Shown here in pieces: positions 1 through 64,000 of a stretch of 64,000 nt of DNA; position 1 is the first letter of the stretch, and every line of letters starts with the position of its first letter. The position numbers were made by a program, and so were the translations under genes. The DNA is taken from the NCBI RefSeq assembly GCF_004151245.1, contig NZ_JUIW01000008.1, forward strand, positions 186,001 through 250,000, in the 5' to 3' direction. Under the pieces are notes generated by a model. It searched no databases, was not told the origin of the DNA, and saw nothing but the letters and a program-made list of their open reading frames with translations. Origin of the DNA: Flavobacterium beibuense (GTDB lineage: Bacteria; Bacteroidota; Bacteroidia; Flavobacteriales; Flavobacteriaceae).

Positions 1-107
1 CATGTTTTCATAATCTTATTTTTTTAAGTTATATACCATTAAGACATTTTCAAAAAGAAAAAGTTTAAAATGGAGGAGAAAAATTTTTTAATGTAGGGTT
101 TGGGCAG

Positions 108-115
108 TACTTTTG
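108..115 (+). promoter_or_regulatory. Candidate -7 box for the copper-type cluster
   Basis: TACTTTTG matches the Bacteroidetes -7 consensus TANNTTTG. No TTG lies 17-23 bases upstream, so the -33 element is not supported. The box ends only four bases before the GTG start at 120, so transcription from it would give a leaderless or almost leaderless mRNA. Confidence 0.35.
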
Positions 116-119
116 CGCT

Positions 120-491
120 GTGAAAAAACTAATAATCATATGCTGTTTGGTAATGCTGTTTAAGCCGTTAATGCCGGTTGCAGAATACATTATTAAATAT
201 GATTATATAGCAAAGGAACTTTGTGAAAATAAAGCAAAGCCAGAGCTTCACTGTAACGGTAAATGTCACCTTATGAAAGAGCTTGCCAAAGCAGCTGAAG
301 ATGAAAAACCGGCATCACAAAAGAAAAATTCACATCAGGAAACAGAGGTCTTATTCTGTCAGTCTTCATTAGAATTTGAATTTACTCCTTTTTATATAAA
401 TACAGAAAAAGAAATATCGGTTATTTATACTAATCTGTATGTTTATTCCGGTTACTCTGCTGTATTTCATCCGCCCTCATTTATTTCTTAA
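120..491 (+). CDS. Small exported protein with CNGKCH motif, heading MbnP/peroxidase cluster
   Basis: A 123-residue protein with a GTG start. A hydrophobic N-terminus (residues 3-20) suggests a signal peptide or membrane anchor. The conserved-looking core carries C35, then HCNGKCHLM at 44-52; these Cys, His and Met side chains would suit copper binding. No enzyme domain is recognised. A Lys/Glu/Gln-rich linker follows at about residues 57-77. It precedes an MbnP-like lipoprotein and a di-haem peroxidase on the same strand, and I infer a role in metal handling from that context. The function is unknown. Leaderless initiation at GTG is possible because the -7 box is so close; the next in-frame Met is residue 12. 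Confidence 0.7.
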   Translation: MKKLIIICCLVMLFKPLMPVAEYIIKYDYIAKELCENKAKPELHCNGKCHLMKELAKAAEDEKPASQKKNSHQETEVLFCQSSLEFEFTPFYINTEKEISVIYTNLYVYSGYSAVFHPPSFIS

Positions 492-619
492 GACTTTATC
501 AGGTAGTACTCTGCTGCCAAAATTATCTGTAACTGCTTTTTAGTGGCTACAGGTTATACTTGTGCGCATAATTAATTTTATGTGCCGGGAAACATATATA
601 ATCTTAATAAATAAACACG
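492..619 (+). other. Intergenic leader before the MbnP-like gene
   Basis: A 128-base gap with no ORF, no strong hairpin and no exact TANNTTTG box. The MbnP-like gene may be co-transcribed with the small upstream gene. Confidence 0.4.
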
Positions 620-1447
620 ATGAAATTTCAGTTAAAAAATACAATAGCCGTATTGGCGTTTACTACCCTTTTTGTTTCATGCTCAAATGATGACGATTCT
701 TCTTCTGTTGTTGAAGGTACAACAGGAGATGTCGAGCTTTACTTTGATAATGGTGTTGCAGGAGATGCACTTATTTTAGGTAATACTTACACTAACTCTA
801 ATAATGAGAGCCTTACTATTAATCGTTTAAATTATATAGTAAGCAACATTGTACTTATAAAAGAAGATGGTACTGAATTTACTTACCCTAAAGAGGAAAG
901 CTATTTTGTAATTAGTGAAGAAGGTGATTTGCTTACGGTTCATTTAGAAGGAGTTCCTGCAGGAGATTACACTAAAGTAAAATTTGGAATAGGAGTAGAT
1001 GAGCAACGTTATTTACAGGGAGAGAGTGAGCAGCAAAGCTTTTGGGATTTAGCTGCCCAGTATAACCTTACCTGGACATGGTCTACAGGATATCGTTTTA
1101 TCAACTTTGAAGGAACTTATACTTCACCGGCTGTTGAAGGTGAAAAAACATTCCAGGTGCATCAGGGAAGCAACTCAGCTATCGATAATTACAGGGAAGT
1201 TACTTTAACTCTGCCCACAACAGCAAGGGTAAGGGAGGATGAAATGCCTAATATACACTTAAAAACCGATGCTAATGTAATATTAGATGGTGTTAATAAA
1301 ATTAAACTGGCAGATAATATAAATGAAGCACAAACGGGTACTGCTATAATGGGAGGTGAAAATCTTATAAGTATTGCAGAAAACACGTTACAGATGTTTG
1401 CTGTAGATCACGTGCACAACGGTAGCCACACAGGTCACGGAGAATAA
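620..1447 (+). CDS. MbnP-like lipoprotein (putative copper-binding)
   Basis: A 275-residue lipoprotein: signal peptide ending in a lipobox with C21, then an Asp/Ser-rich tether. The body has hallmarks of the MbnP family: W142, the W152/W154 pair followed by GYRF at 157-160, and a His-rich C-terminal tail containing DHVHNGSHTGHG. In methanotrophs MbnP is a periplasmic copper protein in which a Trp is oxidised to kynurenine by the di-haem protein MbnH (known for the family). Here a di-haem MauG-type protein is encoded directly downstream, so an MbnP/MbnH-like pair is likely. It is probably anchored on the periplasmic or outer-membrane side. The family call is fairly confident; copper binding is inferred. 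Confidence 0.8.
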   Translation: MKFQLKNTIAVLAFTTLFVSCSNDDDSSSVVEGTTGDVELYFDNGVAGDALILGNTYTNSNNESLTINRLNYIVSNIVLIKEDGTEFTYPKEESYFVISEEGDLLTVHLEGVPAGDYTKVKFGIGVDEQRYLQGESEQQSFWDLAAQYNLTWTWSTGYRFINFEGTYTSPAVEGEKTFQVHQGSNSAIDNYREVTLTLPTTARVREDEMPNIHLKTDANVILDGVNKIKLADNINEAQTGTAIMGGENLISIAENTLQMFAVDHVHNGSHTGHGE

Positions 1448-1494
1448 TTGATAATGCCCTGCTATATAATGTGGTGGGGCTTAATCTCTTTACT

Positions 1495-2538
1495 ATGAGG
1501 ACAATTATTTTAATACTATCGTTTGCCTGTCTTTTTATATCCTGCTCTAAAGAAGAGGAATATACAGAGATAAACAAATCTATTGATTTTCAGGTTCCTG
1601 TAAATTTTCCTGTTTTGGCTCAGGACATAGAACATAACTGGCCAACCGAAAAAGGATTTGAACTGGGGAGGAAACTGTTTTATGACGGAAGACTATCTGC
1701 AGATAATACCATTTCCTGTTCTTTTTGCCATGAGCAGGCTTCCGCTTTTACACATCACGGACATGACTTTAGTCACGGTATAAATGATTTAGTTGGTGTA
1801 CGGAATGCTCCTGCTGTTCAAAATATGGCTTTTCAGAGTGAGTATTTTTATGATGGGGCTTCAAACAGTATAGAAATGCTTTCCATAGCACCTATACATA
1901 ACCCTGTTGAGATGAATGAAACACTTGAAAATGTTGTTTTGAAGCTAAAGCAGGATCCGGAATATATAAGGCTTTTTGGAGTTGCCTTTGATAATGGTGA
2001 GGTATCGTCCGGAAATGTGTTGAAAGCCTTGGGGCAGTTTATGACGATGATGGTTTCGGCAAATTCCCGTTATGATAAGCATGTAAGAAATGAGCCGGGA
2101 GGTGATTTTAGCCAGCAGGAACAATATGGTATGGAGCTGTTTCAGCAAAATTGTACTGTTTGCCATAAAACCGATTTGTTTACGGATAGTGCATTTCGCA
2201 ATAACGGTTTACCACCTAACCCTAACTTAAACGACTTAGGAAGGGAAACGGTAACAGGTTTTGCAGCCGACAGGCATAAGTTTAAGGTGCCAAGCCTGCG
2301 CAATGTGGAGCTTACCGCGCCCTATATGCATGATGGTCGCTTTGGTTCGTTACAGTCGGTACTTAATTTTTACTCAAGCGGGTTGGTCGATTCGGCTACG
2401 CTGGATGAGGAACTAAAGCATGAAGGAGTGCTGGGTATCCCGCTCACTCAGGAAGAAAAGGAGGCGCTTATAGCGTTCCTAAAAACACTTACCGATGAGG
2501 AGTATATAAATAACTCGATGTTTTATTATCAAACATAA
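1495..2538 (+). CDS. Di-haem cytochrome c peroxidase / MauG-MbnH family lipoprotein
   Basis: 347 residues from the ATG at 1495. An earlier in-frame GTG at 1471 would put extra residues before a good lipoprotein signal, so I prefer 1495. The lipobox Cys is C17. Two c-type haem sites are visible: CSFCH at 75-79 and CTVCH at 220-224, the spacing expected for bacterial cytochrome c peroxidase/MauG proteins. Such proteins reduce peroxide or, in the MauG/MbnH branch, oxidise Trp residues of a partner. The adjacent MbnP-like gene favours the MbnH role, though a plain peroxidase is possible. It starts 47 bases after the MbnP stop and ends four bases before the next gene, so the three genes form an operon. 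Confidence 0.85.
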   Translation: MRTIILILSFACLFISCSKEEEYTEINKSIDFQVPVNFPVLAQDIEHNWPTEKGFELGRKLFYDGRLSADNTISCSFCHEQASAFTHHGHDFSHGINDLVGVRNAPAVQNMAFQSEYFYDGASNSIEMLSIAPIHNPVEMNETLENVVLKLKQDPEYIRLFGVAFDNGEVSSGNVLKALGQFMTMMVSANSRYDKHVRNEPGGDFSQQEQYGMELFQQNCTVCHKTDLFTDSAFRNNGLPPNPNLNDLGRETVTGFAADRHKFKVPSLRNVELTAPYMHDGRFGSLQSVLNFYSSGLVDSATLDEELKHEGVLGIPLTQEEKEALIAFLKTLTDEEYINNSMFYYQT

Positions 2539-2542
2539 TTAA

Positions 2543-3496
2543 ATGAAAAACTATATAATAGGCATACTGCTTCTTGTGTCGCAAATGTTTTATGCCAAAA
2601 CAGAAAAAGATACACTTTATCCAAATTTCAGGCAGTATATGTTTGAATTTGAAGATTTTTGTGATGCCTGCGGATGTTCAGCCAGCGGGGGAGGTATGGG
2701 GTTCAGTTCCATGCTCGATCAAAATTTTGTAGGGATACGATATATGTATCAAAGCTATTCAAGCCGAGAAGGTATTTTTAATAATTCACCATGGATAGAC
2801 GAGAACTTTAATACAATACAGGTCTGGGCAAGAATACCTGTGGCAAAAAACATACAGGTTTCGGCATTGATGCCTTATCACTTTAATAGCCGTACTCCTT
2901 CAACAGGAAAACAGTCAATAGACGGCATAGGTGATATTACGGTGTTGGGTTTTTATACAGTTTATCAAAACAAGGCAGATACGTTAGCATTTACACATAC
3001 GCTTCAGGCAGGTGCAGGGGTTAAGGCTCCTACAGGTACTTATAACAGCGCTAATAATGGTAGTGTTAACCCGAGCTTTCAGTTGGGTACCGGTAGTTGG
3101 GATTACCTTCTTGCAGCCGAATATGTTGTGAAGCATAAACAATGGGGTTTTAATGCCATGCTTAATTATGTATTCAAAACTGAAAATAATGAAAACTATC
3201 AGTTTGGTGACCAGTTTAATTATGCAGGTACATTCTTTTATGTGATAGAGAAGCAAAAGTTTACACTTGTGCCTCAGGCTGGGCTGGCGGGAGAAGTTTA
3301 TGCTTCAAACAGGCAGTATGGTGAAGATGTGCCCAACACAAAAGGAGATATCCTTTTTGGAAGGGGAGGTTTTGAGGTTGGCATGAACAAATTTTCTTTT
3401 GGGGTAAACGGAATGTTGCCCATAAACCAAAATCTTACGGGAGGTAAAGTGGAGGCAAATTACCGATTGGCTTTAAATCTTAATTATAGCTTATAA
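2543..3496 (+). CDS. Outer-membrane beta-barrel protein with CxxCxC motif
   Basis: 317 residues with a cleavable signal peptide (about 1-18). After it comes an acidic, Cys-rich segment CDACGCSASGG at 40-50, giving a CxxCxC arrangement (C40, C43, C45) that could bind a metal. The rest is alternating aromatic/polar strands, ending in NLNYSL, typical of an outer-membrane barrel with a C-terminal beta signal. It starts four bases after the peroxidase stop and is the last gene of the MbnP-type operon. I infer that it is the outer-membrane channel or assembly partner of that operon. The substrate is unknown. Confidence 0.65.
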   Translation: MKNYIIGILLLVSQMFYAKTEKDTLYPNFRQYMFEFEDFCDACGCSASGGGMGFSSMLDQNFVGIRYMYQSYSSREGIFNNSPWIDENFNTIQVWARIPVAKNIQVSALMPYHFNSRTPSTGKQSIDGIGDITVLGFYTVYQNKADTLAFTHTLQAGAGVKAPTGTYNSANNGSVNPSFQLGTGSWDYLLAAEYVVKHKQWGFNAMLNYVFKTENNENYQFGDQFNYAGTFFYVIEKQKFTLVPQAGLAGEVYASNRQYGEDVPNTKGDILFGRGGFEVGMNKFSFGVNGMLPINQNLTGGKVEANYRLALNLNYSL

Positions 3497-3526
3497 AAAA
3501 AGGAACCTAAATGGTTCCTTTTTTGT
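3495..3526. terminator. Bidirectional terminator between MbnP operon and lysS
   Basis: Inverted repeat AAGGAACC / GGTTCCTT with a five-base loop, A-run on one side and T-run on the other. It lies between convergent genes and can serve both. Confidence 0.85.
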
Positions 3527-3540
3527 TTGTGTATAAAATG

Positions 3541-5235
3541 TTATCCTTTAAATTCTACAGTTTTTACATCACCTTCTACAAGCACTCTTACAAGTCCGTG
3601 TTTTGAAAGGCCTTTCATTGCAGCATCCCATTTTTTACCACTTAGTCCGGCTTCGGCTTTAAGAGCATCTAAAGCTAATGATGTACTGGTTTTAAGTATC
3701 TCTGCAATAAGTTTTTCGTCTTCCGTAAGTTCAGGCCCTTTTTTCTCAGGTCTCATTTGAGGGAAGAACAGTACTTCCTGGATAGACTGATTGTTAGTTA
3801 AAAACATTATTAACCTGTCCATACCAATACCAAGACCTGATGTAGGAGGCATACCATATTCTAAAGCTCTAAGGAAGTCAAAGTCTATAAACTGACCAGC
3901 TTCATCATCACCTCTTTCGGCAAGCTTAAGCTGAGCTTCAAAACGCTCTCTCTGGTCAATAGGATCGTTAAGTTCAGAATAAGCATTAGCTATTTCCTTA
4001 CCGCAAACCATAAGCTCAAAACGCTCTGTAAGCTCCGGATTTTCACGGTGCTCTTTACAAAGTGGACTCATCTCTTTTGGATAGTCGGTAATAAATGTTG
4101 GCTGTATAAAGTTACCTTCACATTTCTCACCAAAAATCTCATCGATAAGTTTTCCTTTACCCATAGTCTCATCAACCTCGATACCCATACCTTTAGCAGC
4201 TTCAAAAATCTCTGCTTCAGTTTTTCCGGTAATATCAAACCCGGTAAACTGCTTAATGGCGTCAGTCATGGTAACTCTTGCATAAGGAGCTTTGAAATCT
4301 ACCGTATGCTCACCAAATGTAGCTTTGGTGGTTCCATTAACAGCAGTAGCACAGTGCTCAAGCAGGTTTTCGGTAAACTCCATCATCCAGTTGTAGTCTT
4401 TGTAGGCTACATATATTTCCATTGCAGTAAACTCAGGGTTATGGGTTCTGTCCATACCTTCGTTACGGAAGTTTTTACTAAACTCATACACACCGTCAAA
4501 ACCACCTACAATAAGCCTTTTAAGATAAAGCTCATTAGCTATCCTCATATATAGAGGGATGTCCAGTGAGTTGTGGTGTGTTACAAATGGTCTTGCCGCT
4601 GCTCCTCCCGGAATAGGTTGTAATACAGGTGTTTCTACCTCAAAGTAACCTTTGTCGTTAAAGAAGCTTCTCATGGCGTTAAACAGTTTTGTTCTTTTAA
4701 CGAAAACCTCTTTAACCTGAGGGTTAACCACTAAGTCTACATAACGCTGACGGTAACGTAGCTCAGGGTCGCTAAAACTGTCGTAAACTTTTCCTTCTGC
4801 ATCTGTTTTAGGCATAGGAAGCGGGCGAAGCGTTTTACTTAAAAGAGTAAAATCGTTTACACGAACTGATTTTTCTCCAACCTGGGTGGTGAAAAGAGTA
4901 CCTTCCACACCAATAAAGTCACCAAGGTCAATAAGTTTTTTAAATACCTCGTTGTATTTTGTTTTGTCCTCATCAGGACAAATTTCATCTCTGTTGATGT
5001 AAATCTGTACACGGCCTTCACTATCCTGTATTTCGGCAAAAGAAGCTTTACCCTGAATACGGAACGACATAACACGTCCGGCAATAACAACCTTCTTACC
5101 TTCAGCAAAATCTTCCTTAACCTGTTTAGACGTGTGGTCTACAGGAAATAAATTAGCGGGATACGGATTGATGCCGAGATTTCTCAGCGAGTCCAGTTTT
5201 TCTCTACGGATGATTTCTTGTTCTGAAAGCTGCAT
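3541..5235 (-). CDS. lysS: Lysyl-tRNA synthetase (class II)
   Basis: Charges tRNA-Lys in the cytoplasm. 564 residues from the ATG at 5235; a longer frame exists, but the homologous N-terminus MQLSEQEIIRREKL and the promoter at 5259-5288 place the start here. An OB-fold anticodon-binding domain (about 50-150) is followed by the class II core with RYRQRYVDL, motif 2 (FRNEGMDRTHNPEFT) and motif 3 (GLGIGMDRL). A C-terminal extension of about 70 residues (from roughly KKGPELTEDEKL onward) goes beyond the usual end of about 500 residues and is common in Bacteroidetes LysS. Convergent with the MbnP operon and divergent from the lipoprotein gene at 5374. Confidence 0.97.
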   Translation of the reverse strand: MQLSEQEIIRREKLDSLRNLGINPYPANLFPVDHTSKQVKEDFAEGKKVVIAGRVMSFRIQGKASFAEIQDSEGRVQIYINRDEICPDEDKTKYNEVFKKLIDLGDFIGVEGTLFTTQVGEKSVRVNDFTLLSKTLRPLPMPKTDAEGKVYDSFSDPELRYRQRYVDLVVNPQVKEVFVKRTKLFNAMRSFFNDKGYFEVETPVLQPIPGGAAARPFVTHHNSLDIPLYMRIANELYLKRLIVGGFDGVYEFSKNFRNEGMDRTHNPEFTAMEIYVAYKDYNWMMEFTENLLEHCATAVNGTTKATFGEHTVDFKAPYARVTMTDAIKQFTGFDITGKTEAEIFEAAKGMGIEVDETMGKGKLIDEIFGEKCEGNFIQPTFITDYPKEMSPLCKEHRENPELTERFELMVCGKEIANAYSELNDPIDQRERFEAQLKLAERGDDEAGQFIDFDFLRALEYGMPPTSGLGIGMDRLIMFLTNNQSIQEVLFFPQMRPEKKGPELTEDEKLIAEILKTSTSLALDALKAEAGLSGKKWDAAMKGLSKHGLVRVLVEGDVKTVEFKG

Positions 5236-5258
5236 GATTATTAATGTTTTTAAGCCCG

Positions 5259-5288
5259 CAAAGATAATCATTATTAACAAATAATCAA
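5259..5288 (-). promoter_or_regulatory. lysS promoter
   Basis: On the minus strand TTG (5288-5286), a 19-base spacer and TATCTTTG (5266-5259): an exact match to the flavobacterial -33/-7 consensus. Predicted leader of roughly 15-20 bases. Confidence 0.65.
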
Positions 5289-5316
5289 TTTGCATTTTTA
5301 ACTGTATCAGGACTTT

Positions 5317-5345
5317 TTGTTAGCTTTTAAAAAAGATTATATTTG
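5317..5345 (+). promoter_or_regulatory. Promoter of the Met-rich lipoprotein gene
   Basis: TTG (5317-5319), an 18-base spacer and TATATTTG (5338-5345), an exact consensus match. It is divergent from the lysS promoter, with the two -33 boxes about 30 bases apart. Confidence 0.65.
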
Positions 5346-5373
5346 GCTCATTAACAAAAACAAACACCTTAAT

Positions 5374-6108
5374 ATGAAAACAAAATTACTTTTAGCGTTC
5401 AGTCTTTTCTTGTCACTGTTTGCTACTTCCTGCAACTTTACAGAAACACTGGTTATAAACGAAGATGGTAGCGGTACCATGACATTAGCTATGGACGCCT
5501 CTCAGCTAATGGCTATGGCAGGTGAAGAAATGACAAAGGAAACAGGAGGTGAGCGTATGGATACTATTATAAATTTTAAGGAACTTCTTGAAGAACATAA
5601 AGATAGTATTGCTATGCTGCCTGAAAAGGAAAGAAAGATGATGCAGGCGTTTTCTAATATGAAAATGAAAATGTTGATGGATCCTGCTACAACCGAATTT
5701 AAATTTGATATGATAACGGATTTTAAAGGAGTTAACGAACTTCAGGATATGATGAAGCTTATGAAGGAAGTTAAAAATATGCAGGGAGGAGCTAATGAGC
5801 AGGATGGTATGCCTGATGCTTTTAAAAATGATTCGGAAGTAAGCTATTTTTATAATGGTAAAAAGTTTATTAAAAAAATAACTATGCCTGCCGAAATAGA
5901 ACAAATTCCTGATAGCCTTGCAATGTATATGGCTATGTTTGAAAGTTCTAAATATGTAATGAATTATAAGTTTCCTAAAAGAATCAAGTCGGTGTCAAAT
6001 TCTGCTGCCGTAATTAGTGAAGACAGAAAATCAGTTACCGTTACATATACTCTTAGCGATTATTATGTTGATCCTAAAAATATGGGGATTGAGGTAAATT
6101 TTGAATAA
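5374..6108 (+). CDS. Methionine-rich lipoprotein, function unknown
   Basis: 244 residues from the ATG at 5374, chosen because it opens directly on a lipoprotein signal peptide with lipobox Cys C20; an upstream in-frame start would overlap the promoter. Residues 35-150 are unusually rich in Met, with runs such as RKMMQAFSNMKMKMLMD and DMMKLMKEVKNM, and are probably helical. The C-terminal third looks beta-rich (TVTYTLSDYYV). I recognise no domain. It has its own promoter and a terminator, so it is monocistronic. Predicted location: membrane-anchored, periplasmic side. The Met clusters could bind Cu(I) or mediate packing; this is speculation. Confidence 0.75.
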   Translation: MKTKLLLAFSLFLSLFATSCNFTETLVINEDGSGTMTLAMDASQLMAMAGEEMTKETGGERMDTIINFKELLEEHKDSIAMLPEKERKMMQAFSNMKMKMLMDPATTEFKFDMITDFKGVNELQDMMKLMKEVKNMQGGANEQDGMPDAFKNDSEVSYFYNGKKFIKKITMPAEIEQIPDSLAMYMAMFESSKYVMNYKFPKRIKSVSNSAAVISEDRKSVTVTYTLSDYYVDPKNMGIEVNFE

Positions 6109-6131
6109 TTTATATTTATACACAATATATA

Positions 6132-6157
6132 AGAGGTGCTTTAAGCACCTCTTTTTA
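6132..6157 (+). terminator. Terminator of the Met-rich lipoprotein gene
   Basis: Stem AGAGGTGCTT / AAGCACCTCT with a minimal loop, followed by TTTTT. Confidence 0.85.
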
Positions 6158-6172
6158 TTGGTTTAAGTTTTG

Positions 6173-6180
6173 TAATTTTG
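6173..6180 (+). promoter_or_regulatory. Candidate -7 box for lipB
   Basis: TAATTTTG fits TANNTTTG, 22 bases before the lipB start. No TTG is found at the proper distance because the upstream terminator occupies that region. Confidence 0.35.
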
Positions 6181-6201
6181 TAGTCAACTTATTTTACTGC
6201 T

Positions 6202-6930
6202 ATGAATAAACAAGTAAAGTTCCTGGATTTAGGAATGAAAGATTATAAAGAGGTATGGGATTTTCAGGAAAGTCTTTTTAGCGGAATACTTGATGTGAAG
6301 ATTAAAAACAGGAGGGAAGAGCGTAATGATGATACGCCTAATTACCTTTTGTTTACACAGCATCCTCATGTTTATACATTAGGGAAAAGCGGAGATATAG
6401 AAAACCTGTTGCTTAACGAAAAGCAGTTGGAGAGTAAAGGGGCTACTTTTTATAAAATAAACAGGGGAGGCGATATTACCTATCACGGCCCCGGTCAGGT
6501 TGTAGGGTACCCAATATTGGATCTTGAAAACTTCTTTACCGATATACACAAATACCTTCGCTTTTTAGAAGAAGTGATTATAAAGGTAATGGCCGACTAT
6601 GGTCTTAACGGGGTTAGGAGTGAAGGAGAAACCGGAGTGTGGCTTGACGTAGGCACTCCTTTTGCCAGAAAGATATGTGCGATGGGTGTTAGGGCTTCAA
6701 GATGGGTAACCATGCATGGTTTTGCTTTTAATGTAAATGCCGACTTAGGCTATTTTGATAATATTATCCCGTGTGGAATAAAGGATAAAGCTGTAACTTC
6801 CCTAAATGTTGAGTTAAGGGTGGATAAAGTTGATGAAGAAGAAATAAAGAAAAAGATACTTAAATACTTTGTTGAGCTTTTTGAAGCAGAGATTGTAAAT
6901 GCCGAAGCAGAGCAATTGCTTAAAGTTTAA
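6202..6930 (+). CDS. lipB: Octanoyl-ACP:protein N-octanoyltransferase
   Basis: Transfers octanoate from acyl carrier protein to the lipoyl domains of 2-oxoacid dehydrogenases, the first step of lipoate assembly, in the cytoplasm. 242 residues. Family motifs are clear: RGGDITYHGPGQ at 88-99, K157 in the RKICAMGV stretch and the catalytic Cys C191 in IIPCGIKDKAVTSL. The stop codon abuts the stop of the convergent rnhB with no bases between, so there is no room for a separate terminator. No lipA is in view. Confidence 0.96.
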   Translation: MNKQVKFLDLGMKDYKEVWDFQESLFSGILDVKIKNRREERNDDTPNYLLFTQHPHVYTLGKSGDIENLLLNEKQLESKGATFYKINRGGDITYHGPGQVVGYPILDLENFFTDIHKYLRFLEEVIIKVMADYGLNGVRSEGETGVWLDVGTPFARKICAMGVRASRWVTMHGFAFNVNADLGYFDNIIPCGIKDKAVTSLNVELRVDKVDEEEIKKKILKYFVELFEAEIVNAEAEQLLKV

Positions 6931-7536
6931 TTATAATCCGAAATCAAGTTCTAACTGATCTGGTAATAGCCTGAATGATTTGCGATGGTATTTGGTAATG
7001 CCGTATTTTTTAATCGCTTCACGGTGCTCTACTGTTGGGTAGCCTTTATTTTTTTTCCAGTTATACATTGGATATTCTTCATGAATACGGTTCATGTATT
7101 CGTCTCTATATGTTTTAGCTAAAACTGAAGCTGCTGCAATACTTAAAAACTTACTGTCTCCCTTTACTATACAACTGTAAGGAATATTGTTTACAGGTTT
7201 AAATCTGTTTCCGTCTACGATAATGTAGTGAGGTACAGGCTCAAGTTTAGTAATGCATTCCTGCATTGCTCTTATTGAGGCGTTTAAAATATTTATTTCG
7301 TCAATAATGTCTGGCTCGATGTTTGTTACGTGATAACAAAGGGCTTTTTCTTCAATTAAAGGACGAAGAAAATCCCTGGTTTTTTCGGTTAATTGTTTAG
7401 AATCGTTAAGTAATTTTAATTCAAAGTCTTCCGGGAGAATAACAGCTGCTGCGGTAACCGGGCCGGCAAGGCATCCTCTTCCTGCTTCATCTGTACCTGT
7501 TTCAATAGGGTGCTCTGAAAATTTTAATGATAACAT
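6931..7536 (-). CDS. rnhB: Ribonuclease HII
   Basis: Removes RNA from RNA-DNA hybrids and single ribonucleotides from DNA. 201 residues, normal for the family. The N-terminal GTDEAGRG motif supplies D16 and E17 of the metal site; IIVDGNRF and [21 protein letters not shown] are further type II signatures. The predicted promoter is the TACATTTG box upstream (minus strand, 7582-7575). It converges on lipB with directly abutting stop codons. Confidence 0.96.
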
Positions 7537-7574
7537 AAACCGAATTGTTGCTTTTTTTCGTAAATAACTATACG

Positions 7575-7582
7575 CAAATGTA
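7575..7582 (-). promoter_or_regulatory. Candidate -7 box for rnhB
   Basis: Minus-strand TACATTTG fits TANNTTTG about 40 bases before the rnhB start. No -33 TTG at the right distance. Confidence 0.35.
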
Positions 7583-7633
7583 GTTTAGTTGCGTTAAAAT
7601 TAAAATTAATACCGGTTAATTTATATTTATTTA

Positions 7634-7641
7634 TATTTTTG
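7634..7641 (+). promoter_or_regulatory. Candidate -7 box for the first S8 protease gene
   Basis: TATTTTTG fits TANNTTTG and would give a leader of about 85 bases. A CGGTTAA heptamer lies just upstream at 7613-7619 and recurs upstream of the next two transcription units. Confidence 0.35.
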
Positions 7642-7734
7642 CGAATCTTATTTTCAAGTTGTTAGAAGTTTAGCTTTTTGAAAATGAGTTTATCTATTGA
7701 TTGATTTGTTTATTTTAAATTATTTAAAACAGTT

Positions 7735-9675
7735 ATGAAAAAAAATACTGTATCAGCTTTTCTGTTGTTGTCTTTAGGGCTTGCTGGCTTAACAGCTAAT
7801 GCTCAAACAACTCCGGAAGCTAAGGCTAAAATTACATCTCGTTATGATCAGGCTGAGATTAGCAGAGTTCGTGCAGAACTTAAAGAGTATAACGAAAAAA
7901 ACCATAAAAGAACCCTTGAGCTTGCAGAAGCTAACGGATGGCCTCTTGTGTTAGAGTATAAGAAAGGTCAGTATAGTTATCTTAGTGGTGTTACAGATCT
8001 TGATGAGCCTATTTATAAGGCAACCGATAATAATTTTGGTCCTTCCAGTTCAGCTATTACAGCCCGTGTTAATCATTTAAGAGCAGGTGGTAGCCTTGGT
8101 CTTGATCTTCAGGGTCAGGATATGGTTGTTGGTATGTGGGAAATTAGTGGTGCCTTAACTACACACGAACAGTTAGTGGGAAGAATAACCTCGGGTGACG
8201 GAGTTACTTTTAATGGTTCGACAACAGATGCATTAAGTAGTTCAGGTCATGCTACACACGTTGCAGGTACCTTAATAGGTTCAGGTAACGGTGATATTAC
8301 GGCTATGGGTATGGCGCCTCAGGCTACTATGTTGGCTTTTAATTCAAGTCAGGATAATATTGAGGCTCTTGATGCCGCAACTACAGAGGGTCTTTTAGTT
8401 TCAAATCATTCTTATGGTGTTCCTCTTGCAAACGCTGCATCATGGATGCCGGGAGCTTATTCTACTGAGAGTCGTCAATGGGATCAGGTAATGTATTCTG
8501 CTCCATATTATCAGGCGGTTATTTCTGCGGGTAACGACAGGAACGGTTCTAATACCAATGATTTACTAATAGGTAATAAGGTGTCAAAGAATGCTATTGT
8601 AGTGGCTGCTGTAGAAGGTGTTGCAAATTATACAACCCCGGGCGATGTTGATATGTCTAATTTTAGTAGTTGGGGGCCAACTGATGATGGTAGGGTAAAA
8701 CCGGATATTTCTATGAAAGGGGTTAGTGTGCATTCGTCTTATCCTGGAGGAGCTGCAGGAAGTACTAATTTTACCAGTAGTTATGGTCAGCTTGATGGTA
8801 CATCTATGGCATCTCCCGGTGTGGCAGGGACTTTAATTTTGTGGCAGCAGCATTATAATGAAATTAATGGAGAATTTATGCGTGCAGCTACATTAAAGGC
8901 ACTTATGATAAATAGCGCTGATGAGACAGGAAGTTTTCCTGGTCCTGATCAAAAATTTGGCTGGGGACTTATTAATTCAAAAAGAGCTATAGAAACAATT
9001 AACGGTAATGGAGAGACTTCAATAGTTGAGGAACTTATTTTGAATCCGGGTCAGACTTATACAAGAGATATTATTGTTCAGGGAGATCAGGATTTAAGAG
9101 TTACTGTAGTTTGGACAGATCCTGCAGGTTCTGCGACAACTACCGCAAACGATCAAACTCCTAAGCTTGTTAATGACATTGATGTTAGGGTAAAAGCTGA
9201 AGGTGATATATTTCCTTCTTTCCCTTGGGGATTTGGTGATTTTCTGTCATTAGGAGCTGTAAAAGGTGATAATGCTAAGGATAATGTTGAGGATGTGTTA
9301 ATTTCTCAGGATGAAATTACTCCGGGTGTATATACTATTACTGTAACTCATAAAGGTACTCTTCAGGGCAATCAGGCTCAACATTTTTCGTTAGTTGTAA
9401 ATGCTGTAACAGATGAGCTTAATGTAAGGGATTCTAAGTATGACAATGTTTCTGTTTACCCAAATCCTGCAACAGATGTTATCAATATTCAGTTAGGTTC
9501 TGGTGTTCAGGGCACTGAAGGTAGTGTTGTAATGTATGATTTACAGGGAAGAATTGTTAGACAGTTTAATTCTTTAGTTGATAAAGTTGATGTTTCGTCG
9601 CTAAACTCAGGTATGTATATTTTAAATATTGAATATGACGGATATATAGAGTCTAAAAAAGTAATGGTAAAATAA
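7735..9675 (+). CDS. Secreted subtilisin-like (S8) serine protease with T9SS sorting domain, copy 1
   Basis: 646 residues: signal peptide (cut after about ANAQ, residue 24), a short pro-region with MORN-like YLSGVTDLDEPIYK at 82-95, an S8 catalytic domain at about 100-425, a beta-sandwich domain with VTVVWTDPAG, and a C-terminal T9SS type A sorting domain beginning VYPNPATD. Visible catalytic elements are H172 in GHATHVAGT, oxyanion N267 in ISAGND and S357 in GTSMASPGVAG. The usual Asp motif reads GMWEISG, so E136 occupies the Asp position. Predicted to be exported by Sec and then secreted or attached to the cell surface by T9SS. It is paralogous to the next gene and is followed by its own terminator. 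Confidence 0.9.
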   Translation: MKKNTVSAFLLLSLGLAGLTANAQTTPEAKAKITSRYDQAEISRVRAELKEYNEKNHKRTLELAEANGWPLVLEYKKGQYSYLSGVTDLDEPIYKATDNNFGPSSSAITARVNHLRAGGSLGLDLQGQDMVVGMWEISGALTTHEQLVGRITSGDGVTFNGSTTDALSSSGHATHVAGTLIGSGNGDITAMGMAPQATMLAFNSSQDNIEALDAATTEGLLVSNHSYGVPLANAASWMPGAYSTESRQWDQVMYSAPYYQAVISAGNDRNGSNTNDLLIGNKVSKNAIVVAAVEGVANYTTPGDVDMSNFSSWGPTDDGRVKPDISMKGVSVHSSYPGGAAGSTNFTSSYGQLDGTSMASPGVAGTLILWQQHYNEINGEFMRAATLKALMINSADETGSFPGPDQKFGWGLINSKRAIETINGNGETSIVEELILNPGQTYTRDIIVQGDQDLRVTVVWTDPAGSATTTANDQTPKLVNDIDVRVKAEGDIFPSFPWGFGDFLSLGAVKGDNAKDNVEDVLISQDEITPGVYTITVTHKGTLQGNQAQHFSLVVNAVTDELNVRDSKYDNVSVYPNPATDVINIQLGSGVQGTEGSVVMYDLQGRIVRQFNSLVDKVDVSSLNSGMYILNIEYDGYIESKKVMVK

Positions 9676-9694
9676 TATTTTTTACTTGATAATT

Positions 9695-9722
9695 AAAAAG
9701 CTGCCTTCGGGCAGCTTTTTTT
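9695..9722 (+). terminator. Terminator of S8 protease copy 1
   Basis: Arms AAAAAGCTGCC / GGCAGCTTTTT closing a TTCG tetraloop, followed by T's. A textbook intrinsic terminator. Confidence 0.92.
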
Positions 9723-9897
9723 GTTTTTCGTTTAAATTGTACGCAACCCTTTAACATTTTTTTCATCTGTTAAGTGAGATAATTTGTGAAATTTTTAACA
9801 TTCAGGTTTGTTTTAATAAATTCTCACTTTATTTATATATTCTTATTAGGATTTAACGTATTGCAGATAAATTTCTATTCATTGATTATTAAATACT

Positions 9898-9907
9898 TAA
9901 CCGGTTA
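9898..9907 (+). promoter_or_regulatory. TAACCGGTTA palindrome overlapping the start of S8 copy 2
   Basis: A perfect 10-base palindrome whose last A is the first base of the start codon at 9907. A related ACCGGTTA lies upstream of copy 1 at 7611-7618. It may be an operator or just the initiation context; weak evidence. Confidence 0.25.
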
Positions 9908-11862
9908 TGAAAAAAAATACTCTATCAGCTTTTTTGTTGCTGTCTTTGGGATTTGCAGGCTTAACGGCCAATGCCCAAAGCAATCCTGAATTGAGAGCTA
10001 AAATTATAGCGCAATATGATCAGGCTGAAATTAGCAGAGTTCGTGCAGAACTTCAAGATTATAACGAGAAGAATTACAATAGGGCTCTTGAACTTGCAAA
10101 GGTTAACGGGTGGCCGTTAGTTGTTAAAGATAAGAATGGAGGTAACTGCTACCTTAGTGGGGTTACTAAAAATGATGAGCCTCTCTATAAAGGGAATGAT
10201 AATAATTATGGTCCTTCCAGTTCAGCTATTACAGCCCGTGTTAATCATTTAAGGGCGGGTGGTAGCCTGGGTCTTGATCTTCAGGGGCAGGGTATGACTG
10301 TAGGAATGTGGGAAATCAGAGGTCCTTTAACCACGCATGAGCAATTAGTTGGGAGGATAACTCCAGGGGACCAAGTTGCTTTTAGTAGTTCTAGTTCAGC
10401 TGCTTTAAATGAGTCAGGTCACGCTACACACGTTGCAGGTACCTTAATCGGTTCCGGTAATGGTGATATTACAGCTATGGGCATGGCGCCACAGGCTAAT
10501 TTATTAGCATATGATTCCTATCTTGATAATGATGAAGCCCTTGCTGCTGCAACTAATCCTAATATTATGCTCTTAATCTCAAATCACTCTTATGGGTTCA
10601 AAGTAGGTACTGTGCCAGCATGGTTGCAGGGAGCTTATTCTTTAGAGAGCCGTCAGTGGGATGAGGTAATGCATGCTGCTCCATACTATCAGGCAGTTAT
10701 ATCTGCGGGTAATGACAGGGAAGGTGCTAATACTAATGATTTGCTTATAGGAAACAAGGTCTCAAAAAATGCTATTGTAGTGGCTGCTGTAGAAGGTGTT
10801 GCAAATTATAATATTGCAGGTGATGTTGATATGTCTGAGTTTAGTAGTTGGGGGCCAACAGATGACGGAAGGATAAAACCGGATATTTCTATGAAAGGTG
10901 TTGCTGTGCATTCATCTTACCCTGTGTTCTCTGAAGATAACTCGAGTATTATTAGTGGTTATGTCAAACTTCAGGGTACGTCTATGGCTTCTCCTGGTGT
11001 AGCAGGTACTCTGCTTTTGTGGCAACAATATTATAGTGAGTTAAATGGTGAGTTTATGCGTGCAGCTACATTAAAGGCTCTTATGATAAACAGTGCTGAT
11101 GAGGCAGGAAGTTTTCCAGGTCCTGACCAAAAATTTGGATGGGGGCTTATCAATGCGAAAAGAGCTATAGAGACAATTAATGCTAATGGTGAAACTTCAA
11201 TAATTGATGGTGATCTTGTTTTGAATCCCGGCGAAACTTATACAAGAAATATTATGGTTGAGGGTAATCAGGATTTAAGGGTTACTGTTGTTTGGACAGA
11301 TCCGGCATGGATAGATATCGCAGTTGATGAGAATGATAATAATGATTCAACGTCTAAACTTGTTAATGACCTTGATGTTAGGGTGCAGGGCGAAGGTGAT
11401 ATATTTCCTTCCTTGCCTTGGGTACTGGGTGATTTTTTAGCGTTAGGTGCTGTAAAGGGAGATAATGATAAAGACAATGTTGAGGATATACTAATTTCTC
11501 AAAATGAAATTACCCCGGGCGTATATACTATTACTGTTACACATAAAGGGACTCTTGCTCAAGCGCAGCGTTTTTCATTAGTTGTAAATGCTGTAACCGA
11601 TGAGTTTAATGTGAGAGATTCTAAGTATAACAGCGTTTCTGTTTACCCGAATCCTGCAACAGATGTTGTTAATATTAAGTTAGGTTCAGGTGTACAGGGG
11701 ACTGAAGGGAGTGTGGTGATGTATGATTTGCAGGGAAGAATTGTTAGGCAGTTTAATTCTTTAGTAGATAAAGTTGATGTTTCATCATTAAATTCAGGTA
11801 TGTATATTTTAAATATTGAATATGACGGATATACAGAGTCTAAAAAAATAATGGTAAAATAA
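9907..11862 (+). CDS. Secreted subtilisin-like (S8) serine protease with T9SS sorting domain, copy 2
   Basis: 651 residues, colinear with the preceding protease from signal peptide to sorting domain. The last 70 residues are almost identical between the two and the centre is more diverged, as expected of an old tandem duplication with a conserved secretion tag. Catalytic elements: H172, oxyanion Asn in ISAGND, S359 in GTSMASPG; E136 in GMWEIRG again replaces the usual Asp. An insertion relative to copy 1 after WTDPAW (WIDIAVDENDNND) lengthens the beta-sandwich domain. Surface or extracellular proteolysis that feeds the adjacent SusCD uptake operon is a reasonable inference. Confidence 0.9.
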   Translation: MKKNTLSAFLLLSLGFAGLTANAQSNPELRAKIIAQYDQAEISRVRAELQDYNEKNYNRALELAKVNGWPLVVKDKNGGNCYLSGVTKNDEPLYKGNDNNYGPSSSAITARVNHLRAGGSLGLDLQGQGMTVGMWEIRGPLTTHEQLVGRITPGDQVAFSSSSSAALNESGHATHVAGTLIGSGNGDITAMGMAPQANLLAYDSYLDNDEALAAATNPNIMLLISNHSYGFKVGTVPAWLQGAYSLESRQWDEVMHAAPYYQAVISAGNDREGANTNDLLIGNKVSKNAIVVAAVEGVANYNIAGDVDMSEFSSWGPTDDGRIKPDISMKGVAVHSSYPVFSEDNSSIISGYVKLQGTSMASPGVAGTLLLWQQYYSELNGEFMRAATLKALMINSADEAGSFPGPDQKFGWGLINAKRAIETINANGETSIIDGDLVLNPGETYTRNIMVEGNQDLRVTVVWTDPAWIDIAVDENDNNDSTSKLVNDLDVRVQGEGDIFPSLPWVLGDFLALGAVKGDNDKDNVEDILISQNEITPGVYTITVTHKGTLAQAQRFSLVVNAVTDEFNVRDSKYNSVSVYPNPATDVVNIKLGSGVQGTEGSVVMYDLQGRIVRQFNSLVDKVDVSSLNSGMYILNIEYDGYTESKKIMVK

Positions 11863-11901
11863 TAATATTGTAATAACTTTTAATTATACATATTTATTTA
11901 G

Positions 11902-11928
11902 AAAACTGTCTTTAAGGCAGTTTTTTTT
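11902..11928 (+). terminator. Terminator of S8 protease copy 2
   Basis: AAAACTGTC / GGCAGTTTT stem (one G-T pair) with a TTTAA loop and an eight-T tail. Confidence 0.85.
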
Positions 11929-12079
11929 GTTTTAGTTGAAATTTATGCGCAACCATTTAACAATTTTGGTATCTATTAATCATATGATTTGCAAATTTTT
12001 AATAGTGTAATTTTTCTTTGATTTAACATTATTATTCCGAAGTAATATTTGTTTTATTAATAAATTATTAAGAAGTTTG

Positions 12080-12086
12080 CGGTTAA
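12080..12086 (+). promoter_or_regulatory. CGGTTAA heptamer upstream of susC-like gene
   Basis: The same heptamer, in either orientation, occurs upstream of both S8 proteases (7613-7619 and, inverted, 9897-9903). The 178 bases between the terminator and susC hold no exact TANNTTTG box. Shared regulation is possible but a seven-base match is weak. Confidence 0.25.
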
Positions 12087-12106
12087 CTAACTCAAATTAA
12101 TAAAGT

Positions 12107-15100
12107 ATGAGATCGAAGTTTACTTGGATTATGACGCTTTTAGTGGCGTTGACAATTAATTTCTCTTTTGCGCAGGAGAAAGTGGTGAGTGGTACGGTGT
12201 CCGATGAATTGGGCCCTATGCCGGGTACTAATGTTCTTGTAAAAGGAACACAGCGCAGTACTCAAACTGATATTGATGGTAAGTTTTCCATTAGTGCTAG
12301 TCAGGGAGAGGTTTTAGAGTTTTCTTTCGTGGGTTATCAGTCACAAGAAGTGACAGTTGGTACCCAGAGCACTTATAATGTAGTTATGGCTCAGGGAAAA
12401 CAACTTATTGAAGTTGTAAAAGACGTTTACAGAAGTGTAACGCCTAAAAAAGCAACAATGGCTGTTGCGAGTATTACTGCTGAGGCAATTGAAGATAGAG
12501 CTAATGCTTCAGTTCTTCAGAGTCTTCAGGGTCAGATAGCCGGTTTAAATATCGGTACTGGTTCAGGACAGCCGGGTGCAGATAGTACTATTATCCTTCG
12601 TGGTGTTGGTAGTATCAGTGGTAACGTTGAGCCATTATTCGTAATTGACGGTATTCCTGTTGATGAGGATGGTTTCAGAAGTTTAAACCAAATGGATATT
12701 GCAAATGTTCAGGTTTATAAAGATGCTGCTGCGACTTCAATCTACGGTAATAGAGGTGCTAACGGTGTAATTGTTATTACAACTAAGAGAGGATCTCTTG
12801 ATCAGAAGATGCAGTTTAGGTATACTTCACAGTTTGGTTACAGTGAATTACAGCCTTTAAATATGGAGTTAATGAATTCAAGTGAATTATTAAACTTCCA
12901 GAGTAGAGTTGGTGAAGGTTTAGGTTCTGAACTTACTCAGGCTGAAAGAGATTTGTTAGCAAGACAAAATAATACATACTGGTCTGATATATTCTTCAGA
13001 AAAGGTGTTACTCAATCACATAACCTAGCTATAACAACAGGTTCTAAAACTACAACGAACTTTACTTCATTAGGTTATTTTGAGCAGGATGGTATTTTTA
13101 TGAATACTAACTTTAAACGTTTTAGTGTTAGAAATAACTTTACCGGAAAATCAGAAAACGGTAAATTTAATTACAGCTTTAACTTTAATGGTAACTTCTC
13201 AAGATCTAATGGTGTAGACGGAGCTGGTTCAAATGCAATATACTTTGCTCCATTTAGAGCTGCTCTTCACGGTTTACCTTATCTTTCTCCGTATGATCCG
13301 GATGGTAGTATAACTTCTACAGGTGGAATGGTTTATGGTGATCCGGGTTCAATTAGCCCAGATAAAGCTCCTTATGTTCTGCTTAATTCAGTTAAAATGA
13401 ATACAGATGTTGAGGATGAGATTAAAATTTTATCTAGTTTCTCAGCTGATTGGAATTTTGCTAAAAACTTAACAGCTGGTTTCCAAATGGGTATAGATTA
13501 CTCTGGTTTCAGAACTCTTGAAATTCTTCATCCAAACAGTTTATTAGGCCCTTACCAGGTTGAAGGTACTGATGGAAATAATTATGCTGAATTTGGAGGT
13601 GTACAGGCAGAGTCTCACAGTAGAGATTTCAGATTCAACTCTGTAACAAGATTAAACTATAACAATATTTTTGCTGAAAAGCATACTATTGATGCTACAT
13701 TATTTGTAGAGTACAACAAAGCACATCTAGACGGAATCAGCTTTAGTCAAAGAGGTCTTGACCCTAGGTTAGTTGGTACAGGAGCAGCATTTATCTCTGG
13801 TACTGTAGTAGAAGGAGATGGTCAGCCATATATTCCTACTTTAGGTTCAACTAAAGTTTCAGAAGGTTTATTCTCTTACTTTGCTAACTTCGATTATGAT
13901 TTTGAAAGTAGATTTGGTTTAACTGCTACTATTAGACGTGATGCATCTTTCCGTTTTATTGATGATAACAAATGGGGTACTTTCTGGTCAGTAGGTGGTA
14001 GATGGAATATAGATCAGGAAGAGTTCTTCAAGAGTAAATTTCCTGCTACAGAGCTTAAAATTAGAGCTTCTTATGGTACTTCAGGTAACCAACGTATAAA
14101 CAATGCTCAATATTCAGCATTAAACCTAACCCGTAGCTTATATGGCCAGGGAGGTAACTACAATGGTTCAGTTGGTACAGTTCCTACACAAATCGGTTAT
14201 ACTGATTTAAGATGGGAAGAAACTGCACAAACTAACGTTGGTGTTGACTTTGGTTTTTGGAATAATAAACTTTCAGGTAGTGTAGATGTGTATAGAAAAC
14301 GTACAAGTGACTTATTCCAGTCTACTCCTGTATCTCCGGTAAATGCAACAACTTCTATTGATACTAATATTGGTAACATGGAGAACAAAGGTGTTGAGTT
14401 AACATTAAAGTATACAGTTTACAACAAAAATGGATGGAATGTTGTTCTTAATGGTAATACATCATACAATAAAAACTTCATCAGAGACTTACCTGATAGC
14501 TACAATGGTTTAGTATTTAACGGTGGTTCAACTTCATTAATTGAAGGTGAGGCTATTAATACTTTCTATATTGTAAGATATGCGGGTGTTAACCCTTCAA
14601 ACGGTAACGCTTTATTCTATACTGCTGATGGTGGTTTAACAGAAACTCTTGATGATTCAGACAGAATTAATACAGGTAAATCAAGCTACCCGGCTTGGCA
14701 AGGTGGTTTTGGTACTTTAGTTACTTACAAAGGATTTGAATTTAGTACTCAATGGAGTTATTTTGCTGATCTTTACAGAAATAACCTTGATTATGCTGAA
14801 CTTGAGGAAACTAGTGTTATTGACGATGGATCTAACAGGGTAAGCTCTACAGCTACTGCTTGGCAAAATGTTGGTGATATCACTTCTGTTCCAAGAGTAA
14901 ATAACCCGTTAGGTGCTGTTGATTATATCAACTTTACAGACAGATACCTTGAAGATGCTTCTTTCTTAAGATTAAGAAATGTTTTATTAGGTTACTCATT
15001 CAGTAAAGAAACTCTTCAGGATTTACCAATCTCTGGTCTTAGATTCTTTGTACAGGGAGAGAACTTAATTACTTTCTCTTCTTACAGAGGATGGGATGCT

Positions 15101-15181
15101 GAAGCTGGTTTCCGTACGACTGACAGGGGTAACTATCCTACTCCTAAGATTTATACTCTTGGAGCTGTTATTAATTTCTAA
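12107..15181 (+). CDS. SusC/RagA-family TonB-linked outer-membrane transporter
   Basis: 1024 residues. Signal peptide to about residue 22; a carboxypeptidase-regulatory-like repeat domain (KVVSGTVSDELGPMPGTNVLVKGT); then a TonB-box/linker region and plug domain with LRGVGSISGNVEPLFVIDGIPV and the SusC signature YGNRGANGVIVITTKRG; then a 22-strand barrel ending in GAVINF. SusC proteins import oligomers across the outer membrane using TonB energy, with SusD as lid. The linker reads LIEVVKDVYRSVTPKKA rather than the common EVVVVGYG, placing it in a subfamily. Many C-ending codons (AAC, TTC) suggest high expression. It is the first gene of a four-gene operon; nearby proteases and the absence of glycoside hydrolases suggest peptides as substrate. 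Confidence 0.93.
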   Translation: MRSKFTWIMTLLVALTINFSFAQEKVVSGTVSDELGPMPGTNVLVKGTQRSTQTDIDGKFSISASQGEVLEFSFVGYQSQEVTVGTQSTYNVVMAQGKQLIEVVKDVYRSVTPKKATMAVASITAEAIEDRANASVLQSLQGQIAGLNIGTGSGQPGADSTIILRGVGSISGNVEPLFVIDGIPVDEDGFRSLNQMDIANVQVYKDAAATSIYGNRGANGVIVITTKRGSLDQKMQFRYTSQFGYSELQPLNMELMNSSELLNFQSRVGEGLGSELTQAERDLLARQNNTYWSDIFFRKGVTQSHNLAITTGSKTTTNFTSLGYFEQDGIFMNTNFKRFSVRNNFTGKSENGKFNYSFNFNGNFSRSNGVDGAGSNAIYFAPFRAALHGLPYLSPYDPDGSITSTGGMVYGDPGSISPDKAPYVLLNSVKMNTDVEDEIKILSSFSADWNFAKNLTAGFQMGIDYSGFRTLEILHPNSLLGPYQVEGTDGNNYAEFGGVQAESHSRDFRFNSVTRLNYNNIFAEKHTIDATLFVEYNKAHLDGISFSQRGLDPRLVGTGAAFISGTVVEGDGQPYIPTLGSTKVSEGLFSYFANFDYDFESRFGLTATIRRDASFRFIDDNKWGTFWSVGGRWNIDQEEFFKSKFPATELKIRASYGTSGNQRINNAQYSALNLTRSLYGQGGNYNGSVGTVPTQIGYTDLRWEETAQTNVGVDFGFWNNKLSGSVDVYRKRTSDLFQSTPVSPVNATTSIDTNIGNMENKGVELTLKYTVYNKNGWNVVLNGNTSYNKNFIRDLPDSYNGLVFNGGSTSLIEGEAINTFYIVRYAGVNPSNGNALFYTADGGLTETLDDSDRINTGKSSYPAWQGGFGTLVTYKGFEFSTQWSYFADLYRNNLDYAELEETSVIDDGSNRVSSTATAWQNVGDITSVPRVNNPLGAVDYINFTDRYLEDASFLRLRNVLLGYSFSKETLQDLPISGLRFFVQGENLITFSSYRGWDAEAGFRTTDRGNYPTPKIYTLGAVINF

Positions 15182-15192
15182 AAAAAATAACT

Positions 15193-16674
15193 ATGAAAAA
15201 TATATTTAGAATAAGTTTACTAGCTTTATTTGTAGGAATGGTTTCCTGTGAAGATGCTACAGATATAATTCAGGAATCAGAACTTTCTGAAGATATTGCT
15301 TATCAGACTGTTGATGATTTACGCAGTGGTTTAATAGGCGTTTATGCAGCATATAGCCCAGATGCAGGAGGTAATGGTTCTGGGGATAGTGTTCTTTTTA
15401 ACGACCTGTTTACAGATAACATTAAAAAAGGTGCATCAAGTTCAGGACAGGGTAATACTGTATACAGCTTTATTGTGCAGCCAGGTACAGGTTTTCCTAA
15501 CTCTATCTGGAATAGTCGTTATGCTGTAATCAACTTTGCAAATAGGGTATTAAGAGCTTGGGATAGAATTTACCCTACTCTTGAGACTGAAGATGATAGA
15601 GAAGCTGCTCAGGAAATTAAAGCTCAGCTTTTAGCAATGAGAGGTTTTATGCACTTTGAACTTCTTCAATATTTTGCACCTAGCTATACTGATTTAAGTC
15701 AGCCTGGTGTTATAATTATGGATTTTGTTCCGGAGCTTCAGCAAGTTTTTCCTCGTAGTACAGTAGGAGAGGTATTTGCTTTTGTTGATAATGATCTTGA
15801 GGAGGCTGCTACTCTTATGGGGGGTACATTTGATTCATTTGGCGCGTATGCTGCTGAGGAAGATATACTTTACTTTGTAGGACCTGATGCTATTAAAGCT
15901 ATGCAGGCAAGAGTTGCACTATTTGAAGGTAATTATACTGTAGCGCAAACATTAGCTGTTGAGTTAATGCAAGGTCACAATCTTGCTGTGGGTCAGGCTT
16001 ATGTTGACATGTTCTTAAGTGATGATGCATCTATAGAAGAGCAAATATGGACACTTTCTCGTCGTATAGGTGATAATAGAATAGTAGCTTTATATGCTGC
16101 AAACGGTTCTGGAGAAAATGGTAGCCCTTTCTTTGAAATCTCTAACAGTTTATTTAATCTTCTTTCTAATAATGACGTAAGAAGAGTTGTTCTTGTAGAG
16201 GGTAGTTCTACTTTTGTTGGTGTAGATTCTCCAAACAACATGTTACTTATTGGTAAATATCAAGGATCTACTGATGGTGCACAGATCAACGATTTAAAGA
16301 TTTTCAGATCTTCTGAAATGGTTCTTATTAAAGCTGAATGTGAAGCTCGTGCAGGCAATTTAACTGCTGCTGCTAATTCAATTAAAACTTTAAGAGACGC
16401 AAGATATGTTAATCCTGCTCCTGCTCCGGTTTACGCTAACCTTGATGCTGCTTTAAATGATGTTCTTTTAGAGAGAAGGTTAGAATTTGCTTTTGAGGGT
16501 CACAGATATTTAGATCTTAAAAGATTAAACAGAGCAATTAACAGAAATGATGCAGACTGTGGTTCATTTAGCGCTCCTTGCGGTCTAAATGCAGGAGATT
16601 ACAGATTTACGTTACCAATACCTAACTCTGAGATCAGTGCTAACCCTACAATCCAACAAAATCCTGGTTACTAA
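15193..16674 (+). CDS. SusD/RagB-family nutrient-binding lipoprotein
   Basis: 493 residues, lipobox Cys at C19, surface-exposed lid partner of the SusC transporter encoded 11 bases upstream. Family features: an N-terminal helical TPR-like region (RSGLIGVYAAY, AQEIKAQLLAMRGFMHFELLQYFAPSY) and the conserved C-terminus LLERRLEFAFEGHRYLDLKR followed by FTLPIPNSEISANPTIQQNPGY. The ligand cannot be read from the sequence. Confidence 0.93.
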   Translation: MKNIFRISLLALFVGMVSCEDATDIIQESELSEDIAYQTVDDLRSGLIGVYAAYSPDAGGNGSGDSVLFNDLFTDNIKKGASSSGQGNTVYSFIVQPGTGFPNSIWNSRYAVINFANRVLRAWDRIYPTLETEDDREAAQEIKAQLLAMRGFMHFELLQYFAPSYTDLSQPGVIIMDFVPELQQVFPRSTVGEVFAFVDNDLEEAATLMGGTFDSFGAYAAEEDILYFVGPDAIKAMQARVALFEGNYTVAQTLAVELMQGHNLAVGQAYVDMFLSDDASIEEQIWTLSRRIGDNRIVALYAANGSGENGSPFFEISNSLFNLLSNNDVRRVVLVEGSSTFVGVDSPNNMLLIGKYQGSTDGAQINDLKIFRSSEMVLIKAECEARAGNLTAAANSIKTLRDARYVNPAPAPVYANLDAALNDVLLERRLEFAFEGHRYLDLKRLNRAINRNDADCGSFSAPCGLNAGDYRFTLPIPNSEISANPTIQQNPGY

Positions 16675-16694
16675 AATCAAAAAATGAAATGAAT

Positions 16695-17549
16695 ATGAAA
16701 ACATTTTTTAAAATATTATTATTAGCAGCAGTTGTCACTTCTTGTGATGATGTTGAGCCTACTATTTTTCATGGCGATGATCCTGCTGAGCAAACTTTTC
16801 TTTCTTTTTCTAGCGGAACTTATTCGCTTCCAATTGAAAGAAATGCTACAGGAACAAGTACTGTAACATTAACCGTTAGTACTATTTCTACTGTAGACAG
16901 AACTTATAATATTGAGGTTATTGCTGGTTCTGCAAATCCGGCTACCTACTCAGTTCCTACTTCAGTAACTATTCTTGCAGGTGAATATACTGCAACATTT
17001 AATATTACAGGTACTGATAACAATTTAGTAAATGAGAATATTAAGACTTTTGAAATTAAAGTTTCAGAAGCTTCTATAACAGGAGAATCTCTAGGTGATG
17101 TTCAGTCTACAGTAAATGTTTATGAAGTGTGTCCTCTTCAGGCTCCTTTTTTAGGAACTTATAAAGTGACTTCAACTTCTGCAATTTTTAATAACGTATT
17201 TCCTTTTGGTAATGGTGTTAATATTGAATTACTGGAAGGTTCTAATCCATATGAGCGAGTATTTTTTGGTAATGCTTATGCAGGGTATGGTAGCACACAA
17301 AGAATTCCAATTAACTTCCAGTGTGATTATTTAAACCTTGGTGCTAATCTTAATGCTCAGGTAGGTTGTGGTGAAGAGGATGGAGATGGAAACCCGATTT
17401 ATATTTGGTTAGAGCCTGCAGATGTTGGTGATCGCGCTCCTTATAATACTAATAATGAAGGTTCATTTACAATGAACTTTATAGAAAATGCTAGAGGTGC
17501 ATGTGAAGCTCCATCGGAGTTAAACTCTGCTACATTTGTTAAACAATAA
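16695..17549 (+). CDS. SusCD-associated lipoprotein with Calx-beta-like domain
   Basis: 284 residues from the ATG at 16695; an ATG two codons earlier (16689) is equally in frame. Lipobox Cys at C17. Residues about 35-130 form a beta-sandwich with an LPIERN...VTLTVST...ANPATYSVPTSVTILAGEYTATFNIT pattern like DUF1735/DUF4843 or Calx-beta domains of SusE-like proteins. The C-terminal half has paired Cys residues and is unfamiliar. SusE/F-like lipoproteins encoded after susD bind the imported ligand at the cell surface; I infer the same here. It lies 20 bases after susD. Confidence 0.7.
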   Translation: MKTFFKILLLAAVVTSCDDVEPTIFHGDDPAEQTFLSFSSGTYSLPIERNATGTSTVTLTVSTISTVDRTYNIEVIAGSANPATYSVPTSVTILAGEYTATFNITGTDNNLVNENIKTFEIKVSEASITGESLGDVQSTVNVYEVCPLQAPFLGTYKVTSTSAIFNNVFPFGNGVNIELLEGSNPYERVFFGNAYAGYGSTQRIPINFQCDYLNLGANLNAQVGCGEEDGDGNPIYIWLEPADVGDRAPYNTNNEGSFTMNFIENARGACEAPSELNSATFVKQ

Positions 17550-17575
17550 TTAACTATATACGATATTAATTAGTT

Positions 17576-18421
17576 ATGAAAAAATTTATATACGGTATTT
17601 TAAGTTTGGCAGCTATTTCTTTAGCTAGTTGTGATTATCACGACCCAAACGACGGTAAATTTGGAGGTGAATCTTCTGCAGGATGGGTTGAATTTGAAGA
17701 AGATGGTGTAAGCTATCTTAGTGTAGTTCAAGGTTCAGGGTCTACAGTAGAAGCTACTATCCCGGTTGTTATCAAGAGCGTTGACTTAATTGACTTAAAT
17801 AATGATCTTGTTTCTAATAACCCAGTAAACAATGGATTAACAGTTTATTATACAATTGAAGATATAGATGGTTCTTCAGCTTATTTAAACGCTTCAGGAT
17901 CTGTTTATATTCCTAAAGGAGAGTTAAGTGCTAATATCGCTTTTACAGTTCCTGCGTCTGCTCAGGTTTCTTGTACAGAGTTTAAAGTAACATTAACTTC
18001 TACAAGTAATTCTAACGTTTCTGTTGGTTTTGAGGAAAATAACATTGTTTCTCAAACTTTTGTTGTAGGTGCTTATGATTTAAATGCAATGGTAGGTACT
18101 TATAACGCTTTATTAGATGGTGAAGACCAGTATCAGTGTAATGTAACTTTAGGAGAAGAGCCAAACTCTTTAATCATTGGTGATATTTATGGTATTGCTC
18201 CTGGTTCTCAAACTACTATTTATGTTAATGAGGATGGGTCTATATCATTCCCTGATTACACAGATAACTTTTTATTCACTAACGGTGGTACAAGTATCTA
18301 TGTTGAAGGTTTTAACGGTCTTTCAACTTGTTTAAATGGTGGTACTATGGCTCTTAGCTTTAGATTAAGAACTACTACTACACTTTATGCTACTAATAGT
18401 CTTGTACTAACTAAGCAATAA
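17576..18421 (+). CDS. Second SusCD-associated lipoprotein
   Basis: 281 residues, lipobox Cys at C19 (LASCDYHDPNDG). The architecture parallels the preceding gene: an N-terminal sandwich ending in IPKGELSANIAFTVPASAQVSCTEFKVTLTST, then a domain starting AMVGTYNALLDGEDQYQCNVTL. It is the last gene of the susCD operon, followed by a strong terminator. Probably a surface ligand-binding accessory protein; no specific family is certain. Confidence 0.7.
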   Translation: MKKFIYGILSLAAISLASCDYHDPNDGKFGGESSAGWVEFEEDGVSYLSVVQGSGSTVEATIPVVIKSVDLIDLNNDLVSNNPVNNGLTVYYTIEDIDGSSAYLNASGSVYIPKGELSANIAFTVPASAQVSCTEFKVTLTSTSNSNVSVGFEENNIVSQTFVVGAYDLNAMVGTYNALLDGEDQYQCNVTLGEEPNSLIIGDIYGIAPGSQTTIYVNEDGSISFPDYTDNFLFTNGGTSIYVEGFNGLSTCLNGGTMALSFRLRTTTTLYATNSLVLTKQ

Positions 18422-18443
18422 TATTATATTTTATATATAATTT

Positions 18444-18470
18444 AAAAACCCGCTGTTAAGCGGGTTTTTT
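18444..18470 (+). terminator. Terminator of the susCD operon
   Basis: AAAAACCCGCT / AGCGGGTTTTT with a GTTA loop and T-tail. Confidence 0.92.
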
Positions 18471-18477
18471 TATATGT

Positions 18478-18504
18478 TTGTTTAAAGCTAAAAAATTATC
18501 TTTG
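18478..18504 (+). promoter_or_regulatory. Promoter of the putative porin gene
   Basis: TTG (18478-18480), a 16-base spacer (one base under the usual range) and exact TATCTTTG (18497-18504). Leader of about 13 bases. Confidence 0.45.
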
Positions 18505-18523
18505 TCCAAATTATCAAAGCCCG

Positions 18524-20491
18524 ATGCTAAAGAAGTTTATTATTTTTTATATGTTGCTTTTTCCTGTTGTGTTGTTTTCACAAATAAACAATAAGAAAGG
18601 ATTAAGATCTGCTGGTAATACTACATCTGAAAATAAGATGCAGACGTCTGATAGTAATGCCGATTTAAAGCGAGGGGCTAAGAAGGAAAAGGATACAATT
18701 GCTACTGTTGACATGTATAAAATTATAACACTGGATAGGGATACTACCTATGTTGATACATCACTAACAGTACAAAATGATTATAAAGTTAATTATCTTA
18801 GAAAAGATAATTTCGGCTTACTGCAGTTCCCTAATATAGGACAAACCTATAATATTCTTGACTATGGATTGGTAGATCATAACCCGTTTCCTGAGTTTGG
18901 TTTTAAAGCTAAACATGCGGCTTATATGGAGGTAAATGATATTAACTATTATAATGTTCCTACTCCTTATACTGATTTGTTTTACAGGTCGGTACTGTCT
19001 CAGGGACAGATGCTGGATGCATTTATTACTTTAAATACTTCTGAAAATCTAAACTTTGCAGTAGCCTATAAAGGTTTACGCTCTATAGGTAAATATGTAA
19101 ACTCTATTTCCAGTAATGGTAACTTCAGGTTTATTACAAGTTATAATACAAAAGACAAAAGATATAACTTAAAACTTCATGTAACAGCTCAGGATATATC
19201 CAATCAGGAGAATGGAGGTATTATAGATACTAATCTTTTTGAGAGCGGTGATGCACTTTACACTGATAGAGAAAGGTTAGAGGTGTATTTTCAGGATGCT
19301 TCTTCTTTGCTTAAGGGTAATAGGTATTTTGTTGACCATACCTTTAGATTAAGTAAAAGCAATCCTAATAGTATACTGTTGCATCATCAGTTTAACTATG
19401 AGAATAAATCGTTTACATATACCCAGCCAACTGCGAGTGCAAGGTTTGGTCCGTGGTATACCTCAAATGTAAACAATAAAACCAGATACAACAGAATGTA
19501 TAATATGGTAGGTGCAGCCTATACAAATGATAATATAGGTACACTTGAGTTTTATGTTGAAGACTATACATATAACTATTACTATAACAGAGTTATATTG
19601 GGAGATAACTTTGTACCCAATTTATTAAATGACAGGATTGATACTTATGGTGCAAGATATACTTATCAAAAAGGTAAGCTTAAAGGATCGGTACTTTTCT
19701 CAAATTCTATAACAGATCAGTCGTTGGCTAATATACAGGCTTCTGCCAGATATAGGTTTAACGATGAAAATGAGCTTAGCTTTAGGTACCAGAACATGAA
19801 CAAGCTTCCTGATTTAAACTATAGACTTTACCAGAGCAGTTATGTGGAATACAACTGGTATAATGAGCTAAAGAATGAAAAAATAAACAACTTTGAGTTT
19901 GAAGCTAAAACCAAGTGGCTCACTGCTTCTATGCAGTATACAGTATTAAAAGATAAATTGTATTTTGAAAGGCTTGATGTAGCTTATGATTCGGATGATG
20001 TTGAACCTTTGATTGTAAAACCTGCTCAGTTTGATGGTACAATTAATTACTTTTCGGTAAAAGCATCAAAGGATATTAAGTTTGGTAAGTTTGGACTTGA
20101 TAACACACTCCTTTATCAAAGTGTTTCACAAAGCGATGCGATTTTAAATGTACCGGACTTTACTACCAGAAATACCCTTTATTTTTCAGAATACCTGTTT
20201 AAAAAAGCATTGTTTGTCCAGACAGGAGTAACATTCCAGTATTTTACAAAATACTATATGAATGGTTATAATCCGCTTTTGGGAGAGTTTTATGTTCAGG
20301 ATGAAAAGAAGATAGGCGACTTTCCTTTAATGGATTTCTTTATCAATGCAAAAGTAAAACAGTTTAGGGTGTTCCTTAAGGCAGAACATTTTAATTCTTC
20401 TTTTTCAGGGTATAACTATTATTCGGCACCTACTTATCCTTATAAGGATTTTGTTATACGTTTTGGTGTTATCTGGGATTTCTTCTCTTAA
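18524..20491 (+). CDS. Putative outer-membrane porin (PF14121-like)
   Basis: 655 residues with a signal peptide ending VLFSQ. A polar, Lys/Asp-rich segment (about 22-70) precedes a conserved-looking NFGLLQFPNIGQTYNILDYG motif, followed by a long run of alternating beta strands with Tyr/Phe-rich turns to the C-terminal FVIRFGVIWDFFS. This matches the Bacteroidetes 'putative porin' family, located in the outer membrane; its solute is unknown. It has its own promoter, just after the susCD terminator, so it is not part of that operon. Confidence 0.8.
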   Translation: MLKKFIIFYMLLFPVVLFSQINNKKGLRSAGNTTSENKMQTSDSNADLKRGAKKEKDTIATVDMYKIITLDRDTTYVDTSLTVQNDYKVNYLRKDNFGLLQFPNIGQTYNILDYGLVDHNPFPEFGFKAKHAAYMEVNDINYYNVPTPYTDLFYRSVLSQGQMLDAFITLNTSENLNFAVAYKGLRSIGKYVNSISSNGNFRFITSYNTKDKRYNLKLHVTAQDISNQENGGIIDTNLFESGDALYTDRERLEVYFQDASSLLKGNRYFVDHTFRLSKSNPNSILLHHQFNYENKSFTYTQPTASARFGPWYTSNVNNKTRYNRMYNMVGAAYTNDNIGTLEFYVEDYTYNYYYNRVILGDNFVPNLLNDRIDTYGARYTYQKGKLKGSVLFSNSITDQSLANIQASARYRFNDENELSFRYQNMNKLPDLNYRLYQSSYVEYNWYNELKNEKINNFEFEAKTKWLTASMQYTVLKDKLYFERLDVAYDSDDVEPLIVKPAQFDGTINYFSVKASKDIKFGKFGLDNTLLYQSVSQSDAILNVPDFTTRNTLYFSEYLFKKALFVQTGVTFQYFTKYYMNGYNPLLGEFYVQDEKKIGDFPLMDFFINAKVKQFRVFLKAEHFNSSFSGYNYYSAPTYPYKDFVIRFGVIWDFFS

Positions 20492-20529
20492 GATTCTGTC
20501 ATTTAACTGTTTTTTTAAGCTTTATCTAA

Positions 20530-20552
20530 TATCTTTGTCCTCAAATTTGAGG
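20530..20552 (+). promoter_or_regulatory. -7 box plus 14-base palindrome before the CBS-domain PLP enzyme
   Basis: TATCTTTG (20530-20537) fits the -7 consensus. Two bases later comes the perfect palindrome CCTCAAATTTGAGG (20539-20552), placed over the expected transcription start. A repressor site is a reasonable guess. No TTG is found at the right distance upstream. Confidence 0.4.
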
Positions 20553-20569
20553 CAACATTTACTATTATA

Positions 20570-21931
20570 ATGAAATACGCAAAAAACATACTTGAAACCA
20601 TTGGTAATACACCTTTAGTAAAACTTAATAAACTGACTGAAGATATTGAAGCTTTGGTTTTGGCGAAAGTTGAAACTTTTAATCCGGGTAACTCGGTTAA
20701 GGACAGGATGGCTGTGAAAATGATAGAAGATGCAGAGGCTGACGGTCGTTTAAAACCGGGAGGTACTATTATTGAAGGTACTTCGGGAAATACAGGTATG
20801 GGACTTGCTTTAGCAGCGATTGTTAAAGGGTATAAGCTTATTTGTGTTATTTCAGACAAGCAGTCTAAAGAAAAAATGGATATTCTTAGAGCTGTTGGAG
20901 CCAAGGTTGTGGTTTGTCCTACCGATGTTGAACCAACCGACCCTCGTTCTTACTATTCGGTATCTAAAAGACTGGCACAAGAAACACCTAACGGATGGTA
21001 TGTTAACCAATATGATAATCCGTCTAACGCTGTTGCTCATTATGAGCAGACTGGTCCTGAGATTTGGGAACAGACGGAAGGTAAGATTACACATTTTGTA
21101 GTAGGGGTAGGTACCGGAGGTACTATATCGGGCGTTGCAAAATATTTAAAAGAGAAAAACCCTAATATCAAGATATGGGGTATTGATACTTATGGTTCAG
21201 TATTCAAAAAATACCATGAAACCGGAGTATTTGATGAGAATGAAATTTACTCTTATATCACAGAAGGTATAGGGGAGGATATATTACCTAAAAACGTAGA
21301 CTTCTCTTTAATTGACGGCTTTACTAAAGTGACCGATAAGGATGCGGCGGTTTATACCAGAAAATTGGCTCTTGAAGAAGGAATATTTGTAGGTAACTCT
21401 GCCGGGGCTGCTATAAAAGGCTTACTTCAGCTGAAAGAAAACTTTAAAAAAGACGATGTTGTTGTGGTATTATTCCATGATAGCGGCAGCCGTTATGTGG
21501 GTAAGATGTTTAACGACGACTGGATGCGTGAAAGAGGTTTCCTTGATGAGGAAATTACTAAAGCAGAGGATCTGATTAAAGATCATGCAGATAAACCACT
21601 TGTGGTGGTAAGAACCGAAGAATTGGTGTCGCATGCTATAGAGCGTTTACGTAAATACAAAATATCTCAAATCCCGGTTATAGATACTAATGGTTTTATA
21701 GGTTCGGTTGATGAGACTGATTTATTCAGGAGCTATGTGGAGGATAAGGATATAGCTGAAAAGCCAATCAGGGAGGTAATGGGTAAACCATATCCTGTAG
21801 TACAGGCCAATACTTCAATTGAGGAAGTGTCTAAGCTTATCAATAAGGACAATCAGGCAGTGTTGGTAGATTTAGGAAATGGTAAACACCATATTATAAC
21901 CAAGCATGATATCATAAGTTCGATAAAATAA
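20570..21931 (+). CDS. PLP-dependent cystathionine beta-synthase / cysteine synthase with two CBS domains
   Basis: 453 residues. The fold-type II core (1-330) has the PLP Lys K44 in NPGNSVKDRM, the substrate/PLP loop GTSGNTG at 70-76 and the phosphate-binding GVGTGGTISG. The C-terminal 120 residues hold two CBS motifs (EELVSHAIERLRKYKISQIPVID and REVMGKPYPVVQANTSIEEVSKL). This architecture is that of cystathionine beta-synthase, which condenses homocysteine with serine; bacterial versions may also act as cysteine synthase. The CBS pair probably binds an adenosyl ligand as regulator. Monocistronic, with its own -7 box and terminator. Confidence 0.88.
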   Translation: MKYAKNILETIGNTPLVKLNKLTEDIEALVLAKVETFNPGNSVKDRMAVKMIEDAEADGRLKPGGTIIEGTSGNTGMGLALAAIVKGYKLICVISDKQSKEKMDILRAVGAKVVVCPTDVEPTDPRSYYSVSKRLAQETPNGWYVNQYDNPSNAVAHYEQTGPEIWEQTEGKITHFVVGVGTGGTISGVAKYLKEKNPNIKIWGIDTYGSVFKKYHETGVFDENEIYSYITEGIGEDILPKNVDFSLIDGFTKVTDKDAAVYTRKLALEEGIFVGNSAGAAIKGLLQLKENFKKDDVVVVLFHDSGSRYVGKMFNDDWMRERGFLDEEITKAEDLIKDHADKPLVVVRTEELVSHAIERLRKYKISQIPVIDTNGFIGSVDETDLFRSYVEDKDIAEKPIREVMGKPYPVVQANTSIEEVSKLINKDNQAVLVDLGNGKHHIITKHDIISSIK

Positions 21932-21937
21932 TTTGAC

Positions 21938-21945
21938 TATATTTG
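21938..21945 (+). promoter_or_regulatory. -7 box abutting the CBS-enzyme terminator
   Basis: TATATTTG fits TANNTTTG exactly. Its last base touches the 5' arm of the terminator at 21946, so a transcript starting about seven bases downstream would begin inside that arm. It would serve the exonuclease at 21979. Confidence 0.4.
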
Positions 21946-21976
21946 AAAAGGGCCTTTATGGCTCTTTTCTTTTTTT
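21946..21976 (+). terminator. Terminator of the CBS-domain PLP enzyme
   Basis: AAAAGGGCC / GGCTCTTTT stem (one G-T pair), TTTAT loop and a long T-run. The T-run leads directly into the start codon of the next gene. Confidence 0.8.
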
Positions 21977-21978
21977 AT

Positions 21979-22491
21979 ATGAGTACGTTTACAGCCATAG
22001 ATTTTGAAACTGCAACCGGTTATGCACATAGTGCCTGTGCAGTAGGTATAGTAACTGTTGAAAATGGTGAAATAACCGAAGAATATTATACACTTATCCA
22101 GCCACCGGATAATGAATACTGGTACAGGAATATAATGGTACACGGTATAAAGCCTGTAGAGACTCTTGATATCCCAACTTTTGACGATATTTTTCCCGAA
22201 ATACAAAAAAGGCTTTACGGCAGGAAGATTGTAGCACACAATGAAGCTTTTGATAGAAATGTGCTGATAAAAACCATGAAATATTACGGGTTGTATTATG
22301 ACGAACTGGAGCTGGCTGATAAATGGGAGTGTACCTGTCGTATTTATAGGGCAAAGGGCTATAAGCCAGCTAATTTAAAATATTGTAGTGAGCGCAACGG
22401 TATAGAACTTAATCACCATGAAGCATTGTCTGATGCGAGGGCCTGCGCTAAACTTTATTTACTTCATAACAATCAGATAAAGCTTTTTTAA
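21979..22491 (+). CDS. DnaQ-like 3'-5' exonuclease
   Basis: 170 residues from the ATG at 21979; an earlier in-frame ATG lies inside the terminator hairpin. The DEDD exonuclease fold is clear: Exo I FTAIDFETATG with D8 and E10, Exo II AHNEAFDRNVL, Exo III HHEALSDARACAKL with the DEDDh histidine. Similar to PolC/DnaQ epsilon-like domains that proofread or trim single-stranded ends; the exact substrate is unknown. The start codon directly follows the T-run of the upstream terminator and no SD is present. Confidence 0.87.
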   Translation: MSTFTAIDFETATGYAHSACAVGIVTVENGEITEEYYTLIQPPDNEYWYRNIMVHGIKPVETLDIPTFDDIFPEIQKRLYGRKIVAHNEAFDRNVLIKTMKYYGLYYDELELADKWECTCRIYRAKGYKPANLKYCSERNGIELNHHEALSDARACAKLYLLHNNQIKLF

Positions 22492-22531
22492 GATTTTTCT
22501 TTACTTTAGGGGTTTGTAACCACACCCTAAA

Positions 22532-23803
22532 ATGAAAGAAGACTTCCTCCATTATTTATGGCAGTTCAAAAAGTTTGATCTGCTGAATATACATACCACC
22601 AAAGGAGAAAAAATAGAGATCCTGAATTCAGGACAATACCTGCAACAGGCGGGTCCTGATTTTTTTAATGCACAACTTATAATAGGTACACAAAAATGGG
22701 CAGGCAATGTAGAGATACATTTAAAGTCTTCCGATTGGTATGTGCATAATCATGAACGAGATGCCGCTTATGAGAATGTGGTGCTTCATGTGGTATGGGA
22801 ACATGATACAGAAATCTTTAGAAAGGATAATACTGAGATTCCGGTATTGCAATTAAAGGATTATACAGATAAAAGTCTTGTAGATAGTTACCGTTCGTTA
22901 ACCTCACCTAAAACCTGGATATATTGTGAAAAGGAGTTGGCTACGGTAAACAGTTTTGTTTTTGCCAACTGGAAAGAGAGATTGTTTTTTGAAAGGCTGG
23001 AAAGGAAATCTTTACCTGTGCTGGAGTTGGCAAAAGAAACGGCAAATGACTGGGAGGCTGTTTTGTTCTGTTTTTTGGCTAAGAATTTCGGATTAAATAC
23101 AAATGGAGAGATTTTTTATAAAATAGCAGGGTCAATTCCGTTTGCTATTATAAGGAAAGAAGGATTTGAAGCAGAAAATCTTGAAGCACTCTTTATGGGT
23201 AGGGCAGGACTACTTAAAGGAGATAAAGAGGATGTTTACTATAAAGAATTACAGACAAGGTACAATTACCTCTTTACCAAATACAGGTTTGAAGAAGTCC
23301 ATATAAACGAACTGCAGTTTTTTAAACTGCGCCCCGATAATTTTCCTACTATACGCCTGTCGCAATTAGCACAGTTATATCATTTGCATCAAAACCTTTT
23401 TTCTAAAATAATAGAAGCAGATTCTTTAAAAAGTATCCATGATATTTTAAAGATTCAGTCTGGAGACTATTGGCAAACCCATTACCAGTTTGATAAAGAA
23501 AGCACAAGAAAAAGAAAAACCCTTTCGTCATCATTTATAGACCTGCTGGTTATTAATACGGTTATTCCCTTTAAGTTTGCTTACAATAAGCATGTAGGTA
23601 AAGAATCAGACGAGGGGATGATTGCCTTACTTCAGGAAATAGCACCTGAAAAGAATGCTGTTATCGATAAGTTTAAATACTATAAGGTTCCCGTGGAATC
23701 GGCATACGATAGTCAGTCTTTATTACAATTAAGGAATGAATACTGCGCTCATAAAAAATGTATGCAGTGCGCTTTAGGGTTAGAGCTTATTAAAAGCTTA
23801 TAA
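22532..23803 (+). CDS. DUF2851 family protein
   Basis: 423 residues, conserved across Bacteroidetes. The N-terminus (FLHYLWQFKKFD, QQAGPDFFNAQLIIGTQKWAGNVEIHLKSSDWYVHNHE) has the DUF2851 pattern and resembles a nuclease-like core (acidic and Lys positions in NVEIHLKSSDW). The C-terminus has a CAHKKCMQC cysteine motif. Biochemical function is unknown; nucleic-acid processing is only a suggestion. Ends 40 bases before the PspC gene. Confidence 0.85.
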   Translation: MKEDFLHYLWQFKKFDLLNIHTTKGEKIEILNSGQYLQQAGPDFFNAQLIIGTQKWAGNVEIHLKSSDWYVHNHERDAAYENVVLHVVWEHDTEIFRKDNTEIPVLQLKDYTDKSLVDSYRSLTSPKTWIYCEKELATVNSFVFANWKERLFFERLERKSLPVLELAKETANDWEAVLFCFLAKNFGLNTNGEIFYKIAGSIPFAIIRKEGFEAENLEALFMGRAGLLKGDKEDVYYKELQTRYNYLFTKYRFEEVHINELQFFKLRPDNFPTIRLSQLAQLYHLHQNLFSKIIEADSLKSIHDILKIQSGDYWQTHYQFDKESTRKRKTLSSSFIDLLVINTVIPFKFAYNKHVGKESDEGMIALLQEIAPEKNAVIDKFKYYKVPVESAYDSQSLLQLRNEYCAHKKCMQCALGLELIKSL

Positions 23804-23843
23804 TACTAACTTTTTGTTTAAATTTGGACTTCAAATTCTATTT

Positions 23844-24071
23844 ATGTCATTTGTAACAAACATCAGGCACTTTTTTGAAAGACACGGTTTTCGTGTGTCA
23901 GCCCGTCTGGCCGACAGGCTGGGTATGCGTGCTACAAACGTAAGACTGTTCTTTATATATATATCCTTTGTAACTGTTGGGTTATGGTTTGGGGTATATC
24001 TTACGCTTGCCTTCTGGCTTCGCTTAAAAGATGCTGTTTATACCAAACGCAGTTCGGTATTCGATTTATAA
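23844..24071 (+). CDS. PspC-domain membrane protein
   Basis: 75 residues from the ATG at 23844, preferred over 23814 because the family core begins near FVTNIRHFFERHGFRVSARLADRLGM. One long transmembrane segment at about 34-56 (VRLFFIYISFVTVGLWFGVYLTLAFWL). PspC proteins act in envelope-stress signalling; this short stand-alone form is common in Bacteroidetes. A TAAATTTG box at 23819-23826 could be its -7 element. Confidence 0.8.
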   Translation: MSFVTNIRHFFERHGFRVSARLADRLGMRATNVRLFFIYISFVTVGLWFGVYLTLAFWLRLKDAVYTKRSSVFDL

Positions 24072-24092
24072 ACTTCTTATACATTCTTAAGA

Positions 24093-24971
24093 ATGAAAAA
24101 ACCTTTCGGATTCTTTTTGCGTTTTACTAAAGGGCAACGAAAGGGTGTTATGGCTTTACTGTTTCTGATTATCATTTTTCAGGCAGGCTATTTTATATTC
24201 ACATCATTTGGTTTTTCGGGTAATAAAGAGATTTCTCCTGAAGAGGCAGAATGGTTATCTCATCAGGAAGAAATTGACAGGCTTAAAGAAGCGAAGTCTG
24301 TTAAGAAAGATACTATCTTTCCTTTTAATCCTAATTTCATTTCCGACTATAAAGCGTATATACTTGGGCTGAATGAAGTACAGCTTGATAAACTGACCGT
24401 ATTTAGAAAAACAGGAGCTTATGTTAACTCTCCCGAAGAGTTTAAGGAAGTTACCGGTATACATGATACTTTATTACTAAAGCTAAAACCTTACTTCCGC
24501 TTTTCTGAAAAACCTGACATTATGGTAAGTAAGGGAGAGGCAAAACAAAAACCTGTAAAAGAAGAAAGGATTAAAGTAATAGATATTAATGCTGCAACCA
24601 GCGAACAACTGCAGAGTGTTTATGGGATAGGACCTTATTATGCCAAGTGTATTCTTGAAAAAAGGGAGCAGCTTGGCGGTTATGTGAATATGAATCAGCT
24701 TGATGATTTTGATGATGTTCCCTCTGATGCTTTACTTCTTATAGGGGATAAGTTCGCAGTGCTTCATGAACCGATAGTAAAAACTATAAATGTAAATACG
24801 GCTTCTTTACATCAACTTTCAAGATTTCCTTATTTTAATAAAGATTTAGCCAGAGCAATTATTACCCAACGCAGCATGTTAGGAAATTTTTCTAAAATTG
24901 AGGATTTGTTAGAAATAAATGGTTTTCCTGTTGAAAAAGAAAAAATAATTGCCTTATATTTGGAATTCTAA
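24093..24971 (+). CDS. ComEA-like helix-hairpin-helix protein
   Basis: 292 residues. An N-terminal membrane anchor (about 18-39) and a charged linker are followed by at least two HhH repeats: IDINAATSEQLQSVYGIGPYYAKCILEKRE and INVNTASLHQLSRFPYFNKDLARAIITQR. ComEA-type HhH proteins bind double-stranded DNA without sequence specificity during DNA uptake. Here a membrane-tethered DNA-binding protein is likely, but a role in competence is not shown. It lies 21 bases after the PspC gene and 14 before the acyl-CoA dehydrogenase. Confidence 0.85.
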   Translation: MKKPFGFFLRFTKGQRKGVMALLFLIIIFQAGYFIFTSFGFSGNKEISPEEAEWLSHQEEIDRLKEAKSVKKDTIFPFNPNFISDYKAYILGLNEVQLDKLTVFRKTGAYVNSPEEFKEVTGIHDTLLLKLKPYFRFSEKPDIMVSKGEAKQKPVKEERIKVIDINAATSEQLQSVYGIGPYYAKCILEKREQLGGYVNMNQLDDFDDVPSDALLLIGDKFAVLHEPIVKTINVNTASLHQLSRFPYFNKDLARAIITQRSMLGNFSKIEDLLEINGFPVEKEKIIALYLEF

Positions 24972-24985
24972 AAAAAATAGTCAAA

Positions 24986-26128
24986 ATGAATTTCGAATAT
25001 AGCGAAACCCAAAAAATGATTGCTGACTCCATTAAGGATTTTGCAGATCAGCATATACGTCCTAATATTATGGAATGGGACGAAAAACAACACTTTCCGG
25101 TAGACCTTTTTAAGAAACTTGGCGAAATGGGATATATGGGAGTTCTTGTTCCGGAAGAATATGGAGGAACAGGGCTTGGTTATCATGAATATATTACTGT
25201 TGTAGAAGAAATATCTAAGGTAGACCCTTCAATAGGTTTATCGGTAGCGGCACATAACTCGTTATGTACAAATCATATCCTTACTTTTGGTAATGAGGAG
25301 CAAAAAAAGAGATGGATTCCTAAACTGGCAACTGCCGTGCATATAGGTGCATGGGGGTTAACGGAACACAATACAGGATCTGATGCAGGGGGTATGAATA
25401 CTACTGCTGTAAAAGACGGAGACCACTGGGTTGTTAACGGTGCTAAGAACTTTATTACGCATGCTAAATCGGGTGATATAGCTGTGGTTATTGTTCGTAC
25501 GGGAGAAAAAGGTGATTCTAAAGGTATGACTGCTTTTGTATTTGAAAAAGGCATGCCTGGTTTTACAAGTGGTAAAAAAGAAGACAAGTTAGGTATGCGT
25601 GCCAGCGAAACTGCAGAGCTTATTTTTGATAACTGCCGTGTTCCGGATGCAAACAGATTAGGTGAAGTAGGAGATGGTTTTGTTCAGGCGATGAAGGTTC
25701 TTGACGGAGGTAGGATTTCTATCGGTGCGTTATCGTTAGGTATAGCAAAAGGAGCTTATGAAGCTGCTCTTAAATATTCTAAAGAGCGTTATCAGTTTGG
25801 TCAGCCTATCAGTAGTTTCCAGGGTATTGCTTTTAAGCTTGCCGATATGGCTACAGAAATTGAGGCATCTGAATTACTACTTCACAAAGCGGCTTATCTT
25901 AAGAATAACAATAAAAAAATGACCGTTGCGGGAGCAATGGGTAAAATGTATTCATCTGAAGTATGTGTAAGGGTTTCTAATGAAGCGGTACAGATACATG
26001 GAGGGTATGGCTATACTAAAGATTACCCAGTTGAGAAGTTTTACAGAGACTCCAAATTATGTACTATAGGTGAAGGAACAACTGAAATCCAGAAACTTGT
26101 AATATCACGGAACATATTAAAAGACTAA
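24986..26128 (+). CDS. Acyl-CoA dehydrogenase
   Basis: FAD-dependent alpha,beta-dehydrogenation of acyl-CoA in fatty-acid or branched-chain amino-acid breakdown. 380 residues, standard length. N-terminal helical domain, middle beta domain with WGLTEHNTGSDAGGM and the C-terminal domain with IHGGYGYTKDYPVEKFYRD. The catalytic Glu is E363 in GEGTTEIQ. It is closest to the short/branched-chain (butyryl-CoA) type, but chain length cannot be decided. Strong terminator downstream. Confidence 0.93.
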   Translation: MNFEYSETQKMIADSIKDFADQHIRPNIMEWDEKQHFPVDLFKKLGEMGYMGVLVPEEYGGTGLGYHEYITVVEEISKVDPSIGLSVAAHNSLCTNHILTFGNEEQKKRWIPKLATAVHIGAWGLTEHNTGSDAGGMNTTAVKDGDHWVVNGAKNFITHAKSGDIAVVIVRTGEKGDSKGMTAFVFEKGMPGFTSGKKEDKLGMRASETAELIFDNCRVPDANRLGEVGDGFVQAMKVLDGGRISIGALSLGIAKGAYEAALKYSKERYQFGQPISSFQGIAFKLADMATEIEASELLLHKAAYLKNNNKKMTVAGAMGKMYSSEVCVRVSNEAVQIHGGYGYTKDYPVEKFYRDSKLCTIGEGTTEIQKLVISRNILKD

Positions 26129-26151
26129 TTATTTATAATTTAAATAATTGT

Positions 26152-26184
26152 AAAAGAGCAACTTATATAGGTTGCTCTTTTTTT
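26152..26184 (+). terminator. Terminator of the acyl-CoA dehydrogenase gene
   Basis: AAAGAGCAAC / GTTGCTCTTT stem with an AT-rich loop and a T-run. Confidence 0.88.
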
Positions 26185-26196
26185 ATTAAACTTATC

Positions 26197-26218
26197 AACA
26201 TTACAACGTTGTAGTGTT
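26197..26218 (+). promoter_or_regulatory. Candidate operator upstream of the alpha-amylase
   Basis: A 22-base near-perfect inverted repeat: arm AACATTACAAC pairs with the second arm with one mismatch, centred on CG (core TACAACGTTGTA). A central CG in a 14-22 base palindrome is typical of LacI-family operators, which often control starch and maltose genes. It lies 11 bases before the predicted -33 box. Confidence 0.45.
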
Positions 26219-26228
26219 AAAATATTTT

Positions 26229-26259
26229 TTGATTTCGTAAAATGAAGGGGTTATATATG
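26229..26259 (+). promoter_or_regulatory. Candidate alpha-amylase promoter
   Basis: TTG (26229-26231), a 20-base spacer and TATATATG (26252-26259), one mismatch from TANNTTTG. Leader of about 25 bases. Confidence 0.35.
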
Positions 26260-26289
26260 TAGATTAAATAAAATTTAACCCTTTTAATT

Positions 26290-27642
26290 ATGAAATACAT
26301 ATTTACTCTACTGTTCGCTTTGGCTTTAATAAGCTGTAGCGATGAAGCGGATGTTAAAGATGACATCCAGACAAGTCAGGAGGTTACCACTCCGGTATTC
26401 AATACAAAGGCTATAGGTTCTAAGGTTATGATGCAGGCCTTTTACTGGGATGTTCCGGCTGGGGGGACATGGTGGAATACGGTAAAAGGTAAAGTTCCTG
26501 CATGGAAAAACGCCGGTATAGATGCTATATGGCTGCCTCCTGCTACAAAGGCACAAAACGGCCCGTTTTCTATGGGGTATGATCCTTTTGATTATTTTGA
26601 TTTCGGTAGCTATAATCAAATGGGTAGTACGGAAACCCGCTTCGGTTCCCTATCGGAGATTCAGTCACTTATTTCTACAGCTCATTCAAACGGGGTAAGT
26701 GTTATAGCTGATATCGTTATTAATCACAACAGCGGTGGTGCTTCGCAGGCTAACCCTTTTACGGGGGGCAATACATGGACCAACTTTCAGCCTGCTTCAG
26801 GATTGTTTAATAGGTCTTATTATGATTTTCATCCTAATGATGTGCATTCCGGGGATTCAGGTTCGTTTGGCGGATATCCTGATTTGTGTCATGATAAACA
26901 ATATGTGCAGGACTGGTTGTACAACAACTCTAACTCTATAGCTAAATATTATAAGAATGTGATGGGGTTTGATGGCTGGCGTTTTGATTATGTAAAAGGT
27001 TTTGAACCGTGGGTGGTTAAGAATTTTAAAAATGCCGCAGGTGGTTTTGCTGTAGGGGAGTATTGGGATGGCAATGCGGCTACTTTAGAGTGGTGGGCTA
27101 ATCAGGCAGAAGCCAGTGCTTTTGACTTTGCGTGTTACTACAGGATGAGGGATGCTTTTATGGGTAATGATCTTACTCAGCTAAATGGAGATATGCTTTT
27201 AAAACGTAATTCCTATAAAGCTGTAACTTTTGTAGCTAACCATGATACGGATGAGATATATAATAATAAGTTACTGGCTTATGCTTATATAATGACTCAT
27301 GAAGGTTACCCTTGTGTATTTTACAGGGATTATGAAGAGTGGCTGGATAAAAATAAAATGAATAACCTTATATGGATACATAATAATAAGGCTTCGGGTA
27401 ACACAACTTATTTATATGCAGACAATGATGAGTATGTGGCGAGAAGAAACGGAAGTCCGGGGTTAGTAGTTTATATCAATAATAGTAATTCATGGCAGGA
27501 AAGATGGGTAGATACTAACTGGGCTAATACAGTTATAAAAGATTATACGGGTAATTCAGGTTGGGAGCCTACTACTCAAAGTGATACCTGGGTAAAAATT
27601 CAGGCGCCCCCTCATGGGTATACCATTTGGTCGGTAAAATAA
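26290..27642 (+). CDS. Alpha-amylase (GH13) lipoprotein
   Basis: Hydrolyses alpha-1,4-glucans. 450 residues, lipobox Cys at C16, so membrane-anchored and possibly surface exposed. The four GH13 regions are present: I DIVINH (141-146), II GWRFDYVKGF with nucleophile D233, III AVGEYWDG with acid/base E257, IV VANHDT with H318 and D319. The short C-terminal domain starts about residue 365. Compact size and MMQAFYWDV opening recall plant/bacterial liquefying-type amylases. It stands alone without susCD partners, but with a palindromic operator candidate upstream. Confidence 0.93.
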   Translation: MKYIFTLLFALALISCSDEADVKDDIQTSQEVTTPVFNTKAIGSKVMMQAFYWDVPAGGTWWNTVKGKVPAWKNAGIDAIWLPPATKAQNGPFSMGYDPFDYFDFGSYNQMGSTETRFGSLSEIQSLISTAHSNGVSVIADIVINHNSGGASQANPFTGGNTWTNFQPASGLFNRSYYDFHPNDVHSGDSGSFGGYPDLCHDKQYVQDWLYNNSNSIAKYYKNVMGFDGWRFDYVKGFEPWVVKNFKNAAGGFAVGEYWDGNAATLEWWANQAEASAFDFACYYRMRDAFMGNDLTQLNGDMLLKRNSYKAVTFVANHDTDEIYNNKLLAYAYIMTHEGYPCVFYRDYEEWLDKNKMNNLIWIHNNKASGNTTYLYADNDEYVARRNGSPGLVVYINNSNSWQERWVDTNWANTVIKDYTGNSGWEPTTQSDTWVKIQAPPHGYTIWSVK

Positions 27643-27652
27643 ATTTAAATAA

Positions 27653-27686
27653 TTGGTTTTTAATCAAAAAATATTTTATAAGTTTG
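27653..27686 (+). promoter_or_regulatory. rpsU promoter
   Basis: TTG (27653-27655), a 23-base spacer and exact TAAGTTTG (27679-27686). It predicts a leader of about 20 bases that consists mostly of the Shine-Dalgarno sequence. Confidence 0.55.
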
Positions 27687-27697
27687 CACCCTTAACG

Positions 27698-27707
27698 AGA
27701 GGAGGTG
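27698..27707 (+). promoter_or_regulatory. Exceptionally strong Shine-Dalgarno of rpsU
   Basis: AGAGGAGGTG, seven bases before the rpsU ATG. It pairs with the 16S anti-SD core over at least eight contiguous bases. Other genes in this window start with AT-rich leaders and no SD (tuf, secE, nusG, rplL, rpoB). In Flavobacterium the anti-SD is sequestered by bS21 and neighbours, so an SD here fits autogenous control by bS21. Confidence 0.85.
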
Positions 27708-27714
27708 TTATATT

Positions 27715-27909
27715 ATGTTGATTATACCAATTAAAGACGGAGAGAATATCGATAGAGCTCTAAAGCGCTACAAGAGAAAATTTGATAAAACAGGAGTTGT
27801 TAGACAACTAAGAAGTCGTCAGCAGTTCACGAAACCATCTGTTGTAAGAAGAGCTCAAATCCAGAAAGCAGCTTATATCCAAACATTAAGAGACTCTGTA
27901 GAGAACTAA
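27715..27909 (+). CDS. rpsU: 30S ribosomal protein bS21
   Basis: 64 residues, basic, with the bS21 core GENIDRALKRYKRKFDKTGVVRQLRSRQQF. It binds near the 3' end of 16S rRNA. In Bacteroidetes it helps occlude the anti-SD, so most mRNAs do not use SD pairing (known for F. johnsoniae). Its own mRNA has a near-perfect SD, unlike the rest of the window, consistent with feedback: ribosomes lacking bS21 expose the anti-SD and translate rpsU. Followed by a strong terminator. Confidence 0.96.
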   Translation: MLIIPIKDGENIDRALKRYKRKFDKTGVVRQLRSRQQFTKPSVVRRAQIQKAAYIQTLRDSVEN

Positions 27910-27931
27910 TTAATTTTTTGGATTTAAAATA

Positions 27932-27980
27932 ATAACCGTTAGCAGAAAAGTTCATTAACTTTGCTGTTAACGGTTTTTTT
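27932..27980 (+). terminator. rpsU terminator with nested xerC -7 box
   Basis: Outer arms AACCGTTA / TAACGGTT plus an inner CAG/CTG and AAAG/CTTT pairing, then seven T's. The 3' half holds TAACTTTG (27956-27963), an exact -7 consensus, so a transcript starting about 27969 would lack the 5' arm and could not form the hairpin. The T-run ends at the xerC ATG. Confidence 0.82.
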
Positions 27981-28883
27981 ATGATTAATTCTAAACAGGC
28001 ATATGCAGATTATCTTTTAAAGGAGAAGAATTATTCTCTTTTAACCCTTAAGGCTTATACTAATGATTTGTCTGAATTTGAATCATTTATCAAACAGGAT
28101 GATGAAAGTATGGAACTTGAAGATGTGGTTTATGCTCACATTAGGGGTTGGATAGTAAATTTGGTGGAGCAGGGGTTATCTAACCGCTCGGTAAACCGAA
28201 AGATATCTTCGCTTAAATCGTTTTACAAATTTTTACTTCGTGCAAAGCAGATTGAGATCAATCCGCTTCAAAAACACAAGTCGCTTAAAACAGAAAAAAA
28301 AATCCAGGTTCCTTTTTCTGAAAAAGAGCTTACTGCTGTGTATGAGGAAATGGAGTATGCCGATGATTTTGATGGTGTTAGGGACAGGCTTATTGTGGAG
28401 CTTTTTTATACAACAGGCATGCGTAGGGCAGAGCTTATTGGTCTAAAACTTAACTCCTATGATAAAGGTGGGCAGACTTTAAAGGTTTTAGGTAAGAGAA
28501 ATAAGGAGAGAATATTACCGGTTTTGAGCTGTACTGCTCAACTTATTACAAAATATCTTACAGAAAGAAATGAGCTTGAAAATATAGTAGACAGAGATGT
28601 GTTAATTTTAAACAGGAGGGGTCAAAAAGTGAGTGAATCTTTTGTTTATAGGTTAATAAATAGTTACTTTAGTGTTGTCTCTGCTAAGGTTAAAAAGAGT
28701 CCTCATGTGTTGCGTCATACTTTCGCTACACATTTACTCAATAACGGAGCAGATTTAAACTCAGTAAAAGAATTATTAGGTCACGCAAGTTTGTCTTCTA
28801 CTCAAATATACACGCACAGCAGTCTTGCGGAGCTTAAAAAAGTATATCAGGAAGCGCATCCCCGTAACCGAAATGATTCATAA
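27981..28883 (+). CDS. xerC: Tyrosine recombinase XerC/XerD type
   Basis: 300 residues. Resolves chromosome dimers at dif together with its partner Xer and FtsK. N-terminal SAM-like core-binding domain (1-100), catalytic domain with R148 (TTGMRRAE), K172, H242/R245 ([13 protein letters not shown]), H268 (LLGHAS) and nucleophile Y277 (QIYTH). XerC versus XerD cannot be settled from one sequence; the rpsU-xerC-hpf-tRNA-tuf order is the usual flavobacterial housekeeping context, so this is not a mobile-element integrase. The ATG directly follows the upstream T-run. Confidence 0.9.
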
Positions 28884-28910
28884 TGTTTAACTATTTTAAA
28901 AGTTATGTTT

Positions 28911-29213
28911 ATGAAAGTAAATGTTCATGCAGTCAACTTTAATGTTGACAGAAAACTGGTTGGCTATGTTCAGGAAAAATTGGATAAGCTTGATAAGTAT
29001 TATGACAGAGTTGTATGTTCTGATGTGTTTTTTAAACTGGATAATACGAGTGCAAAAATTAATAAGATTGCAGAGCTTAAAGTTAGTGTTCCCGGAGACG
29101 AATTTGTAGTCAAAAAACAGTGTAAGACATTTGAGGAGGCTGTAATGTTAGCGGCTGATTCCATGGAGCGTTTATTGGTGAAAAGAAAACAAAAAGTAAG
29201 AGCGCATTCATAA
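28911..29213 (+). CDS. hpf: Ribosome hibernation-promoting factor (short form)
   Basis: 100 residues from the ATG at 28911 (another ATG two codons earlier at 28905). HPF/RaiA fold: MKVNVHAVNFNVDRKLVGYVQEKLDKLDKYYDRV, then NKIAELKVSVPGDEFVVKKQCKTFEEAVMLAADSMERLLVKRKQK. It binds the 30S decoding centre in stationary phase. There is no long C-terminal dimerisation domain. It lies 27 bases after xerC, probably co-transcribed. Confidence 0.92.
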   Translation: MKVNVHAVNFNVDRKLVGYVQEKLDKLDKYYDRVVCSDVFFKLDNTSAKINKIAELKVSVPGDEFVVKKQCKTFEEAVMLAADSMERLLVKRKQKVRAHS

Positions 29214-29237
29214 CTGAAAAAAAAGTTCAAAAATGTT

Positions 29238-29266
29238 TTGATTAAAATAAAAAATCTATACATTTG
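29238..29266 (+). promoter_or_regulatory. Promoter of the tRNA-tuf operon
   Basis: TTG (29238-29240), an 18-base spacer and exact TACATTTG (29259-29266). Drives tRNA-Thr, tRNA-Tyr, tRNA-Thr and tuf. A terminator hairpin begins three bases downstream. Confidence 0.65.
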
Positions 29267-29268
29267 CA

Positions 29269-29295
29269 GTCCGTTAGAAATAGCGGACTTTTTTT
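29269..29295 (+). terminator. Hairpin and T-run at the start of the tRNA-tuf transcript
   Basis: Eight-pair stem GTCCGTTA / TAGCGGAC (one G-T) with a GAAA tetraloop, then seven T's. It probably ends transcription from xerC-hpf. The tRNA promoter lies just upstream, with its expected start inside the 5' arm, so its own transcript should carry only part of the stem. Confidence 0.75.
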
Positions 29296-29305
29296 ATTCT
29301 AAGTT

Positions 29306-29379
29306 GCCGGTGTAGCTCAGCTGGCTAGAGCAGCTGATTTGTAATCAGCAGGTCGTGGGTTCGAGTCCCTCCATCGGCT
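29306..29379 (+). tRNA. tRNA-Thr (TGT)
   Basis: 74 bases; acceptor GCCGGTG pairs with CATCGGC, anticodon stem GCTGA/TCAGC with loop TTTGTAA giving anticodon TGT, T-loop TTCGAGT. CCA is not encoded. Confidence 0.95.
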
Positions 29380-29415
29380 CAAAGTTTTTTGAAAAGCAAC
29401 TGAAGATAAAGGTTA

Positions 29416-29496
29416 GGGGAGATACTCAAGCGGCCAACGAGGACGGACTGTAAATCCGTTGGGAAACCTTCGCAGGTTCGAATCCTGCTCTCCCCA
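29416..29496 (+). tRNA. tRNA-Tyr (GTA)
   Basis: 81 bases with a long variable arm (class II), acceptor GGGGAGA/TCTCCCC, anticodon loop CTGTAAA giving GTA, discriminator A. CCA is not encoded. Confidence 0.95.
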
Positions 29497-29524
29497 CTAA
29501 CTTTAAGCGAGAGCTTAGGATTAA

Positions 29525-29596
29525 GCCGGTGTAGCTCAGGGGTAGAGTGCTTCCTTGGTAAGGAAGAGGTCACGGGTTCAAATCCCGTCATTGGCT
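29525..29596 (+). tRNA. tRNA-Thr (GGT)
   Basis: 72 bases; acceptor GCCGGTG/CATTGGC, anticodon stem CTTCC/GGAAG with loop TTGGTAA giving GGT. It occupies the thrT position just before tuf. The 28 bases between tRNA-Tyr and this gene hold no tRNA-Gly. Confidence 0.95.
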
Positions 29597-29652
29597 CAAT
29601 ATTAGTAAAAATTTGAACACTAATTATATAACTAAGATTAAATTATTAAATC

Positions 29653-30840
29653 ATGGCAAAGGAAACTTTTGATCGTTCCAAACCGCACTTGAATATTGGT
29701 ACTATTGGACACGTTGACCACGGAAAAACAACTTTGACTGCTGCTATTACTAAAGTATTAGCTGATGCAGGTCTTTCTGAAGCAAGATCATTTGATCAAA
29801 TTGATAATGCTCCTGAAGAAAAAGAAAGGGGTATTACTATTAATACATCTCACGTAGAGTACGCTACTGCTAACCGTCACTACGCTCACGTTGACTGTCC
29901 AGGTCACGCGGATTACGTTAAGAACATGGTTACTGGTGCTGCTCAGATGGACGGTGCTATTCTTGTAGTTGCTGCTACAGATGGTCCAATGCCACAAACT
30001 CGTGAGCACATCCTTCTAGGTCGTCAGGTAGGTGTTCCAAGAATCGTTGTATTCATGAACAAAGTGGATATGGTTGATGATGCTGAGCTACTTGAGCTAG
30101 TAGAGATGGAAATCCGTGACCTATTATCATTCTATCAGTATGATGGTGATAACGGTCCTGTAATTAAAGGTTCTGCTCTAGGTGCACTTAACGGTGAGCC
30201 AAAATGGGTTGATACTGTTATGGAGCTTATGGATGCAGTTGATAACTGGATCGAAGAGCCGGTACGTGATAGAGAGAAGCCATTCCTTATGCCTGTTGAA
30301 GACGTATTCACAATCACTGGTCGTGGTACTGTTGCTACAGGTCGTATCGAAACTGGTGTTGCTAACACAGGTGATCCTGTAGAAATCATTGGTATGGGTG
30401 CTGACAAATTGACATCTACTATTACAGGTGTTGAGATGTTCCGTAAAATCCTTGACAGAGGTGAAGCTGGTGATAACGTAGGTCTACTTCTTCGTGGTAT
30501 AGATAAAGCTGATATCCGTCGTGGTATGGTTATCTGTAAGCCAGGATCAGTTAAGCCTCACGCTAAATTCAAAGCAGAGGTTTATATCCTTAAAAAAGAA
30601 GAAGGTGGTCGTCACACTCCATTCCATAACAACTACCGTCCTCAGTTCTACGTTCGTACAACTGACGTAACAGGTACTATTAACTTACCTGCAGGTGTTG
30701 AGATGGTTATGCCTGGTGATAACCTTACTATTGATGTACAATTACTTAGTCCAATCGCTCTAAGCGTAGGTCTACGTTTCGCTATCCGTGAGGGTGGTAG
30801 AACTGTAGGTGCTGGTCAGGTTACTGAAATTCTAGACTAA
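29653..30840 (+). CDS. tuf: Translation elongation factor EF-Tu
   Basis: GTPase delivering aminoacyl-tRNA to the ribosome. 395 residues. G1 motif GHVDHGKT at 19-26, G3 DCPGHAD, G4 NKVD; the [15 protein letters not shown] domain 2 segment and [21 protein letters not shown] of domain 3 are present. Strongly biased codons (C-ending for Asn, Phe, Tyr, His) fit very high expression. Preceded by three tRNA genes in the same transcript and followed by a hairpin at 30863-30889. No SD before the ATG. Confidence 0.98.
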
Positions 30841-30857
30841 TTTATTAGTTAAATAAT

Positions 30858-30893
30858 AAAAGGCCGGCAGTGCTTTTGTAACTGCCGGCTTTT
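30858..30893 (+). terminator. Terminator after tuf
   Basis: Nine-pair GC-rich stem GCCGGCAGT / ACTGCCGGC followed by four T's. The short T-run may allow read-through into tRNA-Trp-secE. Confidence 0.75.
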
Positions 30894-30900
30894 ATAACAA

Positions 30901-30971
30901 ACGGGCGTAGTTCAAGGGTAGAATAGCGGTCTCCAAAACCGTTGATGGGGGTTCGAATCCCTCCGCCCGTG
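30901..30971 (+). tRNA. tRNA-Trp (CCA)
   Basis: 71 bases; acceptor ACGGGCG/CGCCCGT, discriminator G, anticodon loop CTCCAAA giving CCA. CCA end not encoded. Conserved position just before secE. Confidence 0.95.
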
Positions 30972-30987
30972 CAAAAAACGAAATTAT

Positions 30988-31185
30988 ATGGCAAAGGTTA
31001 CCAATTATATATCAGAAGCATTTACTGAGTTAAAGACAAATGTAACGTGGCCTGAATGGTCAGAAGTACAGCGATTAACTATTATTGTTGCTGTTTTTTC
31101 TATACTTTTTGCTTTAGCAACATTTGCAGTTGATAGAGGGTTTGAAGTTGTTGTTGCGAGAATTTATGATTTCTTAAAAAATTAA
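30988..31185 (+). CDS. secE: Preprotein translocase subunit SecE
   Basis: 65 residues, single-membrane-segment form. N-terminal amphipathic YISEAFTELKTNVTWPEWSEVQR is the SecE cytoplasmic clamp, followed by one transmembrane helix (about 28-48). Stabilises SecY in the translocon. It starts 16 bases after tRNA-Trp and is followed by nusG after 10 bases. Confidence 0.95.
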   Translation: MAKVTNYISEAFTELKTNVTWPEWSEVQRLTIIVAVFSILFALATFAVDRGFEVVVARIYDFLKN

Positions 31186-31195
31186 TTTTATTACG

Positions 31196-31747
31196 ATGAC
31201 TGATAACAATGTCAAAAAATGGTATGTGGTTAGAGCGGTAAGCGGTCAGGAAAATAAAGTTAAAAACTACATCGAAACTGAGATAAGCCGTTTAGGTATG
31301 GCTGATTATGTTTCTCAGGTACTTGTTCCTACTGAAAAAGTAGTACAGGTTAGAGATGGTAAGAAAATTAGCAAAGACAGAGTTTATTTTCCGGGATATG
31401 TTATGATTGAAGCAAATCTAACCGGAGAAATACCTCATATAATTAAGTCAATTTCCGGAGTTATTGGTTTCCTTGGTGAAACTAAAGGCGGAGACGCTGT
31501 GCCGTTACGTCTTTCGGAAGTTAACAGGATGCTGGGTAAAGTAGACGAACTTTCTGTTAAGACAGATAACGTTGCGATACCTTATGTAGTAGGTGAAACA
31601 GTTAAAGTTATCGACGGGCCGTTTAACGGATTTAACGGTACAGTTGAGAAGGTTAACGAAGATAAGCGTAAGCTTGAGGTGATGGTGAAGATTTTTGGAA
31701 GAAAGACACCATTGGAGTTAAGCTTTATGCAGGTTGAAAAAGTATAA
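31196..31747 (+). CDS. nusG: Transcription elongation/antitermination factor NusG
   Basis: 183 residues. NGN domain (KKWYVVRAVSGQENKVKNYIE ... RVYFPGYVMIE) and C-terminal KOW domain (VIDGPFNGFNGTVEKVNEDKRKLEVMVKIFGR). Binds RNA polymerase and links it to the ribosome or Rho. Part of the secE-nusG-rplKAJL-rpoBC block. Confidence 0.97.
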   Translation: MTDNNVKKWYVVRAVSGQENKVKNYIETEISRLGMADYVSQVLVPTEKVVQVRDGKKISKDRVYFPGYVMIEANLTGEIPHIIKSISGVIGFLGETKGGDAVPLRLSEVNRMLGKVDELSVKTDNVAIPYVVGETVKVIDGPFNGFNGTVEKVNEDKRKLEVMVKIFGRKTPLELSFMQVEKV

Positions 31748-31771
31748 TTTTTGTTACACTAATATATAAAT

Positions 31772-31800
31772 CACATCATTCGCTTCCAAATGAAGATGTG
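31772..31800 (+). promoter_or_regulatory. Hairpin in the rplK leader, candidate L1 operator
   Basis: Outer pairs CACAT/ATGTG and inner pairs CTTC/GAAG around a CCAAAT-type loop, with a six-base unpaired insert on the 5' side only. An asymmetric internal loop in a stem before rplK is where L1 feedback sites are found in other bacteria. No T-run follows, so it is not a terminator. Confidence 0.3.
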
Positions 31801-31817
31801 CTAAATCTTTTAAAGAA

Positions 31818-32255
31818 ATGGCTAAAGAAATTAGTAAAGTAGTTAAACTACAAGTTAAGGGAGGTGCTGCGAATCCTTCGCCACCGGTTGGACCTGCTTT
31901 GGGGGCTGCTGGAGTTAACATCATGGAGTTCTGTAAGCAATTTAATGCTAGAACTCAGGATAAACCAGGCAAAGTATTACCAGTACAAATTACTGTGTAT
32001 AAAGACAAGTCTTTTGAATTTGTTGTTAAAACGCCACCTGCAGCTATTCAATTATTAGAAGCTGCTAAGTTAAAGTCGGGTTCTGGTGAACCAAACCGTA
32101 AGAAAGTAGCTAGTGTTACTTGGGATCAAATTAGAGCTATTGCAGAAGACAAAATGGCTGACCTAAATGCATTCACTATTGAGAAAGCAATGAGTATGGT
32201 TGCCGGTACTGCAAGATCTATGGGTATAACAGTATCAGGAACAGCTCCTTTTTAA
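31818..32255 (+). CDS. rplK: 50S ribosomal protein uL11
   Basis: 145 residues, with the [35 protein letters not shown]-terminal domain and the C-terminal rRNA-binding domain ([29 protein letters not shown]). Part of the GTPase-associated centre of the 50S subunit. The 70-base leader holds a candidate L1 feedback hairpin. Confidence 0.97.
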
Positions 32256-32276
32256 TCGTAAAAAGAAAAAAAAGAC

Positions 32277-32966
32277 ATGGCAAAATTGACAAAAAAACAA
32301 AAAGAGGCTGCTTCAAAAATTGAAAAGAACAAGCTGTATTCTCTGAAAGATGCTTCTGCATTAATCAAAACAGTTGCTTCTGCAAAATTTGATGAGTCTG
32401 TTGATATCGCAGTACGTTTGGGTGTAGATCCTAGGAAAGCGAATCAAATGGTTAGAGGGGTTGTTACATTACCACACGGTACAGGTAAAGACGTTAGAGT
32501 ACTTGCATTAGTAACTCCTGATAAAGAAGCTGAAGCTAAGGCTGCTGGTGCAGACCACGTAGGTTTAGATGACTACCTTCAAAAAATTAAAGACGGTTGG
32601 ACAGATGTTGATGTTATCATTACTATGCCAAGCGTTATGGGTAAACTGGGTCCGTTAGGTAGAGTTTTAGGTCCAAGAGGTTTAATGCCTAATCCTAAAA
32701 CAGGTACCGTAACTATGGACGTTGCAAAAGCTGTTCAGGAAGTGAAAGCTGGTAAAATTGACTTTAAAGTTGATAAAACCGGTATTGTTCACGCCGGAAT
32801 CGGAAAAGTATCTTTTGATGCTGACAAGATTTCTGAGAACGCTCACGAAATTATTCAAACATTAATCAAATTAAAACCAACTGCAGCAAAAGGTACTTAC
32901 ATTAAGAGTATTCACATCTCTAGTACTATGAGTCCTGCTATTGCTTTAGATCCTAAGGCGGTATAA
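32277..32966 (+). CDS. rplA: 50S ribosomal protein uL1
   Basis: 229 residues, standard length. [12 protein letters not shown] and [21 protein letters not shown] are family signatures. Forms the L1 stalk and in many bacteria represses its own rplK-rplA mRNA. It lies 21 bases after rplK. Confidence 0.97.
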
Positions 32967-32988
32967 TTGGTAGTTAAAAAGTTTTATT

Positions 32989-33504
32989 ATGACCAGAGAA
33001 GAAAAATCAAGAGTTATTGAAGATTTAACTGCACAGTTAACCGGTTCAAATGTGATCTATCTTGCAGATATATCGGGCCTTGATGCAGAAACTACTTCAA
33101 ACTTAAGAAGAGCTTGCTTTAAAGCAGGTATCAAGTTAGAGGTTGTTAAAAATACTCTTATTGAGAAAGCAATGGAGTCTTCTGAAAATAACTATGGTGA
33201 ATTACCATCGATATTAAAAGGAAACACTTCCATTATGTTTGCTGAAGTAGGAAATGCTCCTGCTAAAGTAATCAAAGAATTCCGTAAAAAATCTGATAAG
33301 CCTTTATTAAAAGGAGCTTACATTAATGAGGCGGTATTTATCGGCGACAACCAGTTAGATTCTCTTGTTGCTCTTAAATCTAAAGAAGAAGTTATCGGAG
33401 ACATCATCGGATTACTTCAATCGCCTGCTAAAAATGTTGTTTCTGCTCTTAAATCAGGTGGAGGCAAGATTGCGGGTATTGTTAAAACATTATCTGAAAG
33501 ATAA
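32989..33504 (+). CDS. rplJ: 50S ribosomal protein uL10
   Basis: 171 residues. N-terminal rRNA-binding domain (LTAQLTGSNVIYLADISGLDAETTSNLRRACFKAGIKLEVVKNTLIEKAM) and a C-terminal helix that holds L7/L12 dimers. It lies 22 bases after rplA, with no room for the long L10 leader seen in some phyla. Confidence 0.97.
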   Translation: MTREEKSRVIEDLTAQLTGSNVIYLADISGLDAETTSNLRRACFKAGIKLEVVKNTLIEKAMESSENNYGELPSILKGNTSIMFAEVGNAPAKVIKEFRKKSDKPLLKGAYINEAVFIGDNQLDSLVALKSKEEVIGDIIGLLQSPAKNVVSALKSGGGKIAGIVKTLSER

Positions 33505-33567
33505 TAACCAACGCGAGTACGCACTTAATAAATTATATATTTTAAAAACTATTTAAAACGATAGAAA

Positions 33568-33945
33568 ATGGCAGATTTAAAACAATTCGCAGAACAATTA
33601 GTTAACTTAACAGTTAAAGAAGTTAACGAACTAGCTACAATATTAAAAGATGAGTATGGTATCGAGCCTGCAGCTGCTGCTGTAGCTGTTGCTGGTCCTG
33701 CAGGTGGTGCTGGTGCTGAGGCTGCTGCTGAGCAAACAGAATTCACTGTAGTACTTAAAGATGCTGGTGCTTCTAAATTAGCTGTTGTTAAAGCTGTAAA
33801 AGAACTTACTGGTCTAGGTCTTAAAGAGGCTAAAGATCTTGTAGATTCTGCTCCTGCAAACGTAAAAGAAGGTGTTGCTAAAGACGAGGCTGAAGGTCTT
33901 AAAAAATCTTTAGAAGAAGCTGGAGCTGTAGTTGAGCTTAAATAA
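33568..33945 (+). CDS. rplL: 50S ribosomal protein bL12
   Basis: 125 residues: N-terminal dimerisation domain, an Ala/Gly-rich flexible hinge (about 33-54) and the C-terminal factor-binding domain ([36 protein letters not shown]). Recruits translation GTPases. The 123 bases between rplL and rpoB hold two inverted repeats. Confidence 0.97.
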
Positions 33946-33968
33946 GCAGACTTCGGTTTGAAAACCTA

Positions 33969-34012
33969 GGTTTAGGCCTTGAGAAAATCTCTCAAAGGCC
34001 TAAACCATTTTT
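33969..34012 (+). terminator. Terminator/attenuator between rplL and rpoB
   Basis: A long stem GGTTTAGGCC...GAGA / TCTC...GGCCTAAACC followed by ATTTTT. With rpoB in the same orientation this probably acts as a partial terminator, setting the ribosomal-protein to polymerase ratio. Confidence 0.75.
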
Positions 34013-34031
34013 CGTATAATAACATTATACG
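34013..34031 (+). repeat. Second inverted repeat in the rplL-rpoB gap
   Basis: CGTATAAT and ATTATACG separated by three bases, immediately after the attenuator T-run and 41 bases before rpoB. No T-run follows. It could be an mRNA processing or protein-binding site. Confidence 0.5.
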
Positions 34032-34071
34032 CTTTCTTATTAAACTTTTTTAATCAAAATTTTGTCCATTG

Positions 34072-37000
34072 ATGATAACAAATCAGACTGAGAGATTAAA
34101 TTTTGCCTCTACGAAAAACATTCCTGCGTACCCTGACTTTCTGGATATTCAGGTTAAGTCTTTCAAGGATTTTTTTCAACTTGAAACTAAATCTGACGAA
34201 AGAGGCAACGAAGGTCTTTATAACACCTTCATGGAAAACTTTCCGATCACTGATACCAGAAATCAGTTTGTACTGGAGTTCCTTGACTACTTTGTTGATC
34301 CGCCTAGGTATACAATTGAGGAGTGTATAGACAGGGGGCTAACTTACAGCGTGCCGTTAAAGGCAAGATTAAAGCTGTATTGTACAGACCCTGAGCATGA
34401 GGATTTTGAGACAATTGTACAGGACGTATATTTAGGTACTATACCTTATATGACACCTAGCGGTACATTTGTTATCAATGGTGCAGAGCGTGTAGTTGTA
34501 TCTCAGTTACACAGATCACCGGGTGTTTTCTTCGGTCAATCCTTCCACGCAAACGGAACAAAATTATATTCTGCAAGGGTAATTCCTTTCAAAGGTTCAT
34601 GGATTGAGTTTGCAACCGATATCAACAATGTGATGTATGCTTACATCGACAGGAAGAAAAAGTTACCGGTTACAACATTATTCAGGGCAATTGGTTTTGA
34701 AAGGGATAAGGACATCCTTGAAATTTTTGACCTTGCTGAAGAGGTTAAGGTTTCTAAAACCGGTCTTAAGAAGTATATAGGCAGAAGGCTTGCTGCTCGT
34801 GTTCTTAACACGTGGCATGAAGACTTTGTGGATGAGGATACAGGAGAGGTAGTGTCTATTGAGCGTAATGAGATTATATTAGACAGGGATACTCTTATCG
34901 ACAAAGATAATGTTGAGGAGATCATTGATTCTAATGTAAAATCTATTCTGTTACATAAAGAGGATAATAATCAGGCAGATTATGCTATTATCCATAATAC
35001 TTTACAGAAAGACCCAACAAACTCAGAAAAAGAAGCTGTAGAGCACATATACCGTCAGCTGCGTAATGCAGAACCGCCTGATGAGGAAACGGCTCGTGGC
35101 ATTATAGATAAATTGTTCTTCTCAGATCAGCGTTACAACTTAGGTGAAGTTGGTCGTTACAGAATGAACAAAAAACTAAATCTTGATATTCCTATGGATA
35201 AGCAGGTGCTTACCAAAGAGGATATCATTACTATCGTTAAATATCTAATTGAACTTATCAACTCTAAAGCAGAAATTGATGATATCGACCACTTATCAAA
35301 CCGTCGTGTAAGAACTGTAGGTGAACAACTTTCGGCTCAGTTTGGCGTAGGTTTGGCGCGTATGGCGAGAACCATCAGAGAGCGTATGAACGTTAGGGAT
35401 AACGAGGTGTTTACACCAATTGACCTTATCAATGCTAAAACATTGTCGTCAGTTATCAACTCTTTCTTTGGTACTAACCAGCTATCTCAGTTCATGGATC
35501 AAACAAATCCATTAGCGGAGATTACACACAAAAGAAGATTGTCTGCACTAGGGCCTGGTGGTCTTTCGAGAGAGAGAGCAGGTTTCGAGGTGCGAGACGT
35601 TCACTATACGCATTACGGACGTTTATGTCCTATTGAAACACCAGAGGGTCCAAACATTGGTTTGATCTCTTCTCTAGGTGTTTATGCTAAGGTAAACGGT
35701 ATGGGCTTCATTGAAACACCTTATCGTAAAGTAGAAAACGGTAAAGTTGATTTAGAGTCTGAACCAATTTATTTAAGTGCAGAGGAAGAAGAAGGTAAGC
35801 TTATTGCTCAGGCAAATATTGAGATGAGCGACAAAGGTGATATCACTGCCGAAAGAGTTATTGCCCGTGAGGAAGGTGACTTCCCGGTTGTTGAGCCATC
35901 TGTAGTACATTATACTGACGTTGCTCCTAACCAGATTGCTTCAATCTCAGCTTCATTAATCCCATTCCTTGAGCACGATGATGCTAACCGTGCGTTGATG
36001 GGATCAAACATGATGCGTCAGGCCGTACCATTATTACGTCCTGATTCACCTATCGTTGGTACCGGTCTTGAGCGTCAGGTAGCGTCAGATTCAAGAGTAC
36101 TTATCAATGCCGAAGGTAACGGTGTTGTTGAGTATGTTGATGCAAACGAGATTACTATTAAGTATGACAGAACAGATCGTGAAAGAAGCGTTAGCTTTGA
36201 TACGGATGAGAAGACATACAAGCTTATCAAGTTCAGAAAAACCAACCAGAGTACAAGTATCAACCTTAAGCCTATCGTAAGAAGAGGTGACAGAGTTGTA
36301 AAAGGACAGGTACTTTGTGAAGGTTATGCAACACAAAACGGAGAGCTTGCTCTTGGTAGAAACCTTCAGGTGGCGTTCATGCCTTGGAAAGGTTATAACT
36401 TTGAGGATGCGATCGTAATTTCTGAGAAAGTAGTTCGTGATGATATCTTTACATCTATCCACGTAGATGACTATTCACTAGAGGTAAGGGATACTAAATT
36501 AGGTAACGAAGAATTAACTAACGATATTCCTAACGTAAGTGAAGAGGCTACTAAGGATCTTGATGAGAACGGTATGATCAGGATTGGTGCAGAAGTTAAA
36601 CCTGGTGATATCCTTATTGGTAAGATTACTCCTAAAGGAGAATCAGACCCTACACCTGAAGAGAAGTTATTAAGAGCTATCTTTGGTGATAAAGCGGGTG
36701 ATGTTAAGGATGCTTCATTAAAAGCTTCTCCATCATTACATGGTGTTGTTCTTGATAAGAAATTATTTGCGAGAGCAGTAAAAGATAAACGCAAACGTAC
36801 AAAAGATAAAGACGATTTAACTAAACTTGAAATGGAGTTTGAAGTTAAGTTCAATGAGCTTAAAGACAGACTTATCGATAAGTTATTTAATATCGTTAAC
36901 GGAAAAACTTCTCAGGGAGTAATGAATGATCTTGGTGAGGAAGTATTACCAAAAGGTAAGAAATATACTCAGAAGATGCTTTATGCTGTTGAAGATTTCG

Positions 37001-37884
37001 CTCACTTAACTAAAGGACAGTGGACAACGGATGACGAAACCAATGCTATGGTTAACGACCTTATCCACAACTATAAAATTAAGCTGAACGACCTTCAGGG
37101 TGCATTAAGAAGAGAGAAATTTACTATTACTGTAGGGGATGAGCTTCCATCAGGAATTTTAAAACTTGCTAAAGTTTACATCGCTAAGAAACGTAAGCTT
37201 AAAGTGGGTGATAAAATGGCGGGTCGTCACGGTAACAAAGGTATTGTTGCTAAGATTGTTCGTCAGGAGGATATGCCATTCCTTGAAGACGGAACACCGG
37301 TAGATATCGTTCTTAACCCACTAGGGGTACCATCTCGTATGAACATCGGTCAGATTTATGAGACTGTTCTTGGATGGGCTGGTATGAAGTTAGGTAAGAA
37401 GTTCGCTACTCCTATTTTTGATGGTGCTTCGCTTGATCAGATCAACAAGCTTACTGATGAGGCTGGAATACCTCGTTTTGGTCACACTTATCTATATGAT
37501 GGTGGTACCGGAGAGCGTTTCCACCAGGCAGCAACTGTAGGTGTTATCTACATGCTTAAACTGGGTCACATGGTAGATGATAAGATGCACGCACGTTCTA
37601 TCGGTCCTTACTCGCTTATCACTCAGCAGCCTCTTGGAGGTAAAGCTCAGTTTGGTGGTCAGCGTTTTGGAGAGATGGAGGTATGGGCTCTTGAGGCATA
37701 TGGTGCTTCTAGTACCTTAAGGGAGATACTGACTGTTAAATCGGATGACGTTATAGGTAGGGCTAAAACTTACGAGGCTATCGTTAAGGGTGAAACCATG
37801 CCGGAACCAGGATTGCCGGAATCATTCAACGTATTGATGCACGAGCTTAAAGGTCTTGGACTAGACATCAGATTAGAAGAATAA
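34072..37884 (+). CDS. rpoB: RNA polymerase beta subunit
   Basis: 1270 residues from the ATG at 34072; a TTG directly before it is in frame but the homologous N-terminus is [11 protein letters not shown]. The rifampicin region reads [20 protein letters not shown], with D476, H486, R489 and S491 matching wild-type E. coli D516, H526, R529 and S531, so no classic resistance change is seen. The C-terminal [10 protein letters not shown] and [14 protein letters not shown] segments are intact. The segment [32 protein letters not shown] shows typical Bacteroidetes spacing. Confidence 0.98.
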
Positions 37885-37892
37885 ATTTCCAC

Positions 37893-37924
37893 GGGAGTGG
37901 TGCCTTGGCGCCATTCCCTTTTAT
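37893..37924 (+). terminator. Terminator-like hairpin between rpoB and rpoC
   Basis: A 12-base arm GGGAGTGGTGCC pairs with GGCGCCATTCCC (two G-T pairs), followed by TTTTA. It lies in the 72-base gap between two subunits that must be made in equal amounts, so its role is puzzling; RNA processing or mRNA stabilisation is as likely as termination. Confidence 0.6.
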
Positions 37925-37956
37925 AGCGTTTTTAATATAATTGATAGATTCATATC

Positions 37957-40900
37957 ATGACGAGATTAAAAGATAAAAATACCGTTAAAAGATTTAACCA
38001 GATTTCGATAGGTCTTGCTTCTCCGGAGTCAATCCTTGCCGAATCAAGAGGTGAGGTGTTAAAACCGGAAACCATTAACTATCGTACCCACAAACCGGAA
38101 AGGGACGGACTTTTCTGTGAGCGTATCTTTGGTCCTGTAAAAGACTTTGAGTGTGCTTGTGGTAAATACAAAAGAATCCGTTATAAAGGAATCGTTTGTG
38201 ACCGTTGTGGTGTAGAGGTTACGGAGAAAAAAGTACGTCGTGACAGAGTAGGACACATCAACCTTGTTGTGCCTATTGCTCACATATGGTACTTCCGTTC
38301 ATTACCAAACAAAATTGGTTATCTTCTTGGCCTTCCGTCTAAGAAATTAGACATGATCATATACTATGAAAGGTATGTGGTTATCCAGCCGGGTATTGCT
38401 AAAGGTCCTGATGGGGAGGCGCTTAAAGAACTAGACTTTTTAACAGAGGAGGAGTACCTGAACATTGCAGACTCTCTTCCGATGGAAAATCAATACTTAG
38501 ACGATACAGACCCTAATAAGTTTATTGCTAAAATGGGTGCTGAATGTATTATGGATTTATTGGCAAGAATCGATCTTGACCAGTTGTCTTATGACCTACG
38601 TCATAGTGCTAATACAGAAACGTCTAAACAACGTAAAACAGAAGCACTTAAAAGATTACAGGTTGTAGAATCTTTCCGTGAGGCTAACCTTAACAGGGAA
38701 AACCGCCCTGAGTGGATGATTCTTAAAGTTATACCTGTTATCCCGCCAGAGCTTCGTCCGTTAGTACCTCTGGATGGTGGACGTTTTGCTACGTCTGACC
38801 TTAATGACCTTTACAGAAGGGTTATTATCCGTAACAACCGTCTTAAGAGATTAATGGAGATTAAAGCACCGGAAGTTATCCTTCGTAACGAAAAACGTAT
38901 GCTTCAGGAATCTGTTGACTCGTTATTCGATAACACAAGAAAAGCTTCTGCTGTTAAAACAGAATCAAACAGGCCGCTTAAATCACTTTCAGATTCATTA
39001 AAAGGTAAGCAGGGACGTTTCCGTCAAAACCTACTTGGTAAACGTGTTGACTATTCTGCACGTTCGGTAATTGTTGTTGGTCCTGAAATGAAACTGTTTG
39101 AATGTGGTCTTCCAAAAGATATGGCTGCTGAGCTTTACAAACCATTCGTTATCCGTAAGCTTATCGAAAGAGGTATTGTAAAAACAGTTAAATCGGCTAA
39201 AAAGATAATCGATAAAAAAGAGCCTGTAGTATGGGATATCCTTGAAAACGTAATTAAAGGACACCCTGTATTACTTAACCGTGCTCCTACGCTTCACCGT
39301 TTAGGTATTCAGGCATTCCAGCCTAAACTTATTGAAGGTAAAGCGATACAGCTGCACCCGTTAGTATGTACGGCATTTAACGCCGACTTTGACGGTGACC
39401 AGATGGCGGTTCACTTACCGCTAGGACCGGAGGCTATACTTGAGGCACAGCTATTAATGCTTGCTTCGCACAACATACTTAACCCTGCTAACGGTGCGCC
39501 TATTACTGTACCATCTCAGGACATGGTTCTTGGTCTTTACTATATGACCAAAGAGCGTTTGTCTACAGATACGCACAAGATTTTAGGTGAAGGCCTTACT
39601 TTCTATTCTGCTGAAGAAGTAAACATTGCTTTAAATGAAGGTAGAGTAGAGCTTAATGCTTCTGTAAAAGTTAGGGCTAAAGACTTTAATAAAGAAGGTG
39701 AACTTGTTTATCAAATTATAAAAACTACTGCAGGTAGGGTATTATTCAACGAAGTTGTACCTGAAGCAGCAGGATATATCAATGAGGTATTAACTAAAAA
39801 ATCGTTAAGGGATATTATCGGTAAGATATTAAATGCTACTGATGTACCTACAACGGCTGCCTTCCTTGATAATATTAAAGATATGGGTTACCGTTTCGCA
39901 TTTAGAGGAGGTCTTTCTTTCAGCTTAGGTGATATTATTATCCCTGAAAGAAAAGAGGAGCTTATCGCTGATGCAAACGAGCAGGTAGATGCTATTTCTA
40001 TGAACTATAACATGGGTCTTATTACCAATAATGAGCGTTACAACCAGGTTATTGACGTATGGACTTCTACTAACGCATTACTTACTGAGCTTGCAATGAA
40101 GAACATTAGAGAAGACCAGCAAGGTTTCAACTCGGTGTACATGATGCTTGACTCTGGGGCGAGGGGTTCTAAGGAGCAGATTCGTCAGTTAACAGGTATG
40201 CGTGGTTTGATGGCTAAACCTAAGAAATCGACTGCCGGTGGTGGTGAGATTATCGAAAACCCGATCTTATCAAACTTTAAAGAAGGTCTTTCAATTCTTG
40301 AGTACTTTATCTCTACTCACGGTGCTCGTAAAGGTCTTGCGGATACGGCTCTTAAAACTGCCGATGCAGGATACCTTACAAGGAGGCTGCATGACGTTTC
40401 TCAGGATGTTATTGTTAACTCTGTAGACTGTGGTACTTTAAGAGGTATTGAGGTTACTGCTCTTAAGAAAAACGAAGAGATAGTAGAATCTTTAGGAGAA
40501 AGAATATTAGGACGTGTAGCTTTACAGGATGTTATTAATCCGCTTACTTCAGAAGTTCTTGTTCACGCTGGTGAGCAAATTACTGAAGCAGAGGTTAGAG
40601 CTATTACAGCTTCACCAATTGAAAGCGTAGAAGTACGTTCTCCATTAACATGTGAGGCTCCTAAAGGTATATGTGCAAAATGTTACGGACGTAACCTTGC
40701 AACAGCTAAGATGACACAAAAAGGTGAGGCAGTAGGTGTTATTGCAGCACAGTCAATTGGTGAGCCGGGTACACAGCTTACACTACGTACGTTCCACGTG
40801 GGTGGTACCGCTGGTAACATTTCTGAGGAATCAAGCATCATCACTAAATTCCGTGGTAGACTTGAAATCGAAGACCTTAAAACAGTTAAAGGTGAAGACA

Positions 40901-42255
40901 GCGAAGGTAATGAAGTGGATATCGTGGTATCACGTTCTACTGAGTTAAAACTTGTTGACGAGAACACCGGAATTGTTTTAAATACACATAACATCCCTTA
41001 CGGTTCTAGTTTCTATGTGAAAGACGGCCAGTTAGTTGATGAAGGTACTGTAATATGTAAATGGGACCCTTATAACGGGGTAATTATATCTGAGTTTACC
41101 GGTAAAATTGCTTATGAAGATATCGAGCAGGGACAATCGTTCATTGTTGAGATCGATGAGCAGACCGGATTCCAGGAGAAAGTAATCTCTGAAGCTAGGA
41201 ATAAGAAATTAATCCCTACTTTATTGATCTACGGAAATGATGGCGAACTAATCCGTTCTTACAACTTACCGGTAGGTGCCCACCTTATGGTAGATAACGG
41301 TGAGAAGATTAAGGCTGGTAAGGTACTTGTTAAGATACCTAGGCGTTCATCTAAAGCGGGTGATATTACCGGTGGTTTACCAAGGATTACCGAGCTTCTT
41401 GAAGCACGTAACCCTTCTAACCCGGCAGTAGTATCTGAAATTGACGGTGTAGTATCATTCGGTAAGATCAAGAGAGGTAACCGTGAGATTGTAATTGAGT
41501 CTAAATTTGGTGAGATCAAGAAATATCTTGTAAAACTTTCTAACCAGATACTTGTTCAGGAGAATGACTACGTGAAAGCGGGTATGCCACTTTCAGACGG
41601 TGCTATTACTCCGGACGATATCTTAAGAATACAGGGACCTTCTGCAGTACAGCAGTACCTTGTAAACGAGATTCAGGAAGTTTACCGACTACAGGGTGTA
41701 AAAATCAACGATAAGCACTTTGAGGTTGTTATCCGCCAAATGATGCGTAAAGTGAAGATTGAAGATCCGGGAGATACATTATTCTTAGAAGATCAGTTAG
41801 CTCATACAAGCGACTTTATCGTTGAGAATGATAAACTTTACGGAATGAAAGTTGTTGAAGATGCTGGTGATTCTGATACCCTTAAACCGGGCCAGATCAT
41901 TACTCCTCGTGAGTTAAGGGATGAGAACTCAATCCTTAAGCGTGGTGACAAAAACCTTGTTGTGGCAAGAGACGTTGTTCCGGCAACTGCTACTCCAATA
42001 CTTCAGGGTATTACAAGAGCATCGCTTCAAACTAAATCGTTCATCTCGGCAGCATCGTTCCAGGAAACTACAAAAGTACTTAACGAGGCAGCTGTAGCTG
42101 GTAAAGTTGACGGACTTGAAGGACTTAAAGAGAACGTTATTGTAGGACACAGAATACCTGCTGGTACAGGTATGAGGGATTATGATAACATTATCGTAGG
42201 TTCTAAAGAAGAGTATAATGAATTACTAACTCCTAAAGAGGAATTTAATTACTAA
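37957..42255 (+). CDS. rpoC: RNA polymerase beta' subunit
   Basis: 1432 residues. Zinc site [20 protein letters not shown] at the N-terminus; catalytic NADFDGD at 475-481 with the three Mg-binding Asp residues; second zinc site around [13 protein letters not shown]; bridge helix and trigger loop region [22 protein letters not shown]. Full length. Followed after five bases by a DUF3467 gene, probably co-transcribed. Confidence 0.98.
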
Positions 42256-42260
42256 TACAA

Positions 42261-42572
42261 ATGAGTGATCAAAAACAGCAACCGGGACAAATAAATATTG
42301 AACTGGATGAAAAAACAGCAGAAGGTATCTATTCTAACCTGGCAATTATAAACCACTCGGCTTCTGAGTTTGTAGTGGACTTTGTAACCATTATGCCGGG
42401 CGTGCCTAAAGCTAAAGTTAAATCACGCATTGTATTAACGCCTCAGCACGCCAAAAGGCTGCTTAAGGCACTAGGCGAGAACATCCAGCGCTTTGAAGCC
42501 GCTCACGGCCCGATAAGCGAAACGGAACAACCGCCGCTTCCTTTGAGTTTTGGGCCTGCAGGTCAGGCTTAA
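42261..42572 (+). CDS. DUF3467 family protein
   Basis: 103 residues. Matches the DUF3467 pattern: INIELDEKTAEGIYSNLAIINHSASEFVVDFVTIMPGVPKAKVKSRIVLTPQHAKRLLKAL. It starts five bases after rpoC and ends at a bidirectional terminator. Widely found after rpoC in Bacteroidetes; the function is unknown. Its fold and position suggest a small regulator or structural partner, unproven. Confidence 0.88.
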   Translation: MSDQKQQPGQINIELDEKTAEGIYSNLAIINHSASEFVVDFVTIMPGVPKAKVKSRIVLTPQHAKRLLKALGENIQRFEAAHGPISETEQPPLPLSFGPAGQA

Positions 42573-42581
42573 TATAGAAAC

Positions 42582-42612
42582 AAAAAACCCACTCGTTAGA
42601 GTGGGTTTTTTT
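42582..42612. terminator. Bidirectional terminator, rpoC operon versus AT-rich island
   Basis: AAAAAACCCACTC / GAGTGGGTTTTTT with a GTTA loop. T-runs on both strands, between convergent genes. Confidence 0.92.
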
Positions 42613-42618
42613 ATTGAT

Positions 42619-43863
42619 TTAATATAAATCTAAGTGCTTATTTTTATACTTTATTGTTGATTCGAAATCAGCTACTTTTTTTAATATTATAAATTCAAAT
42701 TTTATGATTAGTTCTTTTATTAATAATATTATGCCTTCTTTTAAAAGTATATTATGTATCGTTAAATGAATTTCACTTTCTTTATTATGAACAATAGTAT
42801 TACGAAGTTTATATAACACTCTAAATAGTCCATTATAAACTTGATTCAGATTTGATGTGTCAAAACTTTTTGTTTCATTTGGGTAAAGCAAATGCTCAAC
42901 AGCAACTTTAATTTTACTATTTCCATCTATTTTTGATTTAAACCAATTTGAGAGATCTGTACGATTATTTTCAAAAACTTTTTTAAAATTTTTTTCGTCA
43001 AAATCGTCAATTTTAGCTAAGCTGTACATTTCCCTTAAAAATAAATTTTGATTAGATGTATTACTTTGTATGTTTACTAATATATGTCTTGTAATTAAGT
43101 ATTCAATGATTTGATAAAGCTTTAAGTATTTTATTAGTAGGTCATCAATATGATGATATTCATCTATGACGTCATAAATTTCGAAAAACTGCGTAAAATC
43201 CGAAGTTGAATGATTAACAGTATTAATTAAGGTATTATTTATTCTATAAGTATGAAGCAGTTCCGTGGGATAGATAGTTTTATGACCTTTGAGTAAATAT
43301 ATGAAATAACTTTTTGAATAAAGTTTTACAAAATCTTTATCTGTAGTGTTATAAATGGCAATAATGCTATTTTTGGCTGGATTGATAATTTTGTTTATTG
43401 TTTCTTCAAATTCAATTTGAGGTAAAGATGAGTCCCCGTAAAATAGTATAATTTCTCTTATTTTTCTGATAATATTGTCTTTTTCTGTATTTAAAAAAGA
43501 AAAAGAATGTGGAGTTTTAAAGAATGATAGCGGTATTATAGCTCCAGAATCAATTGTAATAGCAAAATTTCTTATTCTAAATTTAGTTTCCTTTTTCCTC
43601 GAGAGATGTTTTATTTCTAATTTATAAATATTTTGATAGGAAGTTGCATCGTCATTCAAATCGATATTTGTGTCTGATAAAAAATCTGTTATTATAGTAT
43701 AAAAGTATTCAAGTTGTTCATTACTTGGAATGATGTTTTTAATATTTTCTAAAAAAGTTTCCGGAATATCATATTCAAACGAAAGCTCTAAGTCTTCATT
43801 CAATACTCCATAATATTGAGATAGTCTCTTTAAAAAAAGCTTTATATGTTCTTCAATACTCAT
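42619..43863 (-). CDS. HEPN-motif protein of a two-gene AT-rich island, putative RNase effector
   Basis: 414 residues, no signal peptide. Residues 1-190 are unrecognised. From about 215 it becomes helical with a HEPN-like pattern: DDLLIKYLKLYQIIEYLITRHIL, then KLRNTIVHNKESEIH, which gives R354-x4-H359, the catalytic signature of HEPN ribonucleases, with the usual Asn after Arg. HEPN proteins are RNases in toxin-antitoxin, abortive-infection and CRISPR systems. Its ATG overlaps the stop of the upstream gene by one base (TAATG), so translation is coupled. Codons are far more AT-rich than in neighbours (line 43081-43140 has 12 G/C of 60), which suggests horizontal acquisition. The motif is seen directly; the RNase role is inferred. 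Confidence 0.7.
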   Translation of the reverse strand: MSIEEHIKLFLKRLSQYYGVLNEDLELSFEYDIPETFLENIKNIIPSNEQLEYFYTIITDFLSDTNIDLNDDATSYQNIYKLEIKHLSRKKETKFRIRNFAITIDSGAIIPLSFFKTPHSFSFLNTEKDNIIRKIREIILFYGDSSLPQIEFEETINKIINPAKNSIIAIYNTTDKDFVKLYSKSYFIYLLKGHKTIYPTELLHTYRINNTLINTVNHSTSDFTQFFEIYDVIDEYHHIDDLLIKYLKLYQIIEYLITRHILVNIQSNTSNQNLFLREMYSLAKIDDFDEKNFKKVFENNRTDLSNWFKSKIDGNSKIKVAVEHLLYPNETKSFDTSNLNQVYNGLFRVLYKLRNTIVHNKESEIHLTIHNILLKEGIILLIKELIIKFEFIILKKVADFESTIKYKNKHLDLY

Positions 43864-45119
43864 TATTTTTTCATTTGCTGATTAAACAATGTATTCCAAC
43901 TTGTAGTCTCTTTATTTAGAACTTTAACGGTATAATTCATTATAACTGTTCGTATAAGGTTTCCAATATTAACAGATCTACCACTTAAATTATCGTATTG
44001 AGAATTGAATTTTTCCAATTCAAGTTTACTTGAGAAGTTTTCGATTAAGATGTCAAATGTTATCAAAATTTTTATTGTTAATTCTGAGGTATCTTCATCT
44101 TCATTAATGTCTAAGTAACTTCCAACTCCTGCAAAAATTCCATTTAATGTTGTGTCTTTACCAAACCATGAAGTTCCAAGTTCACCATATTCGGAATTAA
44201 TTTTTTTATCTAGCAGATAAATCTTATTTAACAATTCGGATATAAAACCACTGTTGAAAATTATTTCAGCAAATTTTAAAGATCCACCTTGTTCTTTCTC
44301 ATCAATTAAATCATATTTATAGATAATATCACTGCTAATTCTTTGAGGCTTAGCTAAAACTAAGGACATTAATGAAGTAATGATTGTGGAAAATAAATAT
44401 TCTCCAGGATTTCTATTTCCTCTTTTTACTTGATTAAATTGAGATTCTTTTTCTCGAATTATAGTAATATTCTTGTTATTGTCTTTAAGAGATTTCCAAA
44501 GATTAAGAAATAGAATTTCAAATTGATGTTGAGTAGATACAGCTTTATGTCCTGCATTTAGGATTAACATTTTTTTTACTAATTCTGTTTCGGTTAAATT
44601 CGTCCATATTGTGAAATATAAATTATAAGATTTATATTTTTCCTCATAATCTACCTTAGTTTTACCGTCCTCAAAATTTTGTTTAAAAAATTTTGCATCG
44701 ACAATACCATTTTCAAAGAAATCAGGGAACTTTTGACGTATATTTTTAACGGCAATTTTTAAATCTTCATACTTATTAGTCTTGATGTCATTGTATATTT
44801 TCCAAAACGCCCATAATCTGTATGTTCTTTGGAGTCCATCTAGAATGTCAATTTTATCTTGTTCTAAGATAATCGTTTTACTTTCGGTATTAATATTAAC
44901 TTTTTTATGATAAGCTAGAGTAATATTAGGTAGCGGTTCTCCAGCTTCTATAGTAGATAAAATACCATCCAAGTATTTGTTCTTGACAATCTTTCGTTGA
45001 ACCTCAAAATTAAAATTATCTTCTGTCAATGAATTGACATAATCAAACAGGCTTAATTCTGTAAGTAACCAAAATTTACCGTTATTAAAGTTTTTACTAT
45101 TTAAAATATTGAATTTCAT
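43863..45119 (-). CDS. ParB/DUF262-like protein with DGxQR motif, partner of the HEPN protein
   Basis: 418 residues, no signal peptide. Residues 40-100 match the DUF262/DGQHR type of ParB-like fold: EVQRKIVKNKYLDGILSTIEAGEPLPNITL, then ILDGLQRTYRLWAF with DGLQR at 94-98. Further on, LILNAGHKAVSTQHQFEILF (186-205) resembles the conserved Asn-Gly-Ser segment of these families. GmrS, BrxU, SspE and DndB contain related domains that act in phage defence by sensing or cutting modified DNA, with NTP hydrolysis in some. No HNH/DUF1524 nuclease follows; a HEPN protein does. It may be a sensor or antitoxin for that effector. Very AT-rich. The family assignment is from motifs only. Confidence 0.65.
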   Translation of the reverse strand: MKFNILNSKNFNNGKFWLLTELSLFDYVNSLTEDNFNFEVQRKIVKNKYLDGILSTIEAGEPLPNITLAYHKKVNINTESKTIILEQDKIDILDGLQRTYRLWAFWKIYNDIKTNKYEDLKIAVKNIRQKFPDFFENGIVDAKFFKQNFEDGKTKVDYEEKYKSYNLYFTIWTNLTETELVKKMLILNAGHKAVSTQHQFEILFLNLWKSLKDNNKNITIIREKESQFNQVKRGNRNPGEYLFSTIITSLMSLVLAKPQRISSDIIYKYDLIDEKEQGGSLKFAEIIFNSGFISELLNKIYLLDKKINSEYGELGTSWFGKDTTLNGIFAGVGSYLDINEDEDTSELTIKILITFDILIENFSSKLELEKFNSQYDNLSGRSVNIGNLIRTVIMNYTVKVLNKETTSWNTLFNQQMKK

Positions 45120-45251
45120 ATATGTAATAATTGCAAATCAATTGATTCTGTATGTTTTTTGTAATCAATGTAGTAGTAAATATAGTACTAAAATTGGAGA
45201 TTAGATATTTATGAATTAAAAACAATGCTTTTAGCATGCCATAAATTTCCT
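45120..45251. other. AT-rich gap between the island and mutL
   Basis: 132 bases with no gene. A minus-strand TTGATTTG (45141-45134), one mismatch from the -7 consensus, is a weak promoter candidate for the island; a TTG lies 24 bases further upstream. A small inverted repeat ATGCT/AGCAT sits at 45225-45237. No att-like repeat, integrase or tRNA. Confidence 0.4.
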
Positions 45252-45259
45252 TAACTTTG
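45252..45259 (+). promoter_or_regulatory. Candidate -7 box for mutL
   Basis: TAACTTTG fits TANNTTTG and lies 32 bases before mutL. No exact TTG at the right distance. Confidence 0.4.
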
Positions 45260-45291
45260 AGGTTCATCAATTAAACCCTATATCCTTTCCA

Positions 45292-47190
45292 ATGTCGAGT
45301 ATTATCCAACTTCTTCCTGACCACGTTGCCAACCAGATAGCTGCCGGAGAGGTGGTACAAAGGCCGGCTTCGGTAGTGAAAGAATTACTGGAAAATTCGG
45401 TCGATGCAGGCGCAACAGAGATAAAACTTATAGTTAAAGATGCAGGAAAAACCTTAGTACAGGTTATAGATAACGGAAAAGGTATGAGTGTTACCGATTC
45501 CCGACTGTGTTTTGAGCGCCATGCCACTTCAAAAATACGCCATGCCGAAGATTTGTTTTCCCTTGGCACAAAAGGTTTTAGGGGAGAGGCCCTGGCGTCT
45601 ATAGCGGCTATTGCTCATGTTGAAATGAAAACCAAACAGGAACAGGACGAACTGGGTACACATCTTATTATAGAAGGGAGTAAGTTTGTAAGCCAGGATG
45701 TAGCTGTAGTGCCTAAAGGTACTTCGTTTTCCATTAAAAACCTTTTCTTTAATATTCCGGCAAGGCGTAACTTCCTTAAATCGGATACGGTGGAATTCCG
45801 CCACATAGTTGATGAGTTTGAAAGGGTGGCTATGGCGCATGCCAATATCCATTTTGTACTGATACACAACGGTAGCGAAATGTTTAACTTGCCTGCTTCA
45901 AACACACGCCAGCGTATTGTAAATATTTTTGGCGGGCGAACTAACGAAAAATTGGTCCCTGTAAACGAAACTACCGAGATAGTGAGTATTAACGGGTTTG
46001 TTTGCAAACCTGAATTTGCCAAAAAAAACAGGGGAGAGCAGTTCTTTTTTGTAAACGACAGGTTTATTAAAAGCGGCTACCTTCATCATGCGGTAATGGC
46101 TGCTTATGAAGGATTACTTAAAGACGGCACACAACCGGGTTATTTCTTATACCTTGATGTTCCGCCAAACAGTATAGATATTAATATACACCCTACAAAA
46201 ACAGAAATTAAATTTGACGATGAGCATGCACTGTATGCCATATTGCGTTCGTCTATAAAACATAGCCTGGGTCAGTTTAATGTGGCCCCGGTATTGGATT
46301 TTGAAAGGGATAATACCCTTGATACACCTTATGATTACGAAGGCAAGGACGTTTCTATGCCTACCATACAGGTAGACTCTACGTTTAATCCTTTTGCGGA
46401 TGATGCTCCGGTAAAACCATCGTCTTCATCGTCGTTTGGTTCTTCACGAAGCTCATCTTCGTCTTCATCATATTCTTCTCCCTCTTTCAGGAAAGCTGAC
46501 AAGATGCCTGCATGGGAGAGTCTGTATAACGGACTGGATACTGCATCTGACGAAATTACCGAAGTGAATTTTGAATCGGAAGAAGTGACAGGTTCACTTT
46601 TTAATGATGAGGATGTAGAACAAGCGGTATACAAAACGTATCAGATTCATAAGAAGTATATAGTAAGCCCAATTAAGTCGGGAATGGTGATAATAGACCA
46701 GAAACGTGCACATCAGCGTATATTGTATGAGCAGTTTCTTGCCAATATCACGGTGCAGCATGGCTCAAGCCAGCAATTGCTTTTTCCGCTTACCCTTCAC
46801 TTCAATAAAAGTGAACTGGCAATAATAAGTGAAATGAAGGAAGCTTTACAAAATACTGGCTTTGTTTTTGCTGAGTTTAACAGCGACCATATAGTGGTTT
46901 CCGGTTTGCCTGTAAACGTTACAGAAAGTGAGGTTTCTATACTGTTGGAAGAGCTTTTAAACGATTTGCAGCAGGAAGTACCAGACAGTAGTTTTAGCCA
47001 AAGCGACAGCATAGCAAAATCTATGGCTCGAAGCCTTGCTGTTAAAACAGGGGTACAGCTTTCTGATAAAGAACAGGAAACTATGGTCAATTCGCTTTTT
47101 GCCTGCAAAGAGCCCGGAGTTTCACCTTTTAATAAACCTACTTTCATCACCATGAGTGTGGAAGACCTTGATAAACGATTTGCCCTATGA
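45292..47190 (+). CDS. mutL: DNA mismatch repair protein MutL, endonuclease motifs degenerate
   Basis: 632 residues. The N-terminal GHKL ATPase is intact: NQIAAGEVVQRPASVVKELLENSVDAGA, DNGKGM, GTKGFRGEAL. A Ser-rich linker (about 377-398) leads to the C-terminal dimerisation domain. The endonuclease motif DQHA(x)2E(x)4E appears as DQKRAHQRILYE (469-480), with His and the first Glu replaced; ACR reads ACK, and CPHGRP reads SPFNKP (611-616). This MutL is probably not a nicking enzyme, or uses altered ligands. No mutH is visible here. It starts the mutL-rhomboid-rhomboid operon. Confidence 0.93.
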   Translation: MSSIIQLLPDHVANQIAAGEVVQRPASVVKELLENSVDAGATEIKLIVKDAGKTLVQVIDNGKGMSVTDSRLCFERHATSKIRHAEDLFSLGTKGFRGEALASIAAIAHVEMKTKQEQDELGTHLIIEGSKFVSQDVAVVPKGTSFSIKNLFFNIPARRNFLKSDTVEFRHIVDEFERVAMAHANIHFVLIHNGSEMFNLPASNTRQRIVNIFGGRTNEKLVPVNETTEIVSINGFVCKPEFAKKNRGEQFFFVNDRFIKSGYLHHAVMAAYEGLLKDGTQPGYFLYLDVPPNSIDINIHPTKTEIKFDDEHALYAILRSSIKHSLGQFNVAPVLDFERDNTLDTPYDYEGKDVSMPTIQVDSTFNPFADDAPVKPSSSSSFGSSRSSSSSSSYSSPSFRKADKMPAWESLYNGLDTASDEITEVNFESEEVTGSLFNDEDVEQAVYKTYQIHKKYIVSPIKSGMVIIDQKRAHQRILYEQFLANITVQHGSSQQLLFPLTLHFNKSELAIISEMKEALQNTGFVFAEFNSDHIVVSGLPVNVTESEVSILLEELLNDLQQEVPDSSFSQSDSIAKSMARSLAVKTGVQLSDKEQETMVNSLFACKEPGVSPFNKPTFITMSVEDLDKRFAL

Positions 47191-47930
47191 TGCGAATTAC
47201 CGAAACTGTTAAGCAGTTAATTATTATAAACATACTGTTTTTTGTAGGAACAATGATTGTTCCGCAGGCTTTATCTTTTTTAGCCTTATATTTTCCTTTA
47301 AATCCTAATTTTAAATTTTGGCAACCCGTAACGCATATGTTTATGCACGGGAACTTTTTACATATATTCTTCAATATGTTTGCGCTATATTCCTTTGGGG
47401 TTGTTTTGGAGCAGATGTGGGGAGCTAAAAAGTTTTTATTTTTCTATTTTTCGTGTGGTTTAGGCGCTGCCTTATTACATATTGGTGTGAATTATCTTTT
47501 GTTTCATCAGGGATTAGAGGTGCTAATGGCAAATGGCCTTTCAAAAGCTGAAGTAGTGACTGCCTTAAATACTTTAGATTTAACACCTTTACAAGGTAAG
47601 ATTGATCAGGCAACTTTTGATAGTATGGCTTCGGCTTATTTAACTCCTGCTGTTGGCGCATCTGGTGCAATTTATGGTGTACTTGTGGCGTTTGCTTTTT
47701 TATTACCTAATGCAGAACTCATGCTTATATTTTTTCCTGTCCCGGTTAAGGCCAAGTTTTTTGTTCCCGGTTTATTAGCAATCGATTTGTTTTTAGGATT
47801 AAAGGGAAGTTCAATTTTTGGAGGAGGAGACGGAATCGCCCATTTTGCCCATTTAGGTGGCGCACTGGTAGGTTTTCTTATGATGTGGTACTGGAAGAAT
47901 AATCAGTTTAATAAAAATCGCTGGAACTAA
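47187..47930 (+). CDS. Rhomboid family intramembrane serine protease (first of two)
   Basis: 247 residues; the ATG overlaps the mutL stop (ATGA), with a second ATG immediately after. Six or so transmembrane segments. Catalytic S159 in GASGAIYGV and H222 in IAHFAHLGGA; HGNFLHIFFNMFAL provides the conserved oxyanion His/Asn. About 50 residues between helix 3 and the Ser motif (EVLMANGLSK ... SAYLTPAVGASG) form an unusually long loop. Rhomboids cut transmembrane substrates in the inner membrane; the substrate here is unknown. Confidence 0.92.
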   Translation: MMRITETVKQLIIINILFFVGTMIVPQALSFLALYFPLNPNFKFWQPVTHMFMHGNFLHIFFNMFALYSFGVVLEQMWGAKKFLFFYFSCGLGAALLHIGVNYLLFHQGLEVLMANGLSKAEVVTALNTLDLTPLQGKIDQATFDSMASAYLTPAVGASGAIYGVLVAFAFLLPNAELMLIFFPVPVKAKFFVPGLLAIDLFLGLKGSSIFGGGDGIAHFAHLGGALVGFLMMWYWKNNQFNKNRWN

Positions 47931-47932
47931 CT

Positions 47933-48838
47933 ATGGGGATTTTGGATGATTTAAAAATGGAGTACCGTATAGGAGGCATTACCCAAAGGCTTATTTTTTG
48001 GAATGTAGGCCTCTTTGCTATTCCGATGGTACTGTTTAGTGTTTTATCTTTGTTTGGTGTTGATTTATCTTTTCTAAGATGGGATCTTGCATTAACGAAT
48101 GACTGGTTTAGCCTTTCTTCAAATCCTGAAAACTTATTATGGAAGCCATGGTCTATTATATCTTATATGTTTTTACATGCAGGTATATTTCATTTGCTTT
48201 TTAATATGATGATGCTCTATTTTGCAGGGAGACTATTTTTAACCTTCTTTACCCAAAAGCAAATGTTTGGCATGTATATACTAGGAGGGATATTTGCAGG
48301 TTTTTTATACATAGTAAGTTACAATCTTCTACCTGCTTTTAGTGTAGGAGGAAGTAAAATGGTAGGAGCTTCGGCAGCTGTTATGACGGTTCTCATTGCT
48401 ACGGCAGTTTACCAGCCATATTATCAGGTTAGGCTTTTACTTATTGGTACTGTTAAGTTATGGCATATTGCCGTTGTATTTGTAATACTGGATCTTATAC
48501 AGGCTTCAGGGGCTAATGCAGGTGGACATATAGCGCACTTAGGAGGTGCTCTTTTTGGATATATTTATATAAGGCTATTGCAAAATGGCACCGATCTTAG
48601 CAGTATTGTAACTTCGGTAATCGATTTTTTTGCTAACTTGTTTAAACCTAAGAAAAAGACACCTTTTAAAAAGGTATATAAAAATAATAATGTTTCCAGG
48701 CCTGCGTCATCTCTTACAAGTCAGCCTAAAGATATTACCCAAAAAAGAATAGACGATATATTAGATAAGATTAGTAAGTCGGGCTATGAGAGCCTAACAA
48801 AAGAGGAAAAAGATTTTTTAAGTAAAGCAGGCAAGTAA
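47933..48838 (+). CDS. Rhomboid family intramembrane serine protease (second of two)
   Basis: 301 residues, two bases after the preceding rhomboid. HAGIFHLLFNMMMLYFAG supplies the His/Asn pair, S147 lies in GASAAVM (GxSA rather than GxSG) and H202 in GGHIAHLGGA. After the last membrane helix comes a basic cytoplasmic tail of about 80 residues (KPKKKTPFKKVYKNNN, then SQPKDITQKRIDDILDKISKSGYESLTKEEKDFL), a pattern common in Bacteroidetes rhomboids. Probably active; function unknown. Confidence 0.9.
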   Translation: MGILDDLKMEYRIGGITQRLIFWNVGLFAIPMVLFSVLSLFGVDLSFLRWDLALTNDWFSLSSNPENLLWKPWSIISYMFLHAGIFHLLFNMMMLYFAGRLFLTFFTQKQMFGMYILGGIFAGFLYIVSYNLLPAFSVGGSKMVGASAAVMTVLIATAVYQPYYQVRLLLIGTVKLWHIAVVFVILDLIQASGANAGGHIAHLGGALFGYIYIRLLQNGTDLSSIVTSVIDFFANLFKPKKKTPFKKVYKNNNVSRPASSLTSQPKDITQKRIDDILDKISKSGYESLTKEEKDFLSKAGK

Positions 48839-48862
48839 TTTAACCGATAAACAAGCTCCCCC

Positions 48863-49903
48863 ATGAAAAACCTATCCTGGTTTAACAAGCTTATGTTTTT
48901 CTTTAATATGGTATTAACCATATTAACCTTTGCTGGCTATGTACTTCCTTTTCTTGCACCAAAGCTTTTTCCGCTATTATCGGTGTTTACTTTGGTACTG
49001 CCATTGCTATTGGTACTTAATTTCATATTTTTCATGTACTGGTTACTGCAAACCAAAAGACAGATGCTGCTTTCAGGGCTTGTACTTCTTTTAGGAATAA
49101 CCTTTGTTAGTAAACTATATCGTTTCTCTTCAGAAAAACAGGAAACAGAAAATGAAGATTTTGTACTGATGAGTTATAACGTAAGGATGTTTAATCTTTA
49201 TGAATGGATTGATGACACGATAGTGCCACAAAAGATATCTTATTTTGTTAAGGAAAAGAAGCCGGATGTATTATGTCTTCAGGAGTATAATAAGCGTGGA
49301 GAAGGACTTTTTGAAGGTTTTGTTTACAAATTTATCTTTGATGAAAAAGGGAAGAGCCAACAGGCTATTTTTTCTAAATATCCTATTATTAATACCGGTA
49401 ATATAGATTTTCCTAATACGGGAAACAATGTGATATTTGCCGATATAAAAAGGGGTAAGGATACGCTTAGATTTTACAGTATGCATTTGCAGTCGGTTAA
49501 GATAAGCCCTGACATTCATGAGAAGATTGATGAAGAGAAGTCTAAGATAATTTTCAGAAGGCTTAGCGAAGCTTTTAAAGAACAGCAGCTTCAGGCGGAG
49601 ATGTTGCAGGAACATAAGAAAGAGTGTAATCATCCGATGATTATATGCGGAGACTTAAATAATAGTGCATTCTCTTACGTATACAGGAGTATAAGGGGAG
49701 ATATGAAAGATGCTTTTGAAGAGGCCGGAAGCGGTTTTGGTAAGTCTTATAACTACAAATACTATCCGGCCAGGATAGACTATATTTTTGCAGACGATAC
49801 ACTTGAGGTAAAAGAATTTAAAACATATGATATGTTTATAAATTCAGACCATTATCCTATTATGGCACGCCTTGGCTTCGAGAAGAAAGAAAAAGATAAA
49901 TAA
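48863..49903 (+). CDS. Membrane-anchored endonuclease/exonuclease/phosphatase-family protein
   Basis: 346 residues. Three transmembrane helices (about 8-32, 36-58, 65-82) precede an EEP domain: MSYNVRMFN, CLQEYN with the metal-binding Glu, CGDLNN, and DYIFADD ... NSDHYPIMA with the catalytic Asp/His. EEP enzymes cut phosphodiester bonds in DNA, RNA, phospholipids or inositol phosphates. The membrane anchor suggests an extracytoplasmic active site. It follows the rhomboid genes by 24 bases and converges on the WbqC gene. Confidence 0.88.
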   Translation: MKNLSWFNKLMFFFNMVLTILTFAGYVLPFLAPKLFPLLSVFTLVLPLLLVLNFIFFMYWLLQTKRQMLLSGLVLLLGITFVSKLYRFSSEKQETENEDFVLMSYNVRMFNLYEWIDDTIVPQKISYFVKEKKPDVLCLQEYNKRGEGLFEGFVYKFIFDEKGKSQQAIFSKYPIINTGNIDFPNTGNNVIFADIKRGKDTLRFYSMHLQSVKISPDIHEKIDEEKSKIIFRRLSEAFKEQQLQAEMLQEHKKECNHPMIICGDLNNSAFSYVYRSIRGDMKDAFEEAGSGFGKSYNYKYYPARIDYIFADDTLEVKEFKTYDMFINSDHYPIMARLGFEKKEKDK

Positions 49904-49905
49904 AT

Positions 49906-50520
49906 TTATAAAGTCTGGCTCTTTAAATAATCCATCGCGTAACGACCTTCATTAAATAACAGGTCTAATATGCTAAGATTATTTATAAACCCATGTTTTT
50001 CTTCAAATACCTGAGTGTAGGGTTCAAATGTAGATGTGTCTTTCTTACCGTTAGTAAGATATCTCAAATCCAGTATGTCACTTACCTCATGGAAATATTC
50101 TTCAGTTTTCTCATAAGAGAAATTCATTCCTAAACAATCGGTAATAATTTCCATTATCTGAAAATTAAGATCCATCATAAAAGTATGTTTTTTCTCAAAC
50201 ACAGGCCTTATGTCGTCTTCAAAGTACTCGAAGAAGGGAGAAGTGCGGTAAGCAGCTTCAAGCGACTTAAAATGCTGTTTTTTCCAATCGAAAGCATGTT
50301 CAATCTTAACATCCCTAAACTTTTGGTGGTTACTTTCCTTATTGTGCTTAACAGGTATGTTTAAAAGCTGTATCCCGTTTGGACTGTATATATACATCCT
50401 GTTCCTGTTAGTTTGTTTCTGAAAATTGTCTTCAACTTCAAAAACAATTTTATCAGTTTTTACCATTGCAACAAAATGACTGATTGAAGGAAAATATGTA
50501 GGATGAATTAAAATGCTCAT
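49906..50520 (-). CDS. WbqC family protein
   Basis: 204 residues from the ATG at 50520; a longer frame exists but the family starts at SILIHPTYFPSISHFVAM. Conserved elements include QKQTNRNRMYIYSPNG, LNIPVKHN and FEYFEDDIRPVF. WbqC-like proteins occur in polysaccharide clusters but here the gene sits at the end of the parA-lepB block, common in Flavobacteriaceae. Function unknown. Confidence 0.85.
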   Translation of the reverse strand: MSILIHPTYFPSISHFVAMVKTDKIVFEVEDNFQKQTNRNRMYIYSPNGIQLLNIPVKHNKESNHQKFRDVKIEHAFDWKKQHFKSLEAAYRTSPFFEYFEDDIRPVFEKKHTFMMDLNFQIMEIITDCLGMNFSYEKTEEYFHEVSDILDLRYLTNGKKDTSTFEPYTQVFEEKHGFINNLSILDLLFNEGRYAMDYLKSQTL

Positions 50521-50593
50521 GAGTACGTATTTAAAAAACTGAAGATTGACAGAGCTGCCAATCTTCAAATTTATAGACTTTTAAAGTATTATT

Positions 50594-52294
50594 TTAGCTA
50601 TTTGCTTTTTTCTTTTTCTTTCTGAAATAATCAAATACAAACCAGCCTGCAAGAAGTATAAGGAAGTATTTAAAGTACGATACAGGTTCGCCGTCTCCAC
50701 CAACAGTGGTAAACATCCTGTCCCAACGAACTTTTTTACCAATGTTTTTCCATGATTCGTTTTGGTCAAGGCTCATCCATATAAATACTGGTTTACCTAC
50801 TATGTGGTCTTCCGGTACAAAGCCCCAAAAACGGCTGTCTAATGAGTTGTGGCGATTATCACCCATCATCCAGTAATAATTCTGTTTAAACGTATAGGAT
50901 GTAGCTATTTCTCCGTTTATTCTAATTTCATTACCTGTTACTTTAAGGTCATTACCTTCATATTCCCTTATAGCCATTTCATAGATAGGAAGTGTTTCAG
51001 AATTTATCTCAACTGTTTTACCTGCTTCCGGTATATAAATAGGTCCCATGTTGTCTTCACTCCATGTTGGTTTAGTGTGAGGGAAGATGTTAGCTGTAGG
51101 AAGCGCAGTATATTGCTTGAGCTCTGTGACAATAGGATCTTTTCTAATTATATCAGCTTTTTCATAGGTTAAATTGGCATGTATTTTATTTATAAGAGGT
51201 TTCATGCCTAATTTATTCATGTCGTCAAAACTTATAAACCCAAACACTTCAACTTCTGTAGAGTCTCTTGAGAATTCGGTTAAATAAGCCTTAACTTTTT
51301 CTTGTTTTATAAGTTTGTGTAGCTCAGGGTTATCCCATAGTGACTTTTTAATTTTATAATATCTACTGAAATCTGTGATTCCATACTTATTTACAAAGTT
51401 TTGAGAAAGCTCCCCGTTTATTGCTAAAGTATATTTGTGCTGTAGTTTAGCCCTGTCTGAAAGTATAAGTTTTTCACCGTTTATGTGTACATCACCATTT
51501 ACAAGAGAGAAGGTGTCACCAGGAGCTCCTACACATCTTTTTACATAGTTTGATTTTTTATCTATAGGTTTTCTAAGTCCTACCGTAACAGTATCTCCAA
51601 AATATTTTACGGTATCTGTAGGCCAGTTAAATACCACTATATCATTCTTCTCAGGTTTTTCAAAACCCGGTAAACGGAATGATGGCAATTGAGGCCATTT
51701 TGAATATGATTTTGTGTTGATTACAGGAATCGTATCATGTACCATAGGAGCTGCAACAGCTGTCATAGGGGTACGTGCACCATAATGGAATTTACTAACA
51801 AAAAGGAAATCGCCAATAAGAAGGGTTTTTTCTAATGAAGCGGTAGGGATTGTGAAAGGCTGCATTACATAAGTATGTACTATGGTAGCAACAACCACAG
51901 CAAACAATAAAGAGCTTATAGTGCTTTCTTTTTTCTTTTCAGCTTCGTATTCTTCCTGGGTGATATACTTTACATCTTCAACATAGTTTATGTAGTAGAT
52001 ATAAAGGCCAAGAGTTACTATTCCTAAAATAGTGTCTAATGTGGATTTTTTACCAAAGCTTTTTAAGGTAAGTACCCAAACTACCGGGAACATTATAAGA
52101 TTTACAACAGGAATAAAAAGCAGAATGGTCCACCATACAGGTTTTCTTATTATTTTCATTAAGATTACCGCATTGTATACCGGAACGGCTGCTTCCCAAG
52201 ATTTTCTACCTGCTTTTTGATATAATTTCCAGGTGCCAAGATAATGTACTACCTGTACCGCCAGGAAGAAAATAAACCATTGTAATAGTGTCAT
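50594..52294 (-). CDS. lepB: Signal peptidase I, extended
   Basis: Removes signal peptides from Sec-exported proteins. 566 residues, far longer than the 324 of E. coli. The N-terminus has several hydrophobic segments (about 4-20, 52-78, 86-103) resembling DUF5684, before the TM preceding the active site. Catalytic S153 is in IPTASLEKTLL (Leu instead of Met after Ser) and K252 in NYVKRCVGAPGD; GDNRHNSLDSRFWGFVP is box E. A large insertion (about 280-460) separates the two parts of the catalytic domain, and a transmembrane helix with a Lys-rich tail ends the protein. Extra domains are typical of Bacteroidetes. Confidence 0.93.
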   Translation of the reverse strand: MTLLQWFIFFLAVQVVHYLGTWKLYQKAGRKSWEAAVPVYNAVILMKIIRKPVWWTILLFIPVVNLIMFPVVWVLTLKSFGKKSTLDTILGIVTLGLYIYYINYVEDVKYITQEEYEAEKKKESTISSLLFAVVVATIVHTYVMQPFTIPTASLEKTLLIGDFLFVSKFHYGARTPMTAVAAPMVHDTIPVINTKSYSKWPQLPSFRLPGFEKPEKNDIVVFNWPTDTVKYFGDTVTVGLRKPIDKKSNYVKRCVGAPGDTFSLVNGDVHINGEKLILSDRAKLQHKYTLAINGELSQNFVNKYGITDFSRYYKIKKSLWDNPELHKLIKQEKVKAYLTEFSRDSTEVEVFGFISFDDMNKLGMKPLINKIHANLTYEKADIIRKDPIVTELKQYTALPTANIFPHTKPTWSEDNMGPIYIPEAGKTVEINSETLPIYEMAIREYEGNDLKVTGNEIRINGEIATSYTFKQNYYWMMGDNRHNSLDSRFWGFVPEDHIVGKPVFIWMSLDQNESWKNIGKKVRWDRMFTTVGGDGEPVSYFKYFLILLAGWFVFDYFRKKKKKANS

Positions 52295-52338
52295 CTTTAT
52301 ACTGTTTTTTTATATATGTATGTTTTTTTGCAGAAATG

Positions 52339-53040
52339 TTACTTTAAGTCCAAAACATCTTTCATTGTAAAAATACCTTTTTTGCCGAAAATCCACTCGG
52401 CTGCCACTACAGAACCCAAAGCAAAACCTTCACGGCTGTGGGCAGTATGCTTAATTTCTATAGAGTCTACTTCGGAGTCATAGAATATGCTGTGTGTGCC
52501 TGGAACATTCTCTATACGTTTGGCATCTATAAGTATTTCATCTTCTTTAGCATTTTCTAGTGCCCAGCTTGAGTAGTTAGAGTTTTCAATAACTCCTTTT
52601 GCAAGGCTTATGGCAGTACCGCTTGGCGCATCGAGTTTTTGAGTGTGGTGTATCTCTTCCATAGATACTTTATACTGGGTAAGCTTGCTCATCATTTTAG
52701 CAAGATACTCGTTAAGCTGGAAGAATATATTTACGCCAAGGCTAAAGTTAGAGCCATAAATAAATGCTCCGCTTTTTTCTTCACAAAGTTTTGCAACTTC
52801 AGGGTAATGTTCAAGCCATCCTGTAGTTCCTGAAATAACAGGTACATTTCGGTTAAAACATTCTGTTATGTTCTCAACGGCTGCATCAGGGATGCTGAAT
52901 TCTATTGCCACATCGGCATTTTCAAGTCCGTCAAAAGTGTCTTGTCCTGATTTTCTCAATACAATTTCATGGCCTCTTTCCAAAGCAATCCTTTCGATTA
53001 CTTTTCCCATTTTTCCGTAGCCTAAAAGTGCAATCTTCAT
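52339..53040 (-). CDS. dapB: 4-hydroxy-tetrahydrodipicolinate reductase
   Basis: NAD(P)H-dependent step of lysine and diaminopimelate synthesis. 233 residues, shorter than the about 270 of E. coli but usual for the phylum. Nucleotide-binding GYGKMGK at 7-13 and the active-site EIHHTQKLDAPSGTA are present. Four bases after the DUF5683 gene, in the parA-parB-DUF5683-dapB-lepB series. Confidence 0.96.
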   Translation of the reverse strand: MKIALLGYGKMGKVIERIALERGHEIVLRKSGQDTFDGLENADVAIEFSIPDAAVENITECFNRNVPVISGTTGWLEHYPEVAKLCEEKSGAFIYGSNFSLGVNIFFQLNEYLAKMMSKLTQYKVSMEEIHHTQKLDAPSGTAISLAKGVIENSNYSSWALENAKEDEILIDAKRIENVPGTHSIFYDSEVDSIEIKHTAHSREGFALGSVVAAEWIFGKKGIFTMKDVLDLK

Positions 53041-53043
53041 AAT

Positions 53044-53613
53044 TTAAAATTGGTAACTAAGGGATATACCCATATTGTGTTTATAATCTATCTGATTTTG
53101 TTGCAGTTCGGGTCTTAAACTTAAATTATCGTTTACATTAAACTGCATAAGGTGGGCATCAACGTTAGCGTCAACTATATTTAAAACATAAACTCCCACT
53201 GCTATAAGCAATGAGAGGTCTCTGTTTCTTTGATGGAATCTTTGTCCCCTTATTAAGTTGTCCTGACTGAGGTTAGCCAGTTCGCCTGTTACGGTGCCTC
53301 CGGCCAAAGTAGTTTTATAGGCATCCCTGTATTCATGGTATTTGTTGTTGTTCCATGAATAGTAATAAAGCGGGATACCTATACCGGCAGCAACCAAAGG
53401 GATTTTCCAGTATTTTTTATTGTAAGCCTGCCCAAGTCCCGGTACTACAGCCGAATAAAATGCAGCTTTAGATGGGGCAAGGGGATCTATAGTGTATGAA
53501 TTAGAACTTACTTCGGTGTTCATGTCTACCCTTAATTGTTCCTCGGTTTGAGTTTCCTGAGCAAAGGATATTGATGAGATAAATAAAATAAATATTGAAA
53601 GTAAATTTTTCAC
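53044..53613 (-). CDS. DUF5683 domain protein, exported
   Basis: 189 residues. Signal peptide ending SFAQ, then DPLAPSKAAFYSAVVPGLGQAYNKKYWKIPLVAAGIGIPLYYYSWNN, the DUF5683 core with two hydrophobic helices. Likely in the envelope. Its start overlaps the parB stop by one base. Function unknown. Confidence 0.88.
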   Translation of the reverse strand: MKNLLSIFILFISSISFAQETQTEEQLRVDMNTEVSSNSYTIDPLAPSKAAFYSAVVPGLGQAYNKKYWKIPLVAAGIGIPLYYYSWNNNKYHEYRDAYKTTLAGGTVTGELANLSQDNLIRGQRFHQRNRDLSLLIAVGVYVLNIVDANVDAHLMQFNVNDNLSLRPELQQNQIDYKHNMGISLSYQF

Positions 53614-54518
53614 TAACCTTTAATAAGTTTAATAATCCTGTTGAAATCTTCCTCTGAATGAAAAGGAATGGTGATTTTACCTTTACCTTTTGCATCCACC
53701 TTTACATCAACTTTTGCGCCAAAGAATTCAGTTATGCTTTTTTTCTGCTCTTCTTCAACGGCAAAACCATTCGCTTTAACAGTAGTATTTTTATCGGCGC
53801 CGGGTTTCAGGCTTTCCTGATATGCCTTTACCAAAGCTTCGGTTTCCCTAACTGACAGGTTTCCGCTAACTATTTTCTGGTAAATATTTGCCTGAGCATC
53901 CTGGTCCTCAATATTTATTATTGCACGGCCGTGGCCCATTGATATAAAACCATCACGAATACCTGTCTGGATAATCGGGTCCAGTTTAAGTAAGCGAAGG
54001 TAGTTGGCAATAGTAGAACGTTTTTTACCTACACGGTCACTCATTTGTTCCTGTGTAAGCTGAATTTCGTCTATAAGCCTTTGGTAAGAAAGTGCAATCT
54101 CTATAGGGTCAAGGTCATGACGCTGAATATTTTCTACAAGAGCCATTACAAGCGATTCGTTGTCGTTTGCAAGCCTTATATAAGCAGGTACGGTTTCAAG
54201 ACCGGCCATTTTAGAAGCGCGTAAACGACGCTCTCCCGAAATAAGCTGGTATTTGTTGTAATCCAGTTTTCTTACGGTAATAGGCTGTATAACCCCTAAC
54301 TCTTTAATAGAGGTGCTTAATTCCTGTAGTGTTTCTTCGTTAAAGTTAGTCCTTGGCTGAAAAGGGTTTATCTCTATAGCATCAATCTCAAGCTCTATGA
54401 TATTACCTACAACCTTATCTGCATTTTTATCCTCAACCGACTTGATGTCGTTTTCAGGGTCTTTTAATAATGCCGATAATCCTCTTCCAAGTGCTTGTTT
54501 TTTTACTGCTTTTGTCAT
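53613..54518 (-). CDS. parB: Chromosome partitioning protein ParB
   Basis: 301 residues. ALGRGLSALL near the N-terminus, then the CTPase/ParB box NPFQPRTNFNEETLQELSTSIKELGVIQPITVR and GERRLRASKMAG, a helix-turn-helix (QEQMSDRVGKKRSTIANYLRLL) and a Lys-rich C-terminal dimerisation domain. Binds parS near the origin and loads SMC. Overlaps parA by four bases. No clear parS was found here. Confidence 0.96.
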   Translation of the reverse strand: MTKAVKKQALGRGLSALLKDPENDIKSVEDKNADKVVGNIIELEIDAIEINPFQPRTNFNEETLQELSTSIKELGVIQPITVRKLDYNKYQLISGERRLRASKMAGLETVPAYIRLANDNESLVMALVENIQRHDLDPIEIALSYQRLIDEIQLTQEQMSDRVGKKRSTIANYLRLLKLDPIIQTGIRDGFISMGHGRAIINIEDQDAQANIYQKIVSGNLSVRETEALVKAYQESLKPGADKNTTVKANGFAVEEEQKKSITEFFGAKVDVKVDAKGKGKITIPFHSEEDFNRIIKLIKG

Positions 54519-55297
54519 GAACCTACTGTTGTGCTAGTGTTTTTCTTTATAATTTCTTCAGCAAGGTGCAGGTAGTTAACTGCTCCTTTACTTGTTGCGT
54601 CATAGTTAATGATGCTTTCCCCATAACTTGGCGCCTCGCTTAGCTTAACATTACGTTGTATAACGGTGTCAAATACCATGTCATTAAAGTGTTTCTGAAC
54701 TTCTTCCACAACCTGGTTAGAAAGCCTTAAACGCGAATCATACATGGTTAGAAGCAATCCTTCAATGTCTAATGAAGGGTTGTGTATCTTCTGTACGCTC
54801 TTAATGGTATTAAGTAGTTTGCCTAAACCTTCAAGTGCAAAATATTCACATTGTATCGGAATAACCACAGAGTCTGCCGCTGTAAGTGCATTAAGCGTTA
54901 AAAGCCCTAATGAAGGGGCGCAGTCTATCAGTATATAATCATACTTATCCTTAACGCTTTGCAGCGCCTGTTTAAGCATGTATTCTCTGTTTTCCTTATC
55001 CACAAGCTCAATTTCAATAGCCACTAGGTCTATGTGTGCCGGGATAACCGAAACATTAGGTGCATTACAGTCTATGGTAGCCTCATCCGGAGTATTGGTG
55101 TGTTCCAGTATCTGATAGGTGCCTGTTTCTACAGTTTCTACATCAATGCCAAGTCCTGAGCTGGCATTTGCCTGAGGGTCAGCATCTATTAGTAATACTT
55201 TTTTTTCCAATACACCCAGCGCTGCTGCCAGATTTACTGAAGTTGTCGTTTTTCCTACGCCGCCCTTCTGGTTGGCAATAGCAATGATCTTACCCAT
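54515..55297 (-). CDS. parA: Chromosome partitioning ATPase ParA
   Basis: 260 residues. Deviant Walker A KGGVGKTTTS near residue 11, Walker A' LIDADPQANAS and Walker B DYILIDCAPSLGLLTLNAL. Dynamic ATPase that moves ParB-parS complexes. First gene of a run that continues through parB, DUF5683, dapB and lepB. Confidence 0.97.
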   Translation of the reverse strand: MGKIIAIANQKGGVGKTTTSVNLAAALGVLEKKVLLIDADPQANASSGLGIDVETVETGTYQILEHTNTPDEATIDCNAPNVSVIPAHIDLVAIEIELVDKENREYMLKQALQSVKDKYDYILIDCAPSLGLLTLNALTAADSVVIPIQCEYFALEGLGKLLNTIKSVQKIHNPSLDIEGLLLTMYDSRLRLSNQVVEEVQKHFNDMVFDTVIQRNVKLSEAPSYGESIINYDATSKGAVNYLHLAEEIIKKNTSTTVGS

Positions 55298-55414
55298 GAA
55301 TGTTTAATAATTTTAGAACCGTAAAAATACAATTATTTATGGTTTTTGAAAGTGGAATTTGTTAACATTCATTTTTGTTTTTATGCCAAAATCTGTTAAC
55401 CCCTGTAAAATAAG

Positions 55415-55442
55415 AAAGCCGGTAAAATATTACCGGCTTTTT
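55415..55442 (-). terminator. Terminator of the HmuY-like T9SS protein gene
   Basis: Perfect 11-pair stem AAAGCCGGTAA / TTACCGGCTTT with an AATA loop, just beyond the 3' end of the minus-strand gene at 55467. Confidence 0.85.
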
Positions 55443-55466
55443 AAATAGGTTGGTTTGTTAAATTAT

Positions 55467-56774
55467 TTATTTTATGATTAGTTTTTTTGTCTCAGAATAG
55501 CTTCCTGTCTGTAAATTAACAATATAGATGCCTGAATTTAGAGATGAAAGGTTTAATTGCAGTGTTTGAGTAGCATTCACTCTAGTTTGATATACTTTGC
55601 TGCCTGTTAGAGAGTATATGGTGATTTCTCCGTCTTCAGTTGTCTGATTCAGGTTGGTGTAAGCCACTGTTACATTTTTGTCTGCTGATGGGTTAGGGTA
55701 TAGGCTAAATGAAGCTTTATTAGCTTCAAAATCACCCAGTCCCATTGTAGCTGATACATTTTTATATTTAAAACTCAGGTTGCCTGTTGCTGTACCTTCA
55801 AATGTAAGGAAGTACATTCTGTAAACAGTTCCGTCATCATACTTAACATAGTATGTTTTTTCGGGGATAGTGTATGACATTGTAGACTGATTAAATGCTT
55901 TCCAATCGTCACCAATAGTATTAATTTCTTCGGTATAATCTTCTTCTGCCGGTAATGTAACATCGCCGGTAGTTTCTCCTGCTTCATCTTTAACTGCCAC
56001 AGTTATGCCTGTATTGCTATTATGTAGAGCTCCTGTTACTGCATACATAACAGTTTCGGTACCTCCTGCAGAAACTTCTCCGTAGTATTTGTTGAATACA
56101 AAATCCCAATCAGTATCAGTAGGTGCTACTGATACAATGTCGTTAGTTTCCATTGAATAGTAAATGAATTCTGTTCCTTCATTGTCAGAGAAGTCTATAA
56201 CAGCAGTTTCATCTGCAGACCATTCTGTACCGTTCCATGTTGCATATTTAAATGTAAATGTGCCTGCAATAGGGTCAAGGTCCTGAAGGATTAATTTCTT
56301 GTAATTTGTTGACGAAGTTTTAAGAACAAAAATTCTTGTACCAGTAACATGGTGTGTTGTCATATTATACAGTCCCCATCCAAATCCAAAAGAAGGTGTG
56401 TTTTCGCTTCCGTTATCAAAAGCACCTACGCTCCATTCTGTTTCAGAATTGTAAAGTTGTGTCCAAGTGCTTTCGTTGGCAACATCTATTGTTTCCCAAG
56501 CTGTAATATCGGCTGAAGCTTCATAGCAGATAACCTTACCGTCGTTTACCCTTACAGCACCAAGATTCATGCCGCCCGCTTTTTGAAAGGCTATATCCCA
56601 GCTAGATGTAACTACAGGAGTTTGTGTATTGGTTGCTAATTTAAAATATACCTGGTTAGCATAAGCAGGCTGCATAGAAACATTTACGGTTGTATATCCG
56701 TTTTCGTCTACTTCCTGGGCTACAGCTGTAAACCCAAGTACAATAGAAGCTAATGAAAGTAAAACTTTTTTCAT
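55467..56774 (-). CDS. Secreted T9SS protein with HmuY-like repeats
   Basis: 435 residues: signal peptide (to about AVAQ), two similar beta-rich units, and a T9SS type A sorting domain from FSLYPNPSADKNVTV to the C-terminal SETKKLIIK. The units carry VTSSWDIAFQKAG ... NLGAVRVNDG and TDWDFVFNKYYGEVSAG; the second is followed by KTYYVKYDDGTVYRMYFLTFEG. This is like HmuY haem-binding proteins (W-D-x-x-F and a K-T-Y-Y segment). Haem binding is only a suggestion. Surface or secreted. A CAAAGATA box (minus-strand TATCTTTG) lies just upstream. Confidence 0.65.
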   Translation of the reverse strand: MKKVLLSLASIVLGFTAVAQEVDENGYTTVNVSMQPAYANQVYFKLATNTQTPVVTSSWDIAFQKAGGMNLGAVRVNDGKVICYEASADITAWETIDVANESTWTQLYNSETEWSVGAFDNGSENTPSFGFGWGLYNMTTHHVTGTRIFVLKTSSTNYKKLILQDLDPIAGTFTFKYATWNGTEWSADETAVIDFSDNEGTEFIYYSMETNDIVSVAPTDTDWDFVFNKYYGEVSAGGTETVMYAVTGALHNSNTGITVAVKDEAGETTGDVTLPAEEDYTEEINTIGDDWKAFNQSTMSYTIPEKTYYVKYDDGTVYRMYFLTFEGTATGNLSFKYKNVSATMGLGDFEANKASFSLYPNPSADKNVTVAYTNLNQTTEDGEITIYSLTGSKVYQTRVNATQTLQLNLSSLNSGIYIVNLQTGSYSETKKLIIK

Positions 56775-56809
56775 GGTTTGTTTATTTAGATTTATTTAAA
56801 ATAACGATG

Positions 56810-56817
56810 CAAAGATA
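56810..56817 (-). promoter_or_regulatory. Candidate -7 box for the HmuY-like gene
   Basis: Minus-strand TATCTTTG fits the consensus 36 bases before the ATG; no TTG at the right distance. Confidence 0.35.
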
Positions 56818-56848
56818 TTGTTTTAATTTAAACTTAATCTAAATAGTG

Positions 56849-56887
56849 TAAAAAAATTAAGCCCGAAATTATAATTCGGGCTTAATT
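56849..56887 (-). terminator. Terminator of the SDR gene
   Basis: AATTAAGCCCGAA / TTCGGGCTTAATT arms with a seven-base loop; on the minus strand a T-rich tail follows. Confidence 0.85.
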
Positions 56888-56907
56888 ATATGGTGTTTGT
56901 TTTGTAA

Positions 56908-57789
56908 CTATTTGTTTTTCTTTTGTTTAATCATGGCTTCAAGCATATCCCACATTTCTTCAGGTATAGCCTCAAGTAAATTAAACTGTCCGGCACCTTT
57001 TAACCATTCACCACCATCTATTGTAATAACTTCTCCATTAACATAAGCAGAATAGTCTGAAACCAGATAAGCAGCAAGGTTGGCAAGCTCCTGATGATCA
57101 CCTACACGTTTTAAAGGTACTTTTTTGGCTAAGTCAAATTTCTCTTTTAAATCGCCCGGTAATAGTCTGTCCCATGCACCTTTGGTTGGGAAGGGACCTG
57201 GTGCGATAGCGTTAGATCTTATACCGTATTTGGCCCATTCTACAGCAAGACTTCTGGTCATTGCCAATACACCGGCTTTTGCAGTTGCACTGGGAACTAC
57301 ATAAGCAGATCCTGTCCAGGCATAAGTAGTAACAATATTTAGTATGGTAGAGTTTTTTTGTTTTGTGTCTATCCAGTGCTTACCAAATGCTAGGGTACAA
57401 TTTTTAGAACCTTTAAGTACGATGTCTATAATGGTATCAAAAGCATTTGCAGATAATCGCTCTGTAGGTGAAATAAAATTACCGGCAGCGTTATTAAGCA
57501 GTACATCTACTTTGCCGTATTCTTTTAAAACAGCCTGAAGCATGTTTTCTACTTCTTCATAATGGCGTACATCACATTGTACGGCCAGGCATTTTCCTCC
57601 TGTTTCCTGCTCCAGTTCTTTAGCCGTGGTTTGTAGTTTTTCAAGGTCACGTGAAGTAATTGCTACTTTAGCGCCGAGTTCTATGAAATATTTTGTCATG
57701 GATTTACCCAGCCCGCTACCACCTCCGGTTACTACAATCACTTTATCTTCAAGTGCGTTATCACGAAGCATTTTGTTTGTATATGTCAT
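56908..57789 (-). CDS. SDR oxidoreductase, 2,4-dienoyl-CoA-reductase-like
   Basis: 293 residues. Rossmann motif TGGGSGLG at 21-28 and NNAAGNFISPTERLS, a signature of dienoyl-CoA-reductase-type SDRs. The usual YxxxK is replaced by SATAK, also as in that subfamily, which uses a different catalytic Tyr. Likely substrates are unsaturated acyl-CoAs in fatty-acid breakdown. C-terminal extension of about 25 residues ending in KQKKNK. Eighteen bases after the upstream small exported protein. Confidence 0.85.
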   Translation of the reverse strand: MTYTNKMLRDNALEDKVIVVTGGGSGLGKSMTKYFIELGAKVAITSRDLEKLQTTAKELEQETGGKCLAVQCDVRHYEEVENMLQAVLKEYGKVDVLLNNAAGNFISPTERLSANAFDTIIDIVLKGSKNCTLAFGKHWIDTKQKNSTILNIVTTYAWTGSAYVVPSATAKAGVLAMTRSLAVEWAKYGIRSNAIAPGPFPTKGAWDRLLPGDLKEKFDLAKKVPLKRVGDHQELANLAAYLVSDYSAYVNGEVITIDGGEWLKGAGQFNLLEAIPEEMWDMLEAMIKQKKNK

Positions 57790-57807
57790 ATTGTATTTTG
57801 TATTATC

Positions 57808-58341
57808 TTATTTATTGCAAAGGTTATCTGTTGAGTCAATTTCGCTACCTGAAAGGATAATTTTTTCTAAAACGTCTTCTACATTAGCTAAATCTCCTGG
57901 TTCAGGTCTGTTGGTTGTAAGCGATAACAGTTTGCCATTAATTGTTGTTGCTACAATTAGTCTTGCCTTTTCACTTGGGGTGACTATTCTCAGCAAGTGC
58001 TTACCGTCTTTATTTTGTATTTTTGTTTCAACGGTTGTATTCGGTATTCTGTGTTGAGATGAAATTTTTACCATATAATTTATAAGCATATTTGTTTCTG
58101 TATCATTTATGCCATTACTGTCTATGTCAATAAACTCATAGTTTATTGCGATGTTGTTATATATTAATTGTGTTTCCTTAACTGTTGCTTTAGAGTCAGC
58201 AAGGGTTAAGGCATAAGTTTTACTACCGTTTTTAATAACCCAAAAAGATTTCTCAGGTGTACAGTTTATAAGCTCCTGTGCGTATGAATTAATTGACAAG
58301 ACTGTGATAAAAAGGACTAAAAGGAGTGGTTTTATTTTCAT
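57808..58341 (-). CDS. Exported protein, function unknown
   Basis: 177 residues with a signal peptide ending NSYAQ. Two Cys (after the signal in INCTPEKSFWVIKNG and near the C-terminus in DNLCNK) could form a disulphide. Contains an acidic loop DIDSNGINDTETN, reminiscent of a Ca-binding turn. Otherwise unrecognised. It is co-oriented with the SDR, 18 bases upstream, with a TATATTTG box before it. Confidence 0.65.
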   Translation of the reverse strand: MKIKPLLLVLFITVLSINSYAQELINCTPEKSFWVIKNGSKTYALTLADSKATVKETQLIYNNIAINYEFIDIDSNGINDTETNMLINYMVKISSQHRIPNTTVETKIQNKDGKHLLRIVTPSEKARLIVATTINGKLLSLTTNRPEPGDLANVEDVLEKIILSGSEIDSTDNLCNK

Positions 58342-58364
58342 TTTTATAATATTTAGTTGGTAAT

Positions 58365-58372
58365 CAAATATA
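58365..58372 (-). promoter_or_regulatory. Candidate -7 box for the exported protein-SDR pair
   Basis: Minus-strand TATATTTG, 24 bases before the ATG at 58341. No -33 match. Confidence 0.35.
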
Positions 58373-58376
58373 ATTA

Positions 58377-58414
58377 AAAAAAGGATAGAAGCAGTTTAAG
58401 TGCCTTTATCCTTT
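58377..58414 (-). terminator. Terminator of the aquaporin gene
   Basis: AAAAGGATA / TATCCTTTT outer stem with further pairing GCA/TGC inside; a T-run follows on the minus strand. Confidence 0.8.
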
Positions 58415-58436
58415 TGTATAAATACCGGGGTTAGTT

Positions 58437-59126
58437 CTATTCTTGTTTCTCAAAAAAACCTTTGTATACCAATCCTGCCAGTACAGCTCCTGCTATTGGG
58501 GCTACCCAAAACACCCATAATTGCTGTGCTGCCCATGCATCGGCAAAAAGTACCTGACTTGTGCTGCGGGCAGGATTTACCGATGTATTGCTTACAGGTA
58601 TGCTTATCAGGTGAATTAGCGTTAAACCAAGACCAATAGCAATAGGAGCGAGTCCTTTTGGAGCCCTTTCATCAGTAGAACCTAATATGATTATAAGGAA
58701 CATAAAAGTCATTACAACTTCACAAAGTATTACAGCTGCCATACTGTATCCTCCCGGTGAATGTTCGCCAAAGCCATTTGCAGCAAATCCTCCTGCTACA
58801 AATCCTTCCCTGCCCGATGCTATTGTATACAATACATAAGCGGCAAGCATTCCTCCTAAAACCTGCGATATAATGTAGGGGATAAGCTCTTTTGCGCTAA
58901 ATCTTCCGCCAACAAACAGCCCTATTGATACGGCAGGATTTAAATGACATCCTGATATATGCCCTATAGCAAATGCCATGGTCAAAACAGTTAAACCAAA
59001 GGCGAAGGCAACACCAGTGAACCCAATACCAAATTCGGGAAATGAACAGGCTAATACGGCACTACCGCAACCTCCCAGCACCAGCCAGAAAGTACCTATA
59101 AATTCTGCAACTAATTTTTTTGTCAT
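58437..59126 (-). CDS. aqpZ: Aquaporin Z-type water channel
   Basis: 229 residues from the ATG at 59126 ([19 protein letters not shown]); an upstream start would add an atypical 11 residues. Six transmembrane helices and both NPA boxes: HLNPAVSIG and [10 protein letters not shown], with the selectivity-filter Arg after the second. The TSQ after NPARS and GCGSAVL at the N-terminus fit AqpZ rather than GlpF. Inner-membrane water permeability. Confidence 0.94.
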
Positions 59127-59428
59127 ATTTCTGCATTTATTGATTAGTAGAATGTTCATATAAAACTTATACAGTGCTTACAGAGAGGTTGAAATTATTG
59201 TTGCTCGATATGTGTTATATGGCTTTTAGGAATAAAATAATGAATGAGTATTAAGTTAAAATTAAATTAAAATTTGATGATATGTGATATATGATAAGAT
59301 ATTTTTAACATTTAATATTTAAAAAGTGTTAAAAAAATGATTACTTGGTTTGTGTGCTTTAAGATATTCTTAATTTTTTATGTACATTTATCGCAAGAGT
59401 TATATCCCCACCTGTAACCAAAAATAGT
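59127..59428. other. 302-base AT-rich region between aqpZ and the response regulator
   Basis: Divergent promoter region. No ORF of note and no strong hairpin. A TACATTTA at 59383-59390, one mismatch from the -7 consensus, is the best candidate for the response regulator. Confidence 0.4.
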
Positions 59429-60058
59429 ATGAATATATTAATAGCCGATGACCATAGTGTTGTAAGGCAGGGTGTAGCATTGATTTTAAGGGAGGCATTT
59501 AATAGTGTGGACATTTATCATGCAGAGAGCTTTAGCGAAATAGCAGAAATATTAAAAAAACAATCCGTAAACCTAATTCTATTAGATATTAATTTACCTG
59601 GAGGTAATAATGTTGGAATGATTAACAATATAAAGGAAATACAGCCCTCAATAAAGGTGCTGATGTTTTCTGCATATGATGAAGATCAGTATGCCGTTAG
59701 GTATATTCATGCCGGTGTTGATGGCTATCTAAATAAATTAAGCTCTGAGGATAAAATTATAGAGGCCGTAAATGAAATACTTAGGGGGGGCAGATATTTT
59801 AGTGATAAAATAAAAGACAGGGTTTTTGAAAGTGTAATCAATAAAACACCGGAAAATCCTCTTGAAAGCCTTTCTAACAGGGAAATGGAAATTGCAGATC
59901 TTTTGGCAAAAGGAGAGGGGAACCTTGAAATTGCCAACAGACTTGATATTAAGATGTCCACTGTAAGTACATACAAGAGCCGAATTTTTGAAAAGCTCGG
60001 CATTAATAATGTTGTTTCCCTGGCAGAGAAATTTAATATTTACCGTAATAGTTTATAG
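59429..60058 (+). CDS. LuxR/NarL-type response regulator
   Basis: 209 residues. Receiver domain with acidic pair D7/D8 in IADDHS and phospho-acceptor D53 in LILLDINLPGG, then a LuxR HTH (LSNREMEIADLLAKGEGNLEIANRLDIKMSTVSTYKSRIFEKLGINN). Its stop overlaps the convergent histidine kinase gene by six bases. The kinase has no receiver of its own, so the two are probably cognate although on opposite strands. Confidence 0.93.
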   Translation: MNILIADDHSVVRQGVALILREAFNSVDIYHAESFSEIAEILKKQSVNLILLDINLPGGNNVGMINNIKEIQPSIKVLMFSAYDEDQYAVRYIHAGVDGYLNKLSSEDKIIEAVNEILRGGRYFSDKIKDRVFESVINKTPENPLESLSNREMEIADLLAKGEGNLEIANRLDIKMSTVSTYKSRIFEKLGINNVVSLAEKFNIYRNSL

Positions 60059-63000
60059 GTTAAATGTAATGGTAATTGTGGTACCGCCGTTTTTTTGAGA
60101 TAGTATTTTCACTTTACCGTTTAATATATTTAAAAGCTCTGCAATCATTGGTAATCCCATTCCTTTACTGCTGGAGGAGCCTTCTTCGGGTTTTATATAG
60201 CCCTGAAGCAGGTTGTTATAGTATTCCAAATCTGTTTTGGTCATACCTTTTCCGGTATCCTCAACAGAGATGGATAAAGTGTGTTCGCTTACCTGGGCAC
60301 TAAGTGTGATTTTTCCTTCAAAGGTATTTTTTGTTGCATTATCAATAAGGTTATGCAGAATAATGGCCAATAAATGTCTGTTTATTGTAGTTGTATAATT
60401 TTTTGGAATCGTATTAAAGAGCTCAGTTTTTTGAAGCTGTGCAATGTTTTTAAAGAATAAGATTTTTTCTTTTCCTAAACGGTATAATGAATATGGGGCC
60501 GATTCATCGTCGCTTATATCAGTTTCTTTAGCATACTCTAAAAAGTTGTCTACAAAATGATATAACTGAAAAGATGAGGTGTACATCGCCTGCAGATTTT
60601 CCTTTACAGAATCTTTTTCAGTATCAATATTATTATAGATATATCGTCCTGTGATAGAAAGGAATTTAAGAGGACTTTTAATATCGTGAGTTATTGATTT
60701 TATCAGTCTTTTATGATTTTCTATCTGTTTGCTCAGGTCGTCTTTTGTTTTTCTTAAAGTGGTAATGGTTTCCTGTAGTTGGGTGGTTTGTATAAGTACT
60801 TTGTTCTCCAGTAAGGTGTTTTTATAACGTATATACCTCATCCGTAGTTTTATAATAAGGTATATTAAACTTATACCGCTTATTATTGCAATAACAATAA
60901 ACCAGTTAGTTTGCCAAAAAGCCGGTTCAACAGTAAATTTAATGTCTTTGTAAACCCATCCCGACCCAAAGCCGTTAAGCTTTCTTGTTTTTAGGACATA
61001 ATCTCCATGAGGTAGTGTCGAAAATGATATTGATTTTTCATTTAATAGTGTCCATTCCTGCTGTATAGGGCCTTTAAGCATGAACTCTATGTTCTCGTTG
61101 TAGGGCTCTCCATAGTAAGGACTGCTTATAACGAAATTTATCCAGGTAAAATCACGATCAAGTGAAATTTTTTCTATAGTAGGGAAGGGGGTGTTGTCAA
61201 TAGTTATTTCATCAATATAAATAGGATTGGCAGGGGTAATAGGGTTAATTTCGGTTGTGTTGAAATAAACAATTCCCTCCATAGAAGGAAATAATATGGT
61301 TTCATTGTTTAAATATACACTACAAGGCTGGCAGCCGCCATTAAATTCGTTATTAGGGAAACCAGAATTCTTGTTGTAATAATGATAATAGATGCCTGTG
61401 TTCTTTTTATTGGCATAATTTAGTAAATCCTGTTTTTTTACCTGAAATAAGCCTTTGTTGGTAGTAATCCAGAAAAAACCGTTTACATCTTCTGTAATAC
61501 AATGTGACGTAAGCAGGTATTTATGTTTATCTGTAGGGAAGGAAGTTGTTACAGAATCTTTGTATAGAAAAAAACCTTTACCATAACTGCAGGCCCAAAC
61601 TTCGCCGGTAGGCTCTATATAAAGGGATCGAACCTGACATTCAGGGAAATCTTTAATTTTAAAACTCTCTTTTGTTTTGATGTCATATTTACAAAGCCCT
61701 TTCCATGTGCCTGTCCATATGGTTTTGTTGTCAGCTATTGCCATTGAGGCAGGGGCCTCCTTGACTTTTAAAAATAGCTGTGGACTAGATTTCGTATCAT
61801 TCGGTTCTAAAAAATAAATTGCCCCTCTAAATTCCTTTCCCTTATTAAAAGTACCTACCCATATTTTACCATCAGGAGATTTAGCTAATGTGGTAATACT
61901 TTCGTCCAGTTTCCAGTGATCGTATTGTTTGTAATTGCTGTTTTTTGTGAAATGATATAAATACCTACTGTTTTTAGTCCATATGTCTCCATTATTATCA
62001 ATTACCAGCATGTATTTGTCAGAAAATCCGGCAATGTTGTTTGTTGAGCTTTTTCCGTTGATGTTGAACACCTCTCCTGTACTACTGAGTATATTACTGT
62101 CTCCAAAATTTTCCAGGGCATAATATACACCATCAGTTCCGGTTGAGTGTGAAAGTATGGGGTCAATGTGTTTAAACCCCTGTTCTTTTACTACTAATAG
62201 TCCTTTGTTGGAACTTCCAAGATATAAAACACGATTAGGTTCATCGTAGTAAAAAGAAATGATGTTATTGTGAGGTACATCAAAATCATCAGAGACCAAT
62301 ATTGTTTCTATATAGTTTTGCTTTTCTTTTAAATAATATAGTTTCTTGTCGCTATATATAAACGACTGGCCACACTGGTTATTGGTAAAAAGGTAATAAG
62401 ATTCTTTAAATGTACGGTCGTATTTTATATTGGAGGTTTCAAGGCCTGTAAATTTTACAGCTGTATTTTTACTGTCAAGATATAATGTGTTACCTATTGT
62501 ATAGAATTGGGCCTTTTTGGGGTATTTGTATATAATATCGTTAATTTTTTCTCTCTTAAGATTGTATAGTTTAATACTGTCATTTCCTATTATATAAAGA
62601 TTATTTCCTGCTACAATGTCAATATATTCTTTATCATCTGTAAAAGATAATGATAATATAGGGTTGTAATTGTATCTGAGCATATCCTGTATGCTCTTAA
62701 AGGGTTGAGGTATTTTTGTCTTTAAATTTGTAACTGTACGTTTGTTAATAAGTAATAGTTGCTTGCTGTCATTTAAAAGATAAATACTGTCTTTGTCAGG
62801 TTTGCCGGCAAATAAACGTATCCTGTTAGATATTAATCCGTCAATATTATCGGTATTATATATTTTAAAAACCTGCCCGTCAAATTTAGCCAGCCCGCTT
62901 TCTGTAGATAACCATATGTAGCCGTATTTGTCTTTAATGATAGCACTTATGGTGTTTTGAGGCAAAGTATTATCATCGGCAGTATACCATATATGCCTAA

Positions 63001-63073
63001 AGTTTTCCTGTGCAAAAAAGGATATGCTGTTACTTAATAACAGTAGTAAAAAAACAGACTTTAAATAATTCAT
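60053..63073 (-). CDS. Two-component sensor histidine kinase with N-terminal beta-propellers
   Basis: 1006 residues. Signal peptide (to about FFAQ), then many propeller repeats typical of hybrid polysaccharide sensors (AIIKDKYGYIWLSTESGLAKFDGQVF, DVNGFFWITTNKGLFQVKK), a Y_Y_Y domain (NIEFMLKGPIQQEWTLLNEKSISFSTLPHGDYVLKTRK), one transmembrane segment near 735-757, a coiled coil, H-box with H796 in KSITHDIKSP, N-box HNLIDNATKN, G1 DTGKGM and G2 GMGLPM. It lacks receiver and AraC domains, unlike canonical hybrid sensors. Periplasmic ligand unknown. Convergent with the response regulator gene, overlapping stops. Confidence 0.93.
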   Translation of the reverse strand: MNYLKSVFLLLLLSNSISFFAQENFRHIWYTADDNTLPQNTISAIIKDKYGYIWLSTESGLAKFDGQVFKIYNTDNIDGLISNRIRLFAGKPDKDSIYLLNDSKQLLLINKRTVTNLKTKIPQPFKSIQDMLRYNYNPILSLSFTDDKEYIDIVAGNNLYIIGNDSIKLYNLKREKINDIIYKYPKKAQFYTIGNTLYLDSKNTAVKFTGLETSNIKYDRTFKESYYLFTNNQCGQSFIYSDKKLYYLKEKQNYIETILVSDDFDVPHNNIISFYYDEPNRVLYLGSSNKGLLVVKEQGFKHIDPILSHSTGTDGVYYALENFGDSNILSSTGEVFNINGKSSTNNIAGFSDKYMLVIDNNGDIWTKNSRYLYHFTKNSNYKQYDHWKLDESITTLAKSPDGKIWVGTFNKGKEFRGAIYFLEPNDTKSSPQLFLKVKEAPASMAIADNKTIWTGTWKGLCKYDIKTKESFKIKDFPECQVRSLYIEPTGEVWACSYGKGFFLYKDSVTTSFPTDKHKYLLTSHCITEDVNGFFWITTNKGLFQVKKQDLLNYANKKNTGIYYHYYNKNSGFPNNEFNGGCQPCSVYLNNETILFPSMEGIVYFNTTEINPITPANPIYIDEITIDNTPFPTIEKISLDRDFTWINFVISSPYYGEPYNENIEFMLKGPIQQEWTLLNEKSISFSTLPHGDYVLKTRKLNGFGSGWVYKDIKFTVEPAFWQTNWFIVIAIISGISLIYLIIKLRMRYIRYKNTLLENKVLIQTTQLQETITTLRKTKDDLSKQIENHKRLIKSITHDIKSPLKFLSITGRYIYNNIDTEKDSVKENLQAMYTSSFQLYHFVDNFLEYAKETDISDDESAPYSLYRLGKEKILFFKNIAQLQKTELFNTIPKNYTTTINRHLLAIILHNLIDNATKNTFEGKITLSAQVSEHTLSISVEDTGKGMTKTDLEYYNNLLQGYIKPEEGSSSSKGMGLPMIAELLNILNGKVKILSQKNGGTTITITFNL

Positions 63074-63106
63074 TAGGGGGCTGATGAATTTTTTTTATTT
63101 ATAAGT

Positions 63107-63114
63107 CAAATATA
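63107..63114 (-). promoter_or_regulatory. Candidate -7 box for the sensor kinase
   Basis: Minus-strand TATATTTG, exact -7 match, 34 bases before the ATG. No TTG at the proper distance. Confidence 0.4.
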
Positions 63115-63468
63115 TGGTATGTTTTTTTACGATTAATACGCTTGTAGAAATAATTCTACATAATATAAGCAATAAAACTATAGAATGTTATGAATTAAAT
63201 ATATAGTTTTGTAGTCCCCAATATAAATAATGTATCAACTAAAATTAATTTACTAATGCTACTATTCTTAGAAACCCCCTCTTTAAGTGTCAGGCATATT
63301 ATTAATGCTTTTCAATCAGGTTTAATATCTTAATTGGATTATATAGTATTATTATATCCAAACTGTTGGCCACTATGCTTACAGGTTGTTTATATAATTT
63401 CTGTTGTCTAATTTCAAGTATAATCTAATCTTTTACTGCACCAGTTGCATATATTGATTACACCTTAT
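63115..63468. other. AT-rich divergent intergenic region
   Basis: No convincing gene. A plus-strand TAGTTTTG (63204-63211) fits the -7 consensus and would give a leader of about 250 bases for the gene at 63469. A 25-codon ORF (63256-63333) lies in that leader. Confidence 0.4.
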
Positions 63469-64000
63469 GATTGAATTGATATTAATAGGCGCCTTTGTGC
63501 TTGCCTTAGCTACGCTGTATATGGCTAAGCAAATCAAGTCGATATTGTTATTCGATAGGATTTGTAATGCCTTTTTACTGTTTGCTTCAATGCAGTCAGT
63601 CTTTGCTCTTTTAAGCCTTTTGATAGGGAAACAATTTAAGTTTATGGCTGTTCCCTTTTTTTTGTGCTATGGACCCTTTATGTATTTTGCGGTTAAGTCA
63701 TTAATTAATGACAATTTTGTTAAAAGAAAAATTTACCTGCATTATGCCCCGTCATTTATTGCTATGGTAGCTTATCTTGTGATGGCAGAAGTACCTGTGC
63801 TGAAAGGTTATTTGTATATGTATAATATAGTATTGTTTTTAAGTATTGCTTTTTCTTTGACGTATTATTCCGGTTGGATTTTATTTTACGAAAATGAAAA
63901 ACATGAAGACAATCCTTTGGCAAATAAACTGATAAAGATTTCGGCTTTTGTTTTAACCTGTATGTCGGTTACTTTAATTGTGTTTATCTCTAATCAGTTT
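63469..64000 (+). CDS. Multi-spanning membrane protein, 3' end outside the window
   Basis: 177 codons are open to the window edge, starting MIELILIGAFVLALATLYMA. At least five hydrophobic helices are visible (about 2-18, 31-51, 57-75, 91-105, 114-135, 155-175). This 6-7 helix arrangement with a loop HYAPSFIAM resembles the membrane sensor half of AraC-type transmembrane regulators common in Flavobacteriia; the DNA-binding part, if any, lies beyond the window. Divergent from the histidine kinase. Confidence 0.6.

Follow-up and report, generated by a model that had tools for sequence, protein, structure and literature searches.

Why should rpsU, the gene for ribosomal protein bS21, carry a near-perfect Shine-Dalgarno (SD) sequence in a Flavobacterium genome whose other housekeeping genes have none? 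The question comes from the window analysed here (64,000 nucleotides of Flavobacterium beibuense). A first-pass annotation, made from the letters of the window, had answered it with a direct loop in which ribosomes that lack bS21, and whose anti-SD is thereby freed, translate rpsU. This reading matches the mechanism demonstrated in F. johnsoniae (PMC9976891, McNutt et al. 2023) and is therefore both correct and already published. The rpsU SD of the window is thus a real, further clean example of a published autoregulatory site, and we consider it very highly probable that positions 27697-27709 are the extended SD of rpsU and serve bS21 autoregulation.

The rpsU unit and its pairing with the 16S tail

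The open reading frame at 27715-27909 matches PF01165 (E 1.5e-18) and is the single bS21 match in the whole genome. Its Tyr54 is invariant across eight aligned bS21 proteins; the contact of this residue with the 16S tail is taken from the literature. The features of the locus are the following.

27653..27655, + strand: candidate -33 element TTG, 23 nt upstream of the -7 element
27679..27686, + strand: -7 promoter element TAAGTTTG (TAnnTTTG), from the sequence
27691..27714, + strand: predicted rpsU 5' leader of about 24 nt, from the promoter and the F. johnsoniae leader
27697..27709, + strand: extended SD, 13 contiguous pairs with the 16S tail, G-U at 27699, 5 nt before the ATG
27715..27909, + strand: rpsU (bS21, 64 aa, Tyr54), start ATG at 27715, PF01165
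27934..27980, + strand: intrinsic-terminator-like hairpin and T run, 3' of rpsU, abutting the ATG of the next gene
27981-28883: tyrosine recombinase gene (PF00589), directly downstream of rpsU
28905-29213: S30AE-domain gene (PF02482), probably a hibernation factor, after the recombinase and before tRNA genes and tuf

The promoters of Bacteroidota have a -33 TTG and a -7 TAnnTTTG as their consensus, and TAnnTTTG is found upstream of rpsU in all 81 loci of our comparative set (the window and the best 80 of 559 loci). The promoter element, together with the terminator-like hairpin (the fold of 27910-27990 has -21.4 kcal/mol), makes rpsU a compact single-gene unit, as is also the case in F. johnsoniae (PMC9976891). 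If transcription starts near 27691, the rpsU mRNA would have a leader of about 24 nt, against the native 25 nt of F. johnsoniae (PMC9976891).

The near-perfect SD reported seven bases before the bS21 start is there: AGAGGAGGTG occupies 27698-27707, and seven bases separate its end from the ATG at 27715. Its strength had been understated. The assembly has one 16S match, whose gene end reads ...GGCTGGAACACCTCCTTTCT and whose tail is GGAACACCTCCTTTCT (locus L032; the exact 3' end was set from the usual tail), and its anti-SD is intact and matches the rpsU leader. With this tail, GAGAGGAGGTGTT at 27697-27709 forms 13 contiguous pairs, one of them G-U, and the duplex reaches -20.9, -22.4 and -22.8 kcal/mol for tails of 13, 14 and 16 nt, respectively. 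The signature of the loop as published asks for 9-13 bp below -13 kcal/mol at rpsU, and the pairings given there span 9-13 bp and -14 to -21 kcal/mol (PMC9976891); the window leader has 13 bp and -20.9 to -22.8 kcal/mol, although our energies come from ViennaRNA duplexfold and the published ones from free_scan, so that the two sets of values are not strictly comparable.

A weak hairpin is predicted between the 3' half of the SD (27704-27708) and codons 4-5 of rpsU, which could limit access to the SD. We considered, and rejected, a leader structure that would mask the SD, in which ATACC could pair with GGTGT: the mean accessibility of the SD computed in silico is 0.51, 0.54 and 0.53 with ATA, ATT and ATC as codon 4. 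As this effect is small and ATA is common genome-wide (it accounts for 1815 of the 4599 Ile codons of long frames), we make no claim of SD hiding. As an observation in its own right, codon 4 (27724-27726) is ATA in 70 of the 81 rpsU loci (the window and the best 80 of 559), and from codon 5 onward ATA makes up 14 of the 396 Ile codons of the same genes.

Strong SD sequences in the rest of the genome

The annotation had placed a strong SD in front of rpsU only, and had named a large number of further genes with SDs of equal strength as the observation that would speak against its proposal. Such genes were looked for and not found among 259 other gene starts and 20 genomic AGGAGGTG sites, so that near-uniqueness is judged here from a start sample and from genome motif sites rather than from a whole-genome energy scan. 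Together with the window, 14 segments of 20 kb each make up the sample (344 kb out of 3.72 Mb), with starts set by a crude caller that is weak on short genes and on some starts (rpsU and secE were missed, and the ORF of 5374 was begun at 5479). None of the 259 other called starts lies at or below -13 kcal/mol, the best being -12.0, and in the window the strongest called start after rpsU has -11.4. Mock windows for the 259 starts look like the real ones (one at or below -15), and strong SDs are therefore not generally used in this genome. The leaders of six other genes of the window range from +1.6 to -3.5 kcal/mol (tuf -0.5, nusG +1.6, rplK -3.5, rplA -2.5, rpoB -0.6, rpoC -1.6), with tuf, nusG and rplK identified through their translations and rplA, rpoB and rpoC through size and order alone.

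The motif sites agree with the sample. The genome has 20 sites of the form AGGAGGTG-N3-12-ATG, and only one of them, rpsU, is the start of an independent ORF of at least 30 codons. Two (L196 and L198) stand in front of intergenic mini-ORFs, of 8 and 3 codons respectively, and the other 17 fall within longer frames (98-1033 codons) or opposite them, L162 being the least certain. The window has one of these 17, at 5544-5559; the ORF around it is lipoprotein-like and, judging from what looks like a signal peptide, would begin at 5374. The 8-codon mini-ORF of L196 (1528-1566; G000:C5:268727) reads MLKSLFSF and is located just upstream of another lipoprotein-like gene; it is possibly a leader peptide. 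A shorter core was also tried as a genome-wide SD test. Its counts, forward versus reversed, are 311 and 197 for GGAGGT-N4-13-ATG, 101 and 74 for AGGAGGT, 64 and 40 for GGAGGTG, and 31 and 26 for AAAGGAGG. Those of the 101 AGGAGGT sites that lack a following G are mostly outside the 89 distinct sites inspected, and since the majority of the sites listed are within longer frames or opposite them, a match to the core is by itself not informative and the pattern was discarded.

The word "only" must nevertheless be softened, as weaker matches exist at cysN and rplI, a difference from the F. johnsoniae system (PMC9976891). The cysN gene, assigned from its translation, is preceded by a 10-bp match, AGAAAGGAGG, of -17.4 kcal/mol, with a long spacing of 13 nt to the ATG (L169 1490-1524; G000:C1:164251). 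The rplI gene, in an rpsF-rpsR-rplI cluster found in the genome, has AAAAGGAGG before its ATG, with the core AAAGGAGG and -12.2 kcal/mol (L217 1456-1503; G000:C3). We considered rplI as a second gene under such regulation and rejected it: its match occurs in only two of the 30 genus loci listed (59 of 61 genomes matched), namely in this genome and in L219, and is missing in the loci with the closest bL9 (L218, 94%; L220, 93%), which suggests that it is probably lineage-specific. In 25 of the 30 listed loci (L221-L243, L245, L246), CTAACTT and AAGGACA stand shortly before the rplI ATG, and this shared leader is often preceded by a stretch that looks hairpin-like by eye. Five rplI loci were searched against Rfam, with no matches.

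Autoregulation by bS21 and its alternatives

In F. johnsoniae, the evidence for the loop comes from reporters, bS21 depletion and purified ribosomes (PMC9976891). Mutation or depletion of bS21 lifts rpsU'-gfp three- to more than four-fold and leaves SD-less reporters nearly unchanged; strong-SD reporters in general rise without bS21, in contrast to SD-less and weak-SD ones; and on rpsU mRNA initiation is faster with ribosomes that lack bS21 or its C-terminus. Among 200 Flavobacteriales, the commonest case was one strong-SD gene per genome, and about 80% of the order carry the loop signature (PMC9976891). Its authors see in the loop a clear example of specialised ribosomes in bacteria, and the autoregulation model has been restated in PMC10783764.

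Applied to the window, the model would run as follows. In complete ribosomes, the 16S tail would be held in a pocket formed by bS21, bS18 and bS6, so that SDs would be ignored and most mRNAs would be SD-less. In 30S subunits without bS21, the tail would be free to pair with GAGAGGAGGUGUU, and rpsU would be translated faster; the new bS21 would complete subunits, and its own synthesis would then fall. The pocket and the regulation were established in F. johnsoniae; in the window organism we observe the pairing, its conservation and near-uniqueness, the covariation with 16S, Tyr54 and the compact single-gene layout, and by homology the loop presumably operates there. Of the sequence features that such a loop would require, those compared here (extended pairing, Tyr54, an intact 16S tail, few strong SDs, a short leader and covariation of 16S and leader across families) are all present. 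Beyond the pairing itself, the published signature asks that rpsU be alone or nearly alone with a strong SD, which is what we found in the 259 sampled starts and the AGGAGGTG-site set, and that the anti-SD be intact and matching and bS21 have Tyr54, both of which were found. The likeness to F. johnsoniae thus extends to the same gene, alone in its unit, with Tyr54 and a near-absence of other strong SDs (PMC9976891), and the window genome adds another clean instance of the signature.

The best-surviving alternative, which we hold unlikely, is that the purine run works as a strong, constitutive SD and increases the translation of rpsU on every ribosome, with no feedback. Pairing by itself does not show regulation, and in the published model complete ribosomes still translate rpsU mRNA, at a reduced rate (PMC9976891, Figure 1 legend). 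Nevertheless, the ribosomes of Bacteroidia do not make use of SDs as long as their 16S tail is held, and the strong-SD reporters of F. johnsoniae, rpsU'-gfp included, respond to the bS21 level (PMC9976891); moreover, almost no other gene in the genome has a strong SD. An autoregulatory SD remains the preferred reading.

This SD is conserved among close relatives. The relatives are the best 80 of 559 rpsU loci from genome contigs, 66 of them titled Flavobacterium. With the window included, the leaders form 11 contiguous pairs in three cases, 12 in 71 and 13 in seven, the window being among the last with its 13 pairs against the usual 12, and all 81 have between -22.4 and -17.6 kcal/mol when scored with the 16S tail of the window genome rather than with each their own. 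Mock windows farther upstream of the same 81 genes have a median of +0.7 and a minimum of -6.0 kcal/mol, with none at or below -13. As these leaders belong to the nearest relatives and share common ancestry, their agreement does not amount to 81 independent cases. The G-U wobble at the position of 27699 (GAGAGG, not GAAAGG) recurs in 67 of the 81.

Conservation in this set extends upstream of the SD, where CCTTAAC or a similar stretch is often found, and the block lies just downstream of the promoter. Both points would fit a transcription element, such as an initially transcribed region or a regulator site, instead of an SD. A comparison across the order makes this reading very improbable. In a draw of 99 genomes, our promoter-to-start pattern matched 22, the other 77 being uninformative. 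All ten genomes of one family (f5), which are all the f5 genomes of the draw, have AAATGAGATGT before rpsU, and nine of them have the 16S tail ACATCTCATTT, with the core UCUCA (G099 gave no 16S match), of which AAATGAGATGT is the exact complement. The ten f5 leaders score -13.5 kcal/mol with the 12-nt UCUCA-core tail and -4.8 with the canonical tail; eight canonical leaders reach -13.2 to -18.5 when paired with the canonical tail, found in seven of these genomes (all except G115), and -4.8 to -10.1 with the UCUCA-core tail. The remaining four matched genomes (G120, G094, G062, G069) have no strong rpsU SD (+0.4 to -7.1), scored with the canonical tail as a 16S tail was found in none of them. 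The f5 leader therefore changes exactly as the f5 16S tail does, which pairing with rRNA predicts and a promoter role does not; this shows that the block acts as an SD and is strong evidence against a role in transcription alone.

The covariation of leader and 16S at rpsU that PMC9976891 credits to Jha et al. is seen again in these ten f5 genomes, and from its UCUCA core f5 would be the Chryseobacterium group. Like the Chryseobacterium-type Flavobacteriales described there, the window genome has an rpsU leader complementary to its own 16S tail; unlike them, its core is the canonical CCUCC. Chance, finally, is a negligible explanation of the purine run and already refuted: AGGAGGTG does occur nine times in the 344 kb (both strands), but none of 60,000 random 25-mers from these 344 kb reaches -18 kcal/mol (best -17.9) and all 81 leaders of the window and the best 80 of 559 loci lie at or below -17.6.

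Phage-encoded bS21 genes

Genes for bS21 are also carried by phages, which have been placed in Bacteroidetes, mostly with a bS21 nearest to Flavobacteriia (PMC9723584, Chen et al. 2022). Five single-protein IMG/VR queries gave 31 distinct rows of leader and protein, of which 29 have the size of a bS21, a set that represents the reach of a few queries close to the window bS21; a viral scan with the bS21 alignment gave no confirmed relative. Three of the 29 leaders lie at or below -7 kcal/mol and none at or below -10, and three mock windows also lie at or below -7. Without L326 and L327, which by eye have no aromatic residue at the place of Tyr54, 27 rows remain, with two at or below -7 (L319 -8.4, L333 -9.6) and none at or below -10. 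Repeated combinations of leader and protein were also dropped, as were L289-L291 (long and helicase-like by reading) and L328-L331 (90 aa or duplicates). Scored against the UCUCA tail, the IMG/VR set likewise has none at or below -10.

A collection of phage records gave 22 matches, five of which were examined (H2, with the size and coordinates of H1, and H7-H22 were left out). L250 repeats L323, L247 has AAAGGAGG and -12.1 kcal/mol, and L248, L249 and L251 score -2.4, -5.1 and +2.0. The two sources together (27 plus 4; viral loci L252-L278, L319-L324, L332-L354 and L247-L251) give 31 distinct phage bS21 genes whose products have Tyr or Trp where bS21 has Tyr54, and none of them lies at or below -13 kcal/mol. 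Only one of the 31 (L247) lies at or below -10, against all 81 cellular leaders (the window and the best 80 of 559) at or below -17.6.

The five phage bS21 proteins tested all score above the cut-off of PF01165, and in this, as in the aromatic residue at the Tyr54 position, the bS21 of Bacteroidetes phages (PMC9723584) is like that of the window. Of ten neighbour proteins, two are portal proteins by their matches; a tape measure protein, a DNA ligase, an endolysin and a family of unknown function were matched once each, and the other four gave no match.

Unlike the rpsU of the window, the phage bS21 genes examined thus have no extended SD and appear not to be wired into the loop. Bacteroidales would likewise be without the extended SD (PMC9976891), which is relevant if the hosts of these phages belong there. 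In a reading that we put forward tentatively and with slightly less than even confidence, a phage bS21 mRNA without the extended SD would be read by complete ribosomes as an ordinary SD-less message and would not be throttled as bS21 accumulates, while the host rpsU would be silenced as the vacant sites fill; the phage gene would then be an open-loop supplier that outcompetes the closed-loop gene of the host. No report of phage bS21 genes without the extended SD was found among titles and abstracts; we found no treatment of the SD of these genes in the portions of PMC9723584 consulted, and the discussion of PMC9976891 takes up the bS21 phages with, as far as found there, no mention of their leaders. 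The comparison of phage and host offers a simple test of how bS21-carrying phages deal with the loop, with one and the same gene regulated in the host and apparently not in the phage.
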